IMG/VR virus record: IMGVR_UViG_3300010370_003901
Span: 1-25,005 of that record
DNA from: a virus
DNA length: 25,005 nucleotides
Reading direction: 5' to 3' (one strand)
In this document: positions 1 through 25,005 of the stretch, one piece after another
Layout of the letters: each line of letters opens with the position of its first letter
Numbering within the stretch: position 1 is the stretch's first letter
Program-made: the position numbers and the translations under genes
Notes under the pieces: generated by a model
The model's database searches: none
Told to the model about the DNA's origin: nothing
Seen by the model: the letters and a program-made list of their open reading frames with translations, nothing else

Positions 1-74
1 GCTCGTTTAGCCATCTGGTGAAGGCAGCGTTCTCATAAAGCGCCGTAGGAAGAGTTCGATTCTCTCAACGAGCA
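1..74 (+). tRNA. tRNA with CAT anticodon (tRNA-Met, or Ile2)
   Basis: A full cloverleaf can be drawn. The 7-bp acceptor stem GCTCGTT (1-7) pairs perfectly with AACGAGC (67-73). The D arm has GCC/GGC with GG in the loop. The anticodon stem is GCGTT/AGCGC around the loop CTCATAA, and the T arm has loop TTCGATT with four of five stem pairs. The discriminator base is A at 74 and no CCA is encoded. The anticodon CAT fits elongator Met, but a CAU tRNA can also read AUA isoleucine codons after lysidine modification, and the sequence alone does not decide between them. Phage-encoded tRNAs are common in T4-like cyanophages. The tRNA starts at base 1, so another tRNA could lie just outside the window. 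Confidence 0.9.
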
Positions 75-99
75 TAGGACACCATTTTAAGTGTCCACC

Positions 100-128
100 T
101 TGACTTCCCCAAGTCAAACCCTTATAAT
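100..128 (+). promoter_or_regulatory. sigma70-like promoter before the small-gene block
   Basis: TTGACT (100-105) and TATAAT (123-128) are separated by exactly 17 bp. This is a near-consensus sigma70 promoter, as used by early cyanophage genes. It lies between the tRNA and the first small gene, and it covers the possible GTG start at 91. That makes the ATG at 151 the likely true start. Confidence 0.75.
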
Positions 129-150
129 ACTAAGGTCAACAATCAAACAA

Positions 151-366
151 ATGACTCTCACAGCAAAATTCAAGAAAGACCTCCAAACCCTTCGTGGGGC
201 AGCAAATGGTGATTTCTACCTTGATGTAAAGAATCCGAAACTCTACAAAAAGGTTCGCCGCTACTACGAAAACGAAGGCGTTGTATTCTCAGGTGATCCT
301 ATGGATGATTATGAGATGCTTATGGAATATATTGCTGGCGATCTTGAAACTATTGAGGTTGCTTGA
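151..366 (+). CDS. small protein of unknown function
   Basis: This 71-residue protein is acidic at its C-terminus (DDYEMLMEYIAGDLETIEVA) and basic in the middle (KLYKKVRRYYENEG). I do not recognise the family. It has no membrane segment, signal peptide or metal motif. The ATG at 151 is preferred over an upstream in-frame GTG at 91, because the latter would place the start inside the sigma70-like promoter at 100-128. The stop overlaps the start of the next gene (TGATG at 364-368), so the two are probably co-translated. Its place right behind a strong host-type promoter suggests early expression. This is an inference. Confidence 0.7.
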   Translation: MTLTAKFKKDLQTLRGAANGDFYLDVKNPKLYKKVRRYYENEGVVFSGDPMDDYEMLMEYIAGDLETIEVA

Positions 367-590
367 TGAAAATTCTTCTTGATCGTTTCCCCTATCGTTA
401 TGTTGAGTGTGGAACTTTGGAGAACGGATATCCAGATTATCGAATTCAAAAAATGAATTCAATTTCTGGTCGTTATAACGACATGTATCTGTGTGATAAT
501 GGTATGCAATTTGGAACTGCTATGGAAGATTTTGAGTATACCAAGTGGTTAGATCCAGATAATCCTGGCGCTTATCGAAAATGGGACTGA
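366..590 (+). CDS. small protein of unknown function
   Basis: This 74-residue protein is rich in aromatic residues (several Tyr, Phe and Trp) and acidic residues, and starts MKILLDRFPYRYVECG. I do not recognise a domain, and no membrane segment is visible. The ATG at 366 overlaps the TGA of the preceding gene by one base; an alternative TTG at 363 adds one residue and is unlikely. It probably shares the promoter at 100-128 with the preceding gene. Its size and position fit the short accessory genes found next to tRNA genes in T4-like cyanophages, but nothing in the sequence gives a role. Confidence 0.7.
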   Translation: MKILLDRFPYRYVECGTLENGYPDYRIQKMNSISGRYNDMYLCDNGMQFGTAMEDFEYTKWLDPDNPGAYRKWD

Positions 591-592
591 TA

Positions 593-599
593 CTAAATA
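593..599 (+). promoter_or_regulatory. late-promoter-like motif (CTAAATA)
   Basis: CTAAATA lies 25 bases before the start of the gene at 625. It resembles the T4-type late promoter core (TATAAATA) and recurs at 23332-23338 before the next clear gene block. In AT-rich DNA such a short match can be chance, so this is tentative. Confidence 0.35.
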
Positions 600-624
600 C
601 TCAAACAGTTAATCATTAATAGTC

Positions 625-846
625 ATGGCAACTAGAAAAGTTTCTACTGAAACATCTTCACAACCATATATGTCTACATACGATAAGCAAGTAGAAGAGA
701 GACTTCAAGCATTAGAAGGAAAGGCACATACCCCATGCTCTGGCGGTGGTGACTCTGCAAAAGTTGCTGCTCTTGAAGCAAAACTTGAAATAGTTATCAA
801 AGCCCTGAGGCAAGTTATGCCAGGAGCATTGCCAAAAGACTTCTGA
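625..846 (+). CDS. small protein with a predicted C-terminal helix, function unknown
   Basis: This is a 73-residue protein. The N-terminal third is Ser/Thr-rich. It is followed by a helical stretch (KQVEERLQALEG), a glycine-rich break (CSGGG) and a second heptad-like helix (VAALEAKLEIVIKALRQVM). That pattern suggests a short helical hairpin or coiled coil able to oligomerise. I recognise no enzyme motif. The ATG at 625 sits 35 bases after the preceding stop, and a late-promoter-like CTAAATA lies at 593-599. It may therefore be transcribed apart from the two genes before it. The structured region at 853-940 follows immediately. Confidence 0.65.
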   Translation: MATRKVSTETSSQPYMSTYDKQVEERLQALEGKAHTPCSGGGDSAKVAALEAKLEIVIKALRQVMPGALPKDF

Positions 847-852
847 TTCATG

Positions 853-878
853 GTTTCTTGCTTCCTAAAAGCAAGTGG
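853..878 (+). repeat. hairpin repeat, copy 1
   Basis: CTTGCTT (857-863) pairs perfectly with AAGCAAG (869-875) around the loop CCTAA. The flanking bases GTTTCTTGCTTC and AGCAAGTGG are repeated exactly at 1229-1258. No T-run follows, so it is not a standard intrinsic terminator. A second small hairpin, AGTCT/AGACT around CGGGA, lies just downstream near 896-910. Confidence 0.6.
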
Positions 879-972
879 TGGAGTCAAATGACCCAAGTCT
901 CGGGAAGACTCAAAAATCGCCCTGGTCGGGACCCCCCCTCGATAACACACACATACACACAGGAGTAAACAA

Positions 973-1173
973 ATGACACCTTATGAATTGAGGTTTGAGA
1001 TTTTTAAACAAGCGAATGGATTAGCACAAGACGAATATCATTGCAAATATGCAATGGTAGACGGATGGAATAAAAATAATCCAGTTAAAATGGATTATCC
1101 AGAATTTCCAACTTATGCTGAAATTGAAAAACTTGCAAATAAAATCAACAACTTTGTTTCCGAGACAAAGTAG
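973..1173 (+). CDS. small protein of unknown function
   Basis: This 66-residue protein is rich in Asn, Lys and Tyr and starts MTPYELRFEIFKQANGLAQD. It looks like a small helical soluble protein, with no membrane segment and no recognised motif. The start is well supported by a strong Shine-Dalgarno sequence AGGAG at 961-965, seven bases before the ATG. It lies between the two copies of the hairpin repeat (853-878 and 1229-1258), so a copy of the hairpin comes before and after it. It is the last gene before the terminator at 1280-1307. Confidence 0.7.
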   Translation: MTPYELRFEIFKQANGLAQDEYHCKYAMVDGWNKNNPVKMDYPEFPTYAEIEKLANKINNFVSETK

Positions 1174-1228
1174 GTTTCCAATTTCCTGAAAGAATTGGTG
1201 GTGCGGATGGGGTTTATACTCCCGCCCA

Positions 1229-1258
1229 GTTTCTTGCTTCTGGTCAAAGAGCAAGTGG
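1229..1258 (+). repeat. hairpin repeat, copy 2
   Basis: GTTTCTTGCTTC (1229-1240) and AGCAAGTGG (1250-1258) are identical to the two arms at 853-864 and 870-878. The distance between the arms is nine bases here instead of five. The stem CTTGCT/AGCAAG still forms. Keeping the arms while the loop differs suggests the paired structure is what matters. Confidence 0.6.
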
Positions 1259-1279
1259 CGTGCATGAAAGACCTTATAG

Positions 1280-1307
1280 GCAGGGTTGCATAAACCCTGC
1301 TTTTTTT
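1280..1307 (+). terminator. intrinsic terminator closing the small-gene block
   Basis: GCAGGGTT (1280-1287) pairs perfectly over 8 bp with AACCCTGC (1293-1300) around the loop GCATA. Seven T residues follow (1301-1307). This is a classic Rho-independent terminator. A sigma70-like promoter for the next operon is embedded in it. Confidence 0.9.
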
Positions 1308-1314
1308 GTATAAT
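1286..1314 (+). promoter_or_regulatory. sigma70-like promoter at the head of the sugar island
   Basis: TTGCAT (1286-1291) and TATAAT (1309-1314) have a 17-bp spacer. The -35 box lies inside the stem-loop of the terminator at 1280-1307. The first gene of the carbohydrate island starts 20 bases downstream at 1334. Confidence 0.65.
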
Positions 1315-1333
1315 GATACAAAGTAGATTTCAT

Positions 1334-1837
1334 ATGAAGATAGGATTTAATTGTAGCTCATGTGACTTGTTTCATGCTGGTCATGTTACTATGTTCAAGA
1401 TGGAAAAAGAAATGTGTGACCATCTAAAAGTTGCACTTCAAGTGGATCCCACAATTGATCGTCCTGGCATTAAAAATAAACCTGTGCAATCTGTTTACGA
1501 AAGATATGCACAGTTGCAGGGTTGTAGATATGTTGACGAAATACTTGTATATGAAACAGAGGCAGATCTACTTAATTTAATTAAAACTCAAACAATTCAT
1601 ATTCGTTTTCTAAGTGAAGAATATAAAGATAAAGATTTCACTGGAAAGCAATATTGTATAGATCATGGAATTGAATTATATTTTCATTTAAGAAGACATC
1701 AGTATTCATCAACTGAATTGAGAAATAGAGTTTATCTTTTGGAAAAAGAAAAGAGAGAAAAAAATAGAGATAATGTAATTGAACCGTATCCACATTCTCC
1801 CGAACTTTTAGAAAAATATTCTTTGAAAAACGAATGA
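1334..1837 (+). CDS. cytidylyltransferase-like nucleotidyltransferase
   Basis: This 167-residue protein belongs to the HxGH nucleotidyltransferase superfamily, closest in pattern to glycerol-3-phosphate cytidylyltransferase (TagD) and the nucleotidyltransferase domain of HldE. It has LFHAGHV at 12-18 (the HxGH nucleotide-binding motif), GCRYVDEI at 63-70 (compare RYVDE in TagD) and YSSTELRNR at 124-132 (the ISSTxI/R-type signature). The last 30 residues are a charged tail not usual in TagD. It would join CTP or ATP to a phosphorylated alcohol or sugar; the substrate is unknown. An upstream TTG at 1286 would begin inside the terminator/promoter, so the ATG at 1334 is chosen. It heads the island and is followed two bases later by RmlB. 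Confidence 0.75.
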   Translation: MKIGFNCSSCDLFHAGHVTMFKMEKEMCDHLKVALQVDPTIDRPGIKNKPVQSVYERYAQLQGCRYVDEILVYETEADLLNLIKTQTIHIRFLSEEYKDKDFTGKQYCIDHGIELYFHLRRHQYSSTELRNRVYLLEKEKREKNRDNVIEPYPHSPELLEKYSLKNE

Positions 1838-1838
1838 T

Positions 1839-2765
1839 ATGAGCATCTTAGTTACTGGTGGAGCAGGATTTATCGGAAGTAATTTTCTTCATCATTTAAT
1901 TAATACAACTGATGAAGAAATTGTTTGTATAGACAAATTAACTTATGCTGGAAATCGTGAAAATGTTCCAAGTCAGGTAAAGATATACATTACTGACATA
2001 GCAAATAGAGAAAGTTGCGATCGGGTTTTTTCAAAGCATAAGATTAAAACCGTATTTCATTTGGCAGCAGAAAGTCACGTAGATAACTCAATAAAAGATT
2101 GTTCTCAATTTATTCATAGTAATATTAATGGGACGGTTAATCTTTTAAATTTATCATTGAGGTATGAGATTGATAAATTTATCCATATTTCCACTGATGA
2201 AGTGTATGGATCAATTGACTGGGGATCCTTTACTGAGAGTTCAAATTACAATCCTCGCAATCCATATTCCGCATCAAAAGCTGCATCTGATCATTTTGTA
2301 ATGGCGTATTATAACACCTATGGGTTGCCAATTAATATTACTAATTGTTCCAATAACTATGGACCAAGACAATACAAGGAAAAGTTTATCCCCCAGATAA
2401 TTTTAAATGCCCTTTCAAACAAAAAGATTCCTGTGTATGGTGATGGTTTGCAAGTACGTGATTGGTTATATGTTCAGGATCATTGTGTTGCTTTAACAAA
2501 GGTTTGGAAAAACGGTAAGATAGGTGAAAAGTACAATATAGGTGGTCAGTGTGAAATGACCAATTTAGATCTTGTAAAACAGATTCTTGGTATTATGCAA
2601 AAAGGAGAAGATATGATAGAATATGTTGCCGACAGACCTGGACATGATCGCAGGTATTCAACCAGCATTGAAAAAATAAAAGACAACGTATTCTGGGTTC
2701 CTTCTTATGACATTGGTTATGGATTGCAAAAAACAATTGAGTGGTATGAACGCAATTGGAACTAG
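1839..2765 (+). CDS. rmlB: dTDP-glucose 4,6-dehydratase
   Basis: This enzyme converts dTDP-glucose to dTDP-4-keto-6-deoxyglucose, the branch point for dTDP-6-deoxysugars. It is an extended short-chain dehydrogenase of 308 residues, close to the usual 310-350. It has the NAD-binding TGGAGFIGS (6-14), the dehydratase signature STDEVYG (118-124) with the catalytic Asp-Glu pair, and YSASK (143-147) with the catalytic Tyr and Lys. NNYGPRQ and VRDWLYVQDH are also typical. The next gene (RmlC) starts inside its last 20 bases. The partner that makes dTDP-glucose (RmlA) is not in this window, so that precursor would come from the host or from elsewhere in the phage. A related dehydratase acting on another nucleotide sugar cannot be excluded. 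Confidence 0.9.
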   Translation: MSILVTGGAGFIGSNFLHHLINTTDEEIVCIDKLTYAGNRENVPSQVKIYITDIANRESCDRVFSKHKIKTVFHLAAESHVDNSIKDCSQFIHSNINGTVNLLNLSLRYEIDKFIHISTDEVYGSIDWGSFTESSNYNPRNPYSASKAASDHFVMAYYNTYGLPINITNCSNNYGPRQYKEKFIPQIILNALSNKKIPVYGDGLQVRDWLYVQDHCVALTKVWKNGKIGEKYNIGGQCEMTNLDLVKQILGIMQKGEDMIEYVADRPGHDRRYSTSIEKIKDNVFWVPSYDIGYGLQKTIEWYERNWN

Positions 2766-3282
2766 ATTTCCTGATGTAAATATCATCACTAATAAGGTAC
2801 ATCAAGATGATAGGGGTTCTTTCTTAGAAACGTTCAATCTACGAGAGATTCAAAGAATTATTGGATCATATAACTTTGTTCAAGATTGTTGCTCAATTTC
2901 TAAGAAAAACGTCATTAGAGGTTTGCACTATCAAATTGAACACCCTCAGGGTAAATTGGTCAGATGTATTCGTGGAGAAATCTATGATGTTATCGTTGAT
3001 CTTCGTAGAAGTTCTAAAACTTTTGGTCAATGGACGGGATTTCATCTAGGAACAAGATCTTCTCAACTATGGATTCCACCAGGATTTGCTCATGGGTTTT
3101 CTGTTTTGTCAGATGAAGCCGAAGTTCAATATAAACTTACTGAGTATCGATTCCCAGAATATGAGAGAACATTGGCTTGGAATGATATTAGTTTAGTGAT
3201 TGACTGGGGTGTAGATGATCCTATTATTTCTGATAGGGATTTGAATGGGCAACCATTTATTGAATGCGAAACCTATGAGTAA
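2746..3282 (+). CDS. rmlC: dTDP-4-dehydrorhamnose 3,5-epimerase
   Basis: This is a cupin-fold epimerase acting on the product of the preceding gene, moving it towards L-rhamnose-type sugars. At 178 residues it has the normal family length. Visible signatures are DDRGSFLETF (21-30), RGLHYQ (58-63) with the catalytic His at 61, the following Gln-Gly-Lys of the active site, and PPGFAHGF (111-118). The start is placed at the ATG at 2746, overlapping rmlB by 20 bases. A start at 2707 would add 13 unrelated residues translated from inside rmlB. The close coupling with rmlB supports joint expression. Single-site 3-epimerases share this fold, so the exact stereochemistry is inferred. Confidence 0.9.
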   Translation: MNAIGTRFPDVNIITNKVHQDDRGSFLETFNLREIQRIIGSYNFVQDCCSISKKNVIRGLHYQIEHPQGKLVRCIRGEIYDVIVDLRRSSKTFGQWTGFHLGTRSSQLWIPPGFAHGFSVLSDEAEVQYKLTEYRFPEYERTLAWNDISLVIDWGVDDPIISDRDLNGQPFIECETYE

Positions 3283-4093
3283 GGTAACAGTTTATGGATC
3301 TACTGGATTTATTGGAGGTACATTTTGCGATATGTACCTAGATGAAACATTAAAGGTTCCCAGAAATGAAAGAAAACCGTTATCTAACAATATTCTTTAT
3401 CTTATAAGCACGACATCCAACTATAATGTTCTTGAAGATTTGACTCTCGACGTAAAAACAAATCTTGAAGTTCTAATGGAAACCTTAGAACACTGTAAAA
3501 CAAATGATATTGTTTTTAATTATGTGAGCACTGGATTTGTTTATGGATCTAATATTGTATATGCAACAGAAGATGATCCTTGTGATCCTCAGGGATTTTA
3601 TTCAATCACAAAGAGAGCAGCAGAGCAACTTATCATTTCATTTTGTAAGGTCTATGATGTGAAGTATCGTATCATGAGGATTGCAAATGTATATGGTCAT
3701 GATAAAACAGTTTCATCAAAAAAGAATGTTCTTGGATACTTGATTGAATTGATGAAGCAGAATAAACAAATCACATTATATGATGGTGGAAAGGATTTGA
3801 GGGACTACATGCATGTAAGTGATGTATGTAAAGCTTTGAAACTGGTTATTGATAAGGGAGAAATTAATTCCATCTACAACATTGCAACAGGAACTGCTCT
3901 TCCATTTAGAAACATCGTTCTCTTGTGCAAGGAAATTCTTAAAAGTGAAAGTGAGATTGTGTCCATAGAAACTCCGAAATTTAATCAATTGGTTCAGGCA
4001 AAAAACTTTGCTTTGAATGCGGAGAAACTCATGACTTTGGGATTTGAACCAAATGTCGATCTTTACTTTGGGTTGCAATCTCTATGCAAATGA
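3275..4093 (+). CDS. NAD(P)-dependent sugar epimerase/dehydratase/reductase
   Basis: This is an extended short-chain dehydrogenase of 272 residues. It has the nucleotide-binding GSTGFIG near residue 8, STGFVYG (compare S/TxxVYG), YSITK with the catalytic Tyr and Lys, RIANVYG, and a C-terminal DLRDYMHVSDVC segment that closes the active site. Its position, overlapping rmlC by 8 bases, suggests it acts next on the dTDP-4-keto sugar, perhaps as the 4-keto reductase. It does not have the typical RmlD N-terminus (GxxGQLG), so ordinary dTDP-L-rhamnose is not assured; a 6-deoxytalose-type product or another epimerisation is possible. The ATG at 3275 is chosen over 3245, which would lengthen the overlap and add residues before the beta strand of the Rossmann fold. 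Confidence 0.75.
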   Translation: MSKVTVYGSTGFIGGTFCDMYLDETLKVPRNERKPLSNNILYLISTTSNYNVLEDLTLDVKTNLEVLMETLEHCKTNDIVFNYVSTGFVYGSNIVYATEDDPCDPQGFYSITKRAAEQLIISFCKVYDVKYRIMRIANVYGHDKTVSSKKNVLGYLIELMKQNKQITLYDGGKDLRDYMHVSDVCKALKLVIDKGEINSIYNIATGTALPFRNIVLLCKEILKSESEIVSIETPKFNQLVQAKNFALNAEKLMTLGFEPNVDLYFGLQSLCK

Positions 4094-4101
4094 TCTATAC
4101 T
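4073..4101 (+). promoter_or_regulatory. sigma70-like promoter before the GDP-mannose epimerase gene
   Basis: TTGCAA (4073-4078) and TATACT (4096-4101) are spaced by 17 bp and span the end of the preceding gene. This is one of the few real intergenic gaps in the island (4094-4125). It would start a separate transcript beginning with the 3,5-epimerase at 4126. Confidence 0.6.
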
Positions 4102-4125
4102 ACATACTAGGAATGAATAGTTTTT

Positions 4126-5199
4126 ATGTCTGAATATACTAAAACAGCCCTTGTTCTTGGTGCTGGTGGATTTATTGGAAGTCACATGGTTAAGAGACTT
4201 CGTGCAGAAGGATACTGGGTGCGAGGAGTAGATCTTAAATACCCAGAGTATTCTGTGAGTGAAGCAAATGAATTTATTCTTGGCGATCTTCGTGATGTAA
4301 ATTTTGTTCATCGATGCATTCGTTTTACTGGATATCTTGGCAACTTTTATAAAAGCATTATAGATAAGTTTGCAGAACCTTTTGATGAAATCTATCAGTT
4401 CGCTGCTGATATGGGTGGTGCAGGTTTCGTCTTTACTGGCGAAAATGATGCAGATATTATGCATAACTCTGTAACTATCAATTTGAATGTTCTTGATGAA
4501 CAACATAAGTTGAATGAAATCAAGGAAGTAAATAAGACTAAGATTTTCTATTCTGGATCTGCTTGCATGTATCCAGAGCACAATCAATTGGATCCCGATA
4601 ACCCCGATTGCCGTGAAGATTCCGCGTATCCCGCAGCACCAGATTCCGAGTATGGATGGGAAAAACTGTTTTCAGAACGCTTGTATCTTGCTTATCACCG
4701 CAATTATGGTATTCCTGTACGCATCGCTCGGTATCACAATATTTACGGACCAGAAGGAACGTGGGACGGCGGTCGTGAAAAAGCCCCAGCAGCAATCTGC
4801 CGAAAAGTAGCATATCTTCCAGATGTTGGCGGGGCAATCGAAGTATGGGGAGATGGGGAACAAACCAGATCATTCCTCTATATTGATGAGTGTCTCGAAG
4901 CAACTCGTCGTCTGATGGATTCTGATTTCATTGGTCCAGTAAATATTGGATCGGAAGAAATGGTTACTATCAATCAACTGGTTGATATTGTTTCTAAGGT
5001 TGGAGGAAAGGCTGTTAATAGAATCCATAAACTGGATGCTCCCCTCGGAGTTCGTGGACGTAATTCTAATAACGATTTGATTCGAGAAAAACTTGATTGG
5101 GATTATAGTATGACGCTCGAACAAGGTATTGAAAAGACATATAATTGGATCCATTCTCAAATTGAAAAACCTTACACACCTTCTTGGCATCCCGTATGA
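4126..5199 (+). CDS. gme: GDP-mannose 3,5-epimerase
   Basis: This enzyme converts GDP-D-mannose to GDP-L-galactose (and GDP-L-gulose), best known from plant vitamin C synthesis. The match runs the whole length (357 residues). LGAGGFIGS (11-19) binds NAD. FAADMGGAG (92-100) and GSACMYPE (144-151) follow, the latter with Cys147 corresponding to the catalytic Cys. YGWEK (176-180) carries the catalytic Tyr/Lys. HNIYGPEGTWDGGREKAP (204-221) contains Lys219, corresponding to the second catalytic residue. WGDGEQTRSF and GVRGRNSNN are also family-specific. Part of the gene is visibly more GC-rich than its neighbours (for example 4590-4660), hinting at a separate origin. It has its own promoter-like sequence and is followed by an overlapping GT11 gene, a likely user of its product. 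Confidence 0.92.
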   Translation: MSEYTKTALVLGAGGFIGSHMVKRLRAEGYWVRGVDLKYPEYSVSEANEFILGDLRDVNFVHRCIRFTGYLGNFYKSIIDKFAEPFDEIYQFAADMGGAGFVFTGENDADIMHNSVTINLNVLDEQHKLNEIKEVNKTKIFYSGSACMYPEHNQLDPDNPDCREDSAYPAAPDSEYGWEKLFSERLYLAYHRNYGIPVRIARYHNIYGPEGTWDGGREKAPAAICRKVAYLPDVGGAIEVWGDGEQTRSFLYIDECLEATRRLMDSDFIGPVNIGSEEMVTINQLVDIVSKVGGKAVNRIHKLDAPLGVRGRNSNNDLIREKLDWDYSMTLEQGIEKTYNWIHSQIEKPYTPSWHPV

Positions 5200-6026
5200 T
5201 TGGATTTAATTACATTGGAAGATTGGGACGTTTGGGAAATCAAATGTTCCAATATGCCGCACTCAGGGGTATATCTGCAAATAGAGGATTTAATTTTTGC
5301 TTTCCATATTATGCTAATGCAGTTGATGATGGAATTGGAAACATGCTCAGAACAGAACTATTTGATTGTTTTGAAATGAGTAGCGTTACAGATCTCAATT
5401 TGCAAAATATAGATTCTGAACGCCCAACAGTAAGTGAAGGTGGATTTGAGTTTAATGAAACTCTTTTCAATGAGTGTCCAGATTGGGTAACTCTTTATGG
5501 GTTCTTTCAAACTGAAAAATACTTTAAAAATGTTGAAGATACTATTCGAAAAGATTTTACCTTTAAGAAAGAAATACTTGACCCATGTAAGGAAATGATG
5601 GGATCTTTTTATTCTGATAATGTAGATCCTACAATTGTTTCTCTTCATATTAGACGTACCGATTATCTTACCAATTCCTGTAATCATACTCCGTTGGGAA
5701 TGGATTACTATGAGAAAGCTCTGTCTGAGTTTCCTGAGGATGCGCCAGTAATTATATTTTCTGATGATCCAACTTGGTGCAAAGAGCAAGAACTTTTTTC
5801 CGATGAAAGGTTTTTAGTCTCTGAAAATACTAGCGGACACATCGATTTGTGTTTGATGAGTCTATGTACAGACTTTATTATTGCTAATAGTACGTTTAGT
5901 TGGTGGGGAGCATGGTTAGCAAATGGTAAGAAAGTCATTGCCCCATCTAAATGGTTTGGTCCAAATAACCAAAACTTAAATACAAAAGACTTATATTTGT
6001 CACACTGGAAAATTATAGGAGAGTAA
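5196..6026 (+). CDS. GT11 family glycosyltransferase (alpha-1,2-fucosyltransferase-like)
   Basis: GT11 enzymes move L-fucose from GDP-fucose to the 2-hydroxyl of galactose. This 276-residue protein has the family signatures in order: GRLGNQMFQYAAL (11-23), HIRRTDY (151-157, the GDP-binding HxRRxD motif), FSDDPTWC (188-195) and IIANSTFSWWGAWL (228-241). The ATG at 5196 overlaps the stop of the GDP-mannose 3,5-epimerase gene (ATGA). No GDP-fucose synthase (WcaG type) is evident nearby, whereas the coupled upstream gene yields GDP-L-galactose, which is L-fucose with an extra 6-hydroxyl. The donor here may therefore be GDP-L-galactose; this is inference. An FkbM methyltransferase and a GT6 follow. 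Confidence 0.9.
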   Translation: MIGFNYIGRLGRLGNQMFQYAALRGISANRGFNFCFPYYANAVDDGIGNMLRTELFDCFEMSSVTDLNLQNIDSERPTVSEGGFEFNETLFNECPDWVTLYGFFQTEKYFKNVEDTIRKDFTFKKEILDPCKEMMGSFYSDNVDPTIVSLHIRRTDYLTNSCNHTPLGMDYYEKALSEFPEDAPVIIFSDDPTWCKEQELFSDERFLVSENTSGHIDLCLMSLCTDFIIANSTFSWWGAWLANGKKVIAPSKWFGPNNQNLNTKDLYLSHWKIIGE

Positions 6027-6027
6027 A

Positions 6028-6651
6028 ATGCCTAGTTCATTAGATGCACATATTTCAGAAACTGAAATAGAATGGTCAACCATCGATTACTTCAAAAAAG
6101 TAGTTCAATTTTTGAAATCAAGAGAAATTAAAACTGTATTAGATGTTGGTGGATGCACTGGTCAAGTTTCAGTCATGCTTCTTCATGAGATTCCTTCGAT
6201 TGAAAAAGTTACTATTCTTGAACCAGTGTTAGAAAATTATAATTTTATTGTAGATCGAGCAAAGAGTGCAGATTCTGCGAAAGTTGAAGTCCTTAATAAG
6301 GCTCTCTTTTATGGAGAGACTCACATCAAACTTGGTCAATGTGACAGTAACGTTGGTGGTTGGAGTTTCAAACACACTGGAAATCAAACTAATGAAGTAG
6401 AAACAACTACTTTGGAAGATTTTTCTGATATTGATTTTGCAAAAATTGATATTGAAGGTGCGGAGTTGAATGTAATTCCAGAATCAACTTACATCAATGA
6501 TATTCCATACTTAGAAGTTGAATTTCATGATGAACTTATGACATCATGGAAAACTTTTGTTGGTAAACATCTAAAAAACCATAAGGTTAAATTTGAAGGA
6601 AATCCAGACAGACCTCAAAATGTTTTCTTAGTGCGGAAGGATCTATACTAA
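6028..6651 (+). CDS. FkbM family SAM-dependent methyltransferase
   Basis: This is a class I methyltransferase of 207 residues, probably O-methylating a sugar of the glycan. Motif I is LDVGGCTGQVS near residues 40-50. The acidic motif ILEPV follows, then an FkbM-type DFAKIDIEGAELNVI near residue 138. A good Shine-Dalgarno sequence (AGGAGA just before 6028) supports the start. It lies between the GT11 and GT6 transferase genes with almost no spacing and ends in TAATG, shared with the GT6 start. It may therefore methylate the sugar added by one of those two enzymes. A second FkbM-type gene is at 18298. The acceptor is not predictable from sequence. Confidence 0.85.
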   Translation: MPSSLDAHISETEIEWSTIDYFKKVVQFLKSREIKTVLDVGGCTGQVSVMLLHEIPSIEKVTILEPVLENYNFIVDRAKSADSAKVEVLNKALFYGETHIKLGQCDSNVGGWSFKHTGNQTNEVETTTLEDFSDIDFAKIDIEGAELNVIPESTYINDIPYLEVEFHDELMTSWKTFVGKHLKNHKVKFEGNPDRPQNVFLVRKDLY

Positions 6652-7376
6652 TGAGACTAGCAGACTTAGCAGTTGTCTTTATTGGCACAAACAAATACTT
6701 AAATTTTCTCCCAACCTGGCATGAGTCTTGTGAAAAGTATCTTGCCCCAGGTCATAAGAAACAGTATTTTGTTTTTACTGATGGCGAATTGGAAGGAATT
6801 CCTGATAACATCACACCTTATTATCAGGAACATCTCTCTTGGCCTTACATTACACTGTATAGGTTTGGTACAATTTTGAGAGCAAAAGATGAATTAGAAA
6901 AATTTGATTATGTTCTCTTTTTGGATGCTGACATGCGTGTGGTTAATACCATAAGTGGAAATGAGATTTTTTCCAATAAGAAGTATATTGGTGTGAGGCA
7001 TCCATGCCACTTCATGCAGATGCCACCTCATGACAGGCACCCAGGTGCCTTCGAGACGCGACAAGAATCCACCGCAGGGATCGTTGAGGGTGACGATACT
7101 TCTATCTACTTTCAGGGGTGTCTGTGGGGTGGTAGAGTGCCTGATGTGATTGACATGATGGAAGAATTGGATCGTCGTACAAAGGATGATGAATCGCGGG
7201 ATGTGATTGCTGTATGGCATGATGAAAGTCAAATGAACAAGTTCTTTGCAGAAAGACCTGACGATGTTCATGTTCTTGGTCCATCTTATGCTTACCCAGA
7301 AATCTTTGCACAATATTGCAACTTCGAACCAAAAATTGTACATCTAGCAAAAGATAATTCTCAATATCAGCAATGA
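6651..7376 (+). CDS. GT6 family glycosyltransferase (ABO blood-group transferase-like)
   Basis: GT6 includes the human ABO transferases and alpha-1,3-galactosyltransferase, which add Gal or GalNAc with retention to a galactose. This 241-residue protein is essentially the catalytic domain only. It has KKQYFVFTDG (36-45), FLDADMRV (90-97) with a DXD metal motif at 92-94, RHPGAFETRQES (129-140), YFQGCLWGG (153-161) and AVWHDESQMNKFF (187-199); the WHDE segment is diagnostic. Many bacterial GT6 enzymes carry NXN in place of DXD, whereas this one keeps DXD like the vertebrate enzymes. There is no membrane anchor. A GC-rich patch with a 7-bp inverted repeat (7035-7050) stands out from the AT-rich surroundings. 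It is coupled by one-base overlap to the FkbM gene. Confidence 0.88.
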   Translation: MRLADLAVVFIGTNKYLNFLPTWHESCEKYLAPGHKKQYFVFTDGELEGIPDNITPYYQEHLSWPYITLYRFGTILRAKDELEKFDYVLFLDADMRVVNTISGNEIFSNKKYIGVRHPCHFMQMPPHDRHPGAFETRQESTAGIVEGDDTSIYFQGCLWGGRVPDVIDMMEELDRRTKDDESRDVIAVWHDESQMNKFFAERPDDVHVLGPSYAYPEIFAQYCNFEPKIVHLAKDNSQYQQ

Positions 7377-8221
7377 AAAAACTAGACACTGGATTGTCTG
7401 GTTGCAAGTTAGAGTTGATTCAACCTGACGTTCTTAGAAAATATTCTTCATCTTTCGAATACAACGAAAGGTTGAAACTGCAAATCAATAAGCAGAGATT
7501 ATTTTCAAATCTAGTCTTTAAAAATATACAAGCTCCAAAAGTTTTAAACACCAACTTTGATGACTTGTATTTTTTTGATATGGAATATGCTTCTGGATAT
7601 TCATTCTATGAATATTTTTCTGTATGTGGAGTTAATGATATTGAATTTATTCTTGAATCTTTATTCGGATACTTTGATTCATTAATATCAACTAAAAAAA
7701 GTTATAGACCAGAAACTTCTGAAAAAAAGATCATTGATAAAATAGAGTCATTAGAATCTAAAACTAATTTTCCAAGGCATCTTTCTTTTCTAAAAGACTT
7801 CGTTAACAAAAACGAATTGAATATACCACAATCTTTTTGTCATGGAGATCTTACATTTACTAATGTAATATTTCACCCAAATAGATTATATTTTATTGAC
7901 TTTTTGGATTGTTATATTGATTCATTTTTATCTGATCTTGTAAAGTTAAAGCAAGACTTATATTATTATTGGAGTCTAAACGTTCAACAAATCAAAAGTT
8001 TTAGAGTTGCACAGATATATTCTCATATTTGGAAAGAAATAGAAAAAAGATATTCTCAGTATATTCATACTAATGAGTTTGATGCACTTGACTTTTTGAA
8101 TACTTTGAGGTTGGATCCTTACTTGACCGATCCTAATCAAAGAATTATAATTGATAAAATGCTGAGAAAATCTAGTATACATGAAAACATTAATCGTTCC
8201 CATGGCTGGACGTTCGAGTAG
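7373..8221 (+). CDS. aminoglycoside-phosphotransferase-fold kinase
   Basis: This is a small-molecule kinase of 282 residues with the APH/choline-kinase fold. The Brenner motif CHGDLTFTN (156-164) supplies the catalytic Asp and Asn, and FIDFLD (174-179) the metal-binding Asp. The N-terminal lobe is diverged and no clear P-loop is visible. It overlaps GT6 by four bases (ATGA) and overlaps the next gene, a sugar nucleotidyltransferase-HAD fusion, by 41 bases. Pairs of this kind (for example AmgK with MurU, or LicA with LicC) phosphorylate and then nucleotidylate a sugar or choline-like alcohol. The substrate here is unknown; a salvaged sugar or amino-alcohol headgroup is the best guess. Confidence 0.75.
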   Translation: MKKLDTGLSGCKLELIQPDVLRKYSSSFEYNERLKLQINKQRLFSNLVFKNIQAPKVLNTNFDDLYFFDMEYASGYSFYEYFSVCGVNDIEFILESLFGYFDSLISTKKSYRPETSEKKIIDKIESLESKTNFPRHLSFLKDFVNKNELNIPQSFCHGDLTFTNVIFHPNRLYFIDFLDCYIDSFLSDLVKLKQDLYYYWSLNVQQIKSFRVAQIYSHIWKEIEKRYSQYIHTNEFDALDFLNTLRLDPYLTDPNQRIIIDKMLRKSSIHENINRSHGWTFE

Positions 8222-9239
8222 GTATCCAAATCTCCGTCCAAAGTGGATGCTGTCTCATCCAATGACAAACACTTTTATGGGAATATCTTCCATTCTCGGA
8301 TTGAATTTGGAATTCTTTGATCGTATTTATTTTGTTGCTCTTCAAGAACATCAAGACAAATATCAATTTCATTCTGGGTTTGTTGAAGAACTTCAAATGC
8401 ATGGTCTTGCTGAGAAGTCAGAAGTGGTATTTTTGGAAGAACAAACTTCTTCACAGTCTGAAACAGTGTGTAAGTTAATCGAGAAGAAAGATCTTGATGG
8501 GTTTATCTTCATCAAAGATTCTGATGGATACTACGAATGCAAGATCTACGATCAAGTGAATCAAGTTGCATTCTTTGATCTCAATGATATGGATGATATT
8601 AATGCTAGATCAAAAAGTTATATTGAACTAGACATTAATGGGGTGTTAACAAACATTGTTGAGAAGCATGTTGTAAGTTCTACATTTTCTTCTGGTGGAT
8701 ACGGATTTGCTAGTGCAAAGGAGTTTGTAGAAACTTATAAAAATATTCATGATTATCGCGATGAGTGTTATGTCAGTGATGTAATCTTCAACATGATGTT
8801 ATCTGGATCCAAATTCATAGGACTTAGAACATCAAATTTCAAAGATTGGGGAACTCTTGACGCATGGAACAAATATAAATCTCAGTATAAGTGCCTGTTT
8901 GTTGATATTGATGGAACCTTAGTGACAAACTCATCTCATCAATTTCCTCCTTATATTGGAGAAGGTCAATCTTTGACTGAAAACATATCTGTTCTGAGAG
9001 ACCTTTATTCTTCTGGCAAAGTAAAGATTATTCTAACAACCAGTCGTCCTGAAAGATATCGCAACACCACCATCAATGAACTTAAAGAAAAAGGAATTCC
9101 TTACGATGAAATTGTGATGGGACTTCCGCATTGCCAACGAGTCATTGTAAATGATTTTGCAAAGAGTAATCCTTACCCTTCTTGTGTAGCAATAAATATT
9201 CCACGGAATGAAAATAACTTGAAGGAGTTTTTGAAATGA
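8181..9239 (+). CDS. nucleotidyltransferase-HAD phosphatase fusion
   Basis: This is a two-domain protein of 352 residues. Residues 1-230 look like an NTP-transferase: VPMAGRSSRYP (7-16) is the nucleotide-binding loop, PKWML (20-24) follows, KDSDG (112-116) sits at the metal site, and VSDVIFNMMLSG and DWGTLDAW (222-229) are typical of the family. Residues 237-352 look like a HAD phosphatase: FVDIDGTLVTN (240-250) holds the two nucleophile/acid Asp residues, IILTTSR is motif II, and VIVNDFA carries the C-terminal acidic motif. It would activate a sugar phosphate and also remove a phosphate, perhaps from a precursor. The start at 8181 overlaps the kinase gene by 41 bases and is needed for the first beta strand. 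The substrate is not known. Confidence 0.8.
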   Translation: MKTLIVPMAGRSSRYPNLRPKWMLSHPMTNTFMGISSILGLNLEFFDRIYFVALQEHQDKYQFHSGFVEELQMHGLAEKSEVVFLEEQTSSQSETVCKLIEKKDLDGFIFIKDSDGYYECKIYDQVNQVAFFDLNDMDDINARSKSYIELDINGVLTNIVEKHVVSSTFSSGGYGFASAKEFVETYKNIHDYRDECYVSDVIFNMMLSGSKFIGLRTSNFKDWGTLDAWNKYKSQYKCLFVDIDGTLVTNSSHQFPPYIGEGQSLTENISVLRDLYSSGKVKIILTTSRPERYRNTTINELKEKGIPYDEIVMGLPHCQRVIVNDFAKSNPYPSCVAINIPRNENNLKEFLK

Positions 9240-10228
9240 GAATCTTGATTACAGGAGCAGCTGGTCAAATTGGTTCTGGTATCGCAAAACTTTTAATTAA
9301 AAAAGGTCATCAACTTACTCTTTGTGATAGTTTGAGAAACGGATATATTCAAAATTTAAAAAACGAAAATGGTGAGGTTATCGCACCATTTTTTCATGTA
9401 GACATTGAAAAACCAGACTTTTTTAAATGGTGTGAAGGTGAGTATGATGCTATTGTCCATCTAGCAGCAATCACCTCTCTACCAGATTGTGAATCTAATC
9501 CATTAGAAACAATTCGAATTAATGTTTCTGGAACTGCAAGTGTATTAGAGTTTGCTAGAAAGTACAACGTTCCTCATGTAATCTTTGCAAGCACTAGTGC
9601 TGTGTATGAAAACACGGATGCTGAGGTATTTACTGAGGACTTGGAAATCAATCCAAGACTTTATTATTCTCTATCCAAGAAAATGTCTGAGGATCTGATT
9701 GAATCTTATCGAGAAAATTACGGAAGCAAAGTCACCGTCCTTAGATTCTTCAATGTGTTTGGTCCAGATGGAGACCAGACAAGACCAAATCCACCACTTC
9801 TTAATTTTGTAGTTAGAGAACTCAAAAAGGGAGTGGCACCAGTTTTGAGTGGAGATGGAGAACAAGTCAGAGATTTTATATGGGTCAATGATGTAGTTTC
9901 TATGTTAGAATGTTGCTTAGAAAAGCAACCAAATGACGTGTTTAATGTTTGTACTGGTGTGACTGTAAGTGTCAATCAAATTGCAAAATGGGTTGCAGAA
10001 GCTTTGAATCTGGAACATCTTGGATTGGATCATAAACCAGCTCAGGAACTTTGGAGTCGTTATCCAAAAATGTTTGAGGGTCAATACCCCCTAAATAAGG
10101 AAATCGTTGCCAGGGAAACAACTCGTTATTCGAAGGGATCTTTTGAAAAAGCAAAAAGACTTTTGGGTTGGGAACCAAATACTGATATTGAAACACTAGT
10201 TAAACAAGTTACATTACAAATAAAATGA
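9236..10228 (+). CDS. NAD-dependent epimerase/dehydratase (UDP-glucose 4-epimerase-like)
   Basis: This is an extended short-chain dehydrogenase of 330 residues. It has ITGAAGQIGSG (5-15) for NAD binding, HLAAITS, an ASTSAVYE segment at the catalytic Ser/Thr, YSLSK with the catalytic Tyr/Lys, RFFNVFGP, and DGEQVRDFIWVNDV, which is typical of 4-epimerases. RYSKGSFEKAKRLLGWEPN near the C-terminus is also standard. It probably interconverts C4 epimers of a UDP- or GDP-sugar, for example supplying UDP-galactose or UDP-GalNAc for the GT6. That link is inference from proximity. Start and stop overlap both neighbours as ATGA. Confidence 0.8.
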   Translation: MRILITGAAGQIGSGIAKLLIKKGHQLTLCDSLRNGYIQNLKNENGEVIAPFFHVDIEKPDFFKWCEGEYDAIVHLAAITSLPDCESNPLETIRINVSGTASVLEFARKYNVPHVIFASTSAVYENTDAEVFTEDLEINPRLYYSLSKKMSEDLIESYRENYGSKVTVLRFFNVFGPDGDQTRPNPPLLNFVVRELKKGVAPVLSGDGEQVRDFIWVNDVVSMLECCLEKQPNDVFNVCTGVTVSVNQIAKWVAEALNLEHLGLDHKPAQELWSRYPKMFEGQYPLNKEIVARETTRYSKGSFEKAKRLLGWEPNTDIETLVKQVTLQIK

Positions 10229-10971
10229 GAATTGCATTATGTCTTTCTGGACAACCTCGATTTATTGATGAAGTTGCTCCATATATTTTAAAAAATGTCT
10301 GCGAAGGATACGAAGTAGATACTTTCATTCACTTTTGGTTTGATGAGAAACTTCAAACTGAACCATATAAGTTTGGTGGAGAATGGCCAAATCAAAGAAT
10401 TGCAACAAACGCTGTTGAAAGAGCCTTAGAAATCTATAAACCAATTTGCTATAAAATAGAACCAAGCAAAACTTTTGTTGATAGTAAAGTTCCATTTCAA
10501 CAATCTCTTGAAAGATATTGGTACGGATCTTTGAACGATCCTGAACCAGAACTTTTCAAATCAAGAACTATTAACAATTGCCTTTCTTATTTTTATAGTT
10601 TAAATGAGGTTAATAAGTTAAAGAAAGAATATGAGTATGCCCATGATTTTAAATATGATTGGGTCGTAAGATGTAGAACTGACACGGTTTTGCATACAAA
10701 AATTCCTTTTGAGGATCTTGATCCAGAAGTTGTACACTATTCAAGTCTTCAAAACCAACCTGATGGTATGGTAAATGACTGGTTTGATTTTGGTGGATCG
10801 AAACAGATGGATGTTTTCATGAGTGTTTTCCCAGTATGGCAACTAATGCTTGAAAAGTGCATGAATGAAACGGGAGCTTGGTGCCATGAGTTGATGCATC
10901 GCAAAATTCTTGATACATTTGGCATTGGAATCCAAGGACAACCAATTCATATTACATTACCTAGGTTTTAA
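10225..10971 (+). CDS. putative glycosyltransferase of the ALCLSGQPR type
   Basis: This 248-residue protein opens with MRIALCLSGQPRFIDE, a start I associate with uncharacterised glycosyltransferase-like proteins of viruses and marine bacteria. A later segment, DWVVRCRTDTVLH, resembles the DxD region of GT-A enzymes. The protein is rich in aromatic residues and has no signal peptide or membrane helix. It sits in a run of transferase genes with an ATGA overlap at its start and a five-base gap at its end. Catalysis is not proven by any motif, so the function rests mainly on context. It could also be a sugar-modifying enzyme of a new type. Confidence 0.5.
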   Translation: MRIALCLSGQPRFIDEVAPYILKNVCEGYEVDTFIHFWFDEKLQTEPYKFGGEWPNQRIATNAVERALEIYKPICYKIEPSKTFVDSKVPFQQSLERYWYGSLNDPEPELFKSRTINNCLSYFYSLNEVNKLKKEYEYAHDFKYDWVVRCRTDTVLHTKIPFEDLDPEVVHYSSLQNQPDGMVNDWFDFGGSKQMDVFMSVFPVWQLMLEKCMNETGAWCHELMHRKILDTFGIGIQGQPIHITLPRF

Positions 10972-10976
10972 TCATC

Positions 10977-11891
10977 ATGAAAGTAATTATTTGGGGATAC
11001 CCTCTTCATAGTCATACTCACTCGTATACACATATCGCTGTATATCGAGCATTTGAACATCTTGGATATGAAACTTATTGGTTTCATGATGACGACTATC
11101 CAGAAGATTTTGATTATGATAATTGCGTCTTCTTCACTGAGGGATTTGCCGACAAAAATATTCCTTTGAGGGATACCAGCATTTATTATGTTCACGTTTG
11201 TGTAAATCCACAAAAGTATCTTGGCAATGTCAAGAGACTGATTGATGTGAGATATCTACAACACTCGATGGATAATGATAATTATGATTTTGTTTTGAAT
11301 CGTGACAATTGTGATGTCTTAGACACTGGTGTTCTATATGATCGCACTCATAAAGAGTATGATATTACCTATGTTGCCTGGGGTACAAATCTTTTACCTC
11401 ATGAAATTGACTTTGATTGGGTAAACATTCAGAGAGAGAATGTTTATTATTTCTTGGGAAGTATTTCTACAACTGGCAGATTTGTTAATGCACCATACAT
11501 TCAAGAATTTGTAGATTGTTGTGCTAAAATTGGTGTGAAAACTGTCATCAACAACCCGTGGCAAAATCCACTCGATGATGAGGCTAATAAAATTCTGACA
11601 CAAAAATCTTTTATGTGTCCAGATTTTAGAAATGAAACTCACAAGAAGTGGGGTTACATTGGTTGCAGACTGATGAAAGCAATCAGTTTTGGACACATCG
11701 GAATGACTAACTCCAAAATCAGTCAAGAATTTATTGATGATTCGGTCCTGTATTCTGAAAACATTTCAGAACTATTTGACCTTGGATTGAAACATATGAA
11801 CGATAAAGAAAGAATCTTACATCAAATGAGAGTCGTTCAAGAAAAGCATACTTGGTTAAATCGTGTACAAGGATTGGTAAAACTACTATGA
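10977..11891 (+). CDS. putative GT-B type glycosyltransferase
   Basis: This 304-residue protein begins MKVIIWGYPLHSHTHSYTHI, a Rossmann-like first strand followed by a His-rich loop. Its C-terminal half has FLGSISTTGRF, then KKWGYIGCRLMKAISFGHIG, which resembles the donor-binding helix of GT-B transferases where a Lys/Arg and a Glu region contact the nucleotide. A final segment resembles the usual C-terminal helices (DKERILHQMRVVQEKHTW). It does not match a family I can name. Neighbouring genes are also transferases, which supports the call. The next gene begins in its stop codon (ATGA). Confidence 0.55.
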   Translation: MKVIIWGYPLHSHTHSYTHIAVYRAFEHLGYETYWFHDDDYPEDFDYDNCVFFTEGFADKNIPLRDTSIYYVHVCVNPQKYLGNVKRLIDVRYLQHSMDNDNYDFVLNRDNCDVLDTGVLYDRTHKEYDITYVAWGTNLLPHEIDFDWVNIQRENVYYFLGSISTTGRFVNAPYIQEFVDCCAKIGVKTVINNPWQNPLDDEANKILTQKSFMCPDFRNETHKKWGYIGCRLMKAISFGHIGMTNSKISQEFIDDSVLYSENISELFDLGLKHMNDKERILHQMRVVQEKHTWLNRVQGLVKLL

Positions 11892-12619
11892 TTTTAGCAG
11901 CATATCATCAAGCATATAAAAACAAAAAAGCAACAGAAGAAGCAATTAAAAGTTTCAGAAAGTATAATGATGGACCTTATTTTCTAGTTTCTGATGGTGG
12001 AGATGATTTCTCCGATATTGCAAATAAGTACAACTGTTATTATTATCACTCTGACTGGAACTTGGAGTTGAGAGATCATAACCATCCCTCTGGAATATAT
12101 GGGATGAAGAAAGAAGAAGTTCTTGAATGGTTGAATAGATTCTATCTTGCATGTACTGTTGATAAGTGTGATCACATTATCATGATGGAAGATGATGTTT
12201 TGATACGTGGAGAAATAACTGTTGAAAGTGATGTTGAATTTTGTGGATTAAATGCACCAGGTAACGTTATTCAACCAGAATTAATTCAATATCTGACTGA
12301 AAAGTATGATGCAAAATTCTACAACAATTGGTATGGGATTCCTGGTGGATCAATTTTCAACGCAAAGACTTTTGCAGAAAATTATGATCGTATTTCTAAA
12401 ATCTATGATGATGAGTTTGATCATATTAAAGAAAACTTATGCGGAAACTTTGCATGGGTTGACGTATGGATGACGGTATATTATTATCTTTGTAGAAAAG
12501 AGTATACTGTTAATCCATATTTTACGGAGACCACGATCAATCCTAATTGGAGAGATCCCAGATATGCGATTGTTCACCAGTATAAAGAACATTATCAGCA
12601 TTTTGGATACACTCATTAA
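11888..12619 (+). CDS. putative GT-A glycosyltransferase
   Basis: This 243-residue protein has a GT-A layout. MILAAYHQAYKNKKATEEAI (1-20) is followed by YFLVSDGGDDF, which would form the nucleotide-binding part. DHIIMMEDDVLI (95-106) carries an acidic EDD motif at 101-103 for metal and donor binding. Later NNWYGIPGGSIFNA fits an acceptor-binding region. The ATG at 11888 overlaps the preceding stop (ATGA) and gives the expected first beta strand; an upstream in-frame start at 11852 would add 12 residues encoded inside the previous gene. The donor and acceptor sugars are unknown. Its neighbour downstream is the heptose kinase gene. Confidence 0.6.
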   Translation: MILAAYHQAYKNKKATEEAIKSFRKYNDGPYFLVSDGGDDFSDIANKYNCYYYHSDWNLELRDHNHPSGIYGMKKEEVLEWLNRFYLACTVDKCDHIIMMEDDVLIRGEITVESDVEFCGLNAPGNVIQPELIQYLTEKYDAKFYNNWYGIPGGSIFNAKTFAENYDRISKIYDDEFDHIKENLCGNFAWVDVWMTVYYYLCRKEYTVNPYFTETTINPNWRDPRYAIVHQYKEHYQHFGYTH

Positions 12620-12621
12620 AT

Positions 12622-13641
12622 ATGTCAAAAGTTGTTTTTGCGAAAGCACCTCTGCGTCTGGGATTGGCTGGCGGTGGAACTGATCTTGAACCATATCGAA
12701 AAGAATATGGTGGAGTTGTTCTGAGTGGAACAATAGATCAGTATGCATATTGCAAAGTTGAACCTTGGGATGATTGGTGCTTTAAGAGCGTTGATTTGGA
12801 CCTAGAAGAGACTCATACTTTCTATGAGTCTATTGACTGCTCTACTTCATTAAAACTCCTCATAACCCCCTACAAGCACCTTATGGATGGGTGTGGTCAA
12901 AGGACACCCATTAAGATCACCACATACGTTGAGGCACCTCCTGGTAGTGGATTGGGAAGTTCTAGTGCTTTGGTTGTTGCAGTTGTGTCTGCTCTTTGCG
13001 AGTATCATAACTTGCCAAAGGATGAGTATGAGATTGCAAATCTTGCGGTTCATGTTGAAAGAAACTTATGCGAACTTCCAGGTGGATTGCAAGATCAGTA
13101 CTCTGCTTCTTTTGGTGGATTCAATTACATTGAGTTTTTGGAAAGTGGAAGAACAATTGTGAATCCACTTCGATTGAATTATAAAATCCAAAATATGTTG
13201 GAACTTAACACAGTTCTATACTATGTTGGAACTCCTCGAAAAGATGCTCACGTCATTGATGCAACTTCTGAGAATCTCAGAAATAACAAATCAACTTTGG
13301 AAGCCACGCATAAAATCAAAGATGCTTGTGTTGAGTTTAAACAAAGTTTGTTAGTTGGAGATGTGAAGAAAATTTCTGATTTGATGAATGAGTATTGGAC
13401 TCATAAACTTAAAACAAGTAGCAAAGTTGCTAACGCTAAGATGTTAGATGTCTATGACTTTGCTATGAAAAATGGTGCAACTGCTGCTAAAATATCTGGT
13501 GCTGGTGGTGGCGGGCATATGATCTTCTTTACGGATTTTGAACGGAGGCACAAACTACTAACAGCACTTAAAGAAATTCCAGATGGAAGAGTAGTTCCTT
13601 TTAAATTTGTTAAACATGGAGTAGACGTTTGGAGACAATGA
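12622..13641 (+). CDS. hddA: D-glycero-D-manno-heptose 7-phosphate kinase-like GHMP kinase
   Basis: HddA phosphorylates D,D-heptose 7-phosphate at C1 to give the 1,7-bisphosphate, on the route to GDP-D,D-heptose. This 339-residue protein has the GHMP kinase motifs in order: APLRLGLAGGGTDLEPY (9-25), PPGSGLGSSSALVVA (106-120, the ATP-binding loop) and ISGAGGGGHMIFF near residue 291. CELPGGLQDQYSASFGG carries the Asp region of the active site. The PLRLGLAGGGTD start is characteristic of the heptose/fucokinase branch rather than galactokinase. The HddC-like gene lies at 15910, three genes downstream. The earlier isomerase (GmhA) and a dedicated phosphatase (GmhB) are not seen in this window. Confidence 0.85.
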   Translation: MSKVVFAKAPLRLGLAGGGTDLEPYRKEYGGVVLSGTIDQYAYCKVEPWDDWCFKSVDLDLEETHTFYESIDCSTSLKLLITPYKHLMDGCGQRTPIKITTYVEAPPGSGLGSSSALVVAVVSALCEYHNLPKDEYEIANLAVHVERNLCELPGGLQDQYSASFGGFNYIEFLESGRTIVNPLRLNYKIQNMLELNTVLYYVGTPRKDAHVIDATSENLRNNKSTLEATHKIKDACVEFKQSLLVGDVKKISDLMNEYWTHKLKTSSKVANAKMLDVYDFAMKNGATAAKISGAGGGGHMIFFTDFERRHKLLTALKEIPDGRVVPFKFVKHGVDVWRQ

Positions 13642-13642
13642 T

Positions 13643-14794
13643 ATGAAAAATACTTTATTAGACTTGGGAACACAACCTCTGGTAAATAATTTGTGTTCTT
13701 CCAGAGAGGAGTCGTTGAGTGCTAAGAGATATCCACTCAGGGCAGAATATGAAGATGATATGACAATTCATCTTGATACTGAAATTCCTCCTGATATTCT
13801 CTACAAAAATTATCTCTATCACAGTGGAGTAAGTAAACCTTACATCGAACACTGTAAGTCAATGTTTGATAGCATTAAACATTTAAACATGGATGTTGTT
13901 ATTGATGTTGGTGGTAATGATGGAACTCTCTTAAAAACATTCAAAGGTCAACCAAACAGCATCAAGAGATTTATCAATGTTGATGCCAGTGAGAGTTTCA
14001 AGGAAGAAAATGAAAGGGATGGTATTGAGTATGTTTGCGGTTTCTTTAATGATGAAATCGATCTTCCACAGGCAAACGTTATTACTTCAACCAACGTTTT
14101 TCAACACACTGCAAACATTCGTTCTTTTGTAAAAGGAGTCCGAAAGCACTTGGCGAAAGATGGTGTATGGGTTCTTGAATTTCCGTATACATTTACAACT
14201 CTTTTGACCTTACAATTTGATCAGTTTTATCATGAACATTATTATTACTGGTTATTGATTCCTTTGCAAAAAATGTTCCATGAATACGGATTGAAAATTG
14301 TGAATATTTCAGAACAAAATATTCATGGTGGAACTATGAGACTCTGGATGGCAAGAGAAGACTCTAAGATTCCAGTAGCAAAGGATCTTGAAACTTATAA
14401 AATGGAAGAGATCAAACTTGATCTTTCTTCTTTTGATAGTAAGGTTAAAAACTATATCAATAAGTCAAGAGAGTTTATTTTAAAGTTTCCTGGTAGAACT
14501 GCGTTTTTTGGAGCAGCAGCGAAGGGTTGTGTGTTTCTAAATGCTCTTGATCTTTCAGTGTTGAATATGTCCGACTCATATGTGATTGATGACACTATTG
14601 AAAAGCAAGGGATGTTTGTTCCAGGAACTGGATTTGAAATTTGCAGTAGAGAACAGTTAAAAGAGCAACCAGTGGATAATATTATTATCTTAGCTCATAA
14701 CTTTAAAGATCATATCATTAAGTCTCTTAGAAAATCTAACTTTACTGGGAACATTATTACGATGCTCCCTAGTCTCGAAGTAGATCTCGTTTGA
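13643..14794 (+). CDS. sugar C-methyltransferase family protein, zinc site lost
   Basis: This 383-residue protein resembles the TylC3/TcaB9 sugar C-methyltransferases, which methylate a ring carbon of nucleotide 4-keto sugars using SAM. It has VIDVGGNDGT (86-95) for SAM binding, FDQFYHEHYYYW (192-203) with the catalytic YHEH, and a C-terminal half with FFGAAAKGCVFLNAL and a GMFVPGTGFEI segment, as in the family. The N-terminal zinc-binding domain is altered: the protein starts at LDLGTQPLVNN, without the leading CxxC, and the second CxxC position is occupied by EYEDDMTIHL (35-44). A possible substrate is a dTDP- or GDP-4-keto sugar made by the RmlB or 16542 enzymes. The stop codon lies within the next promoter. 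Confidence 0.82.
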   Translation: MKNTLLDLGTQPLVNNLCSSREESLSAKRYPLRAEYEDDMTIHLDTEIPPDILYKNYLYHSGVSKPYIEHCKSMFDSIKHLNMDVVIDVGGNDGTLLKTFKGQPNSIKRFINVDASESFKEENERDGIEYVCGFFNDEIDLPQANVITSTNVFQHTANIRSFVKGVRKHLAKDGVWVLEFPYTFTTLLTLQFDQFYHEHYYYWLLIPLQKMFHEYGLKIVNISEQNIHGGTMRLWMAREDSKIPVAKDLETYKMEEIKLDLSSFDSKVKNYINKSREFILKFPGRTAFFGAAAKGCVFLNALDLSVLNMSDSYVIDDTIEKQGMFVPGTGFEICSREQLKEQPVDNIIILAHNFKDHIIKSLRKSNFTGNIITMLPSLEVDLV

Positions 14795-14824
14795 CATTAT
14801 CTACTATTCAACTTACAATAAATA
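14791..14824 (+). promoter_or_regulatory. sigma70-like promoter overlapping a late-promoter-like motif
   Basis: TTGACA (14791-14796, full consensus) and TACAAT (14814-14819) have a 17-bp spacer. The -35 box includes the TGA stop of the preceding gene. AATAAATA (14817-14824), a good match to the T4-type late motif NATAAATA, overlaps the -10 box. The 49-base gap before the gene at 14844 is among the largest in the island, so a dual early/late start here is plausible. Confidence 0.65.
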
Positions 14825-14843
14825 CGAAGACTGATTAAAAATT

Positions 14844-15539
14844 ATGCAAGATTTAACGAGTTATATTCAACGAAATACTGGGAAGGGGATTAGCAAGTGG
14901 CTTCATTATCCCACCATTTATGAAAGTCACTTCTCTCGATTCATTGGGGAAAAGATTGTTATGTGGGAAATTGGAGTGGACAAGGGTGGTTCGCTCCAAA
15001 TGTGGAGAGACTTTTTCGGGGATAAAGCAGTTATCGTTGGACTGGATATTGTAGAAGAGTATAAAAATTATAAGTACAACAGTTCAAACATTCATATTCG
15101 CATTGGCGATCAAGCAGATACAGACTTTCTTCAAAGTGTAATTGATGAGTTTGGACTTCCTGATATTGTTCTTGATGATGGTGGTCATACCATGGAACAG
15201 ATGAACGTTACTTTTGATTACGTTTATCCAAAGATGAAACTCGGAACAGTTTATATGGTTGAAGATACTCATACTTGTTATTGGGAAGAGTTTGATGGTG
15301 GAATTCCAAATCCAGTAACTTTTACCAATAGATGTAAAGAGTTTATTGATCTGATCAATGCTCACCATACTCGGGGTGTTATTGAACCAAATGAGTTCAC
15401 AAATACTACTTTTAGTATGCACATTTACGATAGTGTGGTATGCTTAGAGAAGGATGATATTCCTAAGAGGGAATGTCCCATGATTGGTATTTGGGATCGG
15501 AATGCACTAATTGCAAGCGGACACTTATCTTCTAATTGA
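14844..15539 (+). CDS. SAM-dependent methyltransferase (MycE/rhamnosyl O-methyltransferase-like)
   Basis: This is a class I methyltransferase of 231 residues. The pattern is like the sugar O-methyltransferases of macrolide pathways (MycE type) and cephalosporin hydroxylase-like proteins. WEIGVDKGGSLQMW (41-54) is the SAM-binding motif I. VIVGLDI (63-69) carries the acidic residue contacting the ribose. DIVLDDGGHTMEQM (107-120) gives the metal-binding Asp-Asp and catalytic His, and TVYMVEDTHTCYW completes the metal site. These enzymes need magnesium and methylate hydroxyls of sugars. It is the first gene after the promoter at 14791-14824 and is followed three bases later by a cupin. The target hydroxyl cannot be predicted. 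Confidence 0.8.
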   Translation: MQDLTSYIQRNTGKGISKWLHYPTIYESHFSRFIGEKIVMWEIGVDKGGSLQMWRDFFGDKAVIVGLDIVEEYKNYKYNSSNIHIRIGDQADTDFLQSVIDEFGLPDIVLDDGGHTMEQMNVTFDYVYPKMKLGTVYMVEDTHTCYWEEFDGGIPNPVTFTNRCKEFIDLINAHHTRGVIEPNEFTNTTFSMHIYDSVVCLEKDDIPKRECPMIGIWDRNALIASGHLSSN

Positions 15540-15542
15540 CCT

Positions 15543-15941
15543 ATGGAAAGATTGAGCGATAGTTTTCTTCAAAAAACAATTGAGTTACCTCAGAAAAATC
15601 AAGAAATTCATCCAAAGGGTTGGGGATATGAAAACTGGATTGTAAACAATTCTCAGTATTGTGGAAAGGTTCTTTTCTTTGAGGCTGGTAAGAAGTGTTC
15701 CTGGCACTATCACAAAATTAAAGACGAAACCTTCTACATTCAGAGTGGATCTATTATGCTCACATATGGTGAGGATGATGATATCACAAAAGCAAGTCAA
15801 GTCATTTTAGATAAAGGTGACAGATTTCATGTTTATCCAGGTCTTAGGCATCAAATGCAAGCCTATGAGGATACTGAACTAATTGAATTTTCTACACAAC
15901 ATTTTGAGGATGATAGTTACAGAGTTATCAAAGGGGATTAA
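15543..15941 (+). CDS. cupin-domain protein, possible sugar isomerase or epimerase
   Basis: This single-domain cupin has 132 residues. The metal-binding set is visible as His55, His57 and Glu62 in SWHYHKIKDETFYIQSG (53-69) and His103 in YPGLRHQM. It opens with KGWGYENWIVNN, as in type II mannose-6-phosphate isomerase and GDP-mannose-associated cupins. It lies between a methyltransferase and the HddC-like gene, which overlaps its last 32 bases. A role in heptose or mannose-type sugar phosphate chemistry is therefore likely but unproven. No Shine-Dalgarno sequence is obvious before the ATG at 15543, so translation may be coupled to the preceding stop. Confidence 0.7.
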   Translation: MERLSDSFLQKTIELPQKNQEIHPKGWGYENWIVNNSQYCGKVLFFEAGKKCSWHYHKIKDETFYIQSGSIMLTYGEDDDITKASQVILDKGDRFHVYPGLRHQMQAYEDTELIEFSTQHFEDDSYRVIKGD

Positions 15942-16557
15942 ACTATATCTGCTTGTTGGAGGAAAGGGAACAAGACTTTCCTCCGTTACAAATGGAATTC
16001 CCAAACCGTTGGTTGATGTATGCGGTAAACCATTCATCACTAGGATGATTGAAAACCTTTCTGGGTTTGATATTACTCTTGTTTGTTCTGATTTAAATTA
16101 TCATTTCTTTCAGGACTTAGGTGTTGATGTTTTTAATGAAGGTGAATTATCTGGAACTGGTGGATTTCTTTCAAAAGTAAATCTGCCAGAGTCTTTTTAT
16201 GTTATGAATGGAGACACTTTTTATTCTGGCGACCTAAACTTGGATTGTACTGAGTCAACCATTTTTGTCAAAAAGGAAAAAGTAACTGGGGATGAAGGGT
16301 ACATTATTGAAAAGGATGGTAGAGTTGATTGCTACGTCGAAAAAAATATCTTTGCTGCTGGTGAAACTCACCTAGTAAATCTAGGAATTTACAAGTTTTA
16401 TAAAAAAGATTTGTATCTACCAAATAGATTTCCTATTAGCATAGAGTATGATATACTGAATGAAATAGACTTGTCATACAAAGTTTTAGATACTGATAGA
16501 TTTGACATTGGAACCCCAGAAAGATTGGAGAGATTTAGAGAATGGTTCAATATTTAA
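15910..16557 (+). CDS. hddC: D-glycero-D-manno-heptose 1-phosphate guanylyltransferase-like
   Basis: HddC makes GDP-D,D-heptose from GTP and heptose 1-phosphate. This 215-residue protein has LLVGGKGTRLSS near residue 13 (nucleotide-binding loop), IPKPLVDVCGKPF, MNGDTFYSGDL (metal-binding Asp region) and a FDIGTPERLERFREW C-terminus close to the HddC ending. Both length and pattern separate it from the longer mannose-1-phosphate guanylyltransferases. The start is uncertain. The ATG at 15910 lies 32 bases inside the cupin gene and gives about ten residues before the core; an in-frame TTG at 15883 is weaker. It forms a module with the HddA-like kinase (12622) and the dehydratase/reductase at 16542. 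Confidence 0.8.
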   Translation: MIVTELSKGIKLYLLVGGKGTRLSSVTNGIPKPLVDVCGKPFITRMIENLSGFDITLVCSDLNYHFFQDLGVDVFNEGELSGTGGFLSKVNLPESFYVMNGDTFYSGDLNLDCTESTIFVKKEKVTGDEGYIIEKDGRVDCYVEKNIFAAGETHLVNLGIYKFYKKDLYLPNRFPISIEYDILNEIDLSYKVLDTDRFDIGTPERLERFREWFNI

Positions 16558-17456
16558 TTACAGGTGCCGCTGGAATGATGGGGACTCATCTTTATGAGTC
16601 CCTTAAAACTCGTGGATGTGATGTCTTAGCAACATATTATCATCCAACCATTGATAAAAGAGATCCAATTCTTCAAGATCTGGAACAGAATCATGTTGAG
16701 TTGAATTTACTTTCTGCTGTACAAACTGAGAATATTATCACCAAATATAAACCAAAGGTGATATATCATCTAGCTGCTCAGAGTAGACCAGATGTATCTT
16801 TTAGTCATGTCAAGTATACTCTTGAAACAAACATTATAGGAACTTGTAATCTATTAGAAGCATGTAGAAAACTTGATTACAAACCTTTGATTGTTAATGC
16901 TTCCTCTTCTGCTGTTTATGGAGACATTGACTGGTCAACTCCTCCCGATGAAAAATCATCAACTTATCCCATTTCCCCATACGGAACAAGTAAACTTGCA
17001 CAGGAAAACCTTGTAAGGAACTATCATGAAATGGGTGAAATTGATTATGTAAATGTTCGGATATTTAATTGTACTGGACCAAGAAAGAAGAATGATTTGA
17101 TTTCTGACATTTGCCAAAGAGTTGTATTTGATAATGGGTTAATTCCAGTTGGAAATTTGGAGACTATTCGCACTATTGTTGATGTTAGAGATCTAATTGA
17201 AGGATTGATTCTCTGTTCCGATATTAAAAATACTACAATCAATCTTGGAGGAACTAAAACTTATAAGTGTTCTGAGATTGTTGAAAAGATTATTGGCGAT
17301 AGAAAAACCTATACAGAGCCAGAGTTTTTCCGTCCTACCGACGAGAAGATTATTTGGGGAAACATAAATAAAGCGAGGACTTGGTTAGAGTGGGAACCAA
17401 AGATAACCATAGACCAAACTATTAGTGATACACTTGATTATTGGAGATCTTTGTAA
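16542..17456 (+). CDS. GDP-mannose 4,6-dehydratase / GDP-6-deoxy-4-keto sugar reductase-like
   Basis: This is an extended short-chain dehydrogenase of 304 residues. It has ITGAAGMMGTHL (6-17) for cofactor binding, HLAAQSRPDVSF, ASSSAVYGD, YGTSK with the catalytic Tyr/Lys, and RIFNCTGPRK, which resembles the RxFNHxGPRQ of Rmd/Gmd enzymes. It also has RTIVDVRDLIEGL. The gene overlaps the HddC-like gene by 16 bases, so its likely substrate is the GDP-heptose made there. In Yersinia a dehydratase of this type (DmhA) turns GDP-heptose into a 6-deoxy-4-keto intermediate, and reductases of this type complete the 6-deoxyheptose. Whether this enzyme is the dehydratase or the reductase cannot be told from sequence alone. 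Confidence 0.75.
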   Translation: MVQYLITGAAGMMGTHLYESLKTRGCDVLATYYHPTIDKRDPILQDLEQNHVELNLLSAVQTENIITKYKPKVIYHLAAQSRPDVSFSHVKYTLETNIIGTCNLLEACRKLDYKPLIVNASSSAVYGDIDWSTPPDEKSSTYPISPYGTSKLAQENLVRNYHEMGEIDYVNVRIFNCTGPRKKNDLISDICQRVVFDNGLIPVGNLETIRTIVDVRDLIEGLILCSDIKNTTINLGGTKTYKCSEIVEKIIGDRKTYTEPEFFRPTDEKIIWGNINKARTWLEWEPKITIDQTISDTLDYWRSL

Positions 17457-18301
17457 TGTCAAAAACCACATTTGGATATATTGTCGGAGGAGACGATAAG
17501 TATTACACTAACCTTATGAGGTCTTTGAAATCTCTGGAAGAGAGAGTAAAAAATCCATATGAGGTTTTAATCATTGACATGGATGGAAGATTCTATTCAG
17601 ATGAATCTAATATTAAAGTTGTAAATGAAAGTGTAGATAAAGTTGATAATGGTGGGGATGAACTCAACCGAAATTGGTTACAACCTCACATCTGGGCAAA
17701 GCGGTATGAACTTTACAAGTATCTAGAAACCGACTATTGTTTCTACATGGACGTTGATACTGTCTTAATCAATGATAGAACAGAGGAATTGATTGAAGAG
17801 TCTGAGGATAACTTCATGTTGGCTCAACACTGGTGGGTTCCAACACTTAATTCTTTCCTATCTAATGTTAGAGTTGATCTATCAAAGGTATCTCCATTTC
17901 TACCACCATCTGGTGTAGAATATTTCTATGGAGCTTCTGGATGTTTTCTTTTCAAGAAAGATTCTCACAATCATATTTTTGAAAAGTATCAAGAAATCTA
18001 TAAAGAGATTCATGGTGATGGTTCTGCTCCCATGAATGTAACTGATGAACTTATTTTGTGTTTGTCTTTCAATCAATTTGATGATTGGAAGTTTACAAAT
18101 GGTGCAATGAACCACACTGCTCATCCAAAATCAATGCCACTAAAAAAAGAAGATGGTGTTTGGTTTGGTAAAAACTCATATGAAGAAGAATTCAAACCTG
18201 TTTTCGTTTTTCATAGTTCGTATGAATATCTTCATACACTCGATTCAGAATATCTTGAAGACATCAAAAAAGAAATGTACTGGGAGGAATTTCATCCATG
18301 A
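17456..18301 (+). CDS. GT-A glycosyltransferase (GT8-like)
   Basis: This 281-residue protein begins with a Rossmann-like strand, TFGYIVGGDDKYY (5-17). CFYMDVDTVLI (95-105) has a clear DxD at 99-101 for metal and nucleotide-sugar binding. YFYGASGCFLFKK and VTDELILCLSF resemble the acceptor and catalytic segments of retaining GT8/GT6-type enzymes, so it could be distantly related to the GT6 at 6651. The ATG at 17456 shares one base with the stop of the previous gene (TAATG). The donor and acceptor are unknown. Its place after the heptose module could mean it transfers that sugar, but retaining heptosyltransferases of this type are not well established. Confidence 0.65.
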   Translation: MSKTTFGYIVGGDDKYYTNLMRSLKSLEERVKNPYEVLIIDMDGRFYSDESNIKVVNESVDKVDNGGDELNRNWLQPHIWAKRYELYKYLETDYCFYMDVDTVLINDRTEELIEESEDNFMLAQHWWVPTLNSFLSNVRVDLSKVSPFLPPSGVEYFYGASGCFLFKKDSHNHIFEKYQEIYKEIHGDGSAPMNVTDELILCLSFNQFDDWKFTNGAMNHTAHPKSMPLKKEDGVWFGKNSYEEEFKPVFVFHSSYEYLHTLDSEYLEDIKKEMYWEEFHP

Positions 18302-18999
18302 ACTTTAATGGAATTAGAGATCTTGTAAATCCAAAAACCGTAATTGATATTGGAGCAAACACTGGATGGTTTGCTTCTTGTTTGGGTCAGGTATGTCCTA
18401 ATGTGGATATTACAATGATTGAAGCGAATCCAAACTGTGAAGAGAAGTTATCGCAAGTTGGATATTCCTACGCCATTGCTGCTCTTTCAAATCAGGCAAA
18501 AGAAAAAGTAAAATTTTATATTAATAAGGATGATTTAGTTTGTTGTGGAGCTTCTTTGTATAAAGAAGATACCAAATTTTATGAAGACTGTGTTGAGATT
18601 GAAGTGGAAACTCATACCCTTGATGAAGTTGAATTGTATTCTGATGGAGTTGATCTTCTAAAAATTGATGTTCAGGGATCTGAAAAAGATATTCTTGAAG
18701 GTGCAACGGAGACTTTGAAAAGAACCAAGAATATTCTTCTCGAATGCTCTTTCTCAAACTTTAATGTGGGTTCACCTCAAATTGAAGAAATTATGGAATT
18801 TACGAAGGATCTTGGGTTTTATCCTAGGGCAATTCTTGAAGAGCACTGGTCGAGACCTGGTGTAGATCTTCCCGTAAAAGTAGTTCATCAAATTGATGTT
18901 CTCTTTTCTAAGATTACGAGTGACTCTTATTCTTCTTGTGAGAACTATATTTCAACATACCGAAAACTCTATGATGAAGCAATGTCTGCTGTAAAATAA
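18298..18999 (+). CDS. FkbM family SAM-dependent methyltransferase
   Basis: This is the second FkbM-type methyltransferase of the island (233 residues). TVIDIGANTGWFAS (14-27) is motif I, MIEANP carries the ribose-binding acidic residue, and DLLKIDVQGSEKDIL is the FkbM-specific stretch. It differs considerably from the gene at 6028, so the two are probably separate acquisitions with different targets. Start and stop are tightly joined to its neighbours (ATGA at 18298; one-base gap before 19001). It probably methylates a sugar hydroxyl of the finished or growing glycan. Confidence 0.85.
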   Translation: MNFNGIRDLVNPKTVIDIGANTGWFASCLGQVCPNVDITMIEANPNCEEKLSQVGYSYAIAALSNQAKEKVKFYINKDDLVCCGASLYKEDTKFYEDCVEIEVETHTLDEVELYSDGVDLLKIDVQGSEKDILEGATETLKRTKNILLECSFSNFNVGSPQIEEIMEFTKDLGFYPRAILEEHWSRPGVDLPVKVVHQIDVLFSKITSDSYSSCENYISTYRKLYDEAMSAVK

Positions 19000-19000
19000 A

Positions 19001-19972
19001 ATGAAAATCTGTTTAGTTGGTCCTGGTATTATGCCAATCCCACCAGATGGGTGGGGTGCCTTAGAAAGACAAATGTGGGATAGAGCTTGTATTCTCAGCG
19101 ATAAAGGTCATGAGGGTACAATTATTAATAAACCAGACATGAACGATATTGTTCATGATATCTTGGAGCAAGAATGGGATGTAATTCATATTCATTATGA
19201 CGTATTTTTTCCTGTCGTTGATTACATTTACGATAAGGTAAAGTGCCCTATTCTTTATAGTAGTCACTATCCATATATTGATCAACCTGAAAAACATCAA
19301 TACGATGGATATTGGAGAGTCGCTAAATGGATGACTGAGAACAAGCATAAGTATTACAACTTTGCAGTCTCTCCAAAGGATTATGATTGGTTCTTGAAAA
19401 ATGGATGGAGTGAGGATCGAGTATTTTGGTTGATGGAAGGAACAAATGATCCTGAGTTTACATACAATGATGCATGTGAGTACCCAGATAAATCAATTTA
19501 CCTTGGAAAGATTTCCGAAAGAAAGAAGCAATATGTTTACCAAAGTCTATCTGGAATTGATTATGTTGGTAAGTATGAATCTGGAACATCCTTTGATAAG
19601 AACAATCAAAACTATAAAGGAGAATGGGGTAGAGATGATCTTTGTAGGGATCTAACAAAGTATGCTAATATGGTTCTTTTGAGTGACGGTGAGAATGGAA
19701 CTTCTTTGGCAATCAAAGAAGCACTGGTAAATGGTCTGGGTGTGGTTATTTCTCGCCATAGTGCAAGTGAACTTGATATTACTAAACCATACATTACTGT
19801 CATTCCTGATGACAAGATGAATGATCTTGAATACATTCAAACTGCTATCGACAACAATAGAAAAGTATCAGTAGAAACTCGAAGTGAGATCAGAGAGTAT
19901 GGTATGGAAACATTTTCTCTCACCAAACTCATTGACAAATACGTAAACAATATTGAAAATATCATCAAATGA
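19001..19972 (+). CDS. GT4-like glycosyltransferase, tandem paralogue A
   Basis: This is a GT-B, GT4-type transferase of 323 residues. It has PIPPDGWGALERQMWD (12-27), a glycine-rich N-terminal loop typical of GT4 enzymes, DVIHIHYD, SIYLGKISERKKQYVYQ, and MVLLSDGENGTSLAIKEAL, where the Glu helps hold the donor nucleotide. It is clearly related to the next gene along its whole length and lies directly before it with an ATGA overlap, so the two arose by tandem duplication. The usual EAMA signature is diverged to KEAL. Substrates are unknown. Confidence 0.78.
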   Translation: MKICLVGPGIMPIPPDGWGALERQMWDRACILSDKGHEGTIINKPDMNDIVHDILEQEWDVIHIHYDVFFPVVDYIYDKVKCPILYSSHYPYIDQPEKHQYDGYWRVAKWMTENKHKYYNFAVSPKDYDWFLKNGWSEDRVFWLMEGTNDPEFTYNDACEYPDKSIYLGKISERKKQYVYQSLSGIDYVGKYESGTSFDKNNQNYKGEWGRDDLCRDLTKYANMVLLSDGENGTSLAIKEALVNGLGVVISRHSASELDITKPYITVIPDDKMNDLEYIQTAIDNNRKVSVETRSEIREYGMETFSLTKLIDKYVNNIENIIK

Positions 19973-20913
19973 GAATTAGCATTATTGGACCCAATACACC
20001 AATTCCCCCTGTTGGGTGGGGAGCTGTTGAATCTTTGATTTGGGATTATAAACTCACGCTAACTGAACTTGGACATAAAGTTCAAATTGTGAACGTTGGT
20101 AATCCTAATGATATCATTCGTATGATCAATGAGTTTAGACCTCATTTTGTTCACATCAATTATGATGATTGGGTTCCACTGTATGACTATATTCAATATC
20201 CCTGTGCAGTAACAACACACTTTGCTTACATTGAAAGACCAGAAATGATGGGTCCTTATAAACAAAGAGTGTTTGATCATTTTGGTAGAATTAAACCGAA
20301 CGTATTTGGGTTGTCTTCTGAAATCAATGATGTGTATCATCGTTACTCTGGCATTCCCCGAGAAAAATTGTTTTTAAATCCTAATGGTGTAGCTCTGAAT
20401 AAGTTCAGATTTACAATGGCACCAGGAATGGTTGATAAGTCAATCTATCTTGCAAAGATTGATGAAAGAAAACGACAGTATCTTTATCAGGATATTCATG
20501 ATTTGCATTTTGCTGGTAACATAGTTGATCCTAGATTCAAACAATCTTCTAGGTATCTTGGTGAATGGACAAAAGACTATCTTTATGCTAACCTTACTGA
20601 TTATGGGAACCTAGTTCTTTTAAGTGATGGTGAAGCACATCCACTTGTTTGTATGGAAGCGTTTGCTGCTGGTCTTGGTGTAGTTGTTTCCGAATGGGGA
20701 AAGGCAAATTTGGACACCAGTAAACCTTTTATTGATGTTATTCCAGAGGAAAAGTGTACAGACATTGACTATGTTAAACAAGTCATTGAAGAAAATCGGA
20801 AAAGATCTTGGGAGTGTAGATCTGAGATTCGCGAATATGCAAAGCAGTTCTCCTGGGAAAACATCATCAAAAACTTTTATCTTAAAAACATTCAACGATT
20901 GATCAAAAAATGA
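19969..20913 (+). CDS. GT4-like glycosyltransferase, tandem paralogue B
   Basis: This 314-residue paralogue of the preceding protein has matching blocks in the same order: PIPPVGWGAVESLIWD (11-26), SIYLAKIDERKRQYLYQ, LVLLSDGEAHPLVCMEAFA (containing the GT4-type EAFA segment) and TSKPFIDVIPEE. This copy keeps the more canonical E-x-FA donor motif, whereas copy A has changed it, so their donors may differ. It overlaps copy A and the GT25 gene by ATGA at each end. It probably adds successive or alternative sugars to the same glycan; the specificity is not readable from sequence. Confidence 0.8.
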   Translation: MRISIIGPNTPIPPVGWGAVESLIWDYKLTLTELGHKVQIVNVGNPNDIIRMINEFRPHFVHINYDDWVPLYDYIQYPCAVTTHFAYIERPEMMGPYKQRVFDHFGRIKPNVFGLSSEINDVYHRYSGIPREKLFLNPNGVALNKFRFTMAPGMVDKSIYLAKIDERKRQYLYQDIHDLHFAGNIVDPRFKQSSRYLGEWTKDYLYANLTDYGNLVLLSDGEAHPLVCMEAFAAGLGVVVSEWGKANLDTSKPFIDVIPEEKCTDIDYVKQVIEENRKRSWECRSEIREYAKQFSWENIIKNFYLKNIQRLIKK

Positions 20914-21722
20914 TGGAAGCAATGTTCGCAGAAAAGAATAAGTCTGCATATAAACTTAAAAACTTCGGTCCAGTGTATTGTATCAATTTGGATGGAGATA
21001 CTGACCGTTGGGAGTGGATGAAAAATCAATTTGAATACTGGCAAATTGATAACTACGAACGTGTTTCTGCATATGATGGCAGAGAAGATGACCTTGGGGG
21101 TATTCTTAAAGGGACTTATCCAGACATGATGTCATCTGGTGAAGTCGGTTGTACTACTTCACACCTTAAAGCAATCAAACATTATCTTGAAACGTCTGAC
21201 TCTCCATATGCGATCATGATGGAAGATGATTGTGATCTATCTGTGGTGCGTCATTGGAACTTTACTTGGTCAGAGTTTCTTGCATACTTTCCTTATGATT
21301 GGGATGTTGTACAAATGTCTATTATTTGTACGGGAGATCTTCATGTAAAACTTCACAAGAGATTTGTGAATGATTTTTCGACAGCTTGCTATGTTATTAA
21401 TAGGTATCATGCAGAAAAACTCGTGAGGCTTCATTGTAGAGATGACAAATACAAAATCGATCAAGGAATGAAACCAAGGGCAGTTGCTGATGACCTGATT
21501 TATAACTCTGGAAATACTTTTGCTATTCCTCTTTTGATGTATAAAGTTGAATTCCCTTCACATATTCATCAAGATCACGTTGATGTTTTCCATCAAAACA
21601 ATCATAGAGCTCTGTGGCATTGGTGGCAGCAAAAAGGATCTGATATGACCATTCAAGATCTTATGGATTATGACCCATATCTTGGAAGAGTGACGCAAAA
21701 TTCGAATATGAGTAGCGAGTGA
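20910..21722 (+). CDS. GT25 family LPS glycosyltransferase
   Basis: GT25 enzymes add galactose or glucose to lipopolysaccharide or lipo-oligosaccharide cores (LgtB/LpsA), and also to collagen in animals. This 270-residue protein has YCINLDGDTDRWEWM (23-37), EVGCTTSHLKAI (78-89), and YAIMMEDDCDL (100-110) with the catalytic acidic cluster. The order and spacing match the family. It is the last gene of the island, ending 14 bases before the promoter at 21736. The ATG at 20910 overlaps the preceding stop. An LPS-type transferase here suggests the product may be a cell-surface or LPS-like glycan, although the acceptor is not known. Confidence 0.85.
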   Translation: MMEAMFAEKNKSAYKLKNFGPVYCINLDGDTDRWEWMKNQFEYWQIDNYERVSAYDGREDDLGGILKGTYPDMMSSGEVGCTTSHLKAIKHYLETSDSPYAIMMEDDCDLSVVRHWNFTWSEFLAYFPYDWDVVQMSIICTGDLHVKLHKRFVNDFSTACYVINRYHAEKLVRLHCRDDKYKIDQGMKPRAVADDLIYNSGNTFAIPLLMYKVEFPSHIHQDHVDVFHQNNHRALWHWWQQKGSDMTIQDLMDYDPYLGRVTQNSNMSSE

Positions 21723-21735
21723 TACCGTTGACCTA

Positions 21736-21764
21736 TTGACAAATCTTTACATTTGCTATATACT
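21736..21764 (+). promoter_or_regulatory. strong sigma70-like promoter of the photosynthesis cassette
   Basis: TTGACA (21736-21741, consensus) and TATACT (21759-21764) have a 17-bp spacer, the best promoter in the window. The hli gene starts 26 bases downstream. A host-type promoter fits early expression of photosynthesis genes during infection. Confidence 0.85.
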
Positions 21765-21790
21765 TTTGTAGTAATTCGTTACAAAGCATT

Positions 21791-22000
21791 ATGACTGTAA
21801 CCAAAAATGAGTTTGGGCAAATGAATATGTTTGCCAAAGAACCATCTATGTACATGACCAAGGAAGACCTTGAACGTTATGGTATTGAACCCTACGCTGA
21901 AAAAGCAGAGAAAGCAAATGGTCGCTGGGCAATGATGGGTATTGTCGCAGGATTTCTTTCTTATGCCCTGACAGGAAATCTTTACTTTGGTGTTTTCTGA
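21791..22000 (+). CDS. hli: high-light-inducible protein
   Basis: This is a 69-residue single-helix member of the chlorophyll a/b-binding superfamily. The signature AEKANGRWAMMG (39-50) begins the one membrane helix, which runs to about residue 67 (IVAGFLSYALTGNLYFGVF). The first 30 residues are a soluble extension. Hli proteins bind chlorophyll and carotenoid, dissipate excess light energy and protect photosystem assembly in thylakoids; cyanophages carry them widely, presumably to keep photosynthesis running during infection. It is the first gene behind the promoter at 21736-21764. A second, much shorter hli is at 22596. Confidence 0.92.
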   Translation: MTVTKNEFGQMNMFAKEPSMYMTKEDLERYGIEPYAEKAEKANGRWAMMGIVAGFLSYALTGNLYFGVF

Positions 22001-22009
22001 GACTTGACA

Positions 22010-22096
22010 ATGCCTTCAATTATCTTTACAATAACAAGCGTTGCCTTCCTCGTTTTGTTGGCACACTCTGTAAACAAACTATCTGAAACTTATTAA
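22010..22096 (+). CDS. 28-residue single-helix membrane peptide
   Basis: The ATG at 22010 opens a 28-codon frame ending in TAA. The peptide has a hydrophobic stretch at about 4-18 (IIFTITSVAFLVLLA) and a polar tail HSVNKLSETY, a form shared by small subunits of photosystems and the cytochrome b6f complex. I could not match it to PsbT, PsbM, PsaM, PetN or other such subunits from memory. It fills the gap between hli and ferredoxin almost exactly, nine bases after one and three before the other, which supports it being real. Its role is unknown. Confidence 0.6.
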   Translation: MPSIIFTITSVAFLVLLAHSVNKLSETY

Positions 22097-22099
22097 GTC

Positions 22100-22390
22100 A
22101 TGGCATACAATGTTACTCTCCGCTCTCCCGATGGAACTGAAACGACTATTCAGTGTGAAGGGGATCAGTACATCCTTGAAGCAGCAGAGGAAGCGGGTGT
22201 TGACCTCCCTTCGTCGTGTAAAGCAGGCGCTTGCTCGGCTTGTGCAGGAAAACTCATCTCTGGCACCGTAGATAATGAAGAGCAATCGTTCCTTGATGAT
22301 GACCAAATTGCAGAAGGTTGGGTGCTGACTTGTGTAGCATATCCCACTAGCGATTGTGTAATCCTCACTGAACAGGAAGAGAATCTGTGA
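22100..22390 (+). CDS. petF: plant-type 2Fe-2S ferredoxin
   Basis: This 96-residue ferredoxin has the cluster ligands Cys40, Cys45, Cys48 and Cys78, in the patterns CKAGACSAC and LTCVAYP of photosynthetic ferredoxins. It carries electrons from photosystem I to acceptors such as FNR, thioredoxin reductase or bilin reductases. There is no targeting peptide, as expected in a cyanobacterial cytosol. It lies between hli-type genes behind the promoter at 21736. Phage ferredoxins may feed electrons to phage bilin reductases or nucleotide reduction; which applies here cannot be told. The following gene begins with GTG overlapping its stop. Confidence 0.95.
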
Positions 22391-22599
22391 GTGCTAATAT
22401 GCTTGGGCAATTTAATGTTGCCCTTCAAGAATTGGTTGAGAGTGGTGCCTGGGATCGAGATGTAGAACTAGAAGTCAAGATCGCTGGTACTCTTAAAAAC
22501 GATAAGTTTATCGTAATTAAACCTATCAAAGAAAAACTGGTTTGTAATCCAAATCCAGATCTTAAACAAAAACATTCTTATCAAGGAGAAAAAAAATGA
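22387..22599 (+). CDS. small protein of unknown function next to ferredoxin
   Basis: This 70-residue soluble protein reads as an amphipathic helix ([18 protein letters not shown]), then a beta-rich middle ([21 protein letters not shown]) and a basic, polar tail. I recognise no family. The GTG at 22387 overlaps the ferredoxin stop (GTGA); an ATG at 22399 is an alternative that removes four residues. Its stop overlaps the next hli start, and a strong Shine-Dalgarno sequence for that gene (AAGGAG, 22583-22588) lies within its last codons. Its tight link to petF suggests a redox or photosynthetic helper, but this is only context. Confidence 0.65.
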
Positions 22600-22703
22600 A
22601 CGAACGCGCAGAACGTATTAATGGATGGGCAGCAATGATTGGTATTGTTGCCGCAATGGGTAGCTATGCTGCCACTGGTCAAATTATTCCTGGTATTTGG
22701 TGA
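22596..22703 (+). CDS. hli: very short high-light-inducible protein
   Basis: This 35-residue protein reads [20 protein letters not shown] at its start and is almost only the Hli membrane helix. The consensus AExxNGRxAMxG appears as AERINGWAAMIG, with Arg replaced by Trp at the position that forms an intramolecular salt bridge and helps bind chlorophyll in the family. A strong Shine-Dalgarno AAGGAG lies at 22583-22588, seven bases before the ATG. It is encoded between an unknown gene and peroxiredoxin. It might act in a heterodimer with the full-length Hli at 21791; this is an inference. Confidence 0.85.
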   Translation: MNERAERINGWAAMIGIVAAMGSYAATGQIIPGIW

Positions 22704-22740
22704 TTATGCTTCGCAATATTATTCGACGTAAAAAAACTAC

Positions 22741-22745
22741 GGAGG
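22741..22745 (+). promoter_or_regulatory. Shine-Dalgarno site fixing the peroxiredoxin start
   Basis: GGAGG at 22741-22745 lies five bases before the ATG at 22751. No comparable site precedes the alternative upstream ATG at 22706. This favours the shorter 175-residue peroxiredoxin. Confidence 0.65.
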
Positions 22746-22750
22746 TTCCT

Positions 22751-23278
22751 ATGCGTAAAGAAGGATATCAAGTTCCTCAGGTGGAATTTGTGTTCAGGGA
22801 GTCTGGCGAATTTGTAAATCGTACATCTTCGGAACTTTTCGATGGAAAGCGTGTTGTCATTTTTAGTTTGCCTGGTGCTTTCACTCCTACTTGCAGTGCC
22901 TATCAGCTACCTGGATTCGAAGAGAAATATGACGACTTTATTGGTCTCGGCATCGACGCTATTTACTGCATCTCTGTTAATGATGGGTTTGTGATGAATG
23001 CCTGGGCACAAGATCAAAACATCGAAAAAATTACCTTAGTACCCGATGGAAATGCTTACTTCACCCGCTCTATGGGTTATTTGGTCAACAAGTCTAACCT
23101 TGGTTTCGGTCTTCGTTCTTGGCGTTATGCTGCTGTGGTGGACAACGGAATCATCGAAAAACTATTCGTTGAAGAAGGTTTACGTGACAACGCAGACACA
23201 GACCCCTACGAGGTATCAACACCCGAGGCAGTACTAGAATACGTTGCATCCAAAGTTAAAGTTGGAGCAACAGTCTGA
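22751..23278 (+). CDS. type II (Prx5-like) peroxiredoxin
   Basis: This enzyme reduces hydrogen peroxide and alkyl hydroperoxides by a reactive cysteine. The 175-residue form has PGAFTPTCSAYQLPGF (41-56) with the peroxidatic Cys48, and a second Cys at 73 (YCISVND), 25 residues later, the spacing seen in plant type II peroxiredoxins. WAQDQ, TLVPDGNAYFTRSMG and GFGLRSWRYAAVVDNG follow the family pattern. The start at 22751 is chosen for its GGAGG site; 22706 would add a basic 15-residue extension. It ends the photosynthesis cassette, just before a terminator. It would protect the infected cell from oxidative stress under light, using thioredoxin or glutaredoxin from the host or phage. Confidence 0.9.
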   Translation: MRKEGYQVPQVEFVFRESGEFVNRTSSELFDGKRVVIFSLPGAFTPTCSAYQLPGFEEKYDDFIGLGIDAIYCISVNDGFVMNAWAQDQNIEKITLVPDGNAYFTRSMGYLVNKSNLGFGLRSWRYAAVVDNGIIEKLFVEEGLRDNADTDPYEVSTPEAVLEYVASKVKVGATV

Positions 23279-23296
23279 TTAATTAAAAAAATTTTC

Positions 23297-23321
23297 AACT
23301 ACCCGAAAGGGTAGTTTTTTT
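23297..23321 (+). terminator. intrinsic terminator after peroxiredoxin
   Basis: AACTACCC (23297-23304) pairs with GGGTAGTT (23309-23316) around a GAAA tetraloop, and a run of T follows to 23321. It closes the hli-petF-hli-peroxiredoxin transcript. Confidence 0.92.
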
Positions 23322-23331
23322 ATGTCATGAT

Positions 23332-23338
23332 CTAAATA
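23332..23338 (+). promoter_or_regulatory. late-promoter-like motif (CTAAATA)
   Basis: CTAAATA lies just after the terminator and before the small membrane protein gene. The same heptamer lies at 593-599. It resembles the T4-type late core and would serve the following genes, one of which looks like a virion protein. The call is tentative. Confidence 0.45.
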
Positions 23339-23399
23339 ATTTGTAATCTCCATTACGGGACGAATGACAACTAGTAAATCTAGTAAAAAGGAAACTTGT

Positions 23400-23621
23400 A
23401 TGAATACTGTTATTCGTGTTGCTATTCTTGGTTGGGCTGCTGCTTTACTAACTGCAAGTTATGCTGGTGCTCTATCTAAGATGGACCCAACTTTCATTGC
23501 TACTGTTTTTACAGCTTCTGCTGCTACCTTTGGTATTAATACTATGAAGAAAGGTGATGATGAATCTAGCACTAGCAAGAAAAAACCAGAGGAACCTGAT
23601 ACTGATAAAGAAGTATCATAG
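23400..23621 (+). CDS. small two-helix membrane protein, function unknown
   Basis: This is a 73-residue protein. The first hydrophobic helix is about residues 3-25 (VIRVAILGWAAALLTASYAGAL) and a weaker second one about 31-45 (TFIATVFTASAATFGI). A highly charged tail follows (KKGDDESSTSKKKPEEPDTDKEVS). The form recalls small holins, but many other membrane proteins look the same. The ATG at 23400 is preferred because AAGGAA lies just upstream with good spacing; the upstream ATG at 23364 would add a basic, Ser-rich 12 residues. It is behind a late-promoter-like motif and ahead of a probable structural protein by nine bases. Confidence 0.65.
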   Translation: MNTVIRVAILGWAAALLTASYAGALSKMDPTFIATVFTASAATFGINTMKKGDDESSTSKKKPEEPDTDKEVS

Positions 23622-23630
23622 TAAGTTCTT

Positions 23631-24497
23631 ATGCCAAATATACCTGATATTGGACTGGGAAATGCCAATATTATTGCCAATATAGAAACTAATGCCAATG
23701 GGATACCCAAAATTGGCATTCAGGGTCCTAGTGTCATACCAGCAATTGAACCACCAATCATAAGGGAAACCCAGGCACCAGTGGTTCGTGGTTTGGCACT
23801 ACCTGTATTTGATAATCCAGATCCATCTTTTAAATATCCAGTTGTTGATGTTCCTACACAGGAAGAGTTTGATGCTGCTGTAAGGGCAGAACGTGAGAAG
23901 CAGGCAGCGGAGGAGGCACAGAAAACCAGAGGATTACCAGACTCTACCCCTGCTCCTCAACTGCCCCCAGCAGTTCAAACCCCTCCACCTGAACCTATTA
24001 TTGAAGTTCCACCAACAACTAAACAACCTACATTTACAATCAATGGAATCGATATTAATCTTCCTGATCCTTCTGTTGTTGCTACGGCTGGTTCTATCGC
24101 CGTAGTGACTACTGCTGCTACAATGGTTGCTACAACAGCATTTAATACAATTAAGAATGCTGCTGAACCACTCATTAAAGAGGCAACAAAAAGAAAATTT
24201 AAAATTAAAATTAAACAAGTTAAACCTGTTTTACATTATGTTTTGGCAGAAAGTGGTCATATTGATATCTTCGAATACTCTGCTGACGGAACTAGACTCG
24301 TAGAACAGGTTGATAATGTTGAGCAATATATTAGAGACCAGGTAGAAATCAATTCTCTCTATGAAATTGACAATAAAATCATTATTGACGATGTAATATT
24401 GGATAAGTTTACAAAAGAAGGGCAAGCAAGGTTCAAGTCCTTGTTTGCCCCAGCTAAAAAGATTGCTAAAAAATTGAGTGCTAGACTATCCTTTTAA
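23631..24497 (+). CDS. proline-rich protein with central hydrophobic segment, probably virion-associated
   Basis: This is a 288-residue protein. Residues 1-60 are repeats of Asn, Ile, Ala and Gly (GNANIIANIETNANGIPKIG). Residues 80-100 are a charged helix. Residues 105-135 are very Pro-rich (TPAPQLPPAVQTPPPEPIIE). Residues 150-175 form an Ala/Thr/Val-rich possible membrane helix (SVVATAGSIAVVTTAATMVATT). The C-terminal 100 residues are basic then beta-rich. The layout resembles uncharacterised cyanophage structural proteins, but I cannot name it. It follows the small membrane protein behind a late-promoter-like motif. Its stop overlaps by three bases the stop of the convergent minus-strand gene. 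Confidence 0.7.
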   Translation: MPNIPDIGLGNANIIANIETNANGIPKIGIQGPSVIPAIEPPIIRETQAPVVRGLALPVFDNPDPSFKYPVVDVPTQEEFDAAVRAEREKQAAEEAQKTRGLPDSTPAPQLPPAVQTPPPEPIIEVPPTTKQPTFTINGIDINLPDPSVVATAGSIAVVTTAATMVATTAFNTIKNAAEPLIKEATKRKFKIKIKQVKPVLHYVLAESGHIDIFEYSADGTRLVEQVDNVEQYIRDQVEINSLYEIDNKIIIDDVILDKFTKEGQARFKSLFAPAKKIAKKLSARLSF

Positions 24498-25005
24498 TTT
24501 TTAATTTCAGGATTTGCAGCAGCTTGTTTTACTGAGGGATATCTTACAACAACATCAGCGCAGATCTTTGCATAAGGACTTTCTGGATGGAAACTAATTC
24601 CATTCTTAATTGCTTCACCACACTTTAATAATCTAACTAACTCAAAATCAAGACGTGCTTTGTCTGCTTCTGCTTTTTGTCTTTCAATCTCAACCTTTGC
24701 TCTTGCTTTACACAATTCCATCAGTCCACCGTCTAATGGAATGTTAAAACCAGCAGAGATTCCATAGTTTCCATTGCTAGATCTAAAAGTCTCTGGGTCT
24801 TCGCTGCTGTTATTGCTTCCTAATGCGAATGGTGAGACGCTGAATGTTGCTCCTTGACAACTAACTCCCGATCCGTATGTATTAACTGCATATGGTCCTT
24901 GTAATACTTGTACTGCTTGATTAGTAACATTGCCAGTGGCAGAGGCGCTAGGGCCAGCAATGTTAGTATTAGAAGGAGCGGGAGCACTTTGCGCGAAAAC
25001 TGGTA
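24494..25005 (-). CDS. secreted or surface protein, partial, runs off right end
   Basis: The minus-strand frame ending at 24494 stays open to the end of the window, giving 170 residues of a longer protein; the start is outside. The first visible residues, PVFAQSAPAPSN, look like the end of a signal peptide with an Ala-x-Ala-type cleavage site, followed by a Ser/Gly/Asn-rich section (GPSASATGNVTNQAVQVLQG) and a glycine-rich segment (GNYGISAGFNIPLDGGL). A charged helix then follows (ARAKVEIERQKAEADKARLD), and finally a Cys-containing tail. A shorter reading from an internal Met at 24719-24721 would miss this whole N-terminal part. It is the only minus-strand gene. Its function is not known; an exported or virion-surface protein is plausible. 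Confidence 0.75.
   Translation of the reverse strand, partial: PVFAQSAPAPSNTNIAGPSASATGNVTNQAVQVLQGPYAVNTYGSGVSCQGATFSVSPFALGSNNSSEDPETFRSSNGNYGISAGFNIPLDGGLMELCKARAKVEIERQKAEADKARLDFELVRLLKCGEAIKNGISFHPESPYAKICADVVVRYPSVKQAAANPEIKN

Follow-up and report, generated by a model that had tools for sequence, protein, structure and literature searches.

The DNA analysed here (the window, 25,005 nucleotides in all) is a 25-kb fragment of a T4-like cyanophage, a virus of ocean cyanobacteria. It was called a cyanophage because all 32 phage records that have DNA in common with it are Cyanophage, Synechococcus, Prochlorococcus or marine-virus entries; the highest coverage of the window by any one of them is ~5%. 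Four genes form a tight block on one strand (Table 1). The start ATG of GT11 (5196) overlaps the stop of the preceding gene by 4 bp (ATGA), the junctions on the two sides of the FkbM gene read TAAaATG and TAATG, and GT6 runs into the next gene through a further ATGA.

Table 1. Genes of the block, with positions in the window.
Feature	Position	Strand	Remarks
GDP-mannose 3,5-epimerase (GME)	4126..5199	+	predicted GDP-L-galactose source for GT11
GT11-family glycosyltransferase (fucosyltransferase-like)	5196..6026	+	predicted to add L-galacto sugar; PF01531
FkbM-family methyltransferase	6028..6651	+	TIGR01444; lineage-specific insert, GT11-GT6 slot
GT6-family (ABO/alpha-1,3-Gal(NAc)-transferase-like) glycosyltransferase, DXD motif	6651..7376	+	PF03414

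A first-pass annotation of this DNA had named a GT11 and a GT6 enzyme separated by an FkbM methyltransferase in a tightly coupled block, and this layout was confirmed. Both glycosyltransferases are real and intact: GT11 matched PF01531 (E = 4.5e-28, 98.8 bits, cut-off 23.9) and GT6 matched PF03414 (E = 4e-22, 78.8 bits, cut-off 25). The gene between them belongs to the FkbM family (TIGR01444, E = 9.6e-17, 61.8 bits, cut-off 37.7). The GT6 protein was placed in family 6 but not in subfamily NF041524 (NCBIfam, family 6 glucosyltransferase) because its 182 bits (E = 1.1e-53) lie below the cut-off of 250.

The suggested comparison of structures with human ABO transferase also bore out the family assignments. 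The solved structure closest to the GT6 AF2 model (pLDDT 94.1) is BoGT6a (4ayj; VIA Z 31.6, rmsd 1.6 over 222 residues, 32% identity). The ABO transferase 4frq followed with Z 28.0 and 24% identity (sequence match to human ABO, E = 9e-17), and alpha-1,3-galactosyltransferase was a strong structural match too (Z 27.1). The GT-A fold, the DXD site and the catalytic-Glu region WHDE are all present in the alignment and the model; W189, H190, D191 and E192 are invariant in 50/50 aligned sequences, and the DXD site reads DAD in 34/34 aligned phage GT6 sequences. The positions that decide between A and B type, mapped by eye to ABO positions 266 and 268, are occupied by Gln (Q155) and Cys (C157) in the window. 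These residues fit neither type, and reading the GT6 donor from them was dropped. No hydrophobic segment above the threshold used was found in the phage GT6.

The GT11 AF2 model (pLDDT 93.2) found GDP-fucose transferases as its top PDB matches: POFUT1 (Z 13.9), NodZ (13.4), AtFUT1 (13.0) and FUT8 (12.5). Its translation contains HIRRTD, an instance of HxRRxD, the donor motif of GT11 enzymes, and H148, R150, R151 and D153 are invariant across the alignment (A3). A search by sequence for a solved GT11 structure, at E values up to 1, returned none, and matches came from folds alone; we recognised no GT11 entry in the fold-match lists, which may still hold one. Belonging to GT11 is not enough to establish the alpha-1,2-transfer onto galactose assumed earlier: HhFT2, a GT11 member, is an alpha-1,3-fucosyltransferase (PMC4202792).

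The first-pass annotation had left the gene that overlaps GT11 unnamed. Its best PDB match is Arabidopsis GME (2c59, E = 2.5e-83), whereas the top GDP-fucose synthase reached only 4.7e-18. The stretches SACxYPE, YGxEK, GGREKAPAA and GVRGRNS are common to the window protein and 2c59; the first three contain residues that we take to have catalytic roles in GME. Judged by sequence, the product is a GDP-mannose 3,5-epimerase, nearer GME than GDP-fucose synthase and with the catalytic stretches kept. Five named phages have a gene at the equivalent position, with 65-81% identity to this one. No GMD or Fcl reached the cut-off among the 20 proteins scanned in this 25-kb fragment, and in the five GME-type phage records GMD was never over the cut-off and no Fcl match exceeded 110 bits. 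Since the GME gene overlaps GT11, the GT11 donor here is probably GDP-L-galactose rather than GDP-fucose; GME is reported to yield GDP-L-gulose as well (PMC9602691). Because no GDP-fucose source was seen with the pair in the window or these five records, we describe the unit as working like the ABO pathway and not as being that pathway.

We merged 88 viral GT6 loci of the window's clade into 52 clusters at 95% identity. Among the matches listed, GT11 lay on the strand of GT6 and within 2 kb of it in 51 of the 52, and the sole cluster with no GT11 in view (L130) stops at a contig edge. The two genes were at most 100 bp apart in 39/51 clusters (7.3 expected) and at most 2 kb apart in 51/51 clusters with GT11 (18.6 expected), the null being an ORF of 150 aa or more drawn at random from these loci, which takes no account of shared ancestry. 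On these figures, with this property of the null in mind, we rejected chance neighbourhood. Distances were measured between stop-to-stop frames within flanks of up to 8 or 10 kb; many contigs were shorter. The scans comprised the best 80 of at least 567, at least 594, 297 and 226 matches, and all are biased toward near relatives of the queries. Score thresholds were our own choice (GT11 and GT6, 60 bits; GME, 300; Fcl, 200; GMD, 400; ColD, 250; FkbM, 150, or 30 in the distant-clade scan).

The pair also occurs in a distant, P-SSM2-type clade of phage GT6s (80 loci merged into 47 clusters). There, among the matches listed, GT11 was in the locus in 39/47 clusters, 25 of them within 3 kb; in one locus of this clade (L334) it lies on the opposite strand. 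The absence of GT11 from the locus in 8/47 clusters argues against the reading we prefer, and some GT11-less loci (L297 and L306 among them) have nearly full flanks. GT11 was near GT6 in 51 of the best 80 cellular matches (at most 2 kb away in 38, at most 100 bp in 25); the remaining 29/80, which had none, likewise speak against it. Among the best 80 matches of the GT11 scan, 47 loci had no GT6 in view, many of them short; 20 of the 47 span 15 kb or more. Ten of the 71 phage records with GT6 were examined, the rest being mostly ACG-2014f isolates plus jumbo, faecal and DSL-LC03 records. GT11 was linked to GT6 in 10/10 of these named records, which spread across cyanophage genera; nine of them (eight titled complete, S-8S53 partial) carry one GT11 and one GT6 each. 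Either gene alone had been proposed as a case against the pairing. GT6 alone is absent from the window's own clade bar the contig-edge case (n = 52), whereas the 8/47 distant clusters lack GT11 and GT11 alone is common. In genomic occurrence GT6 depends on GT11 one-way, GT11 alone being common and GT6 alone rare, and the GT11-GT6 partnership that underlies blood groups is found again in cellular genomes as well as in phages.

The FkbM gene does not share this conservation. A search for a conserved GT11-FkbM-GT6 order in other cyanophages had been suggested; the GT11-GT6 part held (51/52), but the three-gene order was confined to the window and one further viral locus (L010) among those scanned, at the thresholds used and with an HMM built from this one protein, which would miss distant FkbMs. 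The slot between GT11 and GT6 is too small for any gene in 39/52 viral clusters and is filled by varied other genes in others. FkbM was rejected as a member of the conserved unit, and any O-methylation would be a trait of particular lineages. In P-SSM2 the GT11-GT6 slot is occupied by a gene annotated as a methyltransferase.

Donor genes were counted in the 43 of 52 clusters that have GT11 and an upstream flank of 4 kb or more, leaving out L130 and eight clusters with a shorter flank. Among the matches listed, 23 carry GME, 15 GMD with Fcl, and 5 neither; none has GME and Fcl together, and these two replace each other in the 38/43 clusters where either appears. A GMD-like gene accompanies GME in 2/23. 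The nine named phage records have GME in five, GMD with Fcl in three others and neither in one, and the distant clade has Fcl in 19 clusters, GME in 3 and both in none (n = 47, among the matches listed). There are exceptions to this exclusivity: GME and Fcl occur together in two GT11-only loci (L042, L077), and the single genome of S-SCSM1 encodes GMD, Fcl and GME as well as GT11. We do not claim that each donor cassette has its own GT11; L042 and L077 fit such a rule (two cassettes, two GT11s), but several two-GT11 loci have only one cassette in view, or none. ACG-2014f carries an extra ColD-like dehydratase, with ColD (2gms) as its best match (E = 6.6e-51) and with His-His where aminotransferases have Lys; by sequence, this type of cassette probably makes GDP-colitose.

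Cassette changes were followed on a tree of 47 GT11s, namely GT6-linked ones that have a donor label no more than 1.2 kb away, together with L010 and minus the single ColD row. Fcl-adjacent GT11s did not form a single clade (p-AU 0.014, in a test made after viewing an earlier tree of 212 GT11s merged into 140), and the tree requires two or more cassette changes. Within the supported clade of seven rows that contains the window, four members are of the GME type and three of the Fcl type. Against this, L093 and L004 are long branches, and few independent swaps lie behind the cassette counts. GT11 residues that track the donor were sought between 33 GME-linked and 18 Fcl-linked representatives of two clades; this gave weak candidates at most, and all were set aside.

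The sequences and models show which families the genes belong to, their folds, the retention of catalytic residues, the linkage of the pair and the exchange of cassettes. From these we propose a pathway in which we infer the linkages, the acceptor, the GT6 donor, the metal dependence and the use of the GME product by GT11. GME would convert GDP-mannose to GDP-L-galactose. GT11 would then put the L-galacto sugar on a galactose-type residue, most likely in alpha-1,2 linkage as a fucosyltransferase-like enzyme, and GT6, as a metal-dependent retaining enzyme, would extend that residue with a second sugar in alpha-1,3 linkage, taken from UDP-Gal, UDP-GalNAc or some other UDP-sugar. The first sugar would vary by phage while the GT11-GT6 pair stays: L-galactose (GME), L-fucose (GMD and Fcl) and probably L-colitose (GMD, ColD-like and epimerase/reductase genes), all of them L-galacto sugars. 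An Arabidopsis alpha-1,2-fucosyltransferase transfers L-galactose, and GDP-L-galactose is accepted by other fucosyltransferases (PMC8787198). We put the probability at about 0.5 that the block is one version of a cassette conserved among cyanophages and that it builds a branched, ABO-like glycan terminus in which L-galactose replaces fucose. Of the ABO logic proposed earlier, the families and the conserved pair are retained, and FkbM is removed from the unit.

More tentatively, the unit may belong to a modular ABO-like system in which an exchangeable cassette, joined to a fixed GT11-GT6 pair, sets the first branch as L-galactose, L-fucose or colitose. Lineages could then switch the identity of a virus-made epitope by donor-gene swap, and the window's GT11 might naturally act as an alpha-L-galactosyltransferase, yielding an H-antigen analogue with L-galactose that GT6 then caps.

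It is possible, but in our view unlikely, that GT11 uses GDP-fucose to give a normal H/A/B-like product and that GME serves another transferase. The characterised GT11s named in PMC4202792 are fucosyltransferases, the GT11 model matches the fold of GDP-fucose enzymes, and GMD with Fcl lies beside the pair in 15/43 scorable relatives. GMD and Fcl could lie beyond the 25-kb fragment, GDP-fucose may come from the host, and other glycosyltransferases in the window could be the users of GDP-L-galactose. The overlap of GME with GT11 weighs against a fucose donor, as do the interchange of GME and Fcl in 38/43 clusters and the scans of the 20 window proteins and the five GME-type records, with their lack of GMD and Fcl at the levels given above.

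The two enzymes might instead build one oligosaccharide on separate residues, for instance with GT11 making an alpha-1,3 linkage elsewhere and GT6 lengthening a linear chain, so that the product would not be ABO-like. HhFT2 sets such a precedent within GT11, a GT6 alpha-1,3-galactosyltransferase works on unfucosylated Gal (PMC4202792) and is among the structural matches (Z 27.1), and in the distant clade GT11 and GT6 are often several kb apart. The near-obligate adjacency in the main clade and the one-way genomic dependence of GT6 on GT11 count against this arrangement, together with the E. coli O86 precedent and the use of fucosyl-lactose with BoGT6a (PMC4202792), and we consider it improbable. 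Mere co-location is far harder to credit. Cyanophage sugar clusters may exchange genes en bloc with no common substrate; this cluster is gene-rich and mosaic, varied genes occupy the GT11-GT6 slot and GT11 without GT6 is common. Such exchange sits poorly with spacing of at most 100 bp in 39/51 clusters against 7.3 expected, and with recurrence of the pair both in cellular genomes and in two phage GT6 clades distant from each other.

Marine phages carry big sugar clusters, and in these a near-invariant pair with alternative donor cassettes provides a small, concrete product hypothesis. If the modular L-galactose reading is true, a virus diversifies a glycan epitope through donor supply alone, and a natural L-galactosyltransferase could be added to GT11 and a new type of donor site to GT6.

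The GT11 and GT6 pair of E. coli O86, WbwK and WbnI, makes the B antigen, Gal alpha1-3[Fuc alpha1-2]Gal, in a bacterial O-antigen with fucose (PMC4202792), whereas the phage unit joins GT11 to GME and its product and acceptor are predicted. BoGT6a of Bacteroides ovatus has the Thr, Tyr, Trp, Arg, His and Trp-His-Asp-Glu positions in common with the phage GT6 by our own mapping, but it carries NXN and is metal-independent (PMC3961637), in contrast to the phage DAD and the window's Gln and Cys at the A/B positions. An earlier publication already mentions GT6 in "two cyanophages" without naming them in that passage (PMC3961637). S-SCSM1 is a cyanophage with GME and GT11, as well as GMD and Fcl, for which GDP-L-galactose was named; the term 'gt6' is absent from the text of that report, which in the parts available describes neither a GT11-GT6 pair nor a cassette swap (PMC9602691). 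We recognised no description of a cyanophage GT11-GT6 pair in the open-access literature available in part, which is not proof of absence. P-SSM2 has GT6 with GT11, GMD and Fcl inside one 20-kb stretch, but its GT6 is 30% identical, its GT11 is ~1.4 kb off, and its cassette is that for fucose, with no GME. Human GTA and GTB resemble the phage GT6 in the GT-A fold, DXD and catalytic Glu, and differ in having Leu/Met266 and Gly/Ala268 where the phage has Q155 and C157, at 24% identity. The ACG-2014f cassette can be set beside WbgN, the colitosyltransferase of E. coli O55, presumably a GT11 member. WbgN forms alpha-1,2 linkages from GDP-colitose, with GDP-fucose also tolerated (PMC12723683); a donor resembling L-fucose is likewise what we propose in ACG-2014f.

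By DNA the window is related to T4-like cyanophages, among them Bellamy and S-SM2, and the forward strand of its 25,005 bases carries a long series of nucleotide-sugar and transferase genes (table). The first-pass annotation had placed GT11, an FkbM methyltransferase and GT6 side by side in a tightly coupled operon, and family matches together with overlapping or near-touching ends confirmed this. The junctions are ATGA between the GDP-mannose 3,5-epimerase gene (GME) and GT11, TAAaATG between GT11 and FkbM, TAATG between FkbM and GT6, and ATGA after GT6.

Features of the window and of related loci (L-numbers)
Feature	Position	Strand	Match or remark
dTDP-glucose 4,6-dehydratase + RmlC	1839-3282		TIGR01181, TIGR01221, both over cut-off
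GME	4126-5199	+	4-base overlap with GT11
GT11	5196-6026	+	clear family match
FkbM-type methyltransferase	6028-6651	+	clear family match
GT6	6651-7376	+	clear family match
HddA-like kinase	12622-13641		NF049969, E 3.3e-86, below cut-off
Sugar C-methyltransferase	13643-14794		PF08484
HddC-like guanosyltransferase	15883-16557		NF049965, E 7.1e-17, below cut-off
GMD/LegB-type SDR	16542-17456		below cut-offs
Second, stronger FkbM methyltransferase	18298-18999		PF05050, E 1.7e-17
Ferredoxin + peroxiredoxin	22100-23278		PF00111, PF08534; directly after sugar cluster
GT4-GT6 fusion	L128 5083-6759		Pfam run on L128 and L134 only
GT4-GT6 fusion	L134 4902-6602		Pfam run on L128 and L134 only
GMD, Fcl-like reductase, ColD-like 3-dehydratase, in a row	L094 3474-6591		Synechococcus phage ACG-2014f; likely GDP-L-colitose pathway
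GT6 with GT11 frame about 4 bp away	L177 1001-2599		Candidatus Omnitrophota MAG, JAQTPE010000045.1

Two scans gave 88 viral GT6 loci including the window, which merged at 95% identity into 52 clusters, a sample favouring near relatives. In 51 of these GT11 shared the strand of GT6 at a distance of at most 2 kb, and in 39 the distance was at most 100 bp; for large ORFs drawn at random from these loci, 18.6/51 and 7.3/51, respectively, would be expected. It was upstream in 46 clusters and downstream in 5; the sole cluster without it (L130) is on a contig that stops 167 bp beyond GT6. Each of nine named phage records, of which S-8S53 is titled partial and the other eight complete, had one GT11 and one GT6 match. 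For the distant clade, queried with the GT6 of P-SSM2 (47 clusters from the best 80 of 297 matches, flanks up to 10 kb), GT11 was in the locus in 39 clusters, once on the other strand, within 3 kb in 25, and absent in 8. Among cellular-genome loci (best 80 of 226 matches, one titled as an archaeon), 51 had GT11, within 2 kb in 38 and within 100 bp in 25. The top-scoring cellular GT6 among the matches listed, L177 (39% identity), may with its GT11 neighbour be a relative of the phage pair in a cellular genome. Seen from the GT11 side, 47 of the best 80 GT11-scan loci were without GT6, and 20 of these 47 span 15 kb or more. GT6 leans on GT11 and not the reverse, the order expected if GT6 caps the product of GT11. 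At least two GT11s were present in 37 of these 47 GT6-less loci, and seven (L036, L040, L042, L048, L054, L058 and L079), with two or three GT11s each, carry ColD-like genes (ColD, a colitose-route dehydratase).

A conserved GT11-FkbM-GT6 order did not survive this comparison. The pair abuts in 39/52 viral clusters, and with an HMM built from the window's middle protein and bit thresholds of our choosing, FkbM was shared only with L010, whose GT11 is an 86% relative and whose contig ends before GT6. Between one and three genes occupy the wide gaps, in L020 and related loci an SDR epimerase; the others had no Pfam match or were unclassified, some looking methyltransferase-like by eye. O-methylation may occur in the window's lineage but is not part of the unit. 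One group of relatives has a GT4 domain fused ahead of GT6, which again suggests that adjacent transfer steps go together. By frame length, long GT6 frames also occur in L130, L131, L135-L139 and L141, with GT11 downstream where the contig continues.

The GT6 assignment stood above the Pfam cut-off and fell below that of the NCBIfam GT6 subfamily (182 vs 250 bits). By sequence, BoGT6a (E 8.7e-25) was the nearest solved protein, followed by ABO transferases (E 9e-17 for the best). The GT6 model was predicted with a pLDDT of 94.1. It matched BoGT6a with Z 31.6, at 1.6 A for 222 residues; the proposed comparison with human ABO transferase (4frq) gave Z 28.0. We mapped the UDP-GalNAc contacts tabulated for BoGT6a (PMC3961637) onto the window's GT6 by sequence alignment. 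T13, Y16, T68, R71, G156, W189, H190, D191 and E192 were present in 50/50 aligned sequences and W64 and H117 in 49/50, while positions 67 and 141 varied. The motif DAD occurred in all 34 phage sequences, and the 16 cellular ones split into 10 NXN and 6 DAD. Because DXD accompanies metal dependence in this family (PMC3961637), the phage GT6 is predicted to depend on Mn2+ or Mg2+. At the positions separating A from B transferases it has Gln155 and Cys157 in place of Leu/Met and Gly/Ala.

The GT11 model (pLDDT 93.2) had GDP-fucose transferases in its 43 best structure-match rows (Z: POFUT1 13.9, NodZ 13.4, Arabidopsis FUT1 13.0, FUT8 12.5), followed by GT9 heptosyltransferase-type proteins (Z at most 10.4). 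The family was borne out but does not fix the alpha-1,2 linkage claimed with it: HhFT2 is an alpha-1,3 member (PMC4202792). The neighbouring GME matched Arabidopsis GME at E 2.5e-83 vs 4.7e-18 for the best GDP-fucose synthase. GME converts GDP-mannose to GDP-L-galactose; L-galactose, which differs from L-fucose by its 6-hydroxyl, is transferred by several fucosyltransferases, including Arabidopsis alpha-1,2-FucT (PMC8787198).

In 43 scorable clusters (GT11 in view, at least 4 kb upstream), the cassette upstream of the pair was GME in 23, the GDP-fucose genes GMD and Fcl in 15 and neither in 5; GME was never found with Fcl, and two GME clusters (L124, L140) also had a GMD-like gene. The distant clade had GME in 3 of 47 clusters, Fcl in 19 and both in none. 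Exceptions were two GT11-only loci (L042, L077) with both GME and Fcl; S-SCSM1 has GMD, Fcl, GME and GT11 in one genome (PMC9602691). Bellamy, S-8S53, S-CAM9, S-PRM1 and MITS9220M01 had GME (518-641 bits) and no GMD above cut-off; ACG-2014f, DSL-LC02 and P-SSM2 had GMD above cut-off, Fcl at 422-462 bits (cut-off 500) and no GME; a search of the B23 record for GME, GMD and Fcl found none. ACG-2014f has an extra ColD-like enzyme, annotated as hypothetical in its record. Its best match was ColD 2gms (E 6.6e-51) and it has His-His in the place where aminotransferases carry Lys, so GDP-colitose is likely made. L-galactose, L-fucose and L-colitose are all L-galacto sugars.

A careful tree of 47 GT11s, in which the single ColD row was absent, rejected the Fcl-linked rows as one clade (p-AU 0.014), and well-supported branches forced at least two cassette changes. 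The window's seven-row clade (support 97/92) has four GME and three Fcl members, one of which (L004) is, like L093, on a long branch. Three changes appeared on a quick tree that was larger (140 GT11s) and included ColD. Because Fcl-linked GT11s are split and the window's clade mixes GME and Fcl, these trees indicate that the donor cassette, not the GT11-GT6 pair, is exchanged between lineages. Independent swaps are few, and the large cassette counts are non-independent events.

Elsewhere in the window, a dTDP-rhamnose-type route lies beside GME, and the HddA-like, HddC-like, GMD/LegB-type SDR and sugar C-methyltransferase genes form an apparent GDP-D-glycero-D-manno-heptose route, which would supply a second unusual nucleotide sugar. 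Ferredoxin and peroxiredoxin are likewise annotated in DSL-LC02. A simple hydropathy scan of the sugar cluster (1286-21722) gave no convincing segment for a membrane, with a single peak of 1.63 in the HddA-like kinase; accordingly the window, a genome fragment, shows no flippase, no polymerase and no membrane initiating transferase. Unless genes elsewhere in its genome supply these functions, the phage might rely on host lipid-linked machinery or modify a cytosolic target, e.g. a virion protein. In ACG-2014f the sugar cluster is followed by a few small genes and then a tail-fibre gene. One published guess at the role of such genes is a surface change that blocks other phages (PMC9602691).

A literature search, with subscription papers outside its scope, recognised no account of a phage GT11-GT6 pair, near-obligate linkage or donor swap. 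Some of these genes already carry GT6 or GT11 labels in phage records. By 2014 GT6 had been published for two cyanophages (PMC3961637), and S-SCSM1 was a known case of a cyanophage with GME (PMC9602691). A GT11-GT6 pair was already known in E. coli O86 (PMC4202792). Because the GDP-fucose feature is absent as far as tested, we did not file the window's system as an ABO pathway, although it would work like one.

Follow-up and report, generated by a model that had tools for sequence, protein, structure and literature searches.

The window analysed in this study, i.e. the whole of the 25,005-base virus record IMGVR_UViG_3300010370_003901, carries an APH-fold kinase gene (KIN), a gene for a nucleotidyltransferase-HAD fusion protein (NT-HAD) and a gene for a GalE-type SDR (EPI), which together probably constitute a transferable cassette making a nucleotide-activated sugar for surface glycans, with steps ordered in a MupP-like manner. 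The novelty lies in this unannotated gene set, while the logic of combining a kinase, a nucleotidyltransferase (NT) and a HAD phosphatase is that already known from MupP/AmgK/MurU. The relevant features are as follows:

6651..7376, plus strand: GT6-family glycosyltransferase (PF03414, 4e-22), just 5' of KIN
7373..8221, plus strand: KIN, APH-fold small-molecule kinase, 282 aa (PF01636)
8181..8221, plus strand: KIN/NT-HAD gene overlap, 41 bp
8181-9239, plus strand: NT-HAD protein, 352 aa
8181..8885, plus strand: predicted sugar-1-phosphate nucleotidyltransferase-fold domain, residues 1-235 (model fold and conserved residues)
8889..9239, plus strand: C0-type HAD phosphatase-like domain, residues 237-352 plus stop codon (motifs and weak Pfam HAD matches)
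9236..10228, plus strand: EPI, GalE-type NAD-dependent SDR epimerase/dehydratase (PF01370, 5e-51)
10225..10971, plus strand: DUF7796 protein, putative glycosyltransferase after the cassette (PF25072, 37.6 bits against a cut-off of 27)
12622-13641 and 15883-16557: HddA- and HddC-like genes, in the same island as the cassette

An earlier note on this DNA had described a kinase gene overlapping an NT-HAD fusion gene by 41 bases, and both open reading frames were confirmed; the unit had, however, been drawn one gene short, as EPI belongs to the cassette as its third gene.

At the DNA level the window has matches in T4-like Synechococcus phages, Bellamy, S-SM2 and SynMITS9220M01 among them, and it starts with a tRNA-Met, as does the comparable island of phage Bellamy. 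Its content is mostly that of a glycan island, comprising SDRs, RmlC, GT11, GT6, GT25, methyltransferases and the HddA-/HddC-like genes, and the KIN/NT-HAD/EPI cassette sits within this glycan island of a T4-like cyanophage. The GT6 gene overlaps the start of KIN by four bases (ATGA) and is a neighbour in many, though not all, relatives, making it no constant part of the cassette. In phages Thanatos and RB69, NT genes serve DNA glycosylation in the form of pentose modification of phage DNA (PMC12838424). A role of this type was considered for the cassette, whose neighbours are surface-glycan genes instead.

The pairing of KIN with NT-HAD is real and goes far beyond chance. A protein search returned 37 viral loci and an alignment search 48, and among the close viral records, the window included, a KIN/NT-HAD overlap of 38 or 41 bp recurs in 31 of 32, the remaining record reading a 116-bp overlap because of a longer ORF call; the pair is also present in many bacteria. 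Where a locus extends far enough upstream to be scored, KIN is the gene immediately 5' of NT-HAD in 31/31 close viral, 42/43 distant viral and 28/31 bacterial cases; the figures represent contigs rather than events, since many contigs are near-duplicates. The exceptions include one distant viral locus, in which KIN is one gene away, and two bacterial loci, in which it lies downstream. The earlier note had proposed co-occurrence in phages and bacteria as a check, and since KIN adjoins NT-HAD in both, the pair is not unique to the window. Pairwise distances of KIN and NT-HAD are strongly correlated (r=0.93, n=96 loci; r=0.91 for bacteria only, n=24; permutation p 0.001), as are those of EPI and NT-HAD (r=0.84, n=53 loci). 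A tree requires only four virus/cell changes, indicating that exchange between phages and cells was infrequent in the sample analysed.

Concerning distribution, a contig scan with two alignment-derived patterns gave no match, the patterns being too virus-specific, and the HAD motif NDFAx(S/T)NPYPS was used to scan viral contigs and bacterial genomes. Essentially all intact proteins among the matches listed for the viral contigs were NT-HAD fusions, while the bacterial scan returned 40 stretches, 36 of which had a protein of suitable length and were retained. The bacteria concerned include gut alphaproteobacteria, Azospirillum, rhizobia, Gastranaerophilales, an Elusimicrobium, Planctomycetota and a Pelagibacteraceae single cell, among others. 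Matches at E 1e-30 were obtained in 3/385 genomes of one class and 5/386 of one phylum, the centre genome being included in each, and two and three of these, respectively, have strong full-length matches. The NT-HAD family is rare and patchy among the sampled bacterial genomes and common in viral contigs. Among the phage records searched, the full NT-HAD protein was found in Marine virus AG-345-E15 only, while plasmid searches returned NT relatives only, none with a fused HAD domain; several of these plasmid relatives lie near a stand-alone HAD gene and some near WavE. No description of the NT-HAD family was found in the literature searched, with subscription papers mostly outside that search.

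KIN scores 32.2 bits on the Pfam APH family PF01636 (cut-off 23.2) and is a member of it. Its AlphaFold model (pLDDT 88.5) matches APH(4), APH(2''), fructosamine-3-kinase, maltokinase and glucosamine kinase with Z scores of 16.6-14, near-ties that name no substrate. Both the HxDxxxxN motif and the DFG-equivalent Asp are intact, D159, N164 and D176 being invariant in 83/83 sequences, whereas position 157 is His in 75 and Cys in eight, and K23 is kept in 80. AmgK, an APH-type kinase, is like NahK and maltokinase an APH-fold anomeric kinase which acts on free sugars.

The two domains reported earlier for the NT-HAD protein were both recovered. In the whole-protein model (pLDDT 80.9, with low confidence near residues 138-143, 163-170 and 327-333), residues 1-235 adopt a sugar-nucleotidyltransferase fold whose best match is 4evw (Z 22.6, 218 residues, rmsd 2.7), with GlmU (Z 20.0) and LicC (1jyk, Z 18.7) scoring lower and HddC and RmlA also among the Foldseek matches. 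The catalytic positions are strongly conserved: D113, D115 and E161 in 113/113, K21 in 112/113 and R14 in 106/113. On its modelled GT-A-like fold, signature Arg/Lys and metal-binding Asp, the domain is predicted to be a sugar-1-phosphate nucleotidyltransferase. No Pfam nucleotidyltransferase family was matched above cut-off, the MurU models (NF045761, NF045697) were not among the matches of the window protein, and the HddC and RfaE heptose nucleotidyltransferase models gave no match to its NT domain.

Residues 237-352 retain the HAD motifs intact, namely motif I (D242-I-D244-G-T), motif II (T287), R289 and R320, and motif IV (N324-D325, then FAxSNPYPS). The earlier note had held that a HAD domain lacking catalytic geometry would speak against its proposal, and the opposite was found: D242, D244, R289, R320, N324 and D325 are invariant in 113/113 and T287 is kept in 112/113, where N324/D325 are conserved by construction in loci found via the HAD motif and the remaining residues are not in the search motif. 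The domain is of the short, capless type. No Pfam HAD family was matched at cut-off, HAD_2 (the MupP type) was not matched at all, and on EcbF-BcbF (TIGR01689) the window protein reaches 12.9 bits against a cut-off of 162 and is not a member. As the whole-protein fold search was dominated by the NT domain, the HAD fold was assigned from motifs and weak profile matches, with no confident family match. By its superfamily motifs (DxDG, S/T, K/R and acidic motif IV) it is a predicted phosphatase.

These weak matches are sub-cut-off Pfam hits to HAD_SAK_2, HAD_PNKP and Acid_phosphat_B and profile matches to Pnkp1 (4xrp, E 0.009) and 1xpj (E 0.41). The resemblance to HAD_PNKP, HAD_SAK_2 and Pnkp1 raises the idea of nucleic-acid end repair, in which kinase, phosphatase and nucleotidyltransferase would act on RNA or DNA ends. 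This is at odds with a sugar-nucleotidyltransferase-type NT fold, an APH-fold kinase and neighbours that are glycosyltransferases, methyltransferases and sugar SDRs, and we reject this explanation as extremely improbable. HAD phosphatases are often promiscuous, and for activating a free sugar a kinase and an NT would suffice, so that the HAD domain might instead perform no pathway step and act in house-cleaning or proof-reading, removing a wrong sugar phosphate or limiting the NDP-sugar pool. We deem this very unlikely: almost every intact copy recovered has the HAD domain fused to NT, and in most homologue pairs it is better conserved than the NT half, for which reason it cannot be considered a relic; furthermore, glycan loci contain similar NT partners that have combined with HAD domains of other types, suggesting a pathway step.

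EPI and the glycosyltransferases inform the nature of the product. The EPI gene overlaps the end of NT-HAD by ATGA and is itself overlapped by the DUF7796 gene. The structures nearest to EPI are those of UDP-glucose 4-epimerases and their relatives, its catalytic residues S119/T120, Y144 and K148 are invariant in 57/57 sequences, and it scores 137 bits on galE (TIGR01179, cut-off 262.3), so it is not a GalE equivalog; it likewise fails the HldD heptose epimerase model (119.6 bits, cut-off 274.6). An EPI orthologue lies directly 3' of NT-HAD in 28/31 close viral, 18/42 distant viral and 6/27 bacterial loci, and bacterial orthologues occur in L220, L221, L224, L233, L237 and L239. This position lacks it in 24/42 distant viral and 21/27 bacterial loci, so that epimerisation would not be obligatory. 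DUF7796 proteins are present in 26/31 close and 24/47 distant viral loci, and WavE-like proteins (PF07507, matched at 6e-56 by the one in L213) in 15/36 bacterial loci; an hhalign comparison of the local DUF7796 and WavE alignments gave a short and weak match (probability 69%, 65 columns). GalE-type SDRs act on nucleotide sugars, and mainly for this reason the product is read as a probable NDP-sugar. The neighbours do not reveal the substrate, since the specificity of EPI, WavE and DUF7796 is broad or undefined.

The earlier note had suggested a possible new activated headgroup, citing choline (LicA/LicC) and MurNAc (AmgK/MurU) activation. In a LicA/LicC-type scheme, choline, ethanolamine, glycerol or another alcohol would be activated and the HAD domain would be an accessory phosphatase. 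KIN and the NT domain do share the kinase superfamily of LicA and the NT fold of LicC, and L213 and L248 have a LicC-like NT-HAD fusion in the immediate neighbourhood. Since EPI follows the pair and DUF7796 or WavE is often nearby, a nucleotide sugar appears the better reading than a choline-like headgroup: a conserved GalE-type SDR and glycosyltransferases accompany the pair, Pfam scans covering 30 window ORFs gave no LicD or CDP-alcohol phosphotransferase, and among many near-tied NT folds LicC ranks below 4evw and GlmU. Alcohol activation is consequently improbable in our estimation.

Nor did the fused phosphatase prove as unusual as the earlier note had supposed. Combinations of HAD and NT recur in L253, L258, L260, L262, L263 and L213 and in S-CAM9 gp067 and S-8S55, making a fused phosphatase a recurrent feature of such loci. 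Parallel ARRANGEMENTS combine NT domains of this general kind with HAD domains of other types. L253 and L259 encode an NT-EcbF-type-HAD-kinase triple fusion beside WavE (the kinase part of L253 being recognised from HGD...N and D motifs, with no Pfam kinase family at E 0.01), L261 has a kinase-HAD-NT-WavE gene run in which EcKL is the sole match of the kinase and is below cut-off, and L258 encodes an NT-EcbF fusion. The L253 and L261 loci resemble the cassette in uniting the three predicted activities, within a single protein or gene run, next to WavE, and differ in their EcbF-BcbF-family HAD (TIGR01689), distant NT and other domain order; solved proteins related to this type are 4evw (NT, Vibrio cholerae) and 1xpj (HAD). 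The triple fusion suggests, as independent support, that kinase, NT and HAD act in one pathway.

The order searched yielded HAD_2-NT fusions in three genomes (L260, L262 and L263), and cultured cyanophages (S-CAM9 gp067 and S-8S55) have them too, placed among glycosyltransferases in islands, as exemplified by gp067. They too hold HAD and NT in one protein, but the HAD is N-terminal, beta-phosphoglucomutase-like and has a cap, and no APH kinase is adjacent in the loci read, perhaps because a mutase makes the 1-phosphate directly. A HAD of this kind without a kinase (L260, S-CAM9) would fit entry of a sugar 6-phosphate. Genes 204-206 of Synechococcus phage Bellamy likewise bring together HAD, sugar kinase and NT in the glycan island that follows tRNA-Met in this cyanophage, although here the HAD is KdsC-like, the kinase PfkB-like and the NT fused to an RpiB-type sugar-phosphate isomerase. 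The position of the cassettes suggests that HAD/NT cassettes may be exchanged within cyanophage islands. The other domain forms (L253, L261, S-CAM9 gp067 and Bellamy) also occur in glycan loci and were counted in favour of the pathway.

The proposal of a pathway built on kinase, NT and HAD, made in the earlier note, is upheld, as the two genes are linked nearly everywhere that NT-HAD was found and their catalytic residues are invariant or nearly so. Gene order, co-inheritance, the kinase and NT folds and the intact catalytic residues all support it. In the scheme that we favour, a sugar phosphate drawn from central metabolism would first lose its distal phosphate through the HAD domain, the kinase of APH fold would then phosphorylate the anomeric carbon of the freed sugar, the NT domain would join the resulting sugar 1-phosphate to an NTP, the GalE-type SDR would epimerise the NDP-sugar and a nearby DUF7796 or WavE-type transferase would use it. 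From the computed evidence we infer the NDP-sugar product and its use by DUF7796 or WavE, as well as the step order, the anomeric specificity, the nucleotide and the sugar, placing HAD first by analogy.

This analogy is with the anabolic MurNAc recycling of Pseudomonas, already a kinase, NT and HAD pathway, in which the HAD protein MupP converts MurNAc 6-P to MurNAc, AmgK is the anomeric kinase and MurU the uridylyltransferase (PMC5371407). In both systems a sugar kinase is adjacent to a sugar-1-phosphate NT and, in MurNAc recycling, the HAD sugar-6-phosphate phosphatase acts earlier. In P. putida, however, mupP (PP_1764) is a separate HAD_2-family gene away from amgK-murU (PP_0405-0406), whereas the cassette has a C0-type HAD fused to NT, no MurU match and an additional SDR epimerase, and its setting is glycan islands rather than cell-wall recycling.

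The order of steps is not set by sequence, and a GmhB-like order fits equally well. Activation of GDP- or ADP-heptose, by HldE/GmhB/HldD or HddA/GmhB/HddC, also employs a kinase, a HAD phosphatase, an NT and an SDR epimerase, the same set as the cassette, and by such a route the kinase would act first, turning a sugar phosphate into a 1,n-bisphosphate from which the HAD domain would remove the distal phosphate (the GmhB step) before the NT and SDR (HldD) steps. The score of EPI on the heptose epimerase model and the HddA-/HddC-like genes of the same island are in keeping with this. Yet KIN is APH-fold, neither GHMP nor PfkB, GmhB is unfused, the window NT matches no heptose nucleotidyltransferase model, EPI falls below the HldD cut-off and scores higher on galE, and the APH-fold anomeric kinases noted above use free sugars. 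We therefore hold the bisphosphate route to be possible but rather unlikely.

As the window proteins fail the curated MurU, HddC, HldD, GalE and EcbF-BcbF models, we assign them to none of these families; they may nevertheless work like MupP/AmgK/MurU. More speculatively, and only as a tentative suggestion, the cassette could make a nucleotide sugar of no known pathway, from a sugar phosphate new to activation, and T4-like cyanophages could carry it, swapping it for other HAD/NT cassettes, and so decorate either the surface of the infected host or their own virions. This study redefines an unannotated phage gene pair as part of a cassette of three enzymes whose product can be tested, and the members of this cassette escape the curated families searched. 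For the glycan islands of cyanophages, whose role is not settled, the identity of the NDP-sugar, if found, would help to provide an explanation.

Further fusions involving nucleotidyltransferase (NT) domains were located among the compared loci:

L253:1501-3357 (the same place as L259), one 618-aa protein comprising an NT domain, an EcbF-type HAD domain and a kinase-like part
L213:2133-3644 and L248:5392-6906, a LicC-like NT fused to a Hydrolase_6 HAD, distinct from the window-type NT-HAD fusion

The kinase-like part of the triple fusion carries APH motifs and a gene for the putative glycosyltransferase WavE adjoins the fusion gene on the opposite strand. A full-length match was obtained only in the fusion's own genome among 147 genomes of its order. 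In L213 and L248, NT-HAD is followed directly by the LicC-like fusion and then by a c7 protein, which by eye looks similar to TagF; this perhaps represents a CDP-glycerol route. In locus L094, a kinase precedes a 216-aa ORF, which may be the NT part, and a separate downstream ORF encoding the 138-aa HAD part, an arrangement that may reflect a natural split or a frameshift.

The glycan island of the window, which comes from a cyanophage, also encodes:

12622-13641, HddA-like heptose 7-phosphate kinase (290 bits, below the cut-off of 600)
15883-16557, HddC-like nucleotidyltransferase
6651-7376, GT6-family glycosyltransferase of the ABO-like family (PF03414, 4e-22)

Among the ORFs of the window that were scanned, neither GmhA nor GmhB turned up. 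The GT6 gene is neighboured by GT11 and FkbM methyltransferase genes.

On plasmids of Acetobacter, Scandinavium, Roseinatronobacter and Pseudomonas aeruginosa (L041-L044), the NT domain aligns with proteins that carry the label 'glycosyltransferase family 2' but are probably misannotated nucleotidyltransferases; a HAD phosphatase gene lies within a few kb of each, and WavE is also nearby in two of these loci. Cyanophage annotations of relevance are:

L267:5627-6784, Synechococcus phage Bellamy gene 206, NT fused to an RpiB/LacAB sugar-phosphate isomerase, annotated 'phosphatase'
L270:7300-7611, phage S-SM2 SSM2_207, small HAD-like protein (VDIDETICHRE...), annotated phosphoheptose isomerase

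A HAD resembling KdsC and a kinase resembling PfkB come before Bellamy gene 206. Within the window NT-HAD protein, it is the HAD domain that matches PHROG 1238, likewise labelled phosphoheptose isomerase; this label appears to be wrong for both SSM2_207 and PHROG 1238, and may misdirect cyanophage annotation.
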